From: Chthoniobacteraceae bacterium
Lineage (GTDB): Bacteria; Verrucomicrobiota; Verrucomicrobiia; Chthoniobacterales; Chthoniobacteraceae
DNA length: 64,000 bases
Assembly (NCBI GenBank): GCA_947449735.1
Contig: CANFTB010000012.1
Coordinates: 33,072-97,071, forward strand
Direction: 5' to 3'
The number at the start of each line of letters is the position of its first letter. Within the stretch, counting starts at the first letter, position 1. Under the pieces are notes generated by a model, which did not search any database, was not told the origin of the DNA, and saw only the letters and a program-made list of their open reading frames with translations. This document shows, one piece after another, positions 1 to 64,000 of the stretch. The translations under genes were made by a program, and so were the position numbers.

Positions 1-1
1 G

Positions 2-1375
2 CTGGACGGCATGTTCAAGGCCACCGGCCACAAGAACGCCTACTTTCCGCTCTTCATCCCCCTCTCCTACCTGGCCAAGGAAGCCGAACACGTGGACGGT
101 TTTGCCAAGGAATGCGCCGTCGTCACCCACCACCGCCTCGAAACGGGACCGGACGGCAATCTGCGCCCCGCCCCGAGTTCGCAGTTGGCGGAGCCGCTCG
201 TCATCCGCCCCACCAGCGAGACCATCATCGGCGCAACCTACGCCAAATGGGTGCAGAGCTACCGCGACCTCCCCATTCTCATCAACCAGTGGGCGAACGT
301 CGTGCGCTGGGAAATGCGGCCCCGCGTGTTTTTGAGAACCGCTGAGTTCCTGTGGCAGGAAGGCCACACGGCCCACGAGACGGAGGCAGAGGCGGTGGAA
401 GAAACGGAGAAAATGCTGGGCGTCTACGAGACGTTCGCACGCGAGCACCTCGCGCTGCCCGTCTACACCGGCGAGAAGAGCGCCGGCGAACGCTTCCCCG
501 GCGCCGTGCAAACTCTTTGTATCGAGGCCATGGTGCAGGACCGCAAGGCAGTGCAAGCCGGCACCTCGCATTTCCTCGGCCAGAACTTCGCCAAGGCCAG
601 CGACATCAAGTTCCTCTCCCGCACCAACACCCAGGAGTTCGCCTGGACGACGAGCTGGGGCGTGAGCACGCGCCTCATCGGCACGCTCATCATGGCCCAC
701 GGCGACGACGACGGCGTCATCCTGCCCCCGCGCGTAGCCACCTCGCACATCGTGATCCTGCCCGTGGTCCCGAAGGAAGACACACGCGCCGCCGTTTTGG
801 ACGCCGCCTACGCACTCGCCGCCAAGCTGCGCGAAGTTCGCTACCACGGCGAACCGCTGCGCGTCGAAGTCGACGCCCGCGATCTCAACGGCGGAGCCAA
901 GAACTGGGAATGGATCAAGAAGGGCGCCCCACTGCGCGTCGAAATCGGACCGCGCGATCTGGAAAAAGGCTCCGTTGCGGTGGCCCGCCGCGACCGTCCG
1001 CACAAGGAAAAGAGCTTCCCCTCCAACACCGAGTTTCTGGAAACCGTGCCGTCCATCCTGGACGACATCCAAGCGACGCTGCTCGCACGCGCCACGGAAT
1101 ACCGCGACCAGAACACCGTGCGCATCGACACCAAGGAGGAGTTCTACGCCTTCTTCACCCCGAAGAGCGCCGACAAACCCGAGATTCACGGCGGCTTCGC
1201 CCTCGCCCATTGGAACGGCTCGGCGGAGGTCGAGGCTAAGATCAAGGAGGACTTGAAGGTCACCATCAGGTGTATCCCCACCCCAGGCCAGATTCCCGGC
1301 GCCGAAGAACCCGGCCGCTGTGTCATCACGGGCGAACCCAGCGCGCGCCGCGTGCTCTTCGCCAAGTCATACTAA
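2..1375 (+). CDS. proS: Prolyl-tRNA synthetase, archaeal/eukaryotic-like (type 3) form; 5' end cut by window edge
   Basis: Frame is open to the window edge (LDG-MFKATGHKNAYFPLFIP). Class II motifs VIRPTSETIIGATYAKWVQSYRDLPILINQWANVVRWE and FLWQEGHTAH; C-terminus ends ...LFAKSY. Confidence 0.95.
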   Translation: MDGMFKATGHKNAYFPLFIPLSYLAKEAEHVDGFAKECAVVTHHRLETGPDGNLRPAPSSQLAEPLVIRPTSETIIGATYAKWVQSYRDLPILINQWANVVRWEMRPRVFLRTAEFLWQEGHTAHETEAEAVEETEKMLGVYETFAREHLALPVYTGEKSAGERFPGAVQTLCIEAMVQDRKAVQAGTSHFLGQNFAKASDIKFLSRTNTQEFAWTTSWGVSTRLIGTLIMAHGDDDGVILPPRVATSHIVILPVVPKEDTRAAVLDAAYALAAKLREVRYHGEPLRVEVDARDLNGGAKNWEWIKKGAPLRVEIGPRDLEKGSVAVARRDRPHKEKSFPSNTEFLETVPSILDDIQATLLARATEYRDQNTVRIDTKEEFYAFFTPKSADKPEIHGGFALAHWNGSAEVEAKIKEDLKVTIRCIPTPGQIPGAEEPGRCVITGEPSARRVLFAKSY

Positions 1376-1466
1376 ACCGCCCTGCCGCCGGACCGACCCG
1401 ACTCGTTTTCTGTTTCGGGCGAACGCCGGCGCACTCCCCCCTTCCCTCCGCTATTCCCCACCAATC

Positions 1467-2585
1467 ATGAGCGCCTTTTCCGTCGAACACACCGACCCCG
1501 TGAACTCCCAGATCCTCGCGATCTCGGAGGACAAGATCCAGGGCTTCGTCCGCGAACCGTTTGCCGAAGTCGCCCGCCTCTCCGGCGTGGACCTCGACAC
1601 CGTCCATGCGCGCATTCGCGGGATGCTCGAGGCCGGAACGATCCGCCGCGTCCGCCAGACCCTGATCGCCCCCAACCTCGCCGACGGGGCGCTCGTCGCG
1701 TGGCGTGTTTCCGAAGACAAGCTCAACAGCGCCTTCGACTTCATGTTCCAGCAGGACCCGTTCAGCGGGCACGTCGTCGTGCGGTCCACCGACCAGCAGA
1801 CGCCCGGCTCCGAGTACCGCCTCTGGACAACGCTCAAGGTGCCGGTCGGCACCTCAATGGACGAGCACGCCCGGGTTTTGATGCGCCACACGGGCTGCGA
1901 AAAGTACAAACTCATGCCGGCGCGCGGGATTTTCGCGCTCGGCGTCGGGCACGTCCGCCGCAAGACCATCGAGCCCGGCGACCGCATTGAAAAGCCTGCG
2001 CAGATGATGCCCGTCCACAACGTGAAGCTCACCGACCTGGAATGGCGGGCGCTTCTGGAATTGAAGCGTGAGTTTGAACCTTCAGAGATCGCCGCCAACC
2101 CCTGGGCGCCCCGCGCCGCGGCGGCAGGAGTGTCGCTGGACGAATTTTTCCAAATCGCCGAAAGCCTGCAGTCGCGCAAGGTCATCGGCCGCTTCTCGAC
2201 CTTCCTCGAACACGTGAAACCCTCGCAGACCGGGGTGCGCGTGACGCGCTTCAACGCCCTCTTCCACTGGGCCGTCCCCGCGGGACGCGAAGTGGAGGCC
2301 GGCGGCGAAGTCGGCCGCCACGAGATCCTCACGCACTGCTACTGGCGCGAAGGAGGCCCCGACTTCAAAAACGTGAACATCATGTCCGTCGCCCACGGCA
2401 CCGACAAGGGCCGGGTGCTCGAGCACAAGGCGGCCATCGACGCGCACCTCGAAAGCTGCGGAATCCCGGTCGCCTACACGAACGTGTTCTGGGGTGGACG
2501 CAGTGAAATCAAGCCCTCGGAAATCTCGCCGCTCATCCACCGCGAATGGCTCGCCCGCATGCAGGCCGCCGCGCCCCAGGCCTGA
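1467..2585 (+). CDS. Lrp/AsnC-like two-domain protein resembling AhbA/AhbB (siroheme decarboxylase family)
   Basis: ATG at 1467. N-terminal winged-HTH-like segment followed by RAM-like segments, then a second HTH/RAM-like half. Confidence 0.6.
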   Translation: MSAFSVEHTDPVNSQILAISEDKIQGFVREPFAEVARLSGVDLDTVHARIRGMLEAGTIRRVRQTLIAPNLADGALVAWRVSEDKLNSAFDFMFQQDPFSGHVVVRSTDQQTPGSEYRLWTTLKVPVGTSMDEHARVLMRHTGCEKYKLMPARGIFALGVGHVRRKTIEPGDRIEKPAQMMPVHNVKLTDLEWRALLELKREFEPSEIAANPWAPRAAAAGVSLDEFFQIAESLQSRKVIGRFSTFLEHVKPSQTGVRVTRFNALFHWAVPAGREVEAGGEVGRHEILTHCYWREGGPDFKNVNIMSVAHGTDKGRVLEHKAAIDAHLESCGIPVAYTNVFWGGRSEIKPSEISPLIHREWLARMQAAAPQA

Positions 2586-2624
2586 GCCCGCAGGACAGCC
2601 TAGGGTCCGCCACCCCGTAACGCT

Positions 2625-3284
2625 TTGTTTGAAAACCTGCGGTTTCTAGACGATCCGGAGCCACGGGATCCGTTTTTGCAGATGGCTGTCGACGAGGCCC
2701 TGCTGGAAACCAGCGCGCTTCCGCTTCTGCGCGTGTACCGCTGGGACAGGCCGAACGTGTCGGTGGGCTATTTTGAAAAGATCGCGGAGGCGCGCTCTCA
2801 GCACCCGGGGCAGTTGCTCGTCAGGCGCTGGACGGGCGGCGGCACGGTCGTCCACGGTTCGGACGCGCCTTACTCGCTCATCGTTCCGCGGGGCGAGCCG
2901 TTTGCAGCGGTGCGCCCGGGCGAGTCCTACCGGCGCATCCACGGAATCCTCGCCACAGTGCTCAGAAGCGCGGTTCCGTCGGTGGCGCTGGCGGCGGCCG
3001 ACGCGCCGAAGGTTTCCTCCGCCTGTTTTGAAAATCCGGTGGCGGACGACTTGATGGCCGACGGTTGCAAGATCGCGGGGGCCGGCCAGCGCCGGACGAG
3101 GGCGGGAATGCTGCATCAGGGCAGCCTGCAGTTGGGGTCGGCGGAATTCCGGGAAGCCCGCGAATTTGCAGACCAGCTCTCCGTCCGGGTGTCGGCACTC
3201 GCGCTTGCGGACCACGAACTGGCGCGGGCGAACGTTCTTGCGGATGCCCGGTACCGCACGACGGAGTGGTTGGACCTGCGTTGA
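2625..3284 (+). CDS. Lipoate/biotin protein ligase A family protein
   Basis: LplA-like motifs MAVDEALL, RRWTGGGTVVHGSDAPYSL, DLMADGCKIAGAGQRRTRAGMLHQGSL. Probable TTG start. Confidence 0.8.
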   Translation: MFENLRFLDDPEPRDPFLQMAVDEALLETSALPLLRVYRWDRPNVSVGYFEKIAEARSQHPGQLLVRRWTGGGTVVHGSDAPYSLIVPRGEPFAAVRPGESYRRIHGILATVLRSAVPSVALAAADAPKVSSACFENPVADDLMADGCKIAGAGQRRTRAGMLHQGSLQLGSAEFREAREFADQLSVRVSALALADHELARANVLADARYRTTEWLDLR

Positions 3285-3370
3285 GCGGCGCGGTTCGCCG
3301 GGCGGACACTTCATCTTCCTGAAGCGCCAACCCGGCGTCTTTGCAGGTCATTTCCAGAGCTCTGGGGGCA

Positions 3371-3447
3371 CCCAAGTTACTTGGCCCTACGCATGTCTCC
3401 ACCTTTAAAGTTCCACTTCAAACTTTGGTTTCAGGCACGAAGTGGAA
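3371..3447 (+). promoter_or_regulatory. Cluster of inverted repeats in the 5' leader of the polyprenyl synthase/oxidase-like operon
   Basis: CCAAGT-T-ACTTGG (3371-3383); AAAGTT(3407-3412)/AACTTT(3421-3426); TTCCACTTC(3411-3419)/GAAGTGGAA(3439-3447). The last two overlap and are mutually exclusive. Confidence 0.35.
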
Positions 3448-3524
3448 AACAGATATTCCTTTGAACTAAACGCTGTATCGTTAGGTCTGAACACGTGCGG
3501 TGTTTTACCTCACCGCGTTTCTCA

Positions 3525-4532
3525 ATGCACCGTCTCCGCTTCCATTCTCAGGCGCTCAGCCCGGTGCTTTCAGCACTTCCGCCTGTTTTAGAAACACCTC
3601 ATGAAATCCCGTCGTCTCAAGAAAGGGACGCCCGACTGCTGCGCGGTGCCCTTCTCAAGGAGGCTCCCCTTCACCGCGGTCTGGAGTTTAGTTTGGGAAA
3701 GGTCCTCTCGGCAGCCGTCACCAATACAGGGTCGCTTTTAAGGGCGCAAATAGCGCTGGTTTTGGGACGGGCACTCGGGGAAACCGAGCCGCAGGCGCTG
3801 AAGTTTGCCTGCGCAGTCGAGTACTTCCACATCGCCTCTCTGCTTTTGGACGACCTGCCCCAAATGGACGACGCCCGGGAAAGGCGGGGACAGGTGTGCC
3901 TCCACTTGTTGCACGGTGAAAACGCCGTCCTCCTGGGGGCGCTGGCGCTGATCACACGAGGATACGCGCTGGTGGGCGAGTCCGGAGCGGGCGCTTCCGA
4001 GAAGTCGAGGAACGCCTTGAACGGCCTTTTGGAGAGCTGCCTTGGAACACGGGGAGTCCTCAACGGACAGGCGTTCGACCTCAAATTTAGCGACACCCTC
4101 GCGCCGAAGCGGAGTTCCGCCACCGTTGCCCTGCGAAAAACCGTGCCACTCCTCCTGCTCTCGCTGCTGGGCCCGGCGCTGATCGCCGGGGCGTCCGAAG
4201 AGCAGTTCATGGGACTGAGACGGTTGGGAATTTACTGGGGCCTCGCCTATCAGGGACTCGATGACCTGCGGGATGTGCTGGAAAATCCTCACACCAGCGG
4301 AAAAACCTCTGAGCAGGACACCTTGCTCGGGCGTCCCAGCATGGTGCGACAACTGGGCGTGGAGGGATCTCAACGCTCACTTGCAAGACTGATGGAGCTT
4401 GCGAATCAATCGCTGGCGAAGCTCGTCTCGGACACCCCGGCGCTGGGGGTGCTTTCTGATTTCCAAGGGCTGTTCAAGGAGAGAGTCCAGCGGCTGGTTC
4501 CCTGCGTTTCACAATCATGCCCGCCTTCCTAA
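3525..4532 (+). CDS. Polyprenyl (isoprenyl) diphosphate synthase family protein
   Basis: Asp-rich motifs LLLDDLPQMDDARERRG and YQGLDDLRD. Start uncertain (GTG 3495 or ATG 3525). Confidence 0.8.
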   Translation: MHRLRFHSQALSPVLSALPPVLETPHEIPSSQERDARLLRGALLKEAPLHRGLEFSLGKVLSAAVTNTGSLLRAQIALVLGRALGETEPQALKFACAVEYFHIASLLLDDLPQMDDARERRGQVCLHLLHGENAVLLGALALITRGYALVGESGAGASEKSRNALNGLLESCLGTRGVLNGQAFDLKFSDTLAPKRSSATVALRKTVPLLLLSLLGPALIAGASEEQFMGLRRLGIYWGLAYQGLDDLRDVLENPHTSGKTSEQDTLLGRPSMVRQLGVEGSQRSLARLMELANQSLAKLVSDTPALGVLSDFQGLFKERVQRLVPCVSQSCPPS

Positions 4533-5632
4533 GCCTCATTTTATTGAATCTGAGGCGGCACAAGATCCGGGCCGCCATCAGCGTCACCGGCGTGGCCTTC
4601 GGCGTTGCCGCCATGCTGATGATTGTCTCAATCGTGCTCGGGGCCATCAGCATGTTTGAGGGCATTCTGGCCGAGGAGAGCCATTTCGTTGTCTTCGAAA
4701 AGAACGTGTCCGACCTGTTCTTCAGCAGCGTCAGCATGGAGCAGATTGAGACGATCCGCGGTCTCGTACAGGTGGACCGGGTGGATCCGATGCTGGTAGG
4801 AATTGTTTCCTCGGCGGACCACCCGATCATCACCTGTTTTGGAGTCGAGGCGGACAATCCGCGCCTTCAAAAGGCCCAGTGGCTTCAGGGCGACCGCTCT
4901 GAATATGGGAGGGAGCCGGATGTCGTGTACCTCGGGGAGAGGTCGGCGCAGTTTCTGAAGACCAAGCGTGGCGAAAGGATTTCCATCGGAAAGGCGGAAT
5001 TCACCGTCGGCGGGGTGATCCGGACGCAGAACGGCTTTGAGGATGGAGGCGTTTTCATGCCCCTGTCTCTGGCCCAGCGCTATTTCCACCGCGAGGGTCT
5101 GGTGTCCGTCGCCTCGGTGAAACTCAAGAACGCCCAGATGTCGGAGGCCTTCAAACACTCCGTCGAAACCGCTTCCGGCGCCCTCGTAGCTCTTAAAAAC
5201 GAGGATTTCAACAGATCCTATTCCCAGTTTCGGATCCTGAACTTCACCAGCTGGGCGGTGGGCGTGTGTTCATTGCTACTGGGCGGCATGGGCGTGGCGA
5301 ACACGATGCTGATGTCGATTTTCTCGCGCATCCGTGAAATGGCGATCTTGCGCGTCTGCGGCTTTTCCCGCGGCCAGATCGTGGGTTTGGTGTTTGGGGA
5401 AGCTGGCATTCTCGCCGCCATTGGGTCCGTCGTCGGACTGGGGATGGGGTTCGCGGGCCTGGCCGTGATGAACCGGGTGCCGCAGTTGCAGGGGTACGTT
5501 CATGCGCAGGTGCGCCCGGACGTGATTCTCGCCATCCTGCTGACAGCCTGTGTCACCGCTCTTTTGGGCGCGCTTTACCCCGCGCATTTCGCTTCCCGGA
5601 TCCAGCCAGCGGAAGCCCTCCGCTTCGAATAA
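4517..5632 (+). CDS. ABC transporter permease, MacB/FtsX type
   Basis: N-terminal TM, large soluble domain, three C-terminal TMs with FSRIREMAILRVCGFSRGQI. Overlaps the preceding ORF by 16 nt. Confidence 0.85.
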   Translation: MPAFLSLILLNLRRHKIRAAISVTGVAFGVAAMLMIVSIVLGAISMFEGILAEESHFVVFEKNVSDLFFSSVSMEQIETIRGLVQVDRVDPMLVGIVSSADHPIITCFGVEADNPRLQKAQWLQGDRSEYGREPDVVYLGERSAQFLKTKRGERISIGKAEFTVGGVIRTQNGFEDGGVFMPLSLAQRYFHREGLVSVASVKLKNAQMSEAFKHSVETASGALVALKNEDFNRSYSQFRILNFTSWAVGVCSLLLGGMGVANTMLMSIFSRIREMAILRVCGFSRGQIVGLVFGEAGILAAIGSVVGLGMGFAGLAVMNRVPQLQGYVHAQVRPDVILAILLTACVTALLGALYPAHFASRIQPAEALRFE

Positions 5633-5635
5633 ACC

Positions 5636-6328
5636 ATGGAATCCCCAGACCAAGACAACACGACGCCGGTCGTCCTTGAGGGCAGAGACCTTTGGAAAAG
5701 CTTCGACCAGGGGCGCATTGAGGTGCTTCGCGGTGCCAGTGTGAAGGTCCGGCGCGGGGAAATCGTGGCCCTCTGGGGGGCATCCGGGTCGGGAAAAAGC
5801 ACCCTCCTGCATCTGTTGAGCGGGCTGGATGTCGCGGACAAAGGCACCGTCTCAGTCCTTGGACAAAACCCCCAGTTTGAAGAAGCCAGGCTGGCTCTGA
5901 GGCGGCGGCACGTGGGGTTCGTATTCCAGCTCCACAACCTGATTCCGGACCTGACTCTTGAGGAGAACCTTCAAATTCCCTGCATCGCCAGCGGAACGGC
6001 CGGCTCCCAAATCCGCAGTCGGATTCTTCAGTTGAGCGACGCGGTGGGGCTTTCGCACAGGCTGCGGCACAGGATCCAGGACCTCTCGGGAGGCGAGCGT
6101 CAGCGGACCGCGATTTGCCGCGCGCTGATGCACGAACCCCAGATTTTGTTCGCGGACGAACCGACGGGCTCCCTGGACGAAAAGACCGCTGAAACCGTGT
6201 TCGAATTGCTCTTCAAACTCGCGAAAAACGAGGGAATGACCGTGGTGATCGCCACTCACGAGCGCCGGTTCATGGAGGCGTGCTCGCGCGTGGTGCGCGT
6301 CACCAATGGCCAGACGCTTTCGAGTTAA
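5636..6328 (+). CDS. ABC transporter ATP-binding protein, LolD/MacB type
   Basis: Walker A GASGSGKSTLL, signature LSGGERQRTAICRAL, Walker B ILFADEPTGSLDEKT. Confidence 0.95.
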   Translation: MESPDQDNTTPVVLEGRDLWKSFDQGRIEVLRGASVKVRRGEIVALWGASGSGKSTLLHLLSGLDVADKGTVSVLGQNPQFEEARLALRRRHVGFVFQLHNLIPDLTLEENLQIPCIASGTAGSQIRSRILQLSDAVGLSHRLRHRIQDLSGGERQRTAICRALMHEPQILFADEPTGSLDEKTAETVFELLFKLAKNEGMTVVIATHERRFMEACSRVVRVTNGQTLSS

Positions 6329-6348
6329 TTCCCCAACCGCACCCATCC

Positions 6349-7728
6349 ATGCAGGATCCTTTTCAGCGGCAGCCTTCGAACATCGGAAGTGCCGCGTCGG
6401 GAGAAGGCGGGGAAGCGGGTGAAGCACAGCGTCTCGCAGGTGTTTTCAGCATCCTCTGGCTGCTCCTGGCGAACGCGGTGGGGGTGTTGCTGGCAACGCT
6501 GCTGGTGCTGCCTGAATTAGGACGCCCGCTCGGCGAGTTTACCTACGGCCGCTGGGTGCCGTTGCACTTGAACTGGCAGCTTTACGGCTGGTGCGCCCTG
6601 CCGGCGGTTGCGGCGCTGATGCGACGCTTCGCACCGGCCGAATCTTCCGAAGCCACCAACCGCTCGGGCAAAAGCGGCCGCTGGGTGGTGTATTTCCTCT
6701 GGTCGGCGGCCCTGCTCTATGGCGGTTGGAGCTGGCTGCACGGTCAAACGACGGGGAAACTTTTTTTGGACTGGAACGGCCGCTCGGAAGCGCTGCTGCT
6801 CCTGGCGATGGTGGTGCTCTGGTGGGTGCTTTTGAGCCAGTGGCGCAGCCAGGATCGTTCCAAGGCCGAGGCGCCCCCCCGCTCCGCAGGTCTTTCGCGC
6901 GTTTTGGAAGCCGTTCTTCTGGCGGCCCTCGCGGCCGTTCCGGTGCTCTTAAGTTGGTCCGGGGGACGCGGCGTTTATCCGCCCATTGACCCAGGCACGG
7001 GCGGCCCCACGGGGACCAGTTTGCTAGGCTCCACTCTGGTGGTCGTTCTGCTTTTCGCCCTGATTCCCTGGCTCCTCCGGGTGCCTGCACGGCGCGACAG
7101 GGGTGTCTGGCTTCCGTACTGGCTCGTGCTGGGCGCTTCGATGTTGCTGTGCTGGGCCATTTCAAACGGCAACAGCAGCCACTCGGACTGGAGGCAGATC
7201 TCGGGGCTAGGTTCGCTGCTTTTTTGGATCCCCATGCTTCCCCTCTATTGGCGTCGATTTGACTGGGGCCCGGGCTCCACCCGTTGGCTGCGCGCCACGC
7301 AGGTTTGGTGGGCGGCATTGGTTCTCACAGGCTTTGTGGCGTTCCTGCCCGGAATGCTGGACAGGATCAAATTCGGGAATGTTCTGGTGGCGCACACGCA
7401 CCTCGCCATGGCGGGTTTTCTCACGAGCCTAAACATGCTCATCCTCATGAATCTCTCCCGTTCGCCGCTCCAATGCGTCGGCGTTTTGGACGCGCGAGTT
7501 CCCTTTTATGTGTGGCACGCGGCGTTGGCCGCTCATTTGTGCAGCCTCGCCGGCCTGGGGATCGTGGAAATACAGGACAAAGGCCGCTGGTTGATGGGGG
7601 AGGCTGGGGCCGCGTTCCTGTGGATCCGTTTGGGCGCGGGCGTCCTGATGGTAGGCGTGTCGGTGTTCTGGCTCGTAGCGCTTCTTTCGGGACGTCGGAA
7701 ACCTCAACTAACAGAGAACGCTCCATGA
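6349..7728 (+). CDS. Polytopic membrane protein related to cbb3-type heme-copper oxidase subunit I
   Basis: ATG 6349. TYGRWVPLHLNWQLYGW resembles the CcoN low-spin heme His region; NVLVAHTHLAMAGF resembles the paired heme His region. Many TM segments. Confidence 0.6.
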   Translation: MQDPFQRQPSNIGSAASGEGGEAGEAQRLAGVFSILWLLLANAVGVLLATLLVLPELGRPLGEFTYGRWVPLHLNWQLYGWCALPAVAALMRRFAPAESSEATNRSGKSGRWVVYFLWSAALLYGGWSWLHGQTTGKLFLDWNGRSEALLLLAMVVLWWVLLSQWRSQDRSKAEAPPRSAGLSRVLEAVLLAALAAVPVLLSWSGGRGVYPPIDPGTGGPTGTSLLGSTLVVVLLFALIPWLLRVPARRDRGVWLPYWLVLGASMLLCWAISNGNSSHSDWRQISGLGSLLFWIPMLPLYWRRFDWGPGSTRWLRATQVWWAALVLTGFVAFLPGMLDRIKFGNVLVAHTHLAMAGFLTSLNMLILMNLSRSPLQCVGVLDARVPFYVWHAALAAHLCSLAGLGIVEIQDKGRWLMGEAGAAFLWIRLGAGVLMVGVSVFWLVALLSGRRKPQLTENAP

Positions 7729-8126
7729 AAACACGCCTTGTGACCGCGGTTTCGTTGATGGCAGGAGGCGGGGACTTCGCCACAGGCCTGTTGCTCCTTA
7801 ATCAACCGGCGTGGACGCTTGGACTGCTCGGCGTTCCGATTCCCGGGGATTTGGTTTTGGTGCAATACATCGGAGTCTTCGTGGGCTGCGTCGGCTTGAT
7901 CTACGGATGGGGACTCTGGACGTATTTGCACCAGGGAGACCCTGCGCGGTTGAGGACGGTTTGGGAGATGACGGCTCTTTTCCGGTTCTCCGTTTGCGCG
8001 TTTGTGGGTGTGAGTGTTCTACAGACGAAACTGCACCCCGCCTGGCTTTCCGTGGCATTGGTGGATGGTTTCTGGGCCCTTTTACAAGTGGCACTGCTCA
8101 GGCGCAGGGCTCTGGATCCCCAATGA
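7725..8126 (+). CDS. Small membrane protein of unknown function
   Basis: ATGA overlap with the preceding stop (7725-7728); about four hydrophobic segments. Confidence 0.7.
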   Translation: MKTRLVTAVSLMAGGGDFATGLLLLNQPAWTLGLLGVPIPGDLVLVQYIGVFVGCVGLIYGWGLWTYLHQGDPARLRTVWEMTALFRFSVCAFVGVSVLQTKLHPAWLSVALVDGFWALLQVALLRRRALDPQ

Positions 8127-10117
8127 AACCGCCTCCTCAAAACGACCCACCTTTCGGAGCAGAGCCAGGCGCCCGGGAAACGCTGGCCGCCGTTGTGGCG
8201 ATCGCGACGTCCTATGTCTTCTTTCTGATATTCGCGCAGTTTGCCTTCGTTAAAATCCTCCAAAACTCGGGTTTTGAAGCGGCCACAACCCGCTTGGCCA
8301 TGGCTTTCATGGGTGTTGGCGGAGTGGTTTCAAGCTTGGTGTCCGGACGACGCTTCTCCGCAAACCCGCACGGATTGCGGCGCGGTCTGATCGTTGGATT
8401 CGGAAGCTGTGCCTTGACCGCGGCCGGTGCTCTTTTCCTGAGCTCTCCCGCCGCGCTCTGCACCTTGAGCGCGCTTGTGGGCGTTTCCCTCGGAATTTTG
8501 ACCGTCCATCTGGCAGGAGGCATGCGCCAACTACTCCCGACACGTCGCCGCGGCTTTTGGGTCGGGGCCGGGACTGGCGCGGGCTACTTCGTTTGCAACA
8601 TTCCGTCTCTTTTCGCCGGCTCGACGACGATCCAGACGGTTGCGGCCATCGGTTGCTGCGTTCTAGGCGTGCTGGCCTCTTTCTCCATCGCGGCCCCGCC
8701 CCACCCTGCGAAGTTCTTCGAGTCGGGCGGCAAAGACGATGCCTTCGCTAGCCTGGTGGTCATGTTTCTGGCGCTCGTCTGGCTGGACTCAGCGGCATTT
8801 TACATCATCCAGGCCACTCCAGCGCTCAACCGTTTCGGGTGGGGAAATGTCAGCCTAGAGTGGCAGAACGCCTTCATCCATCTGGTCGCAGCTCTCGTCA
8901 GCGGCCTGCTGCTAGACCTCGGACTCTTGCGCTGGATCCTGTGCGGCGCATTCGGATGCTTCGCCCTAGCCGCCATGTGCCTGACCGGAAAAGTGGGCGG
9001 CATGTGGTTGACGCACTGGTTCTATGCCACGGGGGTGTCTCTGTACTCGACCGCGCTCGTGCTCGCACCCTCCGCCATGGGGCGGTGCAAGCAGTTGGAA
9101 GGGTCGGCTGGCGCGGGAATGGATCCAGTGGAGTCTTCCGTGAAAGTGGCATCTCGGGCCGCAAAACTGTATGCCGTTGCGGGATGGCTCGGTTCGGCTC
9201 TAGGCATCGGCATGGCGCAGGATTTGCACCAAATCCCGGGCTGGTTCGTGCTCATTTCCGGCGCCGCCGTTCTTGGGTGCGCTGTCTATCCGTATATCAG
9301 GCGCACCGCACGCGCTTCGCGCCATGCACGTCTGGGGGTCTTTGCGGGCCTCCTGCTCCCAGGATGCGTCCTCTTTGCAAAGCCAGCCGAAGCCCTCGCT
9401 AACCCCGTTCAAAATTTTGAGGCGGATGCCAAAAACGGCCGGGAGGTTTACATTTCGGAGGGCTGCATGTCCTGCCACTCCCAGTTTGTGAGGAAAGGAA
9501 CTCAGGACGAGCAATGGTGGGGCCCCTGGCAGGATCCAAAAATCATTCTGGCCACGAGGCCGCCGCTCATTGGCAACCGGCGCAACGGCCCAGACCTTCT
9601 CAACATCGGAAACCGCCGTTCCATGGATTGGAACCGCATGCATCTCATCGAACCACGCGATCTCTCCCCCGCTTCCCGCATGCCTTCCTACAGGCACCTC
9701 TTTGTTCCCGGAGATCCTCGCGGGCCGGCTTTATTGGAATATCTCGCCCTGCTGGGTACGGATTCCTTCGAAGAACGCAACCAGACGATCGCTCATTGGC
9801 GGATTGCGCCGGAGGCCAAACCCGTGGCTCCTGACCTCCGGGCGGTTCTCTACCAGCGCCATTGCGCCCAATGCCACGGGACGGAAGGACGTGGGGATGG
9901 ACGACTCGCACCTCAACTCACGCACTCCAATCCGCCCCGGAATCTGGCTGCGGGCGAGTGGTTGTTCTACGCCCGGCAAACCGCTGATCCCAGCCAAGAA
10001 CTCGCCCGAACCATCAAGTTTGGAATCCCCGGCACCTCCATGCCCGGACACGAACTCCTCACCGACTCCGAGCTACTCGGACTGGCTGCACACGTCCAAT
10101 CGCTGAAGCAGCCCTGA
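8123..10117 (+). CDS. Fusion protein: N-terminal MFS-like polytopic domain, CcoO/FixO-like cytochrome domain, second c-type cytochrome domain
   Basis: ATGA overlap at 8123-8126. About 12 hydrophobic segments, then GREVYISEGCMSCHSQFVR...GNRRNGPDLLNIGNRRSMDWNRMHLIEPRDLSPASRMPSY, then LYQRHCAQCHGTEGRGDG. Confidence 0.8.
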   Translation: MKPPPQNDPPFGAEPGARETLAAVVAIATSYVFFLIFAQFAFVKILQNSGFEAATTRLAMAFMGVGGVVSSLVSGRRFSANPHGLRRGLIVGFGSCALTAAGALFLSSPAALCTLSALVGVSLGILTVHLAGGMRQLLPTRRRGFWVGAGTGAGYFVCNIPSLFAGSTTIQTVAAIGCCVLGVLASFSIAAPPHPAKFFESGGKDDAFASLVVMFLALVWLDSAAFYIIQATPALNRFGWGNVSLEWQNAFIHLVAALVSGLLLDLGLLRWILCGAFGCFALAAMCLTGKVGGMWLTHWFYATGVSLYSTALVLAPSAMGRCKQLEGSAGAGMDPVESSVKVASRAAKLYAVAGWLGSALGIGMAQDLHQIPGWFVLISGAAVLGCAVYPYIRRTARASRHARLGVFAGLLLPGCVLFAKPAEALANPVQNFEADAKNGREVYISEGCMSCHSQFVRKGTQDEQWWGPWQDPKIILATRPPLIGNRRNGPDLLNIGNRRSMDWNRMHLIEPRDLSPASRMPSYRHLFVPGDPRGPALLEYLALLGTDSFEERNQTIAHWRIAPEAKPVAPDLRAVLYQRHCAQCHGTEGRGDGRLAPQLTHSNPPRNLAAGEWLFYARQTADPSQELARTIKFGIPGTSMPGHELLTDSELLGLAAHVQSLKQP

Positions 10118-10138
10118 GGGAAAACCCGCGCCCGCCCG

Positions 10139-11203
10139 CTAGCCTAAGAGCGTCTCGCCGACGCGGAGCGTTACAAACGTATCCCCTCCAACCCCGGCGG
10201 CCTTCTTCGCCAATTCGAGCATTTGCGGTGCCTCATGAAGCGGATCATCCGCCAACAGGAAGGTTCCCCAGTGCATCGCCACGGAGCGCTTTGACTTGAG
10301 CTCGAAATGGACGTTCAACGCCTCCCGGGGATCCAGGTGAACTCCCCTCATCAGCAGGCGCGGCCGATAAGCGCCTATGGGAATCAACGCCAAATCCACC
10401 GGGCCGAACCGCTCCCCGAGCTCGGCCAAAAACGGGGCATAACCCGTGTCGCCCAGAAATACCACCTTCCGCCCCATGCATTCCAGCAACCAACCGCACC
10501 ACAAAGTCTGATCGCGGTCGAACGGGGTTCGGGCGGAACCATGCTGCGCCGGCAAACAGGTGATCCGCACAGGCGCCGTACCCCGCCCGAAAGTGGATCC
10601 AGCAGAGTCCCCCAAGACAACAGATTCCCCCCAGTTGAAATCCAAAGATCGCCGGATCCTCCAAGCATTCAATATCGCGCCCACGCCGCTCGGACAAAAA
10701 AATATAGGTGTATCGTGGGCCCCACTCCGATGCGGCTTTGAAAGAGCTTCAACGCTTCCCCTGTCGAGATGGTCGTAGTGGCTGTGGCTCAGGAGAACGC
10801 CGTCAATCGGTGGAAGTTCTTCGGTTCGGATTCCCGCCGTCACGCGCCTCCGCATGGAACCGAGCGGCACCGGTGCACAGTACGCGCCAAAGTGGGGATC
10901 GGTTAAAAAGCAAAGGCCCGCAATTTGAATCAGGAAGGTGGAATGCCCGATCCACGTCACGGCGAGCGCATCGGGTGGGACCGCAGCAATCGCATCCCAA
11001 TCCGGAGGAACCTGCTCCGGACCCGACTGACTGCGGTCCAAGGAAGGATCCTCTAGCGGCGCGGGCACCTCGGAAGGCAGCACCCCGAGCTTCCAACGCA
11101 GGACATCCTTTAACCTGGGAGACGTGACGCCCGAGAGATTCACGAACCGCCCGCCCAAACGGCGGGACTGCCACGGAAAATCGGGTGTCGACGATAAATC
11201 CAA
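10139..11203 (-). CDS. MBL-fold metallohydrolase, NAPE-PLD/UlaG-like
   Basis: TWIGHSTFLIQIAG, TDPHFG, LLSHSHYDHLD, LPAQHGSAR, AMHWGTF motifs. Confidence 0.85.
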   Translation of the reverse strand: MDLSSTPDFPWQSRRLGGRFVNLSGVTSPRLKDVLRWKLGVLPSEVPAPLEDPSLDRSQSGPEQVPPDWDAIAAVPPDALAVTWIGHSTFLIQIAGLCFLTDPHFGAYCAPVPLGSMRRRVTAGIRTEELPPIDGVLLSHSHYDHLDRGSVEALSKPHRSGAHDTPIFFCPSGVGAILNAWRIRRSLDFNWGESVVLGDSAGSTFGRGTAPVRITCLPAQHGSARTPFDRDQTLWCGWLLECMGRKVVFLGDTGYAPFLAELGERFGPVDLALIPIGAYRPRLLMRGVHLDPREALNVHFELKSKRSVAMHWGTFLLADDPLHEAPQMLELAKKAAGVGGDTFVTLRVGETLLG

Positions 11204-11207
11204 AAGC

Positions 11208-11831
11208 CTATTTCAGAGAAAGGTCCTGAGGCAGGCTGAAACTGAAGCGGTACTCCCCCTTCACGTCAGTGGCCACCGTAATCACCGCCAGACGGATCTG
11301 GGGCAGCCCGAACTTCAGAGTGTTGATGACCGTCTGTCCCGTCACAATCAGATGGTTTTTCTCGCGCCAACCGGCGGCCTCTTCCGAAATCGGCTGGTCC
11401 ACGCCGTTCATGCTGAGCACTCCGCTCACGCGGAATGTCGCTGGAGCGGCTGCCGTGGCCGTCTGATAGTCGCCCGACACGGGAGCCACCTTTTCGAGGC
11501 GGAAAATAATCTCGGGATGCGTGTCCACATGCATCCACTCCTTCATCTTTCCGTCCCTGTCCTTGTTGAACGTCGTCAGTTCCGCGGTCTTGAAAACGAG
11601 CCGCGCATTCTGAACAAAGGGCTTGGCGTCGGAAGAAACAGCGGCGCTTCCGCTGATGTCCTTCGCCTGACCCTGAAAGCTGTGCATGAAGGATTTTCCG
11701 GTGAACTTGAACGAACTTTCTGCCGTCTCCAGCGGCAGCGTCTTCGCTGCCCGGGCGGGAGTTCCTAGAAACAGCGCTCCCGCAAAAAGGAGGCAAGGGG
11801 CGTAACGCAAAACGGCTGTGTCACGAGTCAT
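11208..11831 (-). CDS. YceI family periplasmic protein
   Basis: Signal peptide plus YceI-like beta-barrel pattern (ESSFKFTGKSFMHSFQGQAKDISGSA...GVLSMNGVDQPI). Confidence 0.8.
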   Translation of the reverse strand: MTRDTAVLRYAPCLLFAGALFLGTPARAAKTLPLETAESSFKFTGKSFMHSFQGQAKDISGSAAVSSDAKPFVQNARLVFKTAELTTFNKDRDGKMKEWMHVDTHPEIIFRLEKVAPVSGDYQTATAAAPATFRVSGVLSMNGVDQPISEEAAGWREKNHLIVTGQTVINTLKFGLPQIRLAVITVATDVKGEYRFSFSLPQDLSLK

Positions 11832-11962
11832 GGTACTTAGTATATCGCAAGTTGATGGGCCTCTCCAAAAAAAAATCACAGGCTCCCCCCTCACCGGACC
11901 CTGCCCGACCGGTTCCAAAAGTGCGTATTTTGAGCCACCGGCCCCTCCTCAATCCACCACGC

Positions 11963-12880
11963 CTACGAATCTTTCACTTCCTTGTCGTACAGCATGAAAA
12001 GTCCCGAATGGTCGGCGTCCCCGTGTCCCTCCGTATGGACGAACCTCTCCCACTGGGCGCGGCAATTGTCCAGCGTGGGCGAGGCGAACCCCACGGAGTC
12101 CGCCAGCCCGCAGATCAAACGCACGTCCTTGAGTTGAAGCGCGGCGCGACCGCCCGGGGCGAAGTTACGCCGGACCATCCGCTCGCCGTGCAACTGCAGG
12201 ATGCGGCTTTCCGCAAAGCCGCCCAGGAGCGCCTCACGCACCAAGCCGGAATCCACCCCCGAAAGCTCCGCCATCCTCAACGCCTGCGCCACGGCGTCGA
12301 TCGTCTGCGCCACAATCAACTGGTTCGCCAGCTTGGTCACCTGTCCCGCCCCGGACTCCCCCATGTGCGTGATGCGCCTGCCCACCGTCCGCAGCACGGG
12401 AAGGGCGCGCTCAAAGTCCGCGGCGCTGCCCCCTGCCATGATCGTCAAATCCCCCGCCTCGGCTCCGACCTGCCCGCCGGATACCGGGGCGTCCACCCAA
12501 GGCTGCCGTTTGGCGAACCCCTTGGTTTCAGGAACACCCGTGGTTCCAAAATCAATGATCAGCGCGCCGGGATCCAGTCCGCTCAGAAGGCCGTCCTCGC
12601 CGAAAACCACCGCCTCTACCACTTCCGTGTTCGTCAAATTCAGGCAGATCACCCCGGCGCCAACCTCCCGGGCAAGTTCAGCCAGTGAACAAGCTCGGCG
12701 CATCCCCTGCGCTTCGGCAGCGGCTGCAGGCTCCGGGCTCCGGTTCCAGACGACCACCTCGGCCCCGGCTTCATGCAGGTGCCGAGCCATCGGACGGCCC
12801 ATGTTTCCGAGCCCGACGAAACCGATCTTGAGTCCGTTTAACGCACTATCCATGTTCATCACGTCATTCCACAGGATCAC
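11963..12880 (-). CDS. NAD(P)-dependent oxidoreductase of the 3-hydroxyisobutyrate/L-threonate dehydrogenase family
   Basis: IGFVGLGNMGRPMARHLHEAGAEVVVWNRS, DAPVSGGQVGAEAGDLTIMAGG, GQVTKLANQLIVA. Confidence 0.85.
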   Translation of the reverse strand: MILWNDVMNMDSALNGLKIGFVGLGNMGRPMARHLHEAGAEVVVWNRSPEPAAAAEAQGMRRACSLAELAREVGAGVICLNLTNTEVVEAVVFGEDGLLSGLDPGALIIDFGTTGVPETKGFAKRQPWVDAPVSGGQVGAEAGDLTIMAGGSAADFERALPVLRTVGRRITHMGESGAGQVTKLANQLIVAQTIDAVAQALRMAELSGVDSGLVREALLGGFAESRILQLHGERMVRRNFAPGGRAALQLKDVRLICGLADSVGFASPTLDNCRAQWERFVHTEGHGDADHSGLFMLYDKEVKDS

Positions 12881-12912
12881 CCCGGGGATGGCAAATCCCC
12901 TCCCCTAAATTT

Positions 12913-13899
12913 ATGAAAGTGATCATCACCGGCGGCGGCGGCTTCCTCGGCTCGCAACTCTGCTCGAAACTCCTCCAGTTGGGCCATCTCACCGGCCCCT
13001 CGGGAGCCCCGGAAGCCATTCACGAAATCGCGCTTCTGGACGCCCATTTTCACGCCCCCTCCAATGATCCGAGGGTGCGCCAGATCACCGGCGACGTGAG
13101 CGACCGCGACACCGTGTTCGAGACGGTGGGCCGTTCGGCCGCGACCGCTATCTTTCACCTCGCCTCCATGGTCAGCGGCGAATGCGAGGTGCGCTTTGAC
13201 GACGCGCTGCGGGTCAACCTGGACGGCGGCCGCCATGTTTTCGAAGCAGCCCGCGCCGCGGACGGGCGCCCTCGGGTCGTCTTTGCGAGCAGCATCGCCT
13301 GCTTTGGAGGCGCCGCCCGACAGGATCCGAACTCGGATCTCACGAAGCTCACGCCGCAGACCACCTACGGCATGACCAAGGCGATGTGCGAACTCCTCGT
13401 CAACGACCACTCGCGCAGGGGCCACTTTGACGGGCGCAGCGTGCGCCTCCCCACCGTGATCATCCGCCCGGGAAAACCCAACGCAGCCGCTTCGAGTTGG
13501 GCCAGCGGCATGTTCCGCGAACCGCTAAACGGTGAGGAATGCCTGCTTCCCGTGCGTCGGAGCCAGCGCCACCCGATGACCGATTACCGGACCGTGATCG
13601 AATCGATCGTGGCGCTGCACCAAGTCCGGGAGGAACTGTTGGGCGACGACCGTGCGATCGGCCTCCCGGCGCACAGCGTCACTCCCGAGCTTGCCGCGGC
13701 GACCTTGGAAAAAATTGCGCGGGAGCGCGGACTACAGCTTGGCATGATCACCGACGCGTTTGACGCCCGCATTCAGGGCATCGTGGACAACTGGCCGGTG
13801 GCCGTAGACGGAAGCCGGGCCGTGGCGCTCGGTTTGCCCAGTCCACCGCCTCTCGAGCAAATAGTGCATCAGTACCTCGAGGACTTCGGGTCGGTGTAA
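12913..13899 (+). CDS. NAD-dependent epimerase/dehydratase, D-erythronate dehydrogenase (DenD)-like
   Basis: MKVIITGGGGFLGSQLCSKL, IFHLASMVSGECE, TTYGMTKAMCELLVNDHSRRGHFDGRSVRLPTVIIRPGKPNAAASSWASGMFREPL. Confidence 0.85.
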   Translation: MKVIITGGGGFLGSQLCSKLLQLGHLTGPSGAPEAIHEIALLDAHFHAPSNDPRVRQITGDVSDRDTVFETVGRSAATAIFHLASMVSGECEVRFDDALRVNLDGGRHVFEAARAADGRPRVVFASSIACFGGAARQDPNSDLTKLTPQTTYGMTKAMCELLVNDHSRRGHFDGRSVRLPTVIIRPGKPNAAASSWASGMFREPLNGEECLLPVRRSQRHPMTDYRTVIESIVALHQVREELLGDDRAIGLPAHSVTPELAAATLEKIARERGLQLGMITDAFDARIQGIVDNWPVAVDGSRAVALGLPSPPPLEQIVHQYLEDFGSV

Positions 13900-14171
13900 A
13901 GAGGTGCCCGCGCCAATCTGGCGATTGGGGCCGCCACTGGGAAACCGGACGAAAAGCAACGGACAGGCACTGGAAGGCGCTGGACTACCTCATTCCGGCT
14001 CCGTGCCGGGCGCGAAAACGTCATCCGGCTGGCACACCCAACCGCAGCAGAGTTGCTGGTCGATTTTATGACGTGGATCGAGTCGTTACACGCGTCACAC
14101 CCGTCAGAGGAGAGCCTACCCACGGCAGCGCCACCGGAGTGGTGCCACAGGTCTGGAAGGCACCATTTAAA

Positions 14172-14669
14172 ATGCTTTGCTGGGCAGGCATGCTCAGCGC
14201 GGCACTCCTAGCCTCAGCCTGCAAAGCACGCCACCCGCCCAGTAACGCGCAGGATTCAGTCGCCGGCTCGTACATCGACAAGTCCCTCGCCCCATTTGTC
14301 CGCAAGAACACCTCTTCGGATGATGCGACGGCCTTTGACAAAGCCTGCGCAGTCGAACTTTTCCTCCCAAACTCTCAGCAGATCGCCTCGCTTAAAAAAC
14401 GGCTGGGTGAAGAGGGGGCCTACACCGCCCTCGACGACGCCAATTGGTACACCCATGCCGCGCGCCAAATCCTTGAGCGCCACGGCACGCCCTTGCCGCT
14501 CCCCCGAACCGAAAACATTCGCTTCGAGGGCCAGCAGACGTGGACGCTGGCAATTCAGGATCTTCGAGACCAGTCGGCTTACCTGCTCTTTCACCCGAAG
14601 CGCGGGATCAAGCTGGTCTACGCGGTGGACATCGACCAGGAGGTCGTCGAAACATTTTTTGCCCCCTGA
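14172..14669 (+). CDS. Putative lipoprotein of unknown function
   Basis: Lipobox-like LLASAC near the N-terminus; no recognised domain. Confidence 0.6.
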   Translation: MLCWAGMLSAALLASACKARHPPSNAQDSVAGSYIDKSLAPFVRKNTSSDDATAFDKACAVELFLPNSQQIASLKKRLGEEGAYTALDDANWYTHAARQILERHGTPLPLPRTENIRFEGQQTWTLAIQDLRDQSAYLLFHPKRGIKLVYAVDIDQEVVETFFAP

Positions 14670-14706
14670 CTCAGCGCGACAGAAGCCCCCAAGGGCATAG
14701 GCTCCC

Positions 14707-15321
14707 TCAGCGCGCCACCAGTTCGAGGTTTGCCAACTGAACGTTGCTGATCGTTGAGTTGCCGCGTTCCGTCTCGTGCAGAACGAATGTTAGATATAGG
14801 ACCCGGTCGAGATCCTTGTCGGTGAGGTTGGCCGCCGGAAACACCACCTGTTGTCCATTTTTAAAGCACTTGTGGCCGAAAAATCTGAATGACGGAAATT
14901 CGCAGTAGTGCGGCGTCCATTCAGGACCTCCCTTGACGTTGATCACCCGGTAGTCAAAAGGCCGCCCGTCAGGATCCGTTTTCCCCTGCAGGCAGAAGTG
15001 CAGTATCGTTTCTGTCGGGCTCTTCATCAAAAACCGGACGCCCTTGTACTTTTTGGCGTCAATCCCGCCCGGCGGCAGGTTTTTGCGGAAAAAATAGTAT
15101 CCCCCGGACTTGGCGTAGTCCGCGGTGATCTCGACGGCATGCTTGTGCGGAACCTCGGGGGCTGGCACCTGGCGCACCTTGGCATCCGAGACGTGCGTCG
15201 TTCGCGGATCCAGCGTCTGAAAGGTGTCGATGGTCTTCGTCTTGACGGCATCGTCGGCTTTGAGGTGCAGAGGCAGGACGAGGCAGAGGGCGGGAAGGAT
15301 TGCGGGGTATGGACTTTTCAT
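14707..15321 (-). CDS. Exported protein of unknown function
   Basis: N-terminal signal-like sequence; coherent ORF; no recognised family. Confidence 0.6.
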   Translation of the reverse strand: MKSPYPAILPALCLVLPLHLKADDAVKTKTIDTFQTLDPRTTHVSDAKVRQVPAPEVPHKHAVEITADYAKSGGYYFFRKNLPPGGIDAKKYKGVRFLMKSPTETILHFCLQGKTDPDGRPFDYRVINVKGGPEWTPHYCEFPSFRFFGHKCFKNGQQVVFPAANLTDKDLDRVLYLTFVLHETERGNSTISNVQLANLELVAR

Positions 15322-15575
15322 AGGGGGAGCGGATGAAGGACCCGGGCAGGCGTGCCGGATTCGGTTGCAAACCGGGTTTCGCAGCGCCTTCGCCGCGACT
15401 TTCGGCAGTTTTTTGCTTCAAAGCGGAATCGGCTGCCGGACATCCATCGGTCGCCCTGCTCCAAAACATTCCCCCCTACCGCGGCGGCCCTCCCAGATCC
15501 GCAGCGTCGTTAGGCATCGACATGGCGCTCCAAATGGAACACCAAGCTTCCGTCGCTACACTTCTACCCCCCCCA

Positions 15576-16310
15576 ATGAAAATCTTCCCCCTTCCCTTCG
15601 CCGCCCTCGCCCTACTCGTTGCCTGCACGTCCGCCCCGGCTCAAAATTCGCCCCCACAGCAGCAGGCTGATTCGGTCCACCAAGTCCAGGAAATCGAGGG
15701 CTGGATTTTGCGCATCCACCCCAAGCTTTTGAAGGAATCAGCCCAGCAGACCGGCACCGCGCTGAAGCTCCTCCGGGAGCAGCTTTCTCAAATCAACAGG
15801 CTCGTCCCCGCGCCCGCCCTGGAGCGCCTGCACAAGATCGTCCTCTGGATGAATCCCCCCTACCCGGACAAACGCGCCCCTCGGGCCGAGTATCATCCAA
15901 ACCCGGGGTGGCTCGCCGTCAACCAGCGGAATCCCGCCATGGCAAAGGGCGTGGAGTTTACAAACGTGGCGATCTTCGAGGCGGAAAACCGCAGGATGCC
16001 AATGCTAGCGCTCCACGAACTGGCGCACGGTTATCACGACCAGGTGCTCGGAAACAAAAACCCCGAAGTGCTCACAGCTTTTGAAAGAGCAAAGGCAAGC
16101 GGCGTCTATAATCAGGTCAAGCGCTGGACCGGTGAACGTATTGTGCAGGACAAGGCGTACGCGCTGTCGAGCCCCCAGGAGTACTTCGCGGAAACGACCG
16201 AGGCCTTTTTCGGGCGAAACGACTTCGAACCCTTCGACCGCGCCGAACTCAAACGCATGGACCCCGAAATGGCCGCGCTGCTCGCAAAGCTGTGGGGGGC
16301 GCCGCAGTAA
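15576..16310 (+). CDS. Putative secreted zinc metallopeptidase-like protein
   Basis: Lipoprotein-like N-terminus (LLVACTSAPA); HELAHGYHDQ plus downstream PQEYFAETTEAFF. Confidence 0.65.
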   Translation: MKIFPLPFAALALLVACTSAPAQNSPPQQQADSVHQVQEIEGWILRIHPKLLKESAQQTGTALKLLREQLSQINRLVPAPALERLHKIVLWMNPPYPDKRAPRAEYHPNPGWLAVNQRNPAMAKGVEFTNVAIFEAENRRMPMLALHELAHGYHDQVLGNKNPEVLTAFERAKASGVYNQVKRWTGERIVQDKAYALSSPQEYFAETTEAFFGRNDFEPFDRAELKRMDPEMAALLAKLWGAPQ

Positions 16311-16440
16311 ACGATCTGCTGGCGGCGGACTTTCCTACACCACGCCGCCTTCCCGGCGAGGCCTGCCGAAGCATTGCCCTTTTGAGCTCCGCCAGCGACG
16401 CAGGCCGTTGAGGGGCGGCGCCCAAACTCAGCAGTGTTCC

Positions 16441-18024
16441 CTACCAGCCATCTGTTCGGAAAGGCTGCGCGGGGAGCCCGTCTTTGTTAAACAGATTCGC
16501 CCAAGGAAAATTCGTGCTCCACGCGTACCGGACCGCCTCCGGCGCAGGCACGGCGGCACAGGAGACGAGCACGCTGTCCCCGTCGATCACGGCGTCCGCC
16601 CACTGGAACTTTTGATCGGCCCCTGCGATGAGGAAACCCTCTAGCTTGTCCGAATGCCGCACCTCCAGCCCCTTGCCAATGTGGGTGTATTGAATCCGGA
16701 CCTTGTTTCCCTCCACCCGGTGCTTTGAAAAAAGCGGCCCGTAAATTTCGTGCTTCGCACCATACACCGCTCCCATCGCCACGTGTGCCCCCCGTTCACC
16801 GTAGGAGGACTTCAAGACAGGATGGATCCCCGCCCCTAGGTCAGTACTCGTGACCATGAACGTGTTGGGCACACGCATGATTTTAAGGTGCAATTCATAG
16901 GAGTAATCGGCAGAGGCTTCCGGAGGAACCGTGACTGGAAGCGCTGCAAACTTCCCTGCCTGAGCATTAATGGGGTTCGCCAAGTCCCAGGCAGTGCCGC
17001 CTCCGCTGGGTTTCTGAACGTACAGAAACGGGAAATCCTGGCCCCACTCCTTGCGCCAGCCGTTGATCAGCGCTCCCATGAGCGTCAGCTGGTCCACGCA
17101 CGCGACGTTGGTTTTACTTTCGCCCTGATCCCACAGGACCCCGCGGATGGCATATCCGACATAGGGGCGGATAAACGCTTCAAACAGGGAGCCCATCTTG
17201 CCGCTGTTGATTTCACCAGCTTTCCCAACGCCCTGCGGTGCCCGCGGCGCGCGCGGAGCCTCTTTGCCACCCTGCTTGGCCAGTTCGGCCGCCTTCTTCC
17301 ACTCCACCATCTCCGCATCCCACACCGCTTTGGCCTCCTGATACTTTTTCGAGAGCCCTTCATAGTCGTAGCCGGGCGCCATCTTGGCCACCAACTCCTG
17401 GCAGCCCGCATCGGACCGGTACATGTCTTCGGTAAGCCAAAAACCTGATGGAGTCCCCCCCACCGCTCCGACCATCAAGCCCACGGGCACTCCGAGTTTA
17501 CTCTGGAGCGCCTGCCCGAAGGCAAAGAGCTGGGCAGAAAATGCGGCGTTGGTCTCTGGACTGGATTCCTCCCACTTCGAATTCGATTCTCTGCGCATGA
17601 AACGGAGATGGGGATAGGCGCCAGCCGCCAGTTTTGCCAAGGGCGCGTCCCCCTGAGTGTAGGCGTTCACCAGCATGTCCATATTGCTTTGGCCGGAACC
17701 CACCCAGACCTCGCCCACCAACACATCCTCCAAGGAAACGCCTCCGATTTTGAGCACATCGGGGCCTCCGGCAGTAAGCGGGGCCAGTTTGACCTGCCAT
17801 TTCCCCTGAGCGTCGGCCTCGGTCTGCAGCGTTTGATCGCGAAAAGCAACAGTCACCTTCTCTCCCGGCCCGGCTGTCCCCCACACGGGGACAGGCATTT
17901 CCCGCTGGAGAACCATATGCGGGGTGAACACTTTGGGGAGCTTCACCTCTGCGCGCGCCGGAACCAGGCAAAGGGCAGAGAAGACGGAGAACAAGGACAG
18001 TCGAGTGAATGGGGAGTGAGACAT
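16441..18024 (-). CDS. Sialate O-acetylesterase family (SGNH) exported protein
   Basis: VFTPHMVLQREMPVPVWGTAGPGEKVTV, GEVWVGSGQSNMDMLV, GVLWDQGESKT. Confidence 0.85.
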   Translation of the reverse strand: MSHSPFTRLSLFSVFSALCLVPARAEVKLPKVFTPHMVLQREMPVPVWGTAGPGEKVTVAFRDQTLQTEADAQGKWQVKLAPLTAGGPDVLKIGGVSLEDVLVGEVWVGSGQSNMDMLVNAYTQGDAPLAKLAAGAYPHLRFMRRESNSKWEESSPETNAAFSAQLFAFGQALQSKLGVPVGLMVGAVGGTPSGFWLTEDMYRSDAGCQELVAKMAPGYDYEGLSKKYQEAKAVWDAEMVEWKKAAELAKQGGKEAPRAPRAPQGVGKAGEINSGKMGSLFEAFIRPYVGYAIRGVLWDQGESKTNVACVDQLTLMGALINGWRKEWGQDFPFLYVQKPSGGGTAWDLANPINAQAGKFAALPVTVPPEASADYSYELHLKIMRVPNTFMVTSTDLGAGIHPVLKSSYGERGAHVAMGAVYGAKHEIYGPLFSKHRVEGNKVRIQYTHIGKGLEVRHSDKLEGFLIAGADQKFQWADAVIDGDSVLVSCAAVPAPEAVRYAWSTNFPWANLFNKDGLPAQPFRTDGW

Positions 18025-18059
18025 AAATGCAGAAGGAGACAAGAGAGTAGATCTCAACC

Positions 18060-18071
18060 GGAAGCGCTTCC
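18060..18071. promoter_or_regulatory. Perfect 12-bp palindrome GGAAGCGCTTCC upstream of the sialate O-acetylesterase gene; candidate LacI-family operator
   Basis: Perfect palindrome with central CG, 36 bp 5' of the predicted start codon. Confidence 0.35.
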
Positions 18072-18181
18072 TTTGAAGGAAAGGAGCAAGACCCGTCGCT
18101 ATCGCCGCCGCCGCCCTTCCTCCAGAGCGCCGCGGATGTTGGGAGAGGGGTGTACGTTGAACGGGGGGTACGTTGCACCAG

Positions 18182-19759
18182 CTAGACGCCCCGGGGAGAG
18201 CTCTTGCGCAAGTTCGCAGCGCTGGACCGGATGGCCTCGCGCTTCTGGTCATCGAGGCGCGCGAGGTTTCGCACCTGCATCGACATCCTCTGGTTGAGGC
18301 GCAGGGTCGCCTCGTGCCGCAGGAGGAAATCCCAGTAGAGCGTCGTGAACGGACACGCGGAGGGCCCTGTGCTTTCCGCAGGGTCGTACCGGCAGCCGGA
18401 GCAGTAGTTGCTCATCCGCTGAATGTATTTGCCCGAGGCGATGTACGGCTTGCTGGCCATCAGGCCGCCGTCGGCGTGCTGCGACATACCCACGGTGTTC
18501 GGCAGCTCCACCCATTCCACCGCGTCAACGTACACCGCAAGAAACCACTCGTGGACCTCGCGGGGGCGAACCCCGAACATGAGCGCGTACAACCCGAGCA
18601 CCATGAGCCGCTGAATGTGGTGGGCATAGCCCAGGCGGAGCGTTTGGCCCAGGGAATCGCGCAGGCACTGCATGTCGGTCTCCCCCGTCCAGTAGAAGGC
18701 AGGCAGGGGTTCCCCGGCGCCAAGCGCATTCCGGTCCGCGTAGTCCGGCATATGCAGCCAGTAGATGCCCCGAACGTATTCCCGCCACCCGAGGATCTGC
18801 CGGATGAAACCCTCCACCCCCGCGAGGGGCGCCCGCCCGCTCTTCCACGCAGCCTCCGCCGCGGCGATGACCCGCCGTGGGTCGAGGAGTTTGAGGTTCA
18901 TCGCGGCGCTCAGGCGCGAATGAAACAGCCAGGGCTCCACCGTCCACATGGCGTCCTGCCAGTCGCCAAACTCTGAGAGGCGGTGCGCGATGAAGTCCTC
19001 CAGCGCCTGCTCCGCCTCCTCGGCGCTTACCGGCCAGTCGAACGCCGCAAGATCCCCCGGATGCTTTGCGAAGCGCTCGTTCACCATCGCAATCACCTCC
19101 TGAGTCATGGCGTCCGGTGGAAACCTGCGCGGGGGAAAATGCAGCGGCGGGCCGTCCTTTCCAAAGCTCTTCCGGTTCTCACTGTCGAAGTTCCAGGTTC
19201 CGCCCGCGGGCTTGCCCTCCTCCATGAGAACACCGTGGCGGCTGCGCATTTCGCGGTAGAAAAACTCCATGCGCAGTTGCTTGCGGCCCTTCGCATGCTC
19301 GGCAAACTGCGCATGGCTGCACAGAAAATGGCGGTCCTCGCGAATCTCCAGCGGCACTCCAGCGGCGGCTGCCGCGGCGATGATCTCCTCGCGCACTCCC
19401 CACTCCCCGGGCTCTGCCAAAATCCAGCGCTCAACCTTCACCCGTGCGGAAAATTCCGCAAGAGCGGCGGCGAAGGTCCCGGCGTGGCTATGCGTTTCTG
19501 AACCTTCGGTCCCCAGCCACGCCCCACCGGAAACCTCGAGGCGGTGGTAAAACACATTCCAGCCCCTCAGGACCAAACGTTCGCGAAAGTGGCGCATCGC
19601 AGACAGGAAAACCGCGATCCTCGGCTTGCTACTCCACACCTTGTCACTCTCGCGGGCCACCTCCGCCATCCAGACCGCGTCGCAGCTCGGATCGAAGCCA
19701 TCCAGGGCGGCCGAGTCCATGTTGAGTTGGTCGCCGAGGATGAGGATCAGGTTTCGCAT
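18182..19759 (-). CDS. Cryptochrome/photolyase family protein, FeS-BCP/(6-4) photolyase-like
   Basis: MRNLILILGDQLNMDS, LGYAHHIQRLMVLGLYALMFGVRPREVHEWFL, NYCSGCRYDP...SACPF Cys cluster. Confidence 0.85.
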   Translation of the reverse strand: MRNLILILGDQLNMDSAALDGFDPSCDAVWMAEVARESDKVWSSKPRIAVFLSAMRHFRERLVLRGWNVFYHRLEVSGGAWLGTEGSETHSHAGTFAAALAEFSARVKVERWILAEPGEWGVREEIIAAAAAAGVPLEIREDRHFLCSHAQFAEHAKGRKQLRMEFFYREMRSRHGVLMEEGKPAGGTWNFDSENRKSFGKDGPPLHFPPRRFPPDAMTQEVIAMVNERFAKHPGDLAAFDWPVSAEEAEQALEDFIAHRLSEFGDWQDAMWTVEPWLFHSRLSAAMNLKLLDPRRVIAAAEAAWKSGRAPLAGVEGFIRQILGWREYVRGIYWLHMPDYADRNALGAGEPLPAFYWTGETDMQCLRDSLGQTLRLGYAHHIQRLMVLGLYALMFGVRPREVHEWFLAVYVDAVEWVELPNTVGMSQHADGGLMASKPYIASGKYIQRMSNYCSGCRYDPAESTGPSACPFTTLYWDFLLRHEATLRLNQRMSMQVRNLARLDDQKREAIRSSAANLRKSSPRGV

Positions 19760-19774
19760 GGGGAACGGACCTTA

Positions 19775-19875
19775 GGCGAACGCCCGAGGGGCCCGAAGCG
19801 AAATCAAAGTCGCGCGACGCGCGCCGATTGCAACCCCGACGCCACGCCCCCGTACACTGCGGCGCATGGTTAGGC
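19775..19875 (-). repeat. Candidate degenerate attC-like site at the array end
   Basis: Minus-strand GCCTAAC (19875-19869) and GTTCGCC (19781-19775) flank a GC-rich stretch; follows an ORF on the same strand. Weakest site. Confidence 0.3.
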
Positions 19876-19888
19876 GCCGTTCATCGCA

Positions 19889-20344
19889 TCAGGATAAGGC
19901 GTCCGGCAGGAGGTAGTAGAGAATGACGCACAACGCGGCAACTGCGAGCGCGAGAATCAGTGCGTGCCAGATCAATGTCGCGGTGCCAACGCCGCACGCG
20001 ACGTAGGCATACCGATGATCCTCGCGACGAAGGTAAGCAATGGCCCCGGCGATGATCGCGACGGCGGCGAGCGCAAGTGACAGAGTATGAGGGAGCTCCC
20101 GGGGAGATAACCCCTGCCGTGGAGCTTCTGGCGGAGGTGGAGTCTTTTTGAGTTTTGCGGTGATGTGCTGCTTGAGGCTAACGATCGTTTCCGCAAGTTG
20201 CTTCTCGGCAGGCGGAGGCGGAATGATGGCATCGCGGACGGCCGGACCGACAAGGACTGATAGCAAGCCGATAAATCCGGCGACTACGCCAAAGATGCCA
20301 AAGGTCTTAGGTTTAGATTCGAGTGTGAGTTCGGTTGTTGTCAT
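19889..20344 (-). CDS. Orphan membrane protein in putative cassette
   Basis: Coherent ORF with three or four hydrophobic segments; minus strand like its neighbours. Confidence 0.6.
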   Translation of the reverse strand: MTTTELTLESKPKTFGIFGVVAGFIGLLSVLVGPAVRDAIIPPPPAEKQLAETIVSLKQHITAKLKKTPPPPEAPRQGLSPRELPHTLSLALAAVAIIAGAIAYLRREDHRYAYVACGVGTATLIWHALILALAVAALCVILYYLLPDALS

Positions 20345-20361
20345 TGCTCGGTTCGAGTGAA

Positions 20362-20438
20362 GGCAGACGCCAGAGCCCCCCTGGAGCGAGCAGACGACAA
20401 GCCGCGCGTTAGGGGTTGGGTGCAGTGACTTGTTAGCC
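20362..20438 (-). repeat. attC-like site (partial/degenerate)
   Basis: Minus strand GGCTAACAAGTCACTGCACCCAACC...CTCTGGCGTCTGCC shares AACAAGTCACT and TCTGGCG with sites at 20991-21096 and 21659-21766. Confidence 0.5.
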
Positions 20439-20647
20439 TACCGTAGGGAGCTCGATTGCTTGTGCAGACAGCGCTGGAATCCGAGACGCCAAGGATGGAT
20501 GCCTGCGTAAACAGCTAAAGAGTCTATATCTGCAAAGAGAGAATCGAGGAAGTAAGATCCGAGCCCCAAATGCTGAGGCTCATAGAAGGCGTAGCCCTCA
20601 ATCAAGTGTTCTTTCGCCGAATCGTGCCGAATCTAAAACGGAAACAT
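20438..20647 (-). pseudogene. Decayed RelE/ParE-type toxin remnant
   Basis: Frame starting ATG 20647, next to the antitoxin stop: MFPF*IRHDSAKEHLIEGYAFYEPQHLGLGSYFLDSLFADIDSLAVYAGIHPWRLGFQRCLHKQSSSLR*. In-frame TAG at codon 5 and early 3' termination at the attC-like site. Confidence 0.65.
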
Positions 20648-20866
20648 TCACGACACCCGACGACGAATTTCGTCCTTTGCAGTCTCCCAGTCCGTAAACA
20701 TTTCCTGGCCTGACTGCGCTTTTGCAAGCCAGTCATCGAGGATTTCTTCGTGCCAAACAAGAGATTCCATGGATGTGGATGCTCTGGAGAGATTGTCCCG
20801 AAGATACTCCATGAGCTGGAGCTTTTCAGGCAAAGTCATCTGATCGAGAGGCAGAACGACGGCCAT
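20648..20866 (-). CDS. Addiction module component (antitoxin-like) protein
   Basis: MTLPEKLQLMEYLRDNLS...WHEEILDDWLAKAQSGQEMFTDWETAKDEIRRRVS resembles the putative addiction-module component family. Confidence 0.75.
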   Translation of the reverse strand: MAVVLPLDQMTLPEKLQLMEYLRDNLSRASTSMESLVWHEEILDDWLAKAQSGQEMFTDWETAKDEIRRRVS

Positions 20867-20990
20867 GGGTAGGACCGTACCATTTGAGAAAAGAGATGCG
20901 AGGATTTTGCCACAAGACGTTCGGTCTTTTTCCGGATACGGGCTCCTGCCCGACGCCCGCGCTCAAGTTTCCGAACGGCGTGGATGGACA

Positions 20991-21096
20991 GGGCACCGCC
21001 AGAACTGAGCTGCGCCCGGAGTGCGGCGGGCTAGCTGCTGATTTGAGCAACTGCCGTGACGCATGCAGGGCGTCGTGCTAGAGTGACTTGTTCGGA
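20991..21096 (-). repeat. attC-like site
   Basis: Minus strand TCCGAACAAGTCACT...GCCCGCCGCACTCCGGGC...GCTCAGTTCTGGCGGTGCC is highly similar to the 21659-21766 site. Confidence 0.6.
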
Positions 21097-21130
21097 AGAT
21101 GCGGATGGCTACAGGTTCTCTTCGAGGGGC

Positions 21131-21427
21131 TTAGAATTCCGGATTCCCACGCGCGGCGTGCCAAAACCTGACTACTTCGATTCGCTCATTTTCTTCGTTT
21201 ATGCGATAAACAACGCGATAAGAACGAACTACGATTTCTCGAATCATCGAATTTTCAAATTCTGGGACTACGCGCCCTAATTGAGGAAAATCAGCGAGTC
21301 GTTTTGTATTGGTGACAAAGAATTGACCGAAGGCGATTGCTCGGTCAGGAGAATCAAATGAGACGTATCGGACAATGTCGCGTAGATCTCTGCGTGCAGA
21401 TGGAGAGAGGGTTACCTGATAACCCAT
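21131..21427 (-). CDS. RelE/ParE family toxin
   Basis: YQVTLSPSARRDLRDIVRYVSFDSPDRAIAFG...LADFPQLGRVVPEFENSMIREIVVRSYRVVYRINEENERIEVVRFWHAAR. Confidence 0.85.
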   Translation of the reverse strand: MGYQVTLSPSARRDLRDIVRYVSFDSPDRAIAFGQFFVTNTKRLADFPQLGRVVPEFENSMIREIVVRSYRVVYRINEENERIEVVRFWHAARGNPEF

Positions 21428-21597
21428 GACCGTAACTCTTTCTCAACCTGTTCGATCGGAATGAATTCTCCGCGATCAAGTTCATCGATTCCGTGTCTGA
21501 TAGCAGCAACGAATTCGATTTCTTGAGCTATGTCATGAAGCGAAACGTTTTCAGGGAGACGTTGGAGCAGATCTTGAACGATTTCCTTGGTGCTCAT
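21412..21597 (-). CDS. Small antitoxin partner of the RelE/ParE toxin
   Basis: 61-aa ORF MSTKEIVQDLLQRLPENVSLHDIAQEIEFVAAIRHGIDELDRGEFIPIEQVEKELRSWVIR, overlapping the toxin start by 16 nt. Confidence 0.75.
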   Translation of the reverse strand: MSTKEIVQDLLQRLPENVSLHDIAQEIEFVAAIRHGIDELDRGEFIPIEQVEKELRSWVIR

Positions 21598-21658
21598 GGT
21601 CGTAGTATGCGGCTTAACTCTACGGAATTCAATGCTGGCCTTCGAGGATGGAGAGCAG

Positions 21659-21766
21659 ATGCAACGCCAGAACTGAGCGACGCCCGGAATGCGGCGGGCG
21701 GGATGCTGCGAAGCGAGCAGCTGCCGTGACGCATTTAGGGCGTTCTGCTCCAGTGACTTGTTAGGC
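21659..21766 (-). repeat. attC-like site (best preserved)
   Basis: Minus strand R'' GCCTAAC (21766-21760) ... CACTGGAGC...AACGCCC...GCCCGCCGCATTCCGGGC...GGGCGT..GCTCAGT ... R' GTTGCAT (21665-21659); imperfect inverted arms with bulges. Confidence 0.65.
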
Positions 21767-21794
21767 TTCCGTTGGGTTCTGCTAGCGTGTGCAT

Positions 21795-22445
21795 TTACGC
21801 GCTTTTCCTTTGGTACATTAAGTGTAATGAGCCGATCAAAAACACTATAAAAAATGATACCGCATATAACCCCATTAGGTATTGCATCTGCTTCACTTCC
21901 CAATTCTGTTGTTCCTTTATAGTGGCAATTTCCTCGTTCGTAGCTTTTGTGCCATTCCAAAGATCTTGGTCTTGTTTCGTTGGTTGGTAAACTGTGTATG
22001 CGCCATTTTCCAATCGATAGGGAATCTGGATACCAGAGCAAACGAAAATTGATTTCGCCATTTTCAAGTGTATTTCTGGAGAGTCAGACGATTGCAGGCC
22101 GTGGAGTAACTCTGGAAGTAAGTGTTCGCTTGATAGGTCGTCCAAAGTGTGGGAAAGACCCATTTTAAGGGGACTTCCGACCCCGTAGCAAATTAACATT
22201 AGCGAGAAGATTGCTGAAAATAGGAGGCAGGCAAACCCTGACTGCCTACGTTGTTCGGGATATATGAATATTGCTCGAATGGAGTAAAATATCCCAACAG
22301 GAAGTATTAGTGAAGATATGACGGCCAATCCCCACTGGACGTAGTTGATACCGAGTATGGAAGGGAGAACCTTTTTTCCTTCCGATGAAGTCAGCAACAG
22401 GATCACCGCTGCTAGTAATAGTCTTTGTATGGTCGCTGGGGTCAT
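21795..22445 (-). CDS. Orphan membrane protein in putative cassette
   Basis: Coherent 216-aa ORF, multiple TM segments, lower GC than the surrounding genes. Confidence 0.65.
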   Translation of the reverse strand: MTPATIQRLLLAAVILLLTSSEGKKVLPSILGINYVQWGLAVISSLILPVGIFYSIRAIFIYPEQRRQSGFACLLFSAIFSLMLICYGVGSPLKMGLSHTLDDLSSEHLLPELLHGLQSSDSPEIHLKMAKSIFVCSGIQIPYRLENGAYTVYQPTKQDQDLWNGTKATNEEIATIKEQQNWEVKQMQYLMGLYAVSFFIVFLIGSLHLMYQRKSA

Positions 22446-22491
22446 CTTCTGAATTCAATACTGTTGCGGGCTGAGGAGGTTACGGACAAAA

Positions 22492-22552
22492 GCCTAACAT
22501 GTATTAAGCGGCTGCTGCGGAATTCTGCAGCTGCTGTACTTTTTGGTTCATT
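22492..22552 (-). repeat. Candidate attC-like site / first cassette boundary
   Basis: Minus strand ...GCAGCTGCAGAATTCCGCAGCAGCCGCTTAATACATGTTAGGC: stem-loop core ending in GTTAGGC (22498-22492). Left core degenerate. Confidence 0.4.
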
Positions 22553-22952
22553 GAGAGATTTTCACAGGCGGGAACGGCCGGCTGCCCCAAAAAAAACGGC
22601 CGGGTTTCTTCCCCTTATCGATCCTCCCCTTCCTAGCGTGCTTATCTATTCATGACCGCCCCGCCGGGGAGCCGGATGCACGGCTCCCAGCCGCCGACTG
22701 CGGACTGTGCCCCTGCTCAGAGGGTGTCGGCGGGATTGCCTACGTCTATGCCAATCCTGCTTGAGGCTCATTGCTTTTTGAGGGGGGCGAACACATCGTG
22801 CTGATGCTCCGGAATCCGGTCCGTTGCGAAACAAAAGCTCCGCGGATACTCTTGAACTGTTTGGAGCGACATTGCGGAGATGGGGCTCCGCGCTCCCGGG
22901 GCAGCAATTCCAGCCTTGCCATGCAGGACCCTCTAATTGCATACAATCCTCC

Positions 22953-24251
22953 GTGAGCACCCCACTCCGCCTCTCCCGCCGACAGCTCCTGCGCAGCAGC
23001 TCCGCCCTCCTGGCCCTGCCCTTCCTAGAGTCGCTCGGCTTCCGCCGCTTCGCACACGCCGCCCCCCTCCCCGCGCGTCCCAAGCGCATCGTCTTTCTCG
23101 GATTCGGATGGGGCGTCACCCGCGAAACCTGGTTCCCCGAAACCCACCAGACGGGCCCCGACTACCCACTGCCGGCAGGCCTCGCCCCCCTCGCCCGGCA
23201 CAGGAAAGACTTCACCATCATCCAGGGTTGTTCGAACAAGTTCAGCAACGAGGCCCACTGGGGCAGCACGTTCTGGCTCACCGGCGCGAATCGTTACGCG
23301 GAACCCGGACGCAGCTTTTGCAACAGCATCTCCGCCGACCAGGTGGCGGCGGCCACTCTCGGAAGGGAAACACGCTTCAGCTCCCTACAACTGGGCACTC
23401 CCGATGCCAACAATCAGGGCCACGGCCCCGGCCTTTCGCTAGCGTGGGACGAGCGCGGCAAGCCCCTCGCGGGTTGCGACAATCCCGTCGTGGCCTTCCA
23501 CAAGCTCTTCTCCGCAGAAGACACCCCGCTCCCACAGCGCCAGAAGATGCTCTCGGAGAAACGCAGCGTCCTGGACTCACTCGCCGGGGATCTCGCCCGG
23601 GTGAAGCGCGGTCTTTCCCGCGACGACACCGACAAGCTCGACGAATACGCACAGAGCATCCGCGACATCGAAACGCGCCTGGGCAAAGACGAACAGTGGC
23701 TCGGAATACCGAAGCCCTCCTCCCCGCTTCCAGAGCCCAAGCCGGGACTGGCCGGCCGTGAGGAGATCAAGGCCATGTACGACCTCATGGTCGCCGCGCT
23801 CCAAACCGACACCACCCGCGTGCTCACCTACCGCCAGCCGGTGGACACCCTGCTCAAGAGCATCGACGTGCCCTACACCGGCCACGACCTCAGTCATTAC
23901 GAGCGATCCCAGGGCGACCGCATGGAATTTTCGCAAAAGAAGGACGCCGCCCAAAGCACCCTTCTCGCCGGTCTCATCGACCGGCTCAAGGCCGTGAAGG
24001 AGCCAGACGGTTCGAGCCTCTTCGACCACACCGTGCTCGTCTTCGGGAGCAACATCAGCTCAGTCCACTTTCTCAACAACTGCCCCACCGTCGTCGCCGG
24101 AGGGGGCGCCGGGCTCAAACTCGGCCGGCACCTCGTCCTCCCAAAGGACACCCCGCTGTGCAACGTTTGGCTCACGCTGCTGAACGGCATCGGCGTCGGT
24201 GTGTCCCGCCACGGCGACAGCACCGGCCCCGTCCAGGAGCTCATCGCCTGA
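22953..24251 (+). CDS. DUF1552 domain-containing exported protein
   Basis: Tat-like RLSRRQLLRSSSALLALPFLESLG, KRIVFLGFGWGVTRETWFP, QGCSNKF; GTG start at 22953. Confidence 0.9.
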   Translation: MSTPLRLSRRQLLRSSSALLALPFLESLGFRRFAHAAPLPARPKRIVFLGFGWGVTRETWFPETHQTGPDYPLPAGLAPLARHRKDFTIIQGCSNKFSNEAHWGSTFWLTGANRYAEPGRSFCNSISADQVAAATLGRETRFSSLQLGTPDANNQGHGPGLSLAWDERGKPLAGCDNPVVAFHKLFSAEDTPLPQRQKMLSEKRSVLDSLAGDLARVKRGLSRDDTDKLDEYAQSIRDIETRLGKDEQWLGIPKPSSPLPEPKPGLAGREEIKAMYDLMVAALQTDTTRVLTYRQPVDTLLKSIDVPYTGHDLSHYERSQGDRMEFSQKKDAAQSTLLAGLIDRLKAVKEPDGSSLFDHTVLVFGSNISSVHFLNNCPTVVAGGGAGLKLGRHLVLPKDTPLCNVWLTLLNGIGVGVSRHGDSTGPVQELIA

Positions 24252-24272
24252 CCTCCCGAGCCCGCACCCCGG

Positions 24273-26909
24273 ATGAAGCTTTTACGCATACTCCCCTTTT
24301 TTCTGAGCGCATTCCTGGCGACCGCCTCCGCTGCGGAGCCACCCAGTGCGCGGCTGGAGGAAAAGCAGCGTCACTTTCTCAAAAGCTACTGCACGGAGTG
24401 CCACGACGCCGAGAAGCAGAAGGGCAAGCTGCGACTCGACGACATCTCCTTTGCGCTGGACTCCGTGGAGCACGCGGACCGCTGGCAGAAGATTCTCAAC
24501 CAGGTCAACTCCGGCGAAATGCCTCCGGAAGACTCCCTCCAGCCCGCCCCCGGGGCGAAGACGGATTTTCTCGAAGCCCTTTCCCAGACGCTGGTCGCCG
24601 CCCGCCGGACCCTCGGCGATTCCGGAGGAAAATCCGTCGTGCGCAGACTAAACCGGCGCGAATACGCGAACACCCTCCGTGATTTGCTCGGAATCGAGGT
24701 CGACGCCAGCGAGCTCCCGGCGGACGGCGGCGCGGGCACCTTCGACACCGTCGGAGCCTCCCTGTTCATGTCGGGCGACCAGGTGGAACAGTACCTGGCT
24801 CTGGGGCGGCGCGCTCTTGACGACGCCTTCGCCCGGAACGCGGCCCGCGACAAACCTTTCAAGATCCACACCGAACTGGAGCGCGTGGCGGACATCCAGC
24901 TGCACAACGCTGCGAAGGTGCTTACGAAAAAGGTCGAGCCTTACCAACAATGGACCGCCGCCGTGGACGCCGCCGCCGCCTCGACAGAGAATGCGCCGAA
25001 GGCCGCTGAGATCCGCGCGCTCGACGAGGTGAAAAAGGACGCCCGCCGGTTTTACCGCCACTGGTCCGAACTCAAGGACGCGCCGCCTCCGACCGACTTC
25101 GGGTTCAAGGACGCGGCGGAGGGCGAGGGCGTGAAGGAGCACTTTGAGGACGAGACCGGCAACATCGCCAAGTACTTTGAACTGCCGCACTCCGACAAAG
25201 GCTCCTACCTGTTCGTGTTCATCCTCCGTCCGCAGGAAAGCCTGACCGCGCCGAACGACTGGCCTCCGGGCGAATACATTCTCCGGGTGCGAATGGCCGC
25301 ACTCGAGGACACCCCGGTCAAACGGCACTTCATCGAAGTCGGGCACCCCACCCAGCCCGGTGCGTTTGACATCCTCAGCACGCACCACGTCACCGGCTCC
25401 ATCTCACAGCCACAGACCATCGAGATCCCCGTCACGCTCACCAGCACAGGCAGCCGGACCTTTGCCGTCCGGGAAAAGCGTCTGAACTCAAGGGAGCACG
25501 AGGTGGCGATCGCCGTGCTCTACCGCAACAAGCACAAGACGTGGTATCCGCCCGCGATGTGGATCGACTGGATGGAGCTGGAGAAAGCCCCTTTCCAGAA
25601 GACTCCGGCCAAACAGGTTCCCGAACTTTTCGCCGACAGAGACGCCGCTGCTTCAGAGCAGGCGCACGCCCGGCAGATCATCGAGCGGTTCGCGACCCGC
25701 GCCTTTCGCCACTCCGCTCCGGAGGCCGCGTTCATTGACAGCCTCTCGGAGCGCTTTGCTCGGCTGCGGGCCGGGGGCGGCTCCTTTGAAGACTCGCTCA
25801 AGGAATCGCTCAGCGTCGTGCTCGCCTCGCCGGGGTTCCTGTACCTCAGCGAACCCAGCGCGCCCGACAAGCCCCGGCAGATCACAGACCCGGAACTCGC
25901 CACGCGGCTCTCCTACTTTCTCTGGAGCGCCCCGCCCGACGAGGCACTTCTCGAAGCCGGGCGAACCGGCACTCTCCATTCGCCGGAGGTCCTTGCGAGT
26001 CAGGTCGACCGGATGGTGGCCAGCCCGAGGTCGAGGGAGTTTGTGCACGGTTTTGTGCACCAGTGGCTCGGCCTGGACCGGCTGGACTTCTTTCGGTTCA
26101 ACGCCCGCCTGTTTCCTGAGTTCGACGACAGCATGAAGATGGCCGCGCGCAACGAGGTCTTCGAGACCTTCGCGCACCTGCTGCGCAGCGGCGGCAGTCT
26201 GTCGCGGCTTTTGAAAAGCGACCGCGTTGTGATCAACGGACTTCTGGCAAACTTCTACGGCATCGACGGGATCTCCGGGGACGCGTTCCGGCCGGTGTCG
26301 CTGCCTGCGGATTCGCCGCGCGGAGGCCTGCTCGGCATGTCCGCGATCATGGCCATGGGAGGCAACGGGGAACGCACGAGTCCGGTCGAGCGCGGGGCCT
26401 GGGTGCTGCGCAAACTGCTGCACGATCCGCCGCCCCCGGCGCCGCCGAACGTCCCCCAGCTCAGCCGCCTCGGGACGCAGCCGCTGAGCCCGCGCGAACG
26501 CGTTCTCACACATCAGGAGGAAGCCCAGTGTCTCCAGTGCCACCGCAAGATCGACCCCATCGGTTTCGGGTTGGAAAACTTCAACGCCATCGGCCAGTGG
26601 CGCACCACCGAGCTTTACAACAAGGGTAAAGGTGGCCTCAAGGAGTGGCCCGTCGACGCGAGCGGCGCCCTGTACAAGGGCCCGAAATTTGACGACTACT
26701 TCACCCTCCGCGAGATCCTCGCCGACAAAAAGGAGGCCTTCGCGCGCGGATTCGCCGAGGCGCTTTTAGAATATGCGCTGGGCCGGCCGCTCAGCTTCAC
26801 TGACGGAGACGCCGTGGCCGAGATCGTCAGCGAGGCCGGAAAAAAGGACTTCGCGGTCGCGGAGTTTGTACGGGCCCTGGTGTGCAGCCGTGTGTTTCAG
26901 CTCAAGTAG
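24273..26909 (+). CDS. DUF1592/DUF1588/DUF1587/DUF1585-type cytochrome-like protein (PVC family)
   Basis: CTECHDAEKQKGKLRLDD; VRRLNRREYANTLRDLLGIEVDASELPADGGAGTFD; ERTSPVERGAWVLRKLL; CLQCHRKIDPIGFGLENFNAIGQWRT. Confidence 0.9.
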   Translation: MKLLRILPFFLSAFLATASAAEPPSARLEEKQRHFLKSYCTECHDAEKQKGKLRLDDISFALDSVEHADRWQKILNQVNSGEMPPEDSLQPAPGAKTDFLEALSQTLVAARRTLGDSGGKSVVRRLNRREYANTLRDLLGIEVDASELPADGGAGTFDTVGASLFMSGDQVEQYLALGRRALDDAFARNAARDKPFKIHTELERVADIQLHNAAKVLTKKVEPYQQWTAAVDAAAASTENAPKAAEIRALDEVKKDARRFYRHWSELKDAPPPTDFGFKDAAEGEGVKEHFEDETGNIAKYFELPHSDKGSYLFVFILRPQESLTAPNDWPPGEYILRVRMAALEDTPVKRHFIEVGHPTQPGAFDILSTHHVTGSISQPQTIEIPVTLTSTGSRTFAVREKRLNSREHEVAIAVLYRNKHKTWYPPAMWIDWMELEKAPFQKTPAKQVPELFADRDAAASEQAHARQIIERFATRAFRHSAPEAAFIDSLSERFARLRAGGGSFEDSLKESLSVVLASPGFLYLSEPSAPDKPRQITDPELATRLSYFLWSAPPDEALLEAGRTGTLHSPEVLASQVDRMVASPRSREFVHGFVHQWLGLDRLDFFRFNARLFPEFDDSMKMAARNEVFETFAHLLRSGGSLSRLLKSDRVVINGLLANFYGIDGISGDAFRPVSLPADSPRGGLLGMSAIMAMGGNGERTSPVERGAWVLRKLLHDPPPPAPPNVPQLSRLGTQPLSPRERVLTHQEEAQCLQCHRKIDPIGFGLENFNAIGQWRTTELYNKGKGGLKEWPVDASGALYKGPKFDDYFTLREILADKKEAFARGFAEALLEYALGRPLSFTDGDAVAEIVSEAGKKDFAVAEFVRALVCSRVFQLK

Positions 26910-27004
26910 CCAGGCGGGTTTGGCCGGGACACACCGAGGCAATCCATGATGGCCAAAGCACGGCCGAGCCGTACGAGATCCCGCATTTCAGGCGCCAGAC
27001 AATC

Positions 27005-28189
27005 CTACCCGCCTTCGCTGAGCCTCTTCTTCGGCGCGTCATGCAGCAGCGCATGCGCCTCCGCCAGCACCTCGCCGATTCGCTCCACCAACGGGTGGCC
27101 CCCAAGCTTCCGCCGGATCGCCGCCGCGTCCGCCCCCCCGGCGTTGGACCCTGGAAACCAGTGCCCCGCGTTCCCCATCAGATTGTAACGCATCTTACCC
27201 CACTTCACCAGATCCAGCCCCTTTGCGTAGGTCCACAGACGCAGCACTTCCTGCAAGTTCACCTCCCCGGGCACCTCCACGTAAGGAGGCAAGTCGCGGC
27301 TCCACGCCGCGCACCATTCCGCTCCGAGCGCCTCCCGCATCGCTTCCCGCAGGCGCGTCTCAATCGGGGCCACAACCTCCGCCGCCCTGTCGTAGAACTC
27401 GAGCGACTTCACATGCTCGTCAAAGTCGGTCGGCCGCGCCGCCCCCACGGAAAGCGTGTGCACCTCCGGCCGCGCCAGGCACCACAAATTATTGAAGGCG
27501 ATCGGCGACAGGGGCGCGCACAGGTCCACCATCTTCTGCGGCGGCTCGTACAACATCCCCCCTTTATCGTTGGGACTGATGATGAAGACCCCCATGTCCC
27601 GCGCCGTCGCCGCCTGAACCGAAGACCAGGTCCACTCGTTTACGAAGTACCAGTGCAGGTTCACGTAGTCGAATCCGTCCGTCTCGATCGCCTTGAGAAT
27701 CAGATCGTTCGTCGCGTGCGTGCTGAACCCGACGTGCCGGCACAGCCCCTCCGCCTGCAACCGCCGCGCCATTTCCAAACAGCCCCCCTTGCGCACCGCC
27801 CACTCCAAACCCTCCGCATTGTTGACCCCGTGCAGGGACAACAATTCCACGTGCCCGAGGCGCAGGTTCGACAGCGAACGCTCGAACGTCCTCCGAAACT
27901 CCCCCGGATCCGCCATCGGTTCCACCTTGGTTTGCACGATCATCTTTTCCCTCGGCAGCTTCGGCAAAATCCATCCCAGCTGCATTTCGCTCGAGCCGTA
28001 CCCCCGCGCCGTCTCGATGTGGTTGATCCCCAAATCCAGAGCGCGCAGGACTGTGGCCTCCAGGTTGCGCTGGACCGATTCCTCCACTTTTTCCGCGGGA
28101 ACATCGTCCCAGCTCTGCTGAAAACGCATCCCGCCGCAGGAAAAGACGGGAATCTGCAATTCGGTTTTTCCAAAGCGCCTGTACTTCAT
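27005..28189 (-). CDS. Aldo/keto reductase
   Basis: MKYRRFGKTELQIPVFSCGGMRFQQSW, DLGINHIETARGYGSSEMQLG, VELLSLHGVNN. Confidence 0.9.
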   Translation of the reverse strand: MKYRRFGKTELQIPVFSCGGMRFQQSWDDVPAEKVEESVQRNLEATVLRALDLGINHIETARGYGSSEMQLGWILPKLPREKMIVQTKVEPMADPGEFRRTFERSLSNLRLGHVELLSLHGVNNAEGLEWAVRKGGCLEMARRLQAEGLCRHVGFSTHATNDLILKAIETDGFDYVNLHWYFVNEWTWSSVQAATARDMGVFIISPNDKGGMLYEPPQKMVDLCAPLSPIAFNNLWCLARPEVHTLSVGAARPTDFDEHVKSLEFYDRAAEVVAPIETRLREAMREALGAEWCAAWSRDLPPYVEVPGEVNLQEVLRLWTYAKGLDLVKWGKMRYNLMGNAGHWFPGSNAGGADAAAIRRKLGGHPLVERIGEVLAEAHALLHDAPKKRLSEGG

Positions 28190-28253
28190 ATCGGCCTATT
28201 GTGAAGCTTGCGCCGCCTGTGGCAACGCTCTTTCCCTCCCACCCTCTTCAGTC

Positions 28254-28718
28254 ATGATACTCCCCATGAGCCCGGCCGAACGCCAAGATCAACTCGCCCA
28301 GGAGCTCCTCCGGATCGAGGACCCCCAGGAACGCCTCGCCTACGTCCAGGACCGCGCCAAACGGCCCTCCCCTCTCCCTCCCGAAAATCGCACCGACGCC
28401 TTCCGCATCCAAGGCTGCGTCACCCGCGTCTGGCTCGCCCCCACCCTAGAGAACGGACGCTGTATTTTCCCCGTCGACTCCGAGTCCCTCATGGTCCGGG
28501 GCCTGGCACTGCTCCTCTCCGGGGTCTATTCCGGCTGCACCCCGGAGGAGGTTCTCGCCTTTGAAACCAACATTTTGGAGGTGGTGAAGCTCGGCCACCG
28601 TATCTCCCCCACGCGCCTGCACGGCCTCGCTCAGCTGCGCCTAGCCATGCAGCAATTCGCGTCGCAACACCGGCAACCCGCTTTCTCCGCCGGCTGCACC
28701 TCCTCCCCGGAGCCATGA
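28254..28718 (+). CDS. sufE: SufE family Fe-S assembly protein
   Basis: RTDAFRIQGCVTRVWLAPTLENGRCIF, SGVYSGCTPEEVLAF, LGHRISPTRLHGLAQLRLAM. Confidence 0.85.
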   Translation: MILPMSPAERQDQLAQELLRIEDPQERLAYVQDRAKRPSPLPPENRTDAFRIQGCVTRVWLAPTLENGRCIFPVDSESLMVRGLALLLSGVYSGCTPEEVLAFETNILEVVKLGHRISPTRLHGLAQLRLAMQQFASQHRQPAFSAGCTSSPEP

Positions 28719-29551
28719 TCCTCAGCGACGCCCACTGCCACCTGCAGGACCCGCGCCTCGCCGGCCTCGTCGAATCCCTGCTCGAAACCTGCCGCAAGCA
28801 CTGCATACGCCGATGGATGGTCAACGCCACCCGCGAGTCCGACTGGGAAACCGTGGCCGCCTTGGTTTCGCGGCATCCTGGCGTTTTTGGATCCTTCGGC
28901 CTGCACCCCTGGTGGCAAAAGGAAAGAAGCCCCCATTGGCAGCAGGCGCTCCACGCGCGGCTTACCAGCCATCCGGAGGCAGCCATCGGAGAAACCGGAC
29001 TGGACCGCTGGATGCCCTACCCCGATCTGGAGGACCAGCAGCGCGTCCTCGAAGTCCACCTCGAACTGAGCCGCGCCCTGGACCGACCCGTGACACTCCA
29101 CTGCCTGAGAGCCTGGCCGGAGCTGACCGCCTGCGTGAAACGCTGTCCCCCGTCGGCACGCGGCTTTCTCCTGCACAGTTACGCGGGCCCGGCCACGGAT
29201 ATCAGCCGCTGGGCTGGCGCCGGAGCGTACTTTTCCTTTTCACCCGCCTTTCTGGCTCCCCGCAAAAGTGGCATTCGCGAAGCGTTCAAAACGGTTCCAC
29301 TGGAACGCCTGCTGCTTGAAACCGACGCCCCTGACATGGCGCCCCCGTCGGAACTCGCCCTCGAAAACATCCCGGCGAAGGTCCCTGCAAAAAGCGGAGA
29401 AAAGACACTGAATCACCCGGTGAACCTGCGCCTGTGCTTCGCAGTAATGGCGGCAGACCGCGGCCTTTCCGAAACGCAACTCGCGGGGCAGCTGGAGTCC
29501 AACGCCCGCCGTCTTTTTGGATGGCCCGAATCCCCAACGCCATGCGACTGA
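28715..29551 (+). CDS. TatD family hydrolase
   Basis: SDAHCHLQDPRLAG, GLHPWW, AIGETGLDRW, LLLETDAPDMAP; ATGA overlap with sufE. Confidence 0.9.
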   Translation: MILSDAHCHLQDPRLAGLVESLLETCRKHCIRRWMVNATRESDWETVAALVSRHPGVFGSFGLHPWWQKERSPHWQQALHARLTSHPEAAIGETGLDRWMPYPDLEDQQRVLEVHLELSRALDRPVTLHCLRAWPELTACVKRCPPSARGFLLHSYAGPATDISRWAGAGAYFSFSPAFLAPRKSGIREAFKTVPLERLLLETDAPDMAPPSELALENIPAKVPAKSGEKTLNHPVNLRLCFAVMAADRGLSETQLAGQLESNARRLFGWPESPTPCD

Positions 29552-30201
29552 ACCTTCGCCTCCTTCTATTCCTGCTGCTGGCGCCGGCACTCCGCTCCCA
29601 AGCCGAACTCGAATGGGAGACGGTTTCCGCCGAGCTCACGGTGCCGGCCTCTGGGCAGGTCCGCCATTCCTTTCGGTTCAAAAACACGGGCATGGAAACC
29701 GTCCACATCGAAAGCGCCAAAAGCTCCTGTTCCTGCGTCGTGGTGGAGCTCGGTGCGCTTAGCATCGCGCCGGGGCAAAGCGGCGAGCTAGTGGCGGTTT
29801 CCAAACCTGCGCCCGCCTCGCCCCCCGGCAGCGAACGCGGAGCCAGAATCGAAGTGACGACAGCCGAAGCGCCGATCAGGCCGTACTTGCTCAGGATCAA
29901 ACTGCGCACTGCCCGGGAGGCGGGCCTTGAACCGGCGGTATTGTGGTGGAAAGCCGGAGGCGCCGCCCCGGCAAAAGAGACGCAGGTGCAAGTACCCACG
30001 GGGGCGGCGGTGCGCCTCAGCGAGGAGGCGCTCCTGCGCACGGAGGTGGAGTGCGTGCTCGCCGAAACGAAGGACGGGAGGGCCGTGCTTTCGGTGCGTC
30101 CGCGTTCGACCCGCCAGCGGCTGGACCTGCGCTTGCCGGTGGAGTTCACCACACCGGGAGGCGTCCCGGAGCGGCGCACGCTTTTCATCCGGGTGGAGTG
30201 A
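29542..30201 (+). CDS. DUF1573 domain-containing exported protein
   Basis: VRHSFRFKNTGMETVHIESAKSSCSCVVVEL...IAPGQSGEL pattern. Confidence 0.8.
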   Translation: MRLNLRLLLFLLLAPALRSQAELEWETVSAELTVPASGQVRHSFRFKNTGMETVHIESAKSSCSCVVVELGALSIAPGQSGELVAVSKPAPASPPGSERGARIEVTTAEAPIRPYLLRIKLRTAREAGLEPAVLWWKAGGAAPAKETQVQVPTGAAVRLSEEALLRTEVECVLAETKDGRAVLSVRPRSTRQRLDLRLPVEFTTPGGVPERRTLFIRVE

Positions 30202-30311
30202 GGGGCGGCCTTGGAATGGAATCAACCGGGTGGAGGCTCGGCCTCTTGGCACTTCAAATCACCTGCACCAGAGTCCACAGTGCCGCACGCCGGGTTTTCG
30301 AAGATTACTGA

Positions 30312-32888
30312 TTAGGAGCCCACTTTGCGCACCAGTCGAAATCCTCGGCTATTATCGCTGTAGTTGCTTCCCTCATAGGGCGATCCCCATTTGGAAGCAA
30401 CCAGGCAAAACTGCTTCGCCTTGTTCCAGCCACCGCCGCGGACAATGGGACATTGGGCGGTTATTTTGCCTTTCGCGTTTCTTTCGATTCGCTCTTCCCA
30501 CATCCATTCAAAAACGTTTCCCCCGAGATCGTAAAAGCCCAGTGCATTCGGTTTGAATGAACCGACGGGAGCCGTTCCGAAGACACCATCCCCGCCGATC
30601 ATTTGTGGATCCAGGGATCCATCGGTGCCTACTGCGTAATTCCCGTCGTCCCAGTTTGGGGGATAGTAAGCACCCCACATGTACTCGGAATCGCCGACGG
30701 CGGCCTCCCACTCCGCATCTGTGGGCATCCGCCATTGCTTTCCCGTCTTTGTGCTCAGCCACGCGCAAAACTCCTTTGCCTGCTGCCAACTTACATGAAC
30801 CAGAGGGTGCTCATCGTTTTGTACAAAGTCCGCGGCACCCTGCTTCCAACTTCCCGGCTGCTGCCATTCGGGAAGCCCGGCGGCACGAGTATACAACTTC
30901 CATTCGCCGACCGTGAATTCGGTTTTACTCATCAAAACTTCCGTTCCGGGCACCGGCAGCAACTTTTCCTCCAGGCGCTTCACCAATCCGGGGACGACGC
31001 TCAAATCCTCAGCGCGAAATCCTTTCTGGCTCTTCCAAAATCCTCCCATCTCCCTGCCGACCACCATCGCTTCATACTGTCTTCCTTGAGCGTTCAAAGC
31101 TTCAAACAACGCTCCACGCGCCTTCATCTCGCCCTGTTCCTTGATGAGTAACAGCAGCCGTTCTGTAAGAGTGAGATTTTCCTGCGTCGCCCCGTCCTGA
31201 CCTGAGCGCAAAGCATCCTTATACTCCGCAACAGCCTCCGGCCAGCGCATCAGCACCTGCAGCACGTTTCCTCTCAGGGCGCGATACTCGGAGTTCTCCG
31301 GCTGAAGGTCCGCCGCAAATGTGACCGCTTTCAGCGCGTCCTCGAATTGTCCGTCGTGGAGAGCGTCCTTGGCGCGCATCGCAAACGTGGGCGCCGTATC
31401 TCGCAAACGCTGCAAAGCTTCGCTGGCCTCTCTCCCCTTCTGCAAAACCCGCGCGGTGAAGCCGCTCACCACCACCAGCATGGCGGCCGACGCCCCAGCC
31501 AGACCCCTGTTACGTCCTACCCACAGCTTCACTCGCTTCCACGCACTGGCGTCCTCCGCGCTCGTTGCAAACCCGTTCTGGTACGCCTCAATGTCCGCCG
31601 CAAACGCTTCCACGCTCGGGTAGCGATGATTGCGATGCGTCGACATCGCCTTCAACGTCACAGCCTCCAATGCCTCAGGCACCTCCACGCCCATCGCCGC
31701 CGGACTGCCGACTGCCACATCTGCCTTCCCTCCCCGCTTGGTCGCCATCGAACTGATCTCGCCCTTCTTCACTTTCGTTAGCACCTCGTTCAGGGTCTTC
31801 CCGTCCACAGGAGGGCGCAGCGTCAGGATCGCGTACAGAATCCCGCCCAACGAATAGATATCCGAACGCGCGTCCAGTTCCGCCACCATGCCCTCCGCCT
31901 GTTCGGGCGACATGTACTGCGGCGTCCCCATGACCTCCCCCTCCATCGTCATCCCATAGTCGCCCGTGTCCTTCGCGCTAGCGTTCCTCTCTCCGACTGT
32001 CTCTTCACCCCCCAGAACCTTGGCCAAGCCCCAATCCATCACGAGTACCTCGCCATATTCCCCCACCATGATGTTTTCCGGTTTCAGGTCCCGGTGTAGC
32101 ACACCCTTGGCGTGTGCAAACGCCATCGCATCGCACACCTTGCGGAAAATGGTAAGCAGTGCCGCCCGCGGATACTCCTTCACCGCCGCCGCTTCTCCAT
32201 CCCGGACCGCGTTGAGCACCGCCTGAAGCGTTCGCCCCTTCACAAGTTTCATCGAGTAAAACGGGCGGCCCTCCGAATCCATCCCTATGGCGTGAATCGG
32301 CACAATGTTCGGGTGAGCCAAATGTGCAAGCACCTTTGCTTCCTTGGAAAAGCGCGGATCTTCGCCTCCCTCGCTGATGCTGCTGACCTTCACCGCAACC
32401 TGACGCTCCAACTGCGGATCCTCGCCACAGTAAATCTGTCCCATCCCGCCGCGCGCGATCTCACCCACCAGCTGATAATCGCTCACCGCCTTTGCCGAAC
32501 CCGCACGGGACAAAACCCCAGACTGCCCGTGCTGCCCGGGTCGGGTCGGCGTCTCCTGAGGAATCGTGACATCCGCTGGAAATCCAGCCACGCCCTCTTT
32601 CACCTCCACCACGAGGGTCACGGGTCCCACCTGCACAGACGCCGGATATTCCGCCTCCACGCGTCCCTGGATCGGATGCCCGTTCACCAGAGTCCCGCCC
32701 GCGAGATCCTCCACCTGCAAACGGTCCTCCGCAAGCCACACCCACGCATGCCGGGACGCGATCCCCGCGCCCGAAACCGTCAGCACATCGGGCGCCTGCT
32801 CCGTCCCGAGGACAAACTGCGCCTCCAGCGAGTCGGACTGGCTCAGGATTCCGCCGGGACCGTGAAGAGTGAGCGACCAAGAACTCAT
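30312..32888 (-). CDS. FHA domain - Ser/Thr protein kinase - C-terminal SUMF1/FGE-sulfatase-like domain protein
   Basis: N-terminal FHA-like segment; GEIARGGMGQIYCGED, VLHRDLKPENIMVGEYGEVLVMDWGLAK; C-terminal SWQQAKEFCAWLSTKTGKQWRMPTDAEWEAA...NALGFYDLGGNVFEWMWEE...RGFRLVRK. Confidence 0.9.
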   Translation of the reverse strand: MSSWSLTLHGPGGILSQSDSLEAQFVLGTEQAPDVLTVSGAGIASRHAWVWLAEDRLQVEDLAGGTLVNGHPIQGRVEAEYPASVQVGPVTLVVEVKEGVAGFPADVTIPQETPTRPGQHGQSGVLSRAGSAKAVSDYQLVGEIARGGMGQIYCGEDPQLERQVAVKVSSISEGGEDPRFSKEAKVLAHLAHPNIVPIHAIGMDSEGRPFYSMKLVKGRTLQAVLNAVRDGEAAAVKEYPRAALLTIFRKVCDAMAFAHAKGVLHRDLKPENIMVGEYGEVLVMDWGLAKVLGGEETVGERNASAKDTGDYGMTMEGEVMGTPQYMSPEQAEGMVAELDARSDIYSLGGILYAILTLRPPVDGKTLNEVLTKVKKGEISSMATKRGGKADVAVGSPAAMGVEVPEALEAVTLKAMSTHRNHRYPSVEAFAADIEAYQNGFATSAEDASAWKRVKLWVGRNRGLAGASAAMLVVVSGFTARVLQKGREASEALQRLRDTAPTFAMRAKDALHDGQFEDALKAVTFAADLQPENSEYRALRGNVLQVLMRWPEAVAEYKDALRSGQDGATQENLTLTERLLLLIKEQGEMKARGALFEALNAQGRQYEAMVVGREMGGFWKSQKGFRAEDLSVVPGLVKRLEEKLLPVPGTEVLMSKTEFTVGEWKLYTRAAGLPEWQQPGSWKQGAADFVQNDEHPLVHVSWQQAKEFCAWLSTKTGKQWRMPTDAEWEAAVGDSEYMWGAYYPPNWDDGNYAVGTDGSLDPQMIGGDGVFGTAPVGSFKPNALGFYDLGGNVFEWMWEERIERNAKGKITAQCPIVRGGGWNKAKQFCLVASKWGSPYEGSNYSDNSRGFRLVRKVGS

Positions 32889-33354
32889 GGCTCTATGATG
32901 TACCGCCGGCATTAGGTGATGCACAGGGAAAACGGCGGAGGCACATCAGCCACCCAGAACCGGGTCCCCCCAAAAAAAGTTACAACTGGAATTTCCTCTC
33001 AGCCTCCGAAACAACTCCAGGACGAACCGCCCGCCGCCCACACCAGAGCGGAAACTTGCTCCAAGCGGGTGGCTTATCAGTTAACCGAGAGAGGAAAGGC
33101 TCTGCGTCCCTTCCTCGTAGCAATGAGACACTGGAGACTCCGCTGGATGCAAGGCTCGCAGGCGTTGCTCGCAATGAAATGAGAAGCAGCCCGCCCGGAA
33201 ACGCTTCGAGCGCGTTCTCTCAGCCTATGGCTCAGTCTTCGAGCCCGCCCGCGCAGCCGAACCGGACACGCAGACAATCCGGAATCCAGTTTGAGCAAAC
33301 AAGCAAGGCTACCTTCCCTCAGGATTCTCCGTAACCCATTAATTTACAAAACAG

Positions 33355-33712
33355 TGGAGGCGAGGGGAGTTGAACCCCTGTCCTAAAAGCCTTTGTCACA
33401 AACGTCTACATGCTTAGCTCCGCTTTCAATTCAAGAAAGAAGCCGCCAACGGGCGGGCAACTTCTCCCCGGGCAACCACGGACGATCTCACCCTCGGCGG
33501 CGGTTACTCCCCCCTTAGGCCAGCCTACTGTCGTCGTCCCCGCGCCCAGTAGGCGTCAGCACAGGAACGAAGCCGCTTAATTAAGCAGCAAGAGCCAGAT
33601 CTTCGTAATCGTTGGCGTTTATTTTTTTGCCCAGAGATTTTAACGAGGCCCACCAGGCTTCCTCGGCATGCAATCTGCGTCTCCAACTCTTAGTCGAAAC
33701 CAGTACGCCCCC
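33355..33712 (-). ncRNA. ssrA: Transfer-messenger RNA (tmRNA)
   Basis: Acceptor stem GGGGGCG/CGCCTCC, T-arm GGGTTCAACTCCCC, 5' TACTGGTTTCGACTAAGAG, tag ORF ANDYEDLALAA* (33616-33581). Confidence 0.95.
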
Positions 33713-33756
33713 TTTTGTCTGAACCGCTCTCGCGGAACCCACCTTCGGGTAACACC

Positions 33757-33784
33757 AGTATAACACACGCCGGTGAACCGGCAA
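33757..33784 (-). promoter_or_regulatory. Candidate sigma70-type promoter for ssrA
   Basis: Minus strand TTGCCG (33784-33779), 16-nt spacer, TATACT (33762-33757), upstream of the tmRNA 5' end. Confidence 0.45.
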
Positions 33785-33918
33785 GCCGACAGGGCCGCTT
33801 TTCTTCAGCCCCTGCCGCCGCCTTTCCCATCCGATGCCGTCACCACTCACCTGATGCCGTCCAAGCCCTCACCCCGGAACCGGCGGGGCCTACCCCCGCA
33901 GATCCCGGCGGCCCCAGG

Positions 33919-34914
33919 CTACTTCGCGGCCGGCTTCGGCGGCTGCTTGGGATCCAAATTCGCCTCCAGTTCCTCCGGAGTCACCTTTGACTCCACCCCC
34001 TGCGCAGGCACCTTTGCCTTCGCAGTCCACAAGATCGCATTCAAGACCAGCTTCCGCTGGTCGTCATTCCCCCAACCCTTGTGGAAGTGGCCTCCCGTGA
34101 AACCAAACCCGCGCCCGCCATCTTCGCGGTCGACGGCCCACGCGACGTGCTGGGGCTTCAACTCCTCGAGCACCTCACGCTTCTGTTCCGGGTTCCCCGC
34201 ATGCGGCCCCTCGCCCCGCTCCGTCGTGGAGGCCGGCGGCAGGTCGCTCAAAATCGGCGTCACCCGGACCATGCCCTTGCGAAACCGCATGTGATAATAC
34301 CATTCGTCCGTGGTCGAGAAAGGCTTCACCCCGTTGCTCACCGGATGCTTCGGAAACTCCTTGAAACTGGCCTCCCAGTGGGGATTCACGGACCAGTGCT
34401 GTTCAAAATACCCGCCCAGCCACTGCTTGAACTCCTGCGCCCCCGCCCCGCTGGACCCGCGCTCGGGAGGCGGCACCTGCTTCACAGGCTTTCCGTCCGC
34501 CCCAATCTCCGGCTCCGGCCAGCCCACCTTGGCATACGCGGGCTCCACGGCATAGTGGAGGCAGACCAGACCGCAGCCGCGCTTCATTTGAGCGTCAAGC
34601 TGCTCCAAATGAGGCAGCGCCGGGTGCCCACCGCCGCCGTCCGAGTAAATAACAATCGTGTCTGCCTTTTCTATAACGCAGTCCTCGGGCCATTTTCCGC
34701 CGAGGGCAAGCTCCACGTTCACGCTTTCGGCGGCGCCTTCCTTCAGGCACTTCGCAAGAAGCTGCACGCCAGCGTTGTGCTCGTGCTGCCCGGGGCCGTG
34801 ACTCGGCTTGCCGGCGATCAGAAGGACGTTCCTCGGCGCGGCTGCCGCCTGCGCGCAGCTCCCGAGAAGCACGAAGCTCAAAACGCTGAATGACGCTGGG
34901 TACTTAATTTTCAT
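33919..34914 (-). CDS. ThuA domain-containing protein
   Basis: NVLLIAGKPSHGPGQHEHNAGVQLLAKCL, ADTIVIYSDGGGGHPAL, GCGLVCLHYAVEP. Confidence 0.85.
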   Translation of the reverse strand: MKIKYPASFSVLSFVLLGSCAQAAAAPRNVLLIAGKPSHGPGQHEHNAGVQLLAKCLKEGAAESVNVELALGGKWPEDCVIEKADTIVIYSDGGGGHPALPHLEQLDAQMKRGCGLVCLHYAVEPAYAKVGWPEPEIGADGKPVKQVPPPERGSSGAGAQEFKQWLGGYFEQHWSVNPHWEASFKEFPKHPVSNGVKPFSTTDEWYYHMRFRKGMVRVTPILSDLPPASTTERGEGPHAGNPEQKREVLEELKPQHVAWAVDREDGGRGFGFTGGHFHKGWGNDDQRKLVLNAILWTAKAKVPAQGVESKVTPEELEANLDPKQPPKPAAK

Positions 34915-34958
34915 GAGAAGTTCTAGAAAGGGATGGACGGATGCGACACGCGTGCCGC

Positions 34959-35681
34959 CTACTTGATTTCAGTCAGCTTGATGTCCTTGAATTCCACAAC
35001 CATGGGCGGCCCCGCGTGCATCTGGAGCGCGAGCACCCCCTCCTTGGCCCCCTTCTCATGCTGGTCGGTCACGTCGATCGTTTTCATCCCGTTGATGAAA
35101 TGTTCCAAATGGTTGCCGTGGGCGATGACCCGGTATTCGTTCCATTCGGAAATGGTGATCCCATCCTGAATCGCCTGGGAATCCCCCACCGATCCGGTGA
35201 CCTCCTTCACCACCTTGGAAGCGTCGGCGGGGTCCGGCTTTACAACCACCTGATCCCCACGCTTTGCCAGGATGCCCCGGCCTCTTTCCTCGTACAGGAT
35301 GCCGCTGTAGGTTTTCCCTGCCTCGAAATCAGCCTGATACCCGGAAACGATAGGTCCGTCCGCCCCTTCGCTCTCCACCTTGCTCCGGTACTGGATGCCG
35401 GAATTCCCCCATTCAGAGGTGATCCGGAACTTGAGCTTCAATTCGAAGTCGCCCGGGTTGCCCCCTTTCCAGACCAGAAAGGTGTTGTGCCGAAGGGCGC
35501 TCTTCTTGGGGTTCGCTTCGTCGGGCTTGGTCTCACCGTGAATGACGCCGTCCTTGACGGACCAGAGAGCCATGTTGCCCTCCCAGCCGGCAAGGTCCTT
35601 GCCGTTGAAAAGGTTTTTCTCCTGGGCGAAGGCGGATCCCGCCATGACGGCGAATGCGAGGATGGAAAGGGGCTTGTTCAT
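34959..35681 (-). CDS. DUF1080 (3-keto-disaccharide hydrolase-type) domain protein
   Basis: FNGKDLAGWEGNMALWSVKDGVIHGET, FELKLKFRITSEWGNSGIQYRS, EWNEYRVIAHGNHLEHFINGMKTIDVTD. Confidence 0.9.
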   Translation of the reverse strand: MNKPLSILAFAVMAGSAFAQEKNLFNGKDLAGWEGNMALWSVKDGVIHGETKPDEANPKKSALRHNTFLVWKGGNPGDFELKLKFRITSEWGNSGIQYRSKVESEGADGPIVSGYQADFEAGKTYSGILYEERGRGILAKRGDQVVVKPDPADASKVVKEVTGSVGDSQAIQDGITISEWNEYRVIAHGNHLEHFINGMKTIDVTDQHEKGAKEGVLALQMHAGPPMVVEFKDIKLTEIK

Positions 35682-35743
35682 GTTTTTGATGTGGTGTCTT
35701 TCTAAAGCGTGGTGGTGCGCGCGACGCGCCGGTCTGGATGTAA

Positions 35744-36691
35744 CTAAACTGAGAGGGATTTCTTAGCCTTCACCGCCCGCTTTCCCACCGCCGCCGGGCC
35801 GACTGCGGGAAAAGCTGCTTTTTTAGGCGCCGTTTTGCGGGCCGGAGCGCCGAAAAATGCGCGCAGGTTCTTAATTCCCTTCACCGCGATGTCGTCTCGC
35901 TTCGGCTCCATTTTGCGCCAGATCGCGGCTGCCGCCGCAATCACCTTCACATCCTGAGTAAAGGACTCGATGACGACGTCGCCACGATAGCCGATCGACT
36001 TGAGCGCCCTAACGATAGGCTCCCAGTCCAGAGAATCATTGCCGGGGGTCCCGCGGTCTGTTCCGCACGCATGGAAATGCCCCAGATGCTTGCCCGCCTT
36101 GCGTATTGCCGCAGCCTGGTTTTTCTCCTCGATGTTCATATGGAACGTGTCGAGGTGAAGCTTAACATTCGGGGAACCGACGGCCTTAATCAGTTTGAGG
36201 CCCTGGTCGCAGGTATTTAAAAAGTCGGTCTCGAAACGGTTGAGCGGTTCCACCATCAGGGTGACGCCCCGCTCGGAGGCATGCTTTGCCAGAAACTTGA
36301 GATGTTTAACGACCAGCGCGAACTCCACCCTCTGCTTGTCGGGGGCCACAGGCCCGCGTTTTCCCACAACGGAATACATCGGCCCCATCACACTGGGACA
36401 GCCCATCTCCGCCGCCTGATCGATGAGCTTTTTGATGTAAGAAACCCCAGTCTTCTGCTCCTTCAATGAGCCTCGAAGGTCGCGCCCGGGGCCCATGCAG
36501 GCGCAGATCGAGCCGATGGCGATACCTGCCCGCTCGGCGGCCGCTTTGAGTGCCAACGGATCGATGTGTTCCGGCGCTTCGACTGGGATCTCAACCGTAT
36601 CAAACCCCCAGGACTTAAACTTCTTGAACAGCTTGACGCTTTCAGTCTTGAAGGGAGAAACAAATAGGAACGTGTTAATGCCGAAACGCAT
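35744..36691 (-). CDS. Sugar phosphate isomerase/epimerase (TIM barrel) with lysine/alanine-rich C-terminal tail
   Basis: FDTVEIPVE, MVEPLNRFETDFLNTC, KLHLDTFHMNIEE, VIESF; tail APARKTAPKKAAFPAVGPAAVGKRAVKAKKSLSV. Confidence 0.85.
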   Translation of the reverse strand: MRFGINTFLFVSPFKTESVKLFKKFKSWGFDTVEIPVEAPEHIDPLALKAAAERAGIAIGSICACMGPGRDLRGSLKEQKTGVSYIKKLIDQAAEMGCPSVMGPMYSVVGKRGPVAPDKQRVEFALVVKHLKFLAKHASERGVTLMVEPLNRFETDFLNTCDQGLKLIKAVGSPNVKLHLDTFHMNIEEKNQAAAIRKAGKHLGHFHACGTDRGTPGNDSLDWEPIVRALKSIGYRGDVVIESFTQDVKVIAAAAAIWRKMEPKRDDIAVKGIKNLRAFFGAPARKTAPKKAAFPAVGPAAVGKRAVKAKKSLSV

Positions 36692-37037
36692 GGGGGGTAT
36701 GATTGAAACTTAGGGGGACGGCGGGAGGGTTCAGATACTTCCGCCCTGCCCGTTGTGGAACAGCCCGCCCCGCGGGTCAAGCCTGCTCCAGTTGTTGATA
36801 ACGCAAACAGCAAGCAGCGGGTTCTCCAAAATAAATTGCAAGCACTCTTAGGAATGGCTCGCCCCCCACTCGGCGCCCAAAACCGACACGGCGCGGCCGA
36901 TTTTGCGCGACGAAAGTTGCCAATAAGAACTGAGTCCGCGAGTGTCGAGCGCTGCTCGTTATCGGACTGCGCCGCGATCCATTCGCCTCTAAAATTCGAT
37001 TACCAGCTGTAAACTGATCGAAAGTCATGCACTCAAA

Positions 37038-37874
37038 ATGAATCCGAGTGAAGCTTCAGCCTGCTGGCTCTGGCAGGGAGACATGTTCGAGCCGTCAGCC
37101 GGCCTGCCGCTCTCCGACCGCGGCTTCCGCTACGGGATGTCGGTTTTTGAAACTGTGCGCATCCACATGGGGCTCCCGGTATTTTGGAACGCCCACCTGG
37201 CGCGCTTGACCGCTTCCGCCGCAACCTGCGGCTTTCCGCTATCCGAATCTGCCCTCAAAAGCTCGCTCTCTCTGATATCGCCGCGCTGGACCGAGGGCGT
37301 CCTTCGCCTTTATGTGACGGCAGGGGACGGCCCCCCGTCGGGTCCCGCCGTTCAGACCCGAATCGCGGTCCTCTGGGAAAGGCGAGCGCGCCAGCTCCCT
37401 CCGAACTACGCGCTCGAAACGACACCCGGACCCCACCTCCCTCTTTTAGGGGGACTGAAGACGGGCAACTACTGGGCCAACGCTCAAAGTTTGGGTGAGG
37501 CCAAGAGCCATGGAGCTGACGAGTCGCTGCTTTTCACGCCGGCCAATCACCTCATTGGAGGCTGCATGGCCAATGCCTTTGTGCACATTGGGGGCGTTTG
37601 GCTTACCCCGCCGAAAAGCCTTGGTGCACGCGAAGGAGTTGTCAGGCAATGGGTTCTTGAGCACTTTGACGTTATCGAGACAAGCGTCTCCCGCGCCGAA
37701 ATGGCACGGGCGGACGCCGTCTTCCTGACAAGCAGCTGGATAGGAGTCATGCCTGCGCGGCAGCTGGACCAGCGAATTATCGGCGTGCCCGACCAAGTGT
37801 TGAGACTGCGGCAAATGCTGGAGGTCGAAATGGAAAAGACCGATCACACGGAGCAGACCGACGCCATTGGGTAA
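37038..37874 (+). CDS. Aminotransferase class IV (aminodeoxychorismate lyase/BCAT-like)
   Basis: LSDRGFRYGMSVFETVRIHMGLPVFWNAHLARL, LKTGNYWANAQSLGEAKSHGADESLLFTPANHLIGG. Confidence 0.85.
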   Translation: MNPSEASACWLWQGDMFEPSAGLPLSDRGFRYGMSVFETVRIHMGLPVFWNAHLARLTASAATCGFPLSESALKSSLSLISPRWTEGVLRLYVTAGDGPPSGPAVQTRIAVLWERRARQLPPNYALETTPGPHLPLLGGLKTGNYWANAQSLGEAKSHGADESLLFTPANHLIGGCMANAFVHIGGVWLTPPKSLGAREGVVRQWVLEHFDVIETSVSRAEMARADAVFLTSSWIGVMPARQLDQRIIGVPDQVLRLRQMLEVEMEKTDHTEQTDAIG

Positions 37875-37949
37875 AATTAAGGTTCAAACCCATTTCTGCG
37901 GTTGGCAGTCGGGAGATTTAACGGAAAACTAACCGCCCCTCCCCGCACC

Positions 37950-40514
37950 ATGCCCGAACCTGTGAACAAGCGCAAAGCACGCGGCCGATTCCACGGCTTC
38001 GCCATCTTTTGCCTAAAGACGGCGGCGGTTGTGACGTTCTCCGCGGGAGCAGTCGGACTCTGGCAATACCAGTCGTGGAAAGCCAAGGCGCGTACGCTGG
38101 ATTACCGCCGGTTGAAGGAAATGGAGTCTGCCAGTTTGATCCTCGACCGAAACGGAGAGCTCATCGGCCGGATATTCATCAAAAACCGGGATGAGAAACC
38201 CCTCTCAGAGCTGTCCAGAAACCTCCAGCAGGCGGTAATTTCGATGGAAGACTCGCGTTTTCGCAGTCACAGCGGAGTGGATTTCCCCGGGATCATACGG
38301 GCGGTTTCGAAAAACTTAAAGGCGCGCAAAGGCCGCGAAGGCGCCAGCACGCTTACCCAGCAGCTCGCGCGAAACACTTTCACCGAAGAACTTCCGAGCC
38401 GAGACAGGTCCATCAAGCGCAAGCTTCTGGAGATGTTTGTCGCGTGGGAGGTCGAACGGCGGCTCTCCAAGGATGAAATTCTGGAGCTGTATTTAAACCG
38501 CGTCTTTTTCGGCTCAGGTTTTTACGGTGCCGAGGCGGCGGCTCAAGGCTACTTTGGAAAAGCAGCGAAAGACCTCAGCGTCGCTGAGTCCGCGCTGCTG
38601 GCCGGCCTTCTGCGGAGCCCCAACCAGCTTTCACCGTGGAGAAACCGAAAGGCCTGCGTCGATGCACGCAATTACGTTCTGCTGCGCATGCGTGACTTGG
38701 GCGCCATCACTGCGGAGAAATACCGGGAGTCGGTGGAAGAGGAACCCATCGTCAAAAACAAACGCTCCATTCTCCAAGAGAGCTACTTCGCCGGGATGGT
38801 TTCCTCGCAGATGAGCAAGCTCGTTGGACTCGAAAGCGCTGTTAGCGAGGGGTACCGCATCTACACCACGATTGACCTGAGCCTTCAGAAAAAAGCGGAG
38901 GCCGCCCTCCAGAAACAACTGGAGGCCATCGAAAAACGCCCCGACTTTCAGAACAGGCAGACTTACGCCACCTTCGATCCCATCTACAGAGCGTGGAAAC
39001 GTAGGGTGACAACGGCCGCAGCTTCAGGTGCGGACGGGACGCCGGGACAGGGGGCGGAGGAACCCTCACCCAGACCTGAATACATTCAAGGAGCGGCTCT
39101 GGTGGTGGACAATGCCACTGGTGCGATACGCGCGCTTGTGGGTGGCCGAGACGCACAGCACAGCGAATTCAACCGCGTCACACAGTCGAAGAAGCCTCCG
39201 GGGAGCGCCTTCAAGCCGATCGTGTACGCCTCAGCTTTCGAACACGGCCTGCATCCCTGGTCGGTGGTCCAGGATGAAGTCATGGACAACCGCAAAGTCA
39301 TGGTGGGCGGGACCAGTGGTATTCTGGGCGAATGGGCCAGGGAATCCGAGGAAGGCAAAGTGGAGGGCCTCATCACGGCCAAGAGCGCCCTCTCCAAATC
39401 TAAGAACGCAGCAACGGTGCGCCTTGGAATGCAGATCGGTACCGACCTCAAGTCGTCCCTTGAGTCCGTGATTTCCTTGTCCGCGGCCGCTGGAATTCAA
39501 AGCCAGATCCGAGCCTATCCCGCCACCTTTTTGGGCAGCTCGGAGGTGTCCTTAAACGACCTCACCCTCGCCTACACCTGCTTTCCCGGCGGAGGGACCC
39601 GGCCCAAAAAGACCTTCCTCATCGACCGCATTGAGAACAACAGCGGCAAGGTGATCTACAAGGAAGCCCCGACACGCCAGGCGGTCATGAAGCCCGGCGC
39701 TGCCTTTCAAGTGCACGAATGCCTCACCTCGGCCCTCAATGAAGGGACAGGCGCTCGCGCTTTCGAACAGTACGGGCTCAAGCGCATGCCCCTTGCGGGG
39801 AAAACAGGCACCGCCTACGACTTCACAGACGTCTGGTTTGTCGGCTATTCCAGCGAACTCACCTGCGGGGTCTGGACGGGCTTCGACAAATCACGGACCC
39901 CAATTTTTTTCGGCGCCTTCAGCCGCGACATCGCGCTGCCGGCTTGGACCGAAATCATGAACCATTCCTTCGCCCAGTATCCCGCCCGCCCGTTTACGCG
40001 ACCAGACGATTTGCGACGCTGCCAGATTTGTTCAAAGTCCGGCTACACTCTGCTTCCAAGCTGCGTCGAAACCAAGAAAGACGGCGTGGAGACATCCACC
40101 GCCACCGAGGCTTGGCTCACGGCTTCCCAGATGCCGCTGCCCGACGAGACCTGTGACGTTCACGGTCCCAAAAGACCGAAGCGCCGGTCCGGCGAGGACG
40201 GCGCGCAACCCCGCGTGGAACTGGCGATTGACCTGAAGTCCGTCGCAAGCGTTGCAATCAAAAGCCCCACGGTTCTGGGCGAAGATCCATTCCAATCCGA
40301 CCGCTCGGAGCAGGCGGCGAAAACGCTGCGCAACTTCCGCGAAAGCGGCCGGTCTGCGCCGCTGGACAACCGCGTGCCAGATTCCAAAACCGCCGGCTCC
40401 AAAGAAGAACCTGAGGTCGAGATTCCCAAAGTACAGGCGGTGCGTCCCGGTGATTCAAACCCGACGAAGCCCGTGACCCCGGCCGGTCCAGCGCTGCCGA
40501 AGCTCGAGTTTTAG
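37950..40514 (+). CDS. Class A penicillin-binding protein (PBP1A type)
   Basis: Glycosyltransferase EDSRFRSHSGVDFPGIIRA...EGASTLTQQLARNTF; transpeptidase KPPGSAFKPIVY, SALSKSKNAATV, AGKTGTAYDFTDVWFVGYS. Confidence 0.95.
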   Translation: MPEPVNKRKARGRFHGFAIFCLKTAAVVTFSAGAVGLWQYQSWKAKARTLDYRRLKEMESASLILDRNGELIGRIFIKNRDEKPLSELSRNLQQAVISMEDSRFRSHSGVDFPGIIRAVSKNLKARKGREGASTLTQQLARNTFTEELPSRDRSIKRKLLEMFVAWEVERRLSKDEILELYLNRVFFGSGFYGAEAAAQGYFGKAAKDLSVAESALLAGLLRSPNQLSPWRNRKACVDARNYVLLRMRDLGAITAEKYRESVEEEPIVKNKRSILQESYFAGMVSSQMSKLVGLESAVSEGYRIYTTIDLSLQKKAEAALQKQLEAIEKRPDFQNRQTYATFDPIYRAWKRRVTTAAASGADGTPGQGAEEPSPRPEYIQGAALVVDNATGAIRALVGGRDAQHSEFNRVTQSKKPPGSAFKPIVYASAFEHGLHPWSVVQDEVMDNRKVMVGGTSGILGEWARESEEGKVEGLITAKSALSKSKNAATVRLGMQIGTDLKSSLESVISLSAAAGIQSQIRAYPATFLGSSEVSLNDLTLAYTCFPGGGTRPKKTFLIDRIENNSGKVIYKEAPTRQAVMKPGAAFQVHECLTSALNEGTGARAFEQYGLKRMPLAGKTGTAYDFTDVWFVGYSSELTCGVWTGFDKSRTPIFFGAFSRDIALPAWTEIMNHSFAQYPARPFTRPDDLRRCQICSKSGYTLLPSCVETKKDGVETSTATEAWLTASQMPLPDETCDVHGPKRPKRRSGEDGAQPRVELAIDLKSVASVAIKSPTVLGEDPFQSDRSEQAAKTLRNFRESGRSAPLDNRVPDSKTAGSKEEPEVEIPKVQAVRPGDSNPTKPVTPAGPALPKLEF

Positions 40515-40537
40515 CCGGGAAACCCTCCCTAATAAGC

Positions 40538-40567
40538 AACGCCCCCACCCGCGGGAAGGCGTTTTCC
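40538..40567 (+). terminator. Candidate rho-independent terminator after the PBP1A gene
   Basis: AACGCC...CCCGCGGG...GGCGTT followed by a short T run. Confidence 0.4.
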
Positions 40568-40617
40568 AAAGTGTCCGGCGTTTACACGCGCCCGCCGATT
40601 GGCAAACTGTGTGGGCA

Positions 40618-42579
40618 ATGAACGAACTCAGCTCACGAATCCAAGAGGCATTCCAATCGGGCCATCTGCTCGAATCCAGCGCGGCCAACCTGCATCGCAT
40701 GCTGGCGCACTCCACAGACACCGTGGTAAGGGAGAGCATCGAGGAACTCGTTGAGGCGGCGAATTGGGAAGAACTCAACGACAGGTTCTTCAGGACTTTG
40801 GCATTCGGAACAGGCGGACTCAGGGGCCGCACCATTGGCAAAACGACGACCCGCGCTGAATCAGGAACGCCATCGGCAAGCGGACGTCCCGAACACCCGT
40901 GCGTGGGCACCAATGCCATGAACGAATACAATGTCTCCCGGGCAACCCAGGGGCTCGCTGCGTATGTGAAGGACTATCATGCAAAAGCCGGCCTCTCGGG
41001 GCGCCCGGCAATCGTGGTGGCGCACGATACGCGCTTCTTCTCTCCGGAGTTTGCAGCACTCGCAGCCAGAGTTGCCTCCGAAAACGGGGTGAACGTCTTT
41101 CTCTTCGCGGGCCCCCGCTCCACTCCGCAGCTTTCCTTTACTGTGCGCTCTCAAAACGCCCAGGCCGGCGTTGTTGTGACCGCAAGCCACAACCCCCCGC
41201 ACGACAACGGTTACAAGGTCTACTTTGACCAGGGAGCGCAGGTGGTCGAACCCCACGCCAGCGGAATCATCGAAAGAGTCAACGCTCTTCAGAGTGACCA
41301 TTACACGCCCCTGCCCCCGGCTGAGCGTGGAACAATTACCATCCTAGGTCCCGAGGCCGATGCCGCTTACATGGACCGCCTGCACACCCTGGTTCTGGAT
41401 AAGAAACTCGTGGAATCGGCAAGCGGCCTCAAGTTCGTCTTCACCTCCATCCACGGCACGGGCGGCATCATCATCCGTCCCATGTTCGACAAACTGGGCT
41501 TCCGCTACACCACGGTTCCGGAACAGGAGCAGCCAGACGGACGCTTTCCCACCGTCAAAAGCCCAAATCCTGAAAATGCAGAAGCCCTTTCCCTTGCCAT
41601 CCAGCAAGCGGAGCGCGAGGGCGCGGACGTCGTCATCGCTACGGATCCCGACTGCGACCGCATGGGGGTTGCTGTGCGCAACAAGGCGGGGGGAATGGAA
41701 CTGCTGACGGGAAACGAAATCGGTTCGCTCATGGCCTATTACCGGGTCCTCAAACTCAAGGAACAGGGCGTTATCACCGCCGAAAACGCGTCCCGGTGCG
41801 TCCTGATTAAAACATTCGTCACCACCGACCTGCAAAAGGCGATCGCCGAACACAACGGCCTGCGGTGTGTCGAAACTCTGACAGGCTTCAAGTACATCGG
41901 GGCGAAACTTGGCAAGTACGAGCAGGCGCTGCCGCAGGAGTTTCATTCAAAATACCGCACGCTCCCGGAGGAAGTCACCCGCACGGCCAGGCTGAAGCAT
42001 TCCAGTTTCTACGTGTGCGGAGGGGAAGAAAGCTACGGGTACAGCGCGGCTGACTTCGTGCGCGACAAGGACGGCAACGGTGCCGCCATCGTCTTTGCGG
42101 AAGTCGCCGCGTACGCGCACTCCAGACACATGACGCTTCCGGAACTTCTGGATGAAGTTTACCGCCAATACGGCTACTACAAGGAAAAGAACGGCTCGCT
42201 CACCTTTGAGGGAGCCGAGGGGGCCGCGCAGATCTCGCGCCTCGCCGCGTCCTACGCCAAGCAGCCTCCCACGGAGGCGGATGGATCGCCCGTGGTGGCC
42301 GTCAAAAATTTTGCAGCGGACACCTTTCACGACGTGGAAGGAGACCTCATTCCGAAGGAAAACATGATCATCATTGAACTCGAGGACGGCCGCCGGGTCG
42401 CAGTACGCCCCTCCGGAACGGAGCCGAAGATCAAGTTCTACCTTTTCGCGAAGGTGCCGCCCATTCCCGGGCAGGAGTTCAGCGCAGGGCGGCTCGCAGA
42501 GATCAAAACACAGGTGCAGGCTTCCCTTGAAGGTCTCTGGAAATGGGTCCAGGCGGACGCAGCGCGCCGCGCCAGTTGA
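40618..42579 (+). CDS. Phosphoglucomutase/phosphomannomutase family protein
   Basis: FGTGGLRGRTIGK, GVVVTASHNPPHDNGYKVYFDQGAQV, VIATDPDCDRMGVAV, CGGEESYGYSAADFVRDKDG, VRPSGTEPKIKFY. Confidence 0.95.
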   Translation: MNELSSRIQEAFQSGHLLESSAANLHRMLAHSTDTVVRESIEELVEAANWEELNDRFFRTLAFGTGGLRGRTIGKTTTRAESGTPSASGRPEHPCVGTNAMNEYNVSRATQGLAAYVKDYHAKAGLSGRPAIVVAHDTRFFSPEFAALAARVASENGVNVFLFAGPRSTPQLSFTVRSQNAQAGVVVTASHNPPHDNGYKVYFDQGAQVVEPHASGIIERVNALQSDHYTPLPPAERGTITILGPEADAAYMDRLHTLVLDKKLVESASGLKFVFTSIHGTGGIIIRPMFDKLGFRYTTVPEQEQPDGRFPTVKSPNPENAEALSLAIQQAEREGADVVIATDPDCDRMGVAVRNKAGGMELLTGNEIGSLMAYYRVLKLKEQGVITAENASRCVLIKTFVTTDLQKAIAEHNGLRCVETLTGFKYIGAKLGKYEQALPQEFHSKYRTLPEEVTRTARLKHSSFYVCGGEESYGYSAADFVRDKDGNGAAIVFAEVAAYAHSRHMTLPELLDEVYRQYGYYKEKNGSLTFEGAEGAAQISRLAASYAKQPPTEADGSPVVAVKNFAADTFHDVEGDLIPKENMIIIELEDGRRVAVRPSGTEPKIKFYLFAKVPPIPGQEFSAGRLAEIKTQVQASLEGLWKWVQADAARRAS

Positions 42580-42614
42580 AATCAGGCGGATTAGGCGGAT
42601 TCCTTCGCCGTCCT

Positions 42615-45600
42615 TTATTCAACAATCATCACACCGCGCATGAGCCGCCAGTGCCCGGGAAAGGTGCAGATGTAAGGATACCGCCCGGGTTCCTTAGGCG
42701 CCCTGAACTCAAATTCGTCACTGCTCCCGGGATCCACCAACCCGGAAGCCTGAAGAATTTTTGAGGACTTAGGGATGTACCCCCGCTTCGCTGCGTCTTG
42801 CTGCTTGGCCATCCGGTCAGCCTGCGCGCCTACCTCCTCCTCGGCGCCGGGTTTAAGCAACACGAAATTGTGAATCATCAGGTCCGGGTTCTTAAAAATG
42901 AGCCGCACCGTGGTCCCCGCCTTGACCGTAAACTCCTTCGGCGAAAACTGCATTTGATTAGGCACGGCCTGCAGCTGTACGGCGCCCGCCTCTTCAGAAT
43001 GCGTCGTGTCCCATACACCGTTTAATTCCGCAAGCGTCGCAAGGTCCGTAGCCCTTCGAACCTCCCCCATGCTCTCTCCCAACAGGTTCGAAAGGTACAC
43101 AGGGGGAACCCCTGCCTTTAAATTCCTGAACGTGACAGCAATCTTGTTCACACCCTTCCGGAGTTCAACCTGCGCCTGCTGCTGGCTGCTCCACATGCTG
43201 TCAGCAGACAACACCTGCACCCCATTCACTTGAATATCCACATAGCCGTGCTTCACGCTTACCATGGCTGACTGGGGACTCTTGGCGTCCACGCTGGTAA
43301 ACCACGTTCCATTGGAACCACCAAGAGGAGTCTTGCTACTCCCGGCAACCAGAACCTCTCCATCGGCCCGCGCGCTCTGCCAAAAACCCAACTGCGTGTC
43401 AGGCGCCATCTCCAAAACCGGCACGCTCCGTCCCTTGAGCGGTCGCGTGCCGAACTTGAGGTCAGCCAACATCTGGGTCACCGCCGCGTTCCCATCCTGA
43501 TAACCGTGCAGCAAATGCTCGTATTCGGCGTGCTCTGGACGGAGCAGCGCGACGACATTGACAACAGCCATCCGGACGCGGGGATGCGCATCCTTGAGCA
43601 TCCTCTCCAAAAGCCCCACCGCATCAGGAAGACGGTCCCTTTGAAACCGCACCAACTGAACCGCGGCCGCACGCGTCGAGAAGTCTTTCCCGGCCAACAC
43701 CTCCTCCAACAGCTCGGGCCTCACCTCGCCTTTAGACTCGAATATCCAAAGGGCCTCCAGCGCGCACTGTTCAAAATCGCTTTGAGACCGGTCCAACGCT
43801 CCAGCCCACAGATCCAGAGCGGGAAGAAGATCCGCGCCCTGCCGCCGCAACTCAATGCGTGCATGCTCACGCACCAAATCCTGGGAGTGCCTCAACAAAG
43901 ACAAAAGCTCGCCGACGGGCCGCCCTTCGATCAAGGGCCAGTCTTTGACCACGGGCTTCTCCTTGGAGACCACCCTCCAGATGCGTCCCCGCTCGTGGTT
44001 CCAAAGCGGATCCCGCATAGGGTGTTGCGCATGCCCGATGATCGCGCTCGAAAAGTCGGAAACGTACATTCCACCGTCCATCCCGAACGCAATGTCCACT
44101 GGCCGGAAAGCCGGATTATCACACCGCAGAACGTCGACTCGCTTTGTCGCAACATAGGGACCGTCGTCCGCGCGGACCTGGGAAATGGCAACGAAATATC
44201 GCCCGAGGAGTGTGGCAGAGGCCATTCCGTGCTGAAACTCATCCGGAAAATTCGGGCTCGAGATCGAGGCTGCGGCGGACCCCTTTCCATATCCAAGCAC
44301 CTTGGCGTGAGCAAACCGGTGATACGCTCCAAGCGGCGTCCATGTCAGCTGCAAGCCATCCAAAACCAGCCCGTCCCCGTACATCTGGAAAGGGCTGCCC
44401 TCACGGTCAAATGTCATCTTCCAAGGATTCGGAGTGGTGCTCTGCCACTCCACGGAAATACGCCCCGTCCTGGAATCCAGACGGTAGGTCGAGGAATCAA
44501 TTCCGCGCACATCGCCAAACGGAGTCTCAAACTGGGACCGATGAAAGACCCCGTCGCAAAACCAAACCATCCCAAGCGGATCAGTGGCAATCATTCCACC
44601 GTGGTGGGAGTCGGTGACATCGATCCCGCGAAGCAACTCGGTCTTCACATCCGCCCTTCCGTCTCCATCGGTATCCTTCATCAACCACAGGCGAGGCTGG
44701 GCAGAAACGATCACTCCATTTTCATGAAACGCGACGCCATCCAGAGCGTCCAACCCGTCCGCAAAGACAACGCACTTGTCGGCTTTTCCATCCCGGTCGG
44801 TGTCTTCCAGCACGAGAATCTTATCCTGGGGCAGTTCGCCCGGAACCGTGTGCGGCCATGACGGCATCGTCACCACCCAGAGCCGCCCCTTGGCATCGAA
44901 CGCCATTTGAACCGGGTTCCGCAGTTCGGGAAACTGCTCATCAGACGCGAACAGGTTCAATTCGAAGCCTTCCGCCACAGCAATCTCCTTCTGCTGTTCA
45001 GCGGCTGTCTTCACCACACCCAGCACCGCGTCGGGCCTGCTCTTTCCGGCGGGCAATGGCGGCAGGGTTGGGACGGGATAGTCCACAAACCGGGCCGAAG
45101 GACTTTTTAGCAGGGCGTGCAGGTTCGCGTCAGCCTGTTCAACAAGCTGGTGATAGCGCGGAATTTCGCCCGCATACTCGTCGGCGCGCTTTCTGACGCC
45201 GTAATAGACGACACCATTTTTGGGCCTGACAACATCCGCCACATAGGCCGACTTGGCAGCGGCAGCAAGCGCCACCTCTTTCAACCGGGTAGCGTCCACG
45301 TGCGAAACTGCCTCTTCGCCGACAAAAACCTTCGCGACCGTCCGCGCAACGTAGCGATCACCCCTCTCGTTTAAGTGCAGTCCATTGACCGTCAGCGGCT
45401 CTTCGGCGTTGCGGTAAGCCGCGAGCGTTTCGGAGAAAAGATCCACGAACGCAGCCCCATTCTGTTTGGCCAAGTCAGCGATCGCCGCAGAATAAAGCTC
45501 GAGGTTGCGATTGCGGGTCTCCACATCAACCCCTGCAGGAGAAGAACGCGCCTCGATGGCCGTCGGCCCCAGCAGAACAAAGGATGCCCCGGGATGAAAC

Positions 45601-45989
45601 CTGCCCAACTGCTTTAAAAAAACCGCATACTGTCCTCGGAAAGCCTCCACTCCGGTCTCTCCGGCAAAGGCCTCGTTCATCCCAAACCCGAGCACCACGG
45701 TCTTCGCAGGCCAAAGAGCCAGAAGGTTCTTCAAATGCTCTGCGTAACCCTCAGCCCTCTGGCGGTTGCCGACTTCGTCCCCGGTCCACGCAAGGCTGCG
45801 AAAATGCAGCTCCGAGTCGGGAAGAGACAAATGAACCAGTGCCTCCATCTGCCCGCTCTCGCAGAGCCGTTCGACAAACGAGTTTCCATAAAACAGCACG
45901 GTGCCTCCCTTCTCCAAGGGAATCTGTCCCTCGCCAACCAGAGGGACAGCCACCGAAACTATAATGGAGAGGAAGACGCGCGCAGACAT
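42615..45989 (-). CDS. Multidomain exported protein: SGNH hydrolase, PVC-type dehydrogenase/beta-propeller, HEAT-like repeats, C-terminal cupredoxin domain
   Basis: FYGNSFVERLC / NGLHLNERGDRYVA; FELNLFASDEQFPELRNPVQMAFDAKGRLWVVTMPSWPH; repeats around VQLVRFQRDRLPDAVGLLERMLKD; SPKEFTVKAGTTVRLIFKNPDLMIHNFVLL...YPYICTFPGHWRLMRG. Confidence 0.85.
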   Translation of the reverse strand: MSARVFLSIIVSVAVPLVGEGQIPLEKGGTVLFYGNSFVERLCESGQMEALVHLSLPDSELHFRSLAWTGDEVGNRQRAEGYAEHLKNLLALWPAKTVVLGFGMNEAFAGETGVEAFRGQYAVFLKQLGRFHPGASFVLLGPTAIEARSSPAGVDVETRNRNLELYSAAIADLAKQNGAAFVDLFSETLAAYRNAEEPLTVNGLHLNERGDRYVARTVAKVFVGEEAVSHVDATRLKEVALAAAAKSAYVADVVRPKNGVVYYGVRKRADEYAGEIPRYHQLVEQADANLHALLKSPSARFVDYPVPTLPPLPAGKSRPDAVLGVVKTAAEQQKEIAVAEGFELNLFASDEQFPELRNPVQMAFDAKGRLWVVTMPSWPHTVPGELPQDKILVLEDTDRDGKADKCVVFADGLDALDGVAFHENGVIVSAQPRLWLMKDTDGDGRADVKTELLRGIDVTDSHHGGMIATDPLGMVWFCDGVFHRSQFETPFGDVRGIDSSTYRLDSRTGRISVEWQSTTPNPWKMTFDREGSPFQMYGDGLVLDGLQLTWTPLGAYHRFAHAKVLGYGKGSAAASISSPNFPDEFQHGMASATLLGRYFVAISQVRADDGPYVATKRVDVLRCDNPAFRPVDIAFGMDGGMYVSDFSSAIIGHAQHPMRDPLWNHERGRIWRVVSKEKPVVKDWPLIEGRPVGELLSLLRHSQDLVREHARIELRRQGADLLPALDLWAGALDRSQSDFEQCALEALWIFESKGEVRPELLEEVLAGKDFSTRAAAVQLVRFQRDRLPDAVGLLERMLKDAHPRVRMAVVNVVALLRPEHAEYEHLLHGYQDGNAAVTQMLADLKFGTRPLKGRSVPVLEMAPDTQLGFWQSARADGEVLVAGSSKTPLGGSNGTWFTSVDAKSPQSAMVSVKHGYVDIQVNGVQVLSADSMWSSQQQAQVELRKGVNKIAVTFRNLKAGVPPVYLSNLLGESMGEVRRATDLATLAELNGVWDTTHSEEAGAVQLQAVPNQMQFSPKEFTVKAGTTVRLIFKNPDLMIHNFVLLKPGAEEEVGAQADRMAKQQDAAKRGYIPKSSKILQASGLVDPGSSDEFEFRAPKEPGRYPYICTFPGHWRLMRGVMIVE

Positions 45990-46056
45990 GGGAAGGATTG
46001 CCACAAAAAGAGGAAACCCCAGCCGGCGTTCGCCTTTAGGCAGAAAGGAAGCTCGA

Positions 46057-48150
46057 CTAGAAGAAAATCGGAATGACCAGGATCGCCACGATGTTGGCAA
46101 CCTTGATCATGGGATTGATAGCGGGCCCTGAGGTGTCCTTGTAGGGATCACCCACAGTGTCCCCCGTGACAGCAGCGCTGTGCGCGGCGGAACCCTTTCC
46201 TCCGTGATTGCCTTCTTCGATGTATTTCTTGGCGTTGTCCCATGCGCCGCCGCTCGAAGTCATCGAAAGTCCCATGAAAAGTCCCGTGACGATCGTACCC
46301 ACCAAGAAGCCTCCCAGAACCGTCTTCCCAAGCATCGGTATCGCAGCAATGGCGACGACAAAAAGCACGGGAAGCAGCGCCGGCACAATCATTTCGCGCA
46401 ACGCTGCCTTTGTCACGATATCAACGCAACGGCCGTATTCCGGAGTCTCCAAACCCTGCAAAATGCCGGGCTTCGCCTTGAGCTGGCGGCGCACCTCCTC
46501 CACCACTGCTCCAGCCGTGCGCCCCACCGCATCCATGCTGAAGGCGGAAAAAAGGAACGGCAGCAAACCGCCAAGAAAGAGTCCGATGATGACACGGGGG
46601 TCGTTTAGTGAAAAGTCCAAGGCGCCTGCCACAAGACGGCCGGCGGCCTCAAGGTGCGCGCGCAACTCCTCAACGTAACTACCGAAGAGAACGACCGCAG
46701 CCAGACCAGCCGAGGCAATCGCATAACCCTTGGTGACCGCCTTCATCGTGTTGCCGACGGCGTCAAGGTCGTCCGTAATGCGGCGCACTTCGGCGGGCAG
46801 CCCGCTCATGACGGCAATACCACCGGCATTGTCGGTGATCGGGCCGAAGGCATCGAGCGAGATGATGATACCGGCCATCGACAGCATGGCCATAACGGCT
46901 ACGGCGATTCCGTAGAGACCGGCGAGTTCGTAAGCGCCAAGGATCGCAGCTCCAATGCACAGCACAGGAAGCGCGGTCGCGTGCATCCCGGTGGCCAGAC
47001 CGGAAATGATGTTCGTCGCGTGCCCGGTTTCGGAAGCCTTCGCGATCTTTCGGACCGGCGAATAGTGCGTGGACGTGTAGTAATTAGTGATGGCGACGAC
47101 CAACCCGGTCATGAAGAGCCCGATCAGCGAGGCGCCGTAAATGCGACCTGGCCCGTAAACCACGTCTCCGACCTTCATTCCGTCGGCAAACAATGACTGC
47201 GTGACTGGCCACAAAGCTACCGCTGAAACGATGCCGGAAACACCCACGCCGCTCATGAGCGCAGTCGATGGCGCCAGGCGGGAAGCGTTTACGAACCAGA
47301 TTCCAGCGATCGCACCCAAAATGGAGAGTCCTCCGAGCAAAAATGGGAAGAGAATCGCGTTCGGAAACGCCTTCAGCGTCAGACCCGCGATCAACACCGC
47401 ACCGATCAGGCTGACGGCGTATGTTTCAAACACGTCGGCAGCCATTCCGGCGCAGTCGCCCACGTTATCGCCCACATTGTCCGCAATAGTCGCCGGATTC
47501 CGAGGATCATCCTCGTCCAGCTTGCTTTCGATCTTGCCCACGAGATCGGCTCCGACGTCGGCCGCCTTCGTATAGATGCCGCCGCCCAAACGCGCGAACA
47601 CACTGATCAGACTGGACCCCAAGGCGACTCCCACCAGACTGCGCAAAGCGACATCAGCCCCGAACATTCCAACCACCGCCTTGTAAAAGAGCGCGGTCGA
47701 AAGCAAAGCCAGTCCAACCACCAGCAGTCCGGTGACTGCACCGCCGTTGAACGCGACAGCAAGCGCCGAATGGCGGTCCTTCATCGCCCCCTGGGCCGTG
47801 CGCACATTCGCCAGAACCGCGACACGCATCCCAATAAAGCCGGCGGCCAGGGAACACACAGCCCCCAGCAGAAATCCCAAGGCAAGCGGTGCACCGAGCT
47901 TCCAGAACAGAAGACCGAACAGCACCGCGGCAATCCCCCCGATAGAAACAAGCTGGCGGTTCAAGTAGGCCTTGGCGCCCTCCTCGATCGCCGAAGCAAT
48001 CTGGCGCATCCGCTCATTCTCCACCTTCACACTCAGGATGGAGCGTATGAGGCCAAGGGCGACAAGCAGGCCGGCGACGGAACAACCGATCACCACGGGC
48101 ATACCGGAGGTTTCGAGGAAGTTTGCGGCAAGGGTTGGGGGTAGGTTCAT
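46057..48150 (-). CDS. hppA: Membrane-bound ion-translocating pyrophosphatase
   Basis: [72 protein letters not shown]. Confidence 0.97.
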
Positions 48151-48252
48151 GATACTAGGTGGGGAGAAAAGCCGGGCATGCTGAACGCCCGTTTTGAAAA
48201 CAGCAAGACTTGAGACACTGCGCAAGTTCGACAAGGAACCTGCTGATTCCGG

Positions 48253-49161
48253 CTACACGGAGGCTGAAATGAGCCTCAGAATTGCCTTCTGGGCATGCAA
48301 GCGGTTCTCCGCCTGATCAAAAAGGGTCTTTGCATGCGCCTCAAAAGACTCAGCAGAGATTTCCTTGCCCCTGTAGGCCGGCAAACAGTGCATCACCAAG
48401 GCTCCCCGCGCAGCCACTCCAACCAATCCCTGATTGATTTGGTACGGGGTCATTGCAGCAAGGCGCGAGGCCGTTTCCTCCTCCTTGCCCATGCTCACCC
48501 AAACGTCCGTGTATAAAACATCAGCGCCCCGCGCCGCCTCATGAACATCCTCGGTCACCAGGATTCTTGCAGTTTCTGAGGCCCGGGAAAGAAGTTCTAA
48601 GTCGGGCTGAAAACCTTTAGGCGCGGCAATTCTCAATTCAAATCCCAACCTCGCGGCAGCCCAGATCCAGGACCGGGCCACGTTGCAGGCTCCGTCCCCA
48701 ATGAAGCACAGTGAACGGCCCTCGATGCCGCCAAGCTTTTCCCGTATGGTCTGGAGGTCCGCCAGAATCTGGCAGGGATGCTCGTCATCGGTGAGCGCAT
48801 TCACTGTGGGAATTTGAGAATACTCTGCGAAAATCTCCACGTCCGACTGCCGATAGGTCCGGATCACGGCGCCTCCAAGCATCCGGCCCATCACTCGCGC
48901 GGTGTCCTCGATCGGCTCGCCGCGTCCCAACTGGATGTCATTGGCAGAAAGAAACATCACATCGCCCCCGAGCTCGCGGATGCCAACCTCAAAGGAGACT
49001 CGGGTTCGCGTGGAGGACTTGCTGAATATCAGCGCCCAGCACTGCCCGGCCAGCGGACGTTCCGTGCTCGAATGCCGGCCGGCCTTCACCGAGTCGGCTA
49101 GATCCAGCACTTCATAAATCTCCTGAGATGTCAGGGACTCGATGGAAAGCAGATGTTTCAT
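48253..49161 (-). CDS. argF: Ornithine carbamoyltransferase
   Basis: FSKSSTRTRVSFEVGIRELGG, DDEHPCQILADLQTI, VMHCLPAYRGKEI. Confidence 0.95.
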   Translation of the reverse strand: MKHLLSIESLTSQEIYEVLDLADSVKAGRHSSTERPLAGQCWALIFSKSSTRTRVSFEVGIRELGGDVMFLSANDIQLGRGEPIEDTARVMGRMLGGAVIRTYRQSDVEIFAEYSQIPTVNALTDDEHPCQILADLQTIREKLGGIEGRSLCFIGDGACNVARSWIWAAARLGFELRIAAPKGFQPDLELLSRASETARILVTEDVHEAARGADVLYTDVWVSMGKEEETASRLAAMTPYQINQGLVGVAARGALVMHCLPAYRGKEISAESFEAHAKTLFDQAENRLHAQKAILRLISASV

Positions 49162-49192
49162 AACATTCGGGACTCTCTTCAGAGAATGCAGA

Positions 49193-50512
49193 TTAGGCTT
49201 TGGGCAGAGAGTCCAAAACGTCCGACAGGATGCGGACAGCCTCGTCCACGTCGCCGGATTGAACATTGAGCGGCGGCAACCATCGTAAAGTATGGGTGCC
49301 CGAGGGAATCGTAAGCAGGCCTGCATCGTGCAGACGCTCGACCATGTAAATGGACGGTGATTTACCTGAAGGCAGCGCGCAGCGGGAGCCGAAATCCGCC
49401 ACGAGTTCAATACCCAGAAGCAGGCCAACACCCCGGATCTCCCGAATCCAAGGGGAATTAAGCGCGCGGAGCGATTCCACGGCGTGACGCCCCTGGACGC
49501 GCGCATTTTCCAGCAAATGCTCCTCCTCGATCACAGCGATTACCTCGAGCGCCCCCGAGCAGATCAAGGGCGTGCCGCCGAAAGTGGTCCCATGCGTACC
49601 GGGCCCCAGAAGATCGCACAGCGGCTTTACCTCGCCGTTGCGCATCTGTACCGGCCGGGCGCTGACCCATATGGCGCCAAGCGGAAAGCCGCCGGCAATC
49701 CCCTTCGCCCACGAAACCGCATCCGGCTTCACATCGGGCGCTAGCGTGTCCCATCCGTTCCAATCGCCGGTACGCCCAAGGCCGCACTGGACTTCGTCAA
49801 ACAACAACAGCATCGAACGCCTGTCGCACACGGCCCTGGCAGCCCGCAAATACTCGGGAGCAACAGGATGAATGCCGCCCTCTCCCTGAACCGGCTCAAG
49901 AAGCACGGCCACAGCGGAGCCGTCCTCTGCGGCGTCCTCGAGAGCAGGAGTATCGTTGAAGGCAATGTGCTTAAACCCCTCGACCATCGGCTCAAAACCC
50001 TTTTTAACCTTGTCCTGTCCGGTTGCCGCTATTCCGCCGAGGGTGCGGCCATGGAACGAACCGTGCATGGTGATGATCCCGCGCCTGTGGGGTGCATCAG
50101 GATTGGCAGAACCGCCCGAACTCAGCGCGAAACCGTTGGCCTCATTGCCAAATTTCCGCGACAGCTTGTACAAAGCCTCGTTCGCCTCCGCGCCGGAGTT
50201 ACAGAAAAACACCTTCCCGGGGGCACCGACGATCTCCACCAGCTTCTTGGCGAGTTCACCCTGAGGACGGGTGTAATAGAGATTGGAAACATGAACGAGC
50301 TCACCCAGTTGCCGCCTCATGCGCTCGACCACTCTGGGGTTGCAATGACCGAGGGATGTCACCGCGATACCGGCCCCGAAGTCCAGATACTCCTTCCCGT
50401 CCTCATCCCAAACACGGGAGCCCTCGCCCCTTGCCAGACGAACGCTGAAACGTCCGTAAGTCGGAATAACGTAGTGCTCAAAAAGCTCGAGGGTGGAGAG
50501 GCTGGCGCTCAT
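49193..50512 (-). CDS. argD: Acetylornithine/succinyldiaminopimelate-type aminotransferase
   Basis: YGRFSVRLARGEGSRVWDEDGKEYLDFGAGIAV, FFCNSGAEANEALYKLSRKF, LLLFDEVQCGLGRTG, DAVSWAKGIAGGFPLGA. Confidence 0.93.
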   Translation of the reverse strand: MSASLSTLELFEHYVIPTYGRFSVRLARGEGSRVWDEDGKEYLDFGAGIAVTSLGHCNPRVVERMRRQLGELVHVSNLYYTRPQGELAKKLVEIVGAPGKVFFCNSGAEANEALYKLSRKFGNEANGFALSSGGSANPDAPHRRGIITMHGSFHGRTLGGIAATGQDKVKKGFEPMVEGFKHIAFNDTPALEDAAEDGSAVAVLLEPVQGEGGIHPVAPEYLRAARAVCDRRSMLLLFDEVQCGLGRTGDWNGWDTLAPDVKPDAVSWAKGIAGGFPLGAIWVSARPVQMRNGEVKPLCDLLGPGTHGTTFGGTPLICSGALEVIAVIEEEHLLENARVQGRHAVESLRALNSPWIREIRGVGLLLGIELVADFGSRCALPSGKSPSIYMVERLHDAGLLTIPSGTHTLRWLPPLNVQSGDVDEAVRILSDVLDSLPKA

Positions 50513-50607
50513 CGGAAAACCTCCAATAGTACCCGAGTCAATGGTTTTGAAAAGCAAAAGGACTGTGACAAAACTTCAATTTCCCCGATCATTCCGGAAC
50601 ACCCCCC

Positions 50608-51783
50608 ATGAAAACACAACGCCTGCTGCTCTCGCTGAACACCCTCCTTTTCGCACCCACCCTTCTTGCTGCTCCGAAGGAACCTGTGTTCAGAGTTCAG
50701 GACATCGATACCAGCATCCAAATCGGGTACGGCATCGCGATCGCCGACGTGAACGGCGACGGAAAGCCCGACATCCTGCTCGCTGACCAGCACACGATCC
50801 AATGGTACGAAAACCCGACATGGACCAAGCATGTGATGGTTGAAAACGTGACCGAACGCGACAACGTGTGCATCGCGGCCCAAGACATCGATGGCGACGG
50901 CAAGGCTGAGGTTGCCATCGGCGCGCAGTGGAACCCCGGTGAAACAACAGACCCGGAAAAGAGCGGTGGCGTCTTTTATCTGATCCCGCCCGCGGACAGG
51001 ACCCAGCGTTGGGAACCGGTGAAGCTGCACCACGAGCCGACCGTGCATAGGATGCACTGGGTTCTGGCTCCCTCGGGCCAATGGGAGCTCATCGTCAAAC
51101 CGCTCCACGGCAGGGGCAACCGCAACAACGATGGCGCAGGAAGCCGGGTGTATTCCTACTCCATGCCTCAAAACCCGAAAGACAAGTGGCAGACCTCGCT
51201 TGTGAGCGACTTCACCCACGCCAGTCACAATTTCCACCCGATCAACTGGGACAAGGACCCTGAGCATGAACTCCTCACCGCAGCCAAGGAGGGCGTCTTC
51301 TGGTTTGGAAGGAGTAGCGGCGTCTGGAAAAAGAAACAGCTGTCCGACTCTTGGGCAGGTGAGGTCAGGGACGGCAAGCTTCCCGACGGTTCCCGCTTTC
51401 TCGCCACGATTGAACCCATGCACGGCAACACAGTGGCATGTTACAAGGCCCAATCCGGCAACACACTCTGGAGCAAGCAGGTGCTGGATGAATCGCTCAA
51501 GGACGGCCATGCCGTGGTTGTCGCGGATTTTCTGGGCTGCGGCAGCGATCAAATCATTGCGGGTTGGCGCGGCATGAATCCCAAGGGTGCGCCTGGAGTC
51601 AAAATGTTCACTCCCACCGACGGACCGGGCACAGTCTGGCGCACAAGCACGGTTTCAGGCGATGAGGTCGCGATCGAAGACATCAAAAGCGCAGATCTCG
51701 ACGGAGACGGAAAACCGGATCTCGTCCTTGCAGGCCGGCAGACGAAAAACCTCCGTATTCTCTGGAACCAGACCCCGCGCTAA
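50608..51783 (+). CDS. VCBS/FG-GAP repeat-containing exported protein
   Basis: IADVNGDGKPDILLAD, AQDIDGDGKAEVAIGAQW, SADLDGDGKPDLVLAG. Confidence 0.85.
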   Translation: MKTQRLLLSLNTLLFAPTLLAAPKEPVFRVQDIDTSIQIGYGIAIADVNGDGKPDILLADQHTIQWYENPTWTKHVMVENVTERDNVCIAAQDIDGDGKAEVAIGAQWNPGETTDPEKSGGVFYLIPPADRTQRWEPVKLHHEPTVHRMHWVLAPSGQWELIVKPLHGRGNRNNDGAGSRVYSYSMPQNPKDKWQTSLVSDFTHASHNFHPINWDKDPEHELLTAAKEGVFWFGRSSGVWKKKQLSDSWAGEVRDGKLPDGSRFLATIEPMHGNTVACYKAQSGNTLWSKQVLDESLKDGHAVVVADFLGCGSDQIIAGWRGMNPKGAPGVKMFTPTDGPGTVWRTSTVSGDEVAIEDIKSADLDGDGKPDLVLAGRQTKNLRILWNQTPR

Positions 51784-51835
51784 CCAACGCACGCTAGGGC
51801 TCAAACTCCTCTACTGCATCCCAAGGCATCCCTGT

Positions 51836-53038
51836 ATGTTCCGCCGCCAGTTTCTGACCAGCTCAACGGCCCTTCTGGCCTCCCAGTTTATTTCATCCCA
51901 ACTCGGAGCCGAAAGTGCGCCTTCTCCGAAATCCAAACTACGCGTGGGCGTCATCGGACACACCGGCAGAGGCGGCTATGGCCACGGTCTGGACACCCTT
52001 TGGCAGCAGTTGCCCCAAACGGAGATCGTGTCCGTTGCCGATGCAGACCCGGCGGGACTTCTTGCCGCCCAGAAGAGGCTGGGAGGAGTACCTGGTTTTT
52101 CGGAGTACGCCCAGATGCTGAAGGAATCCCGGCCAGATATTGCAGCCGTGTGCCCCCGTCACATCGACCAGCACCATGCGATGATTCTGGCGGCGATCCA
52201 CGCTGGGGTCCGGGGAATTTACGTTGAAAAACCCCTCGCACGGACGCCCGCGGAGGCCGATGAAATCGTCGGACTATGCCGCGAAAAAAAGGTGGCACTG
52301 GCCATCGCGCACCGTAACCGCTACCACCCTGCCCTTCCTCTAGCCGCGGAGCTTCTGGCAACAGGAGAACTTGGGAAGCCTTTGGAAATTCGGGCCAGGG
52401 GCAAAGAAGATCAACGGGGGGGAGGCCTCGACCTGTGGGTTCTGGGCAGCCACGTTCTCAACCTCGGCGTATTTTTCACGGGGCGTCCCACAGGGTGCTC
52501 GGCATCGGTATTTCACGAAGGCCGCCCGGCTACCAAAGCCGACATCAAGATTGCAGATGAGGGAATCGGTCCCATTTTGGGCGATGAAATCCACGCGCGT
52601 TTCGAAACGGAGAGCGGTATTCCTCTATTTTTCGACTCTAAAAAAAATGCGGGAGAAAAAGCGGCGGGCTTTGGCCTTCAAGTCATTTGTACAGGTGGGG
52701 TAATAGACCTGCGCATGGACTCTGAACCCATGATCCACGTCCTCAAGGGAAGCCCCTTCAACCCGGCCGGCAGTGTCCGCGCATGGGCGGCCCTCACCAG
52801 CGGAGGCCTGGGAAAACCGGAACCTCTCTCAAACATCAAGGCGCTGGTTTCAGGCCACCATCAACCAGCTCTGGACCTGATCGCCTCCATGGAGACAGGA
52901 AAGCAGCCGCTGTGCGGCCCCGAAGACGGGCGGCTTCTCATCGAAATGACCCACGCGATTTTCGCCTCACAACTCCTTTCAGGCGCTCGCGTTACGCTTC
53001 CTTTTGAACAGAGGCAGGGAGCGTTCGTCGATCTTTAA
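51836..53038 (+). CDS. Gfo/Idh/MocA family oxidoreductase
   Basis: Export-like N-terminus MFRRQFLTSSTALLASQF; LRVGVIGHTGRGGYGHG, GIYVEKPLARTPAEADEIV, ALAIAHRNRYHPAL. Confidence 0.9.
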   Translation: MFRRQFLTSSTALLASQFISSQLGAESAPSPKSKLRVGVIGHTGRGGYGHGLDTLWQQLPQTEIVSVADADPAGLLAAQKRLGGVPGFSEYAQMLKESRPDIAAVCPRHIDQHHAMILAAIHAGVRGIYVEKPLARTPAEADEIVGLCREKKVALAIAHRNRYHPALPLAAELLATGELGKPLEIRARGKEDQRGGGLDLWVLGSHVLNLGVFFTGRPTGCSASVFHEGRPATKADIKIADEGIGPILGDEIHARFETESGIPLFFDSKKNAGEKAAGFGLQVICTGGVIDLRMDSEPMIHVLKGSPFNPAGSVRAWAALTSGGLGKPEPLSNIKALVSGHHQPALDLIASMETGKQPLCGPEDGRLLIEMTHAIFASQLLSGARVTLPFEQRQGAFVDL

Positions 53039-53125
53039 CCGTCAATCCTCTGCTGCGTACGAGCGACAGAGGAAGTGCGCTGGCAATACAGTTTGTTCCA
53101 CGGGACTTCCAGAGACTACCAGAAA

Positions 53126-54691
53126 TCAGCGCCGGGCCTTGCGTTGAGGACCCTTTCGAGCAGGCGCACGACGCTTTGGCTTCGGAGGTAACCCGGCCGT
53201 CGACTTGCGGGCAGCCCGAGTTTGGGCGGATGCAGCGGAGGTTGAAGCGGAAACCGCCTCTGCCGGTCCGATGACCTCGGCCACGCGCCCTTTAGACCGG
53301 GCGGCTGTTTTCGCACTCCCGCCCCCCCGGGACCGGGCCACGCCGCGGGCCTCCCTCTGGCGCAGATGCAGGTCGATTGGAAGACCTTCCCACGGCTCAA
53401 CCTCCCTGATGCGAGCCTCCAAAAACCTCCGGTAGGTATCTTCCAAAAGACTCTTGTCGTTACAAAAAAGTACGATCTCCGGAATGGGAATCGGCGAACG
53501 GCCCTTGGGTTCAGGCTGGGTAGAATACAAAACTTTAAACCGCCTGCCGCTGCGGAGGGCCGGCGGATGATTTGTCATGGCGGTCGTTAAAAGCCGGTTC
53601 AAGGGCCCGGTACCGATGCGACGCCGTGCGGACTCCCGCACGTTTTCAATCCGCTTAAAAAGACGGTCAAGATCCTCGCCGGTCTTCGCCGACAAAAGAA
53701 CGAGCGGCGCGTAGGGCAGAAAGGAAAGGTCGTATCGAATTTCCTGCAGAACCTCGCGAATCCCGTCCTTGTCCTTCACCCGGTTCGAGATGAGGTCTAT
53801 CTTGTTGATCACGATGACGCACGGCTTCGCCTGGTCACGGATCATTCCCGCGATGCGCTTGTCCTGACTGCTCACCCCCTGAGACGCATCCAAGACCAAA
53901 CAACACAAGTCAGCCCTTTCCACGCTCGACTCCGAACGCATCACCGAGAACACCTCCACCGAATCGGAGCGCTTTGTCTTTGGCCGGATACCAGCCGTGT
54001 CGATCAGGATATATTCCTGGTTCCCCCGCGTGTAAGGAATGTCAACGGAGTCCCGCGTTGTGCCGGAAATCGGCGAAACCAGAGTGCGGTCGTCCTGTAA
54101 GATGCCGTTGGTAAGCGAGGACTTGCCCACATTGGGTCTCCCGACAATGGCTATCTTCAGCGGCAGCGCATGTCGGTCCTCAGGTTCGGGAGTTTCGGAG
54201 AGAGGCAGTATTGCGGAAATCCTATCGATGAGTGAATCAAACCCGATACCGTGCTCCGCGCTCACGGCAAAGATCGGACTGATGCCCAAGCGACTGAACT
54301 CGTTGCTGAGTCCGGCGTGGTTGGGGTGGTCCATCTTGTTGGCTACGAGAAGGAGCGGCTTGGAGGTCCGCCGCAAACGTCGCGCAATTTCGGCGTCCAG
54401 AGGTGTGAGCCCAGCCTGAGCATCCACTACAAAAAGAATCAGGTCGCTCGTTTCCATGGCGATGTCGGCTTCCGCCGCAACCTGACTCGAAAACTCCGCG
54501 TCGACCCCTGCTCCGATACCGCCGGTGTCGACCAGTTGGAACGGAAAACGTCCCTGGCGGCAGGTGGCGACAATCCGGTCCCGTGTCACTCCCGGCATGT
54601 CGTGCACGATAGAAATTTTCTTCCCAGCCAGCCGGTTGAACAAGGCAGACTTTCCCACATTCGGACGACCAACGATAGCAACCGTGCGCAT
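53126..54691 (-). CDS. der: Ribosome biogenesis GTPase Der (EngA) with basic C-terminal extension
   Basis: Two GTPase domains: VAIVGRPNVGKSALFNRLAG...NKMD and IAIVGRPNVGKSSLTNGIL...NKID; tail KPKRRAPARKGPQRKARR. Confidence 0.97.
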   Translation of the reverse strand: MRTVAIVGRPNVGKSALFNRLAGKKISIVHDMPGVTRDRIVATCRQGRFPFQLVDTGGIGAGVDAEFSSQVAAEADIAMETSDLILFVVDAQAGLTPLDAEIARRLRRTSKPLLLVANKMDHPNHAGLSNEFSRLGISPIFAVSAEHGIGFDSLIDRISAILPLSETPEPEDRHALPLKIAIVGRPNVGKSSLTNGILQDDRTLVSPISGTTRDSVDIPYTRGNQEYILIDTAGIRPKTKRSDSVEVFSVMRSESSVERADLCCLVLDASQGVSSQDKRIAGMIRDQAKPCVIVINKIDLISNRVKDKDGIREVLQEIRYDLSFLPYAPLVLLSAKTGEDLDRLFKRIENVRESARRRIGTGPLNRLLTTAMTNHPPALRSGRRFKVLYSTQPEPKGRSPIPIPEIVLFCNDKSLLEDTYRRFLEARIREVEPWEGLPIDLHLRQREARGVARSRGGGSAKTAARSKGRVAEVIGPAEAVSASTSAASAQTRAARKSTAGLPPKPKRRAPARKGPQRKARR

Positions 54692-54733
54692 AATTTCCCG
54701 GACCGTAGCAGCTGTATCGCGCTTGTGCGCCCC

Positions 54734-55411
54734 TTATTTCTGTTCGTCCGGGGCGGCAGCGCCTTTCTGCCACCCGGATTTCGGCCATGCAACAGGATCG
54801 CCGTGCCCACCCTGATGCACTTCCGAGATGGCTACGGCGATGTAACCGAACCCGGAAATCGCCGTAAAGAAGGCCGTCACCCCCACGATGAGATCGAGAA
54901 GTGCGAACGCCGGCAGTGAAGATGAACCCATCCACGGCTTCACAAAAGCCTCCGGCTGAAGCATCACAAGACTCAGGCAAACCATCTGAAGAGCCGTTGC
55001 CACCTTGCCGCTCCAACTCGAGCGCACGGTCAGCTTCCCCTGAAAAAGAAACAAAACCAGCACTCCCACCAAAACAGCAATATCGCGGCTTATCACAAAT
55101 ACCCCGAACCAGACCGGCAGAGAAAAGGACCATTGCGATAGACTCAGTGTCACGACACCCGCAAGAAGCAGACCCTTGTCCGCCAATGGATCCAGCACCA
55201 CACCAAGCTCGGACCGCTGTTTGAAACGCCTAGCAACCCATCCATCCAGACCGTCGCTCGCTGCCGCCAGCACAAAAACAGCAATCGCCGCCCACCGGAA
55301 CCCCTGATCTGAACTGCCAGCCCGGACTTCAATGCCGTGATAGATCGCGAGAATGACAAACACGGGAATCAACCCGATTCTCGCGATGGTGATCTTGTTG
55401 GCGGTCGTCAT
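54734..55411 (-). CDS. CDP-alcohol phosphatidyltransferase (PgsA-like)
   Basis: TANKITIARIGLIPVFVILA; SDGLDGWVARRFKQRSELGVVLDPLADKGLL. Confidence 0.9.
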   Translation of the reverse strand: MTTANKITIARIGLIPVFVILAIYHGIEVRAGSSDQGFRWAAIAVFVLAAASDGLDGWVARRFKQRSELGVVLDPLADKGLLLAGVVTLSLSQWSFSLPVWFGVFVISRDIAVLVGVLVLFLFQGKLTVRSSWSGKVATALQMVCLSLVMLQPEAFVKPWMGSSSLPAFALLDLIVGVTAFFTAISGFGYIAVAISEVHQGGHGDPVAWPKSGWQKGAAAPDEQK

Positions 55412-55598
55412 ACACTTCTGCTGAGTCTAGCACAAAGCCGTCATCGTGGCGCCACCGCTGGCTTCATTTCCGAAACCTGACATACAGTCCTGAACCGCCA
55501 GTAAGGTGTTCACAGAACACTCGAGAGGACAGACATCTATTAACCGTTGCGGAGCATTCAGATTGCGATAAAGCGGGTTTTTGATCTAAATAACTGGC

Positions 55599-56072
55599 AT
55601 GTCTGATCTTCAACCGGGCTCCATTGCCCCAGCTTTTCAAGCCGCTGCAATCGGCGGCGCCTACAGTGAAGGAACACCTGTCAGCCTCGCAGAGTTCGCC
55701 GGAAAACACGTGGTGCTCTACTTTTATCCAAAAGACGACACACCCGGATGCACGACACAGGCCTGCGGGCTCCGCGACGTCTGGGCTGAACTGGCGCCGA
55801 AGGCCGCGATTTTTGGAGTCAGCCCGGATTCAGAGAAGAGCCATCGGAAGTTCATCGATAAATTTGATCTTCCTTTCCCGCTGCTCGCCGACACCAACCA
55901 CGAGATCGTTAAAGCTTACGGAGTGTGGGTGGAAAAAAGCATGTATGGAAAGACCTACATGGGTGTCGAGCGATCCACTTTCGTGATCGGGCCCGACGGC
56001 GTGTTGAAGGCCGTCTTTAGAAAAGTGAAGCCGGCGGATCACGCCAACATGCTGCTGGAAGCCCTGCAGTAG
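55599..56072 (+). CDS. bcp: Peroxiredoxin, Bcp/PrxQ type
   Basis: VVLYFYPKDDTPGCTTQACGLRDVW; FGVSPDSEKSHRKFIDKFDLPFPLLAD. Confidence 0.93.
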   Translation: MSDLQPGSIAPAFQAAAIGGAYSEGTPVSLAEFAGKHVVLYFYPKDDTPGCTTQACGLRDVWAELAPKAAIFGVSPDSEKSHRKFIDKFDLPFPLLADTNHEIVKAYGVWVEKSMYGKTYMGVERSTFVIGPDGVLKAVFRKVKPADHANMLLEALQ

Positions 56073-56097
56073 GGCCGGCCGCTTAATCCAACACCCC

Positions 56098-56667
56098 ATG
56101 AAGTTCCGCCACCTTGTGTTGCTCGTCCCGGCGTTGTTCTACGCGGCTTGCTCCACCAAAAAGCCCCTGCCGCGGTACGAGGCTCCGCTTGCCCGCACCC
56201 GTTTCCAAACGGTGAAGACCACCGCTTACACCCATACGGAGTCCGATCACATTAAGTACGGAGCCAAAACGGCCCTGGGAACGCCGCTCAAATGCGGCCC
56301 AAAAATTCACTCGGCTGCGGCCGACTGGGGACGCTGGCCCGCCGGAACCGTTTTCCGCCTGTCCAGCACCGGCGAGATTTTTTATGTGGAAGACTATGGT
56401 TGGGCGCTCACCGGCACCAACACCATCGACCTCTACAAGCCCTCGCGAAGTGCGATGAATGCTTGGGGCGCGCGAAGGGAACGCATCGAAATCCTCCAGT
56501 GGGGAAACCCAGATCGGGCATACAACCGGATGAAGCCGGCGCAGAATTACCCTCACGTCGCCCAGATGATGCGTGACGTCAAACGCTACTGGAAGAGCGC
56601 ACCCCGCCAACCCGCACCCGACCCGGTTCTCATCGCCATGGGGACTTCGCTCCCGGCCGCTCCATAG
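56098..56667 (+). CDS. 3D domain-containing putative lipoprotein
   Basis: Lipobox YAAC; TTAYTHTESDHIKYGAKTALGTPLK...AAADWGRWPAGTVFRLSSTGEIFYVEDYGWALTGTNTIDLY. Confidence 0.75.
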   Translation: MKFRHLVLLVPALFYAACSTKKPLPRYEAPLARTRFQTVKTTAYTHTESDHIKYGAKTALGTPLKCGPKIHSAAADWGRWPAGTVFRLSSTGEIFYVEDYGWALTGTNTIDLYKPSRSAMNAWGARRERIEILQWGNPDRAYNRMKPAQNYPHVAQMMRDVKRYWKSAPRQPAPDPVLIAMGTSLPAAP

Positions 56668-56679
56668 ACCTCGCAGCGC

Positions 56680-57396
56680 ATGCACATCTCTCCCCCCCTC
56701 CTTCACAGCTTCCTCCTGCCGGCGATTACGGTAGTGATGCTTTGCTGCAAAACTTCCGCCGAACCCACAAAACCAGCGGCCGAGCTCAAGTGGGAATCCG
56801 CTGTTGCCAAGAAGTTGAAGGAAAACAGCCCCCCCGAAGGTTCCATCGTCTGCATCGGCAGTTCCCACATGGCCAATTGGAAAACGCTCGAGGTGGACCT
56901 TGCACCTCTGAAGATCTACAACCTGGCCATTGGAGGAAGCCGCATGAAACACGCTGCGGACCTTTTCATTCCAAAGCTTGTACTCCCCTTCAAGCCGCGA
57001 GCGGTCATTTTTTACGAGGGCAGCAACGATCTTGCCGCGGATCTTACACCCGAGCAAGTGCTCCACGGCTTCGAGTCGGTCTGCATCCAGATCCACGAGG
57101 CGCTCCCGGAAACCAGACTGTACGTCTTGGGCATCGTTCCGAGCCCCGGAAAACGCTTCGAGCGCTGGGAAGCCATTCAGGAAACCAATGGCCTGCTAAA
57201 AAAGGCCTGCGCCTCCAGACCTTGGAGCACCTTTTTGGACACAACCTCCAAGCTCCTCGACGCCAATGGGAAGCCGCGGAAGGAATGCTTTATACCGGGC
57301 GACATTCATATGACGGAAGCTGGATACCAGGCTTGGACCTCTGTCGTCGCCCCCGTCGTGATTCCTGCTGAGCAAAAATTCGAGACTCAACCCTAG
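56680..57396 (+). CDS. SGNH/GDSL hydrolase family protein
   Basis: GSIVCIGSSHMANWKTL, NLAIGGSRM, FYEGSNDLA, GDIHMTEAGYQAW. Confidence 0.85.
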   Translation: MHISPPLLHSFLLPAITVVMLCCKTSAEPTKPAAELKWESAVAKKLKENSPPEGSIVCIGSSHMANWKTLEVDLAPLKIYNLAIGGSRMKHAADLFIPKLVLPFKPRAVIFYEGSNDLAADLTPEQVLHGFESVCIQIHEALPETRLYVLGIVPSPGKRFERWEAIQETNGLLKKACASRPWSTFLDTTSKLLDANGKPRKECFIPGDIHMTEAGYQAWTSVVAPVVIPAEQKFETQP

Positions 57397-57478
57397 CCCT
57401 GAGAATCGGCAGCCACCAACCCGCCTCGAAATCGCCGGGTGCGCGTGCATAGGGCCCAAATTCTCAGCAAGGCGCATT

Positions 57479-58039
57479 TCAGACAGCGGCATCATCCTTG
57501 ACCGCGCCGGTCAATGTTTCCGTCCACCGGGCCCACAGCCAGCAGAGGTCGGAAAGTCGGTTTACATAACGTAAAATGTGGGGATTCACTTCCGCCCCGC
57601 TCTCCCGCAATGCCACAAGGGCCCGCTCCGCCCGCCGGCAGGTGGTCCTCGCAATATCCAGGCAAGCGCTGCCTTTTGTGGCTCCGGGAGTGGCCCACCC
57701 CGCGTAGGTAATTTTGTGATTCTTCTCGAGCTCGACAATCTGAGCGGTGAGTTCCTCCGCCCAATCCGGGCCCACGATCGTCCGGCCCTTATCCACATAC
57801 CGCTGCATATCTTCGGGCGACACTGCCAGTTCACCCATGATCGGAATCAAGTTTTTCTGAACGGCTAGAACACGCTCCGCCACCGCGGGCACCTCCGCAA
57901 ACGCGCGAACCATACCGAAAGCCGCATTCAACTCATCCAAAGCTCCGTACGCCTGAACGCGGATGTTTGTCTTCGAAACACGGCGGTTGAACATCAGGCC
58001 CGTGCTTCCATCGTCTCCGGTCTTGGTGGCAATTGACAT
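57479..58039 (-). CDS. Cob(I)yrinic acid a,c-diamide adenosyltransferase, PduO type
   Basis: TKTGDDGSTGLMFNRRVSKTNIRVQAYGALDELNAAFG; TCRRAERALVALRESGAEVNPHILRYVNRLSDLCWLWAR. Confidence 0.92.
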   Translation of the reverse strand: MSIATKTGDDGSTGLMFNRRVSKTNIRVQAYGALDELNAAFGMVRAFAEVPAVAERVLAVQKNLIPIMGELAVSPEDMQRYVDKGRTIVGPDWAEELTAQIVELEKNHKITYAGWATPGATKGSACLDIARTTCRRAERALVALRESGAEVNPHILRYVNRLSDLCWLWARWTETLTGAVKDDAAV

Positions 58040-58126
58040 GGCGCAGCCTACACCTCACGCGCCCGGGAGAAAGAGCGGAAAATCCATTCCTTCCTCCGGC
58101 AGTTTCCGCCCCTTAGCAGAAGCGCT

Positions 58127-59194
58127 TCAGCTGATCCCCCTGCGCGCCATCATCTCCCGATAGAGCGCCACATACCCGGCAACCATCTGCTGGTAGCCGA
58201 ATTTGGACTCGGCGTGCTCCCTTACGAGCCGCCTGTCCAAACTCAACGCAGGCTTCACCAATGCACCAAGCTCCGCAGGGGTCGCCGCCGTGTAACCGGT
58301 GACGCCCGGCGTAACCACCTCCGCCACGGATCCACGCCGCACCCCAACAACCGGAGTGCCGCAGGCCATGGCCTCGATCATCACAAGTCCGAACGGCTCA
58401 TCCCACTGGATGGGAAACACAAGCGCCGCCGCATTCCGTAAAAACTCCGCCTTCTGCTCGTGGTTGACCGGGCCGATCCATTTAATCTGCTCGCCATCGA
58501 TATGGGGCTTAACCTGCTCGGCAAAATAGCGTTCCTCCTCGCCATTCTGAGGCCGACCGGCAAGCACCAGGGGGAGGCCGCACTCTTTGGCGATGGCTAT
58601 CGCCCCGACAGGATTTTTAGCATGGCTCATCCTGCCCAAAAACGCCAAGTACCCTCCCCTCTCAGGATTCAGTTCATAGGCTCCAAAATCACACCCGTTG
58701 TAGACCACCGGAAAGGAGCGCCCTAGGCGGGACGCCGTCTCGGCAATCTGAAACCTGCTGATCGCGGCCACTTCCACATCGGGATACCTGGAAAAAGCCC
58801 ACTCGTCGTCCTTCACAGCGCATGTATGCAGGGTGAAAAGGGCCGAACAGGATGTCAGCGAGGCGAGAGGCAGCCAGCCGGGTGTCAGGTGAAAGTGGAC
58901 CACGTCAAACTCGGAGGAATGCCGCAGCGCCTCGGCAACCGCTGCATTGGCGTAATGCTCGAATGCATAGGCCTCGCCACGAGCCATCAGATCGGTCAGA
59001 CAAGCGTCCGCGACGGAGTGCAAACGCCCCCTGGTTTCACAGTCCCCAGTGGCAAAGAGAGTCACCTCGTGCCCCTGTTCGACCAGTTCGTCGACAAGAA
59101 GCTTCACAAGAAGTTCGATTCCCCCATAATTTACAGGTGGAATTCTGGTCCAAAGCGGAGAAACTTGCGCAATGCGAAGAGGTCGTGAAGTCAT
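58127..59194 (-). CDS. Glycosyltransferase family 4 protein
   Basis: RIAQVSPLWTRIPPVNYGGIELLVKLLVDELVEQGHEVTLFA; FPIQWDEPFGLVMIEAMACGTPVVGVRRGSVAEVV. Confidence 0.93.
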   Translation of the reverse strand: MTSRPLRIAQVSPLWTRIPPVNYGGIELLVKLLVDELVEQGHEVTLFATGDCETRGRLHSVADACLTDLMARGEAYAFEHYANAAVAEALRHSSEFDVVHFHLTPGWLPLASLTSCSALFTLHTCAVKDDEWAFSRYPDVEVAAISRFQIAETASRLGRSFPVVYNGCDFGAYELNPERGGYLAFLGRMSHAKNPVGAIAIAKECGLPLVLAGRPQNGEEERYFAEQVKPHIDGEQIKWIGPVNHEQKAEFLRNAAALVFPIQWDEPFGLVMIEAMACGTPVVGVRRGSVAEVVTPGVTGYTAATPAELGALVKPALSLDRRLVREHAESKFGYQQMVAGYVALYREMMARRGIS

Positions 59195-59263
59195 AGATAT
59201 AGAAATGGCGCAGCGAAGAACTCTAGCCTAGCCGTACCGCGCGCCGCGCCAAACCCATTTCCA

Positions 59264-60322
59264 ATGAAGCTCCCACCCCCAATCATAGCGCTTCTACTTC
59301 AAGCTCCGGCAGTAGGCCTCGGAGCGACTGCTTCAATTGCGCCCCCTCCCTCCCCTTCGACCCCCTCCAATGGCTCTCAAAAGAGCTCCCAGACAGGAGT
59401 AAAACCATCGCCCGCTGCAACTTCTAAACCAGCCTCCGCAAGAACAAAGGTCATTTCGGTCAAAGAACGGGACACCCTGATACGCCTTCAAATCTTTTTA
59501 GATTCCGCATTGTTTTGCCCGGGAAAAATTGACGGAAACCCTGGCGAGTTTATCACAAAAGCGGTTTTGCGATACCAGAAGGCGAAGGGACTTCCCCAGA
59601 CCGGCACGCCCGAAAACTTGGGCGTGCCCACTGACACGCCCATCTTCACTGATTATACAATCAGGCCCGAAGACCGTAAATTTATAGGAAGTGGCTCCAG
59701 CAAGTATCAGAGCCAGCAGTATCTCCCCTACGAGTCCTACTCCGAATTTCTCTCGGAGCGTTTCCACTGTTCCACTAGTCTTCTAGAACAGATAAACCCG
59801 GGACTTTCCCTCGCGAAACTCAAACAGGGAGACACTTTAAAAGTCCCTGCCGTTGAACCATTTCAGATAGAAGACATCAAGTCCGAGGCCGCCCTCCCAG
59901 AGAACCCAGACCTGAAGTCACGCAGAGTGTACGTGAACCGCAAGGAGCGTGAGCTTGAAGTCTATGAGGGCGAGCAATTGGTGGCCAGCGTCCCCATCAC
60001 CCCAGGATCTCCCTCACTGCCAACGCCCCCGGGAAAATGGAAGATTTACAGCATTTGCACCATGCCCACATTTCGCTGGGACGAGGGAGTCCTCAACCGC
60101 GGTGTGAGAACGAATAATTTCCGCATGCTGCCTCCCGGCCCCAACAACCCGGTGGGCATCGCCTGGTGCGCCTTGAATCGCCCCGGAATTGGAATTCACG
60201 GCACGAACAACCCGGAAACCATCGGTCGCGCATACAGCCACGGATGCATGCGCGTGGCCAACTGGGACATCGTACGGGTTCTACAGCAGGTCACGGCCGG
60301 AATTCCGGTGCTCATTGAATAA
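59264..60322 (+). CDS. L,D-transpeptidase (YkuD) with peptidoglycan-binding and LysM-like regions
   Basis: LQIFLDSALFCPGKIDGNPGEFITKAVLRYQKAKGLP; GIGIHGTNNPETIGRAYSHGCMRVANWDIVRVL. Confidence 0.9.
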   Translation: MKLPPPIIALLLQAPAVGLGATASIAPPPSPSTPSNGSQKSSQTGVKPSPAATSKPASARTKVISVKERDTLIRLQIFLDSALFCPGKIDGNPGEFITKAVLRYQKAKGLPQTGTPENLGVPTDTPIFTDYTIRPEDRKFIGSGSSKYQSQQYLPYESYSEFLSERFHCSTSLLEQINPGLSLAKLKQGDTLKVPAVEPFQIEDIKSEAALPENPDLKSRRVYVNRKERELEVYEGEQLVASVPITPGSPSLPTPPGKWKIYSICTMPTFRWDEGVLNRGVRTNNFRMLPPGPNNPVGIAWCALNRPGIGIHGTNNPETIGRAYSHGCMRVANWDIVRVLQQVTAGIPVLIE

Positions 60323-60452
60323 AAATTGAGGGATACCCGCTTCCCAAGCGAAAAAACTGCGGCGCTGCTAGACCGCCCGACAAACGTCCTCAGATCGCGG
60401 GGTTGTGATAACTCCCCCGGTCAAATCCGTCCCGAGCCCATCCCTGTGGCAG

Positions 60453-61211
60453 CTAGTAGGTCGCCCGACCTCCCGTAAGATCGAAGCAAAACCCTGTGGT
60501 GAAGCTGTTTTCCGGCGAAACTATAAATTCCGCCATGGCAGCGAACTCGTCCAGCGTTCCGCAACGTTTGGACGGAATCTTGTCAGTCATGTACTGCACC
60601 TGCTCCGGAGGCATCTTCTCCACCATCGCAGTCCTGATCACTGCAGGAGCCAGTGCGTTAATTCGAACGCCAGTTTCGGCATACTCCTTACCCTGCACTT
60701 TCGTCATCCCAATCACCGCCGCCTTGGACGTCGAATAGGCAAGCATACCGGCATTACCCTCCTTGCCTGCAACCGAAGCGATGTGCAGGACTCTTCCGTA
60801 ATTGTGCGAAAGCATCGAAGGCAGAACCGCCTGAAACGTGATCAACGACGCGCGCACATTGAGCGCCATCACACGGTCAAAATCAACAAGATCAACCTCA
60901 TGACTCTTGATGTTTGTGCGCCCCGTCATTCCCGCGCAGTTCACCAAAACATCTATCCTGCCAGTCGCCGACAACACCCCGGCAACAGCCGCATTCACTG
61001 CATCAGGAGAGGTCACGTCGCACTGGAAAATCAATCCCGTGGGCCCGAGTCCCGCAAGGGCAGTATCCAGCTTGGCGGCGTCAAGGTCCAGCACTGCAAC
61101 GCGCACCCCGAGAGCGCCGAGTCTCAGGGCAAGCGCGTAGCCGAGCCCGTCGGCTCCCCCGCTAATGATGGCAGTTTGTTGGTTCCAGAGAGGATTCATA
61201 CGCAAAGACAA
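60453..61211 (-). CDS. SDR family oxidoreductase
   Basis: AIISGGADGLGYALALRLG, VLVNCAGMTGR, ASVAGKEGNAGMLAYSTSKAAVIGMTK. Confidence 0.92.
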   Translation of the reverse strand: MSLRMNPLWNQQTAIISGGADGLGYALALRLGALGVRVAVLDLDAAKLDTALAGLGPTGLIFQCDVTSPDAVNAAVAGVLSATGRIDVLVNCAGMTGRTNIKSHEVDLVDFDRVMALNVRASLITFQAVLPSMLSHNYGRVLHIASVAGKEGNAGMLAYSTSKAAVIGMTKVQGKEYAETGVRINALAPAVIRTAMVEKMPPEQVQYMTDKIPSKRCGTLDEFAAMAEFIVSPENSFTTGFCFDLTGGRATY

Positions 61212-61359
61212 TCAGGTAACACCAGTAGACCACGCAAGAACGTTGGGTTGGTTTTTACTGGTTTGTTTCTGAATTGGAATTTAGCGCCTCAGTAGCGGAT
61301 GCCGCCGCAAGAATGCACCACCCTTCCTGCTTGCCCCCGCGCGCTTTCAAGTCCGCACG

Positions 61360-63882
61360 CTAAAACAGCGTCATCTGCGGACGCTCCGCCTCCGCCGCCA
61401 TCACACTCCTCCGGCGCGTCTGGCGCACCGGAGCCGCCCCCTCTGCGCGCGGTTCCTGCGGGGCGACCGCCGCCCCGTCCGCGCTCAGTTCCGAACGCTC
61501 CAAATTTGCCAAAATCTCCCGCGCACGCTCCAGCACCGCCTTCGGCAAGCCCGCCAGACGCGCCACCTGGATCCCGTAGCTCTTGTCAGCGCCGCCCGGC
61601 AGAATTTTTCGCAGAAAAATGATCTGATCATTCCACTCCCGCACCGCTACGTTGAAATTCTTCACCCCGGCTCGGGTCCGGGCAAGCTCCGTGAGTTCAT
61701 GGTAGTGCGTCGCAAACAGGGTCCGGCAGTGCAGCACATCGTGCAAATACTCGGCGACGCTCCAAGCGATCGACAGCCCGTCAAACGTCGATGTCCCGCG
61801 CCCGATTTCGTCCAAAATCACCAGCGAACGCCCAGTGGCGTTGTTGGTGATATTCGCCGTCTCGTGCATCTCCACCATGAACGTCGACTGGCCCCGCGAC
61901 AAATCGTCGTTCGCGCCGACCCGCGTAAAGATGCGGTCGGCAAGTCCCACGAGCGCGCGCCTGGCCGGAACCCAGGACCCCGTCTGCGCCATGAGGGTGA
62001 GCAGGGCCACCTGCCGGATGTAGGTTGATTTCCCCGCCATGTTCGGACCGGTCAACACCAGAAGAGAATGGCTCTCGCCGTTCAACTGCACGTCGTTGGG
62101 CACAAACTTTTCCTCCACCAAGGCCTGGTCCAGCACCGGATGACGGCCCTCCCAAAACTCCAGTTCCAGCCCCTCGTGCAGCTCCGGCTTGCAATAACCG
62201 AAAAGGCGCGCCGTCTCAGCCAGCGACGCCAGCACATCCAAAATCCCCACCGCCTGCGCCGTCGACTGGAGCGCCTGCAACTCGCCCAGCACCTCCTCGC
62301 GCAGTTGCCCAAACAACTCCACCTCCAACGCCTTCGCCTTCTCGTCCGCCCCCAAAATCTTCGACTCCACCTCCTTCAACTCCGGCGTGATGAACCGCTC
62401 CCCGTTGGCCACGGTCTGCTTCCGGATCCAGCCCGCCGGAACCGAGTCCAGATTGGACTTCGTCACCTCGATGAAATAGCCGAACACCCCCGTATACCGT
62501 ATTTTGAGTGAGCGAATCCCGGTTTCCTCCCCGAGCTTGTTCTGCAGGTCGGCGATCCACCGCTTCCCCTCCTGCCCCGCACTGCGCAGCGTGTCCAGCA
62601 GCTCCGAGTACCCCTCCCGGAACACTCCGCCCTCCCGGATCACCGCCGGTTGCTCCTCCAGAAGCGCCCGCTCCAAAAGCTCCAAAATCGCTGGAAGCGG
62701 ACACAACCCCGCCCCCGCCTCCTCCAACAAACGCGCCTCGCGCGTCCCCGTCAGCGCCCCCACCAGTTCCTTCAAGACCGGCACCTGTTCCAGCGCCGCG
62801 CGCAACACCAGCAGATCTCTCCCCGTACCGCCCGTCTGGGTCAGCCGGCCCACAGTGCGTTCCACATCACGGATCGCCCCGAGCAGTTCGCGCAATTCCA
62901 TCAGCCGTCCGTGCTGGCCCAGCAACACCCCGAGCGCATCCTGCCGCGCAGACAGCGGCTCCAGTTCGCACAGCGGATGCAAAATCCACTCCCTGAGACG
63001 GCGCGCCCCCATCGGAGTCCGCGTCCGGTCGAGTGCACCGACCAAGCTCGTGTCGCGGCCCCCGCCGCGCGACTCGACAAGTTCCAGGTTCGCCTGCGTC
63101 GCAGCGTCCAGCACCATGTACTGCGAACGGTGGTAAACGGACATCCGGGTCACGTGCGCGAGTGAACGCCGCAATTCGTGCCTCAGATAATGCACGATCG
63201 CTCCCGCCGCGCACACGGCCGCCGGCAGACCCTCGCAACCAAAGCCGTCCAGCGCCTGAACGCGGAAATGTTCGAGTAGCGTGTGGTGGGCCTGGTCGTG
63301 CAAGAAACAATACCCGTCGCGCACCACGAGTCCCGACACATGGCCCAGTTCGCTGGAATCGGATTCCGCCGCCAGAACCTCGGAGGGGCGCACTCGGGCG
63401 AGTTCGTCCGCGAGTTCCCGTGCGTCGGCCAGTTCCGTCAGGCGAAACTCGCCCGTCATCAGGTCGATGTAAGCAAAGCCGTAGCCGCGCTTCGGGTCAG
63501 GATGGACGGCCGCGAGGAAATTGTTCCGCGCGGCGTCCAGCATCTGGAGGTCCGCAACGGTTCCGGGCGAGATCACCTGGGTAATTTCCCGCTTCACGAT
63601 CTTCCCGGGTTGGGGCTCGGAAACCTGGTCGCAAACCGCCACGCGCATCCCCGCGCCGATCAACTTGCGAATGTAACCCTCAGCGGCATGAAACGGAATC
63701 CCGCACATCGGCACCTCGTTGCGCCTAGTGAGCGCCAGATTCATCACGACGGCGGCCCTTTTCGCGTCCTCAAAGAACATCTCGTAAAAATCCCCGAGCC
63801 GGAACAACAGGATCGTATCCGGCGAAAGGGTTCTCCGGATACCCTGATACTGCTGCATCATCGGGGTGAGGGTGGATGACAT
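61360..63882 (-). CDS. mutS: DNA mismatch repair protein MutS
   Basis: TPMMQQYQGIRRTLSPDTILLFRLGDFYEMFFEDAK; LVLTGPNMAGKSTYIRQVALLTLMAQTGSWVPA; ILDEIGRGTSTFDGLSIAWSVAEYL. Confidence 0.98.
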   Translation of the reverse strand: MSSTLTPMMQQYQGIRRTLSPDTILLFRLGDFYEMFFEDAKRAAVVMNLALTRRNEVPMCGIPFHAAEGYIRKLIGAGMRVAVCDQVSEPQPGKIVKREITQVISPGTVADLQMLDAARNNFLAAVHPDPKRGYGFAYIDLMTGEFRLTELADARELADELARVRPSEVLAAESDSSELGHVSGLVVRDGYCFLHDQAHHTLLEHFRVQALDGFGCEGLPAAVCAAGAIVHYLRHELRRSLAHVTRMSVYHRSQYMVLDAATQANLELVESRGGGRDTSLVGALDRTRTPMGARRLREWILHPLCELEPLSARQDALGVLLGQHGRLMELRELLGAIRDVERTVGRLTQTGGTGRDLLVLRAALEQVPVLKELVGALTGTREARLLEEAGAGLCPLPAILELLERALLEEQPAVIREGGVFREGYSELLDTLRSAGQEGKRWIADLQNKLGEETGIRSLKIRYTGVFGYFIEVTKSNLDSVPAGWIRKQTVANGERFITPELKEVESKILGADEKAKALEVELFGQLREEVLGELQALQSTAQAVGILDVLASLAETARLFGYCKPELHEGLELEFWEGRHPVLDQALVEEKFVPNDVQLNGESHSLLVLTGPNMAGKSTYIRQVALLTLMAQTGSWVPARRALVGLADRIFTRVGANDDLSRGQSTFMVEMHETANITNNATGRSLVILDEIGRGTSTFDGLSIAWSVAEYLHDVLHCRTLFATHYHELTELARTRAGVKNFNVAVREWNDQIIFLRKILPGGADKSYGIQVARLAGLPKAVLERAREILANLERSELSADGAAVAPQEPRAEGAAPVRQTRRRSVMAAEAERPQMTLF

Positions 63883-63958
63883 GGGTAACGACTAACAAAA
63901 AGCATCCGCGCCTTGGATCAAAGCAAAACGCTTCATTTTGGAGATGTTTCCCCAGCCC

Positions 63959-64000
63959 CACGCCCCAGACACGCCCCAGACACGCCCCAGACACGCCCCA
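63959..64000. repeat. Short tandem repeat, 11-bp unit CACGCCCCAGA, running off the window end
   Basis: Three full units plus a partial fourth read directly at the window end. Confidence 0.85.

Follow-up and report, generated by a model that had tools for sequence, protein, structure and literature searches.

The window, meaning the whole 64,000-nucleotide stretch of DNA from a Chthoniobacteraceae bacterium that was analysed, contains six genes arranged head to tail, encoding a polyprenyl diphosphate synthase, an ABC permease, an ABC ATPase, a CcoN-like protein, a small membrane protein and a protein in which an MFS domain is fused to two haem-c domains (Table 1). The last three genes are joined by 4-base ATGA overlaps (7725-7728 and 8123-8126). 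This gene set recurs at related loci, and the operon is conserved over six to seven families; the ABC pair was not found at the locus of G433, a genome that belongs to a different class of the same phylum. A promoter and terminator scan gave signals that were not above those of shuffled sequences. Farther upstream, a single ORF at 1320-2585 (+) matches first AhbA-like and then AhbB-like siroheme decarboxylase subunits, both below the cut-off, and no counterpart of this ORF was found at related loci. At the G433 locus, an HpnN/sterol-type RND transporter gene (L091:2435-4480, -) scoring below the HpnN cut-off lies beside the system. Hopanoid lipids were considered as a general substrate and rejected, hopene cyclase being encoded in 4/29 system-positive genomes and 7/22 other genomes.

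Table 1. Features of the fusion locus (positions in the window).
Feature	Positions	Strand	Evidence
Polyprenyl (farnesyl/geranylgeranyl-type) diphosphate synthase	3495..4532	+	Both Asp-rich motifs; start codon uncertain; syntenic
MacB/FtsX-type ABC permease	4517..5632	+	Domain matches; syntenic
LolD/MacB-type ABC ATPase	5636..6328	+	Domain matches; syntenic
CcoN-like gene, 459 aa, 12 helices	6349..7728	+	AlphaFold2, Foldseek, hhalign, ligand alignment
Small membrane protein, 133 aa, unknown family	7725..8126	+	ORF; conserved in 19 other loci
MFS::CcoO-like::cytochrome c fusion gene, 664 aa	8123..10117	+	Single open frame; fused full-length relatives
MFS domain, 12 helices, residues 17-396	8171..9310	+	AlphaFold2 helices; Foldseek MFS matches; column check
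Hydrophobic segment read as TM13, residues ~403-420	9329..9382	+	Hydropathy, 22 fused members
CcoO/FixO-type mono-haem c domain, residues 432-527	9416..9703	+	Pfam FixO; M520 in 22/22
Class I cytochrome c domain, residues 574-662	9842..10108	+	Pfam Cytochrom_C and Cytochrome_CBB3; absent solely in L053
MBL-fold hydrolase (Lactamase_B_2)	10139..11203	-	Pfam; frequent neighbour, 11 loci in 6 families
YceI-family periplasmic protein	11208..11918	-	Pfam YceI; conserved neighbour

Translation of the fusion gene gives a frame without a stop. The initial annotation had described its product as a transporter-like domain followed by a CcoO-like and a class I cytochrome c domain, and this three-part anatomy is borne out by Pfam matches to FixO (residues 432-527, E 1.4e-24) and Cytochrom_C (576-662, E 7e-16) and by the predicted fold of the N-terminal part; the GCMSCH and HCAQCHG motifs and the GPDLLNIGNRRSMDWNRMHL...SRMPSY stretch also lie where that annotation had placed them. 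Three features had gone unmentioned: a 13th hydrophobic stretch that links the MFS and haem parts, the presence upstream of a degenerate CcoN gene, and the conservation of the operon. The Pfam match to MFS_1 is weak (residues 25-312, E 0.0015, under the gathering cut-off), and the transporter part was therefore examined by structure. An AlphaFold2 model based on 22 sequences (mean pLDDT 81.5, pTM 0.69) has 12 membrane helices in this region, for which Foldseek retrieved MFS transporters from the PDB with a probability of 1.00 and E-values down to 7e-7 (6zgs, VMAT2, OxlT, NorA). Nine residues are invariant in 31/31 MFS members, fused or separate: Y155, N159, D222 (TM7), H253 (TM8), Y301, S306, Y308, S309 and W355. 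The invariance of the polar residues among them points to a functional transporter with a conserved substrate, and transport is possibly proton-coupled via D222 and H253. Motif A, the classical MFS motif between TM2 and TM3, was not recognisable in 22 aligned sequences.

The CcoO/FixO-type domain has a CxxCH motif at residues 448-452 (C448/C451/H452), the axial ligand M520 and the CcoO signature, and the class I cytochrome c domain has a CxxCH motif at residues 581-585 (C581/C584/H585) and the distal axial ligand M640. Both motifs and both axial methionines are retained in 21 of the 22 aligned fusions. The fusion is not a full-length CcoO protein: its TIGR00781 score is 81 bits, for a cut-off of 200.65, and covers residues 425-527 only. 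The haem parts are reduced at two loci, with no second haem domain in L053 and a short mono-haem protein in L059, so that the minimal conserved core consists of the CcoN-like protein and one CcoO-type haem. Hydropathy profiles of the fused members show a further hydrophobic segment in 22/22, albeit weakly in a few, which follows the MFS part and precedes the first CxxCH motif; pLDDT is low in this region of the model. We read the segment as TM13; as it follows the usual cytoplasmic C-terminus of an MFS domain, the haem domains would face the periplasm.

Distribution of the fusion and its parts

The window's genome is a fragmented draft of about 90% completeness, in which no second copy of the fusion was found. 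Within its genus, the protein is present in 1 of 12 genomes, and among 36 genomes of its family only one other has it, as a separate MFS gene and di-haem gene (L068). Of 384 genomes sampled across the class, 30 had matches, and many of these matches were full length. Both parts form a single frame at 21 of the 23 fetched loci that have both, or at 23/25 when the window and G433 are included, and single-ORF fusions were found in families f1, f15, f20, f24, f30 and f86. L061 and L068 encode the two parts by separate genes; in L055, L056 and L059 the haem-c protein has no MFS gene in its cluster. A scan of named genomes for the fusion returned one match, to an unrelated cytochrome.

The haem-c part and the CcoN-like gene occur in one cluster at 28/28 loci (the window, 26 relatives from the class and L091). 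Three genomes (G114, G197 and G300) encode an MFS relative with no close CcoN-like gene; the CcoN-like search gave no match in G114, and the weak matches in G197 and G300 fall at canonical CcoN. All these counts are for sampled genomes, some of them drafts, and the CcoN-like profile search covered the window's phylum. In the MFS tree, the window, L068 and the f20 genomes form a group (100/97 support) distinct from all other members. Combined with the protein's scattered occurrence in the genus, this placement suggests that the gene was either transferred horizontally or lost repeatedly. Six stand-alone MFS relatives (L057, L058, L060 and L062-L064) adjoin apparent histidine biosynthesis genes (L062, L063 and L064 included) and form one supported clade within f24.

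The CcoN-like neighbour

Pfam names no family for the product of the gene at the head of the overlapping trio. Its AlphaFold2 model (pLDDT 87, pTM 0.88) has 12 helices, and its best Foldseek match is the cbb3 subunit I CcoN (3mk7; E 7.5e-10, TM-score about 0.65), with NO reductase (NorB) and other oxidases ranking next. Global profile alignment with hhalign showed it to be co-linear over its full length with the canonical CcoN of its own genome (probability 92%, E 1e-7). The protein thus combines a predicted 12-helix haem-copper oxidase fold with retained haem ligands, those of the low-spin haem included: TM2 H73 is present in 23/23 sequences, and the HxH motif of TM10 retains H349 in 23/23 and H351 in 22/23.

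The set of three CuB histidines, one in TM6 and two at TM7, is incomplete. A TM6 histidine is found at the aligned place in 0/23 sequences, this stretch reading GG-[AP]-TG; L061 alone has a histidine in the region, three residues on. In the shortened TM7-8 loop, H278 is a histidine in 21/23 sequences, as part of an HH pair in 13/23, and is replaced by asparagine in L036 (f20) and L061 (f51). Alignment with proteobacterial relatives supports reading the TM7 pair as eroded, with one histidine mostly kept, rather than as wholly lost. In the canonical CcoN and the further oxidase-type subunits included in the alignment, the ligands are intact. A complete CuB site is thus unlikely, given the loss of the TM6 histidine and the erosion of the TM7 pair, and a partial metal site at H278 or the HH pair is possible. 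In the split system of L068 (G031), TM10 reads AHADLAM, an aspartate replacing the low-spin haem histidine, and this copy may be without the low-spin haem.

Other unusual subunits were encountered. A second CcoN-like subunit, encoded elsewhere in the same genome (L070:9571-11016, contig C8) and also represented by L132-L135, retains almost none of the haem and CuB ligands at the corresponding alignment positions and looks like a haem-less scaffold; its relatives display graded ligand loss. Next to its gene lie an aa3-type subunit I gene, a CcoO gene and genes for cytochromes c, and an apparent alternative complex III subunit is encoded upstream. In G142, L127 encodes an oxidase-type subunit I with intact metal ligands and an unusual TM6 (YYMHQGVGM), which is neither a canonical CcoN nor the CcoN-like protein of this system.

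A proposed cytochrome b/c complex and the alternatives

In the reading that we favour, with moderate confidence, the fusion serves as the membrane-anchored electron-transfer subunit, facing the periplasm, of a 'pseudo-cbb3' complex that derives from a cbb3 oxidase and probably does not reduce O2; the CcoN-like protein would be its partner, and the MFS domain would be tethered to the complex. Together the two proteins would make up a cytochrome b/c complex in the membrane, with a cbb3-type oxidase as its ancestor. In it the CcoN-like protein, to judge from its ligands, would keep a low-spin haem b and the proximal histidine of a second haem, with the capacity for O2 reduction lost. Electrons would pass between the haem b of the CcoN-like protein and the two c haems, with a soluble cytochrome as their further acceptor or donor, while the MFS domain, held by TM13, would most likely move a small molecule that the same pathway consumes or produces. 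This reading is supported by the invariable clustering of the haem-c and CcoN-like genes, the ATGA overlaps, the CcoN fold, the pattern of retained ligands, the invariant MFS residues and the conserved operon. Against it stand the frequent retention of H278 and the HH pair, the aspartate of L068, and the separation of the MFS and haem parts, or loss of the former, at five loci. The initial annotation had proposed a redox complex with a substitute membrane scaffold; a redox complex with an altered membrane partner is supported in a different form, in which the MFS part does not take the place of CcoN, since a CcoN-type subunit with a degraded CuB site is still encoded next door.

The redox partner might be an isoprenoid or quinone-like lipid. 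This is suggested by the co-conservation of the prenyl synthase, the YceI protein and a lipid-type exporter; members of the YceI family bind isoprenoid lipids. Both this link, drawn from the neighbouring genes, and the identity of the transported substrate are speculative. We advance only tentatively the fuller scenario of a new class of redox machine in the membranes of this phylum, in which an oxidase scaffold stripped of CuB became a cytochrome b/c complex covalently coupled to an MFS protein, possibly with an isoprenoid carrier made by the operon and exported.

It is possible, though unlikely, that the second haem remains a catalytic site, making the complex a gas-reactive enzyme (acting on NO, O2 or peroxide) with an altered or one-histidine metal site, fed with electrons by the fusion. 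The invariance of the proximal ligand H349, the frequency of H278 and the HH pair and the resemblance of the fold to both cbb3 and NorB subunits are consistent with such an enzyme, but the TM6 histidine is missing from its aligned place throughout, H278 is itself replaced in L036 and L061, and no tie to nosZ was seen. Sec-type nosZ is encoded in just 4/29 system-positive genomes, and N2O respiration was rejected as a candidate role.

That electrons passing through the haem domains drive or gate the MFS domain, as first proposed for this locus, appears rather improbable. Its appeal lies in the retention of a single-ORF fusion in at least six families and in the invariant buried Asp (TM7) and His (TM8), as in proton-coupled MFS transporters; however, either part may be split off or lost, as at the five loci noted above, and some MFS-bearing genomes lack the complex, so the parts can work apart, which speaks against an obligate coupling.

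We find it harder still to see a role for the fusion in assembling cbb3 or some other haem-copper oxidase, perhaps as a CcoA-type copper importer with a redox domain. The cbb3 oxidase depends on CcoA, itself an MFS protein (PMC8406296, PMC5829832), and most system-positive genomes also encode a canonical CcoN. However, the CcoA motifs, MxxxM in TM7 and HxxxM in TM8 (PMC8406296), were each found in 0/22 aligned members, several genomes have CcoN without the system, and six carriers (G031, G113, G129, G146, G272 and G299) have no canonical CcoN above the cut-off, which argues against a role in cbb3 assembly. Copper import for cbb3 was rejected because these motifs are absent and f20 genomes have no canonical CcoN above the cut-off.

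Finally, a frameshift or misassembly near position 9400, which the initial annotation had named as a way in which it could be wrong, or a chance joining of separate genes might be suspected from the fragmented draft and the two relatives with separate genes. These explanations can be dismissed, because the same continuous fusion is present in relatives from f15, f20, f24, f30 and f86, single-contig genomes included.

Haem-copper oxidase subunits I are normally taken to be O2 or NO reductases, owing to their binuclear centre. If the favoured reading is correct, a respiratory oxidase would have become a different redox machine, with a subunit I lacking a CuB ligand and a cytochrome subunit fused to a transporter. 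Gene annotations are likely to call members of the system just 'MFS transporter' or 'cbb3 oxidase subunit II', so microaerobic respiration could be wrongly claimed from their genomes.

Comparison with known systems

Two-domain proteins combining CcoO and cytochrome c are already known, whereas the MFS fusion, the CuB-deficient CcoN-like subunit and the operon are apparently new, no description of them having been found in the open-access literature that was searched. The closest comparison is with the cbb3-type (C-family) oxidases, with which the system shares the CcoO-type haem-c domain, a neighbouring subunit with the CcoN (FixN) fold and the haem histidines. The differences are that the TM6 CuB histidine has been lost here, the CcoO (FixO)-type domain lies C-terminal to a 12-helix MFS domain, there is no separate CcoP and the operon includes additional genes.

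The order of the haem domains, CcoO followed by class I cytochrome c, is that of the bifunctional CcoO/cytochrome c proteins of NCBIfam NF011054, examples of which are encoded next to a cbb3-type subunit I gene on plasmids of Acetobacter and Paraburkholderia. These proteins have no MFS part and align with the fusion only from residue 404 onwards. The plasmid CcoN shares the HxHLAM motif of TM10 with the CcoN-like protein but, unlike the latter, has an intact TM6 histidine and TM7 HH pair.

The MFS part has the same 12-helix fold as 6zgs, NorA, OxlT and VMAT2 (target-normalised TM-score about 0.6-0.75), with 12-18% identity; no specific family can be assigned, and those proteins have no haem domains. 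The CcoA/CalT copper importers are, like the MFS part of the fusion, MFS proteins linked to a cbb3-type system, but in place of their methionine motifs the fusion has an invariant Asp in TM7 and an NxxxH motif in TM8.
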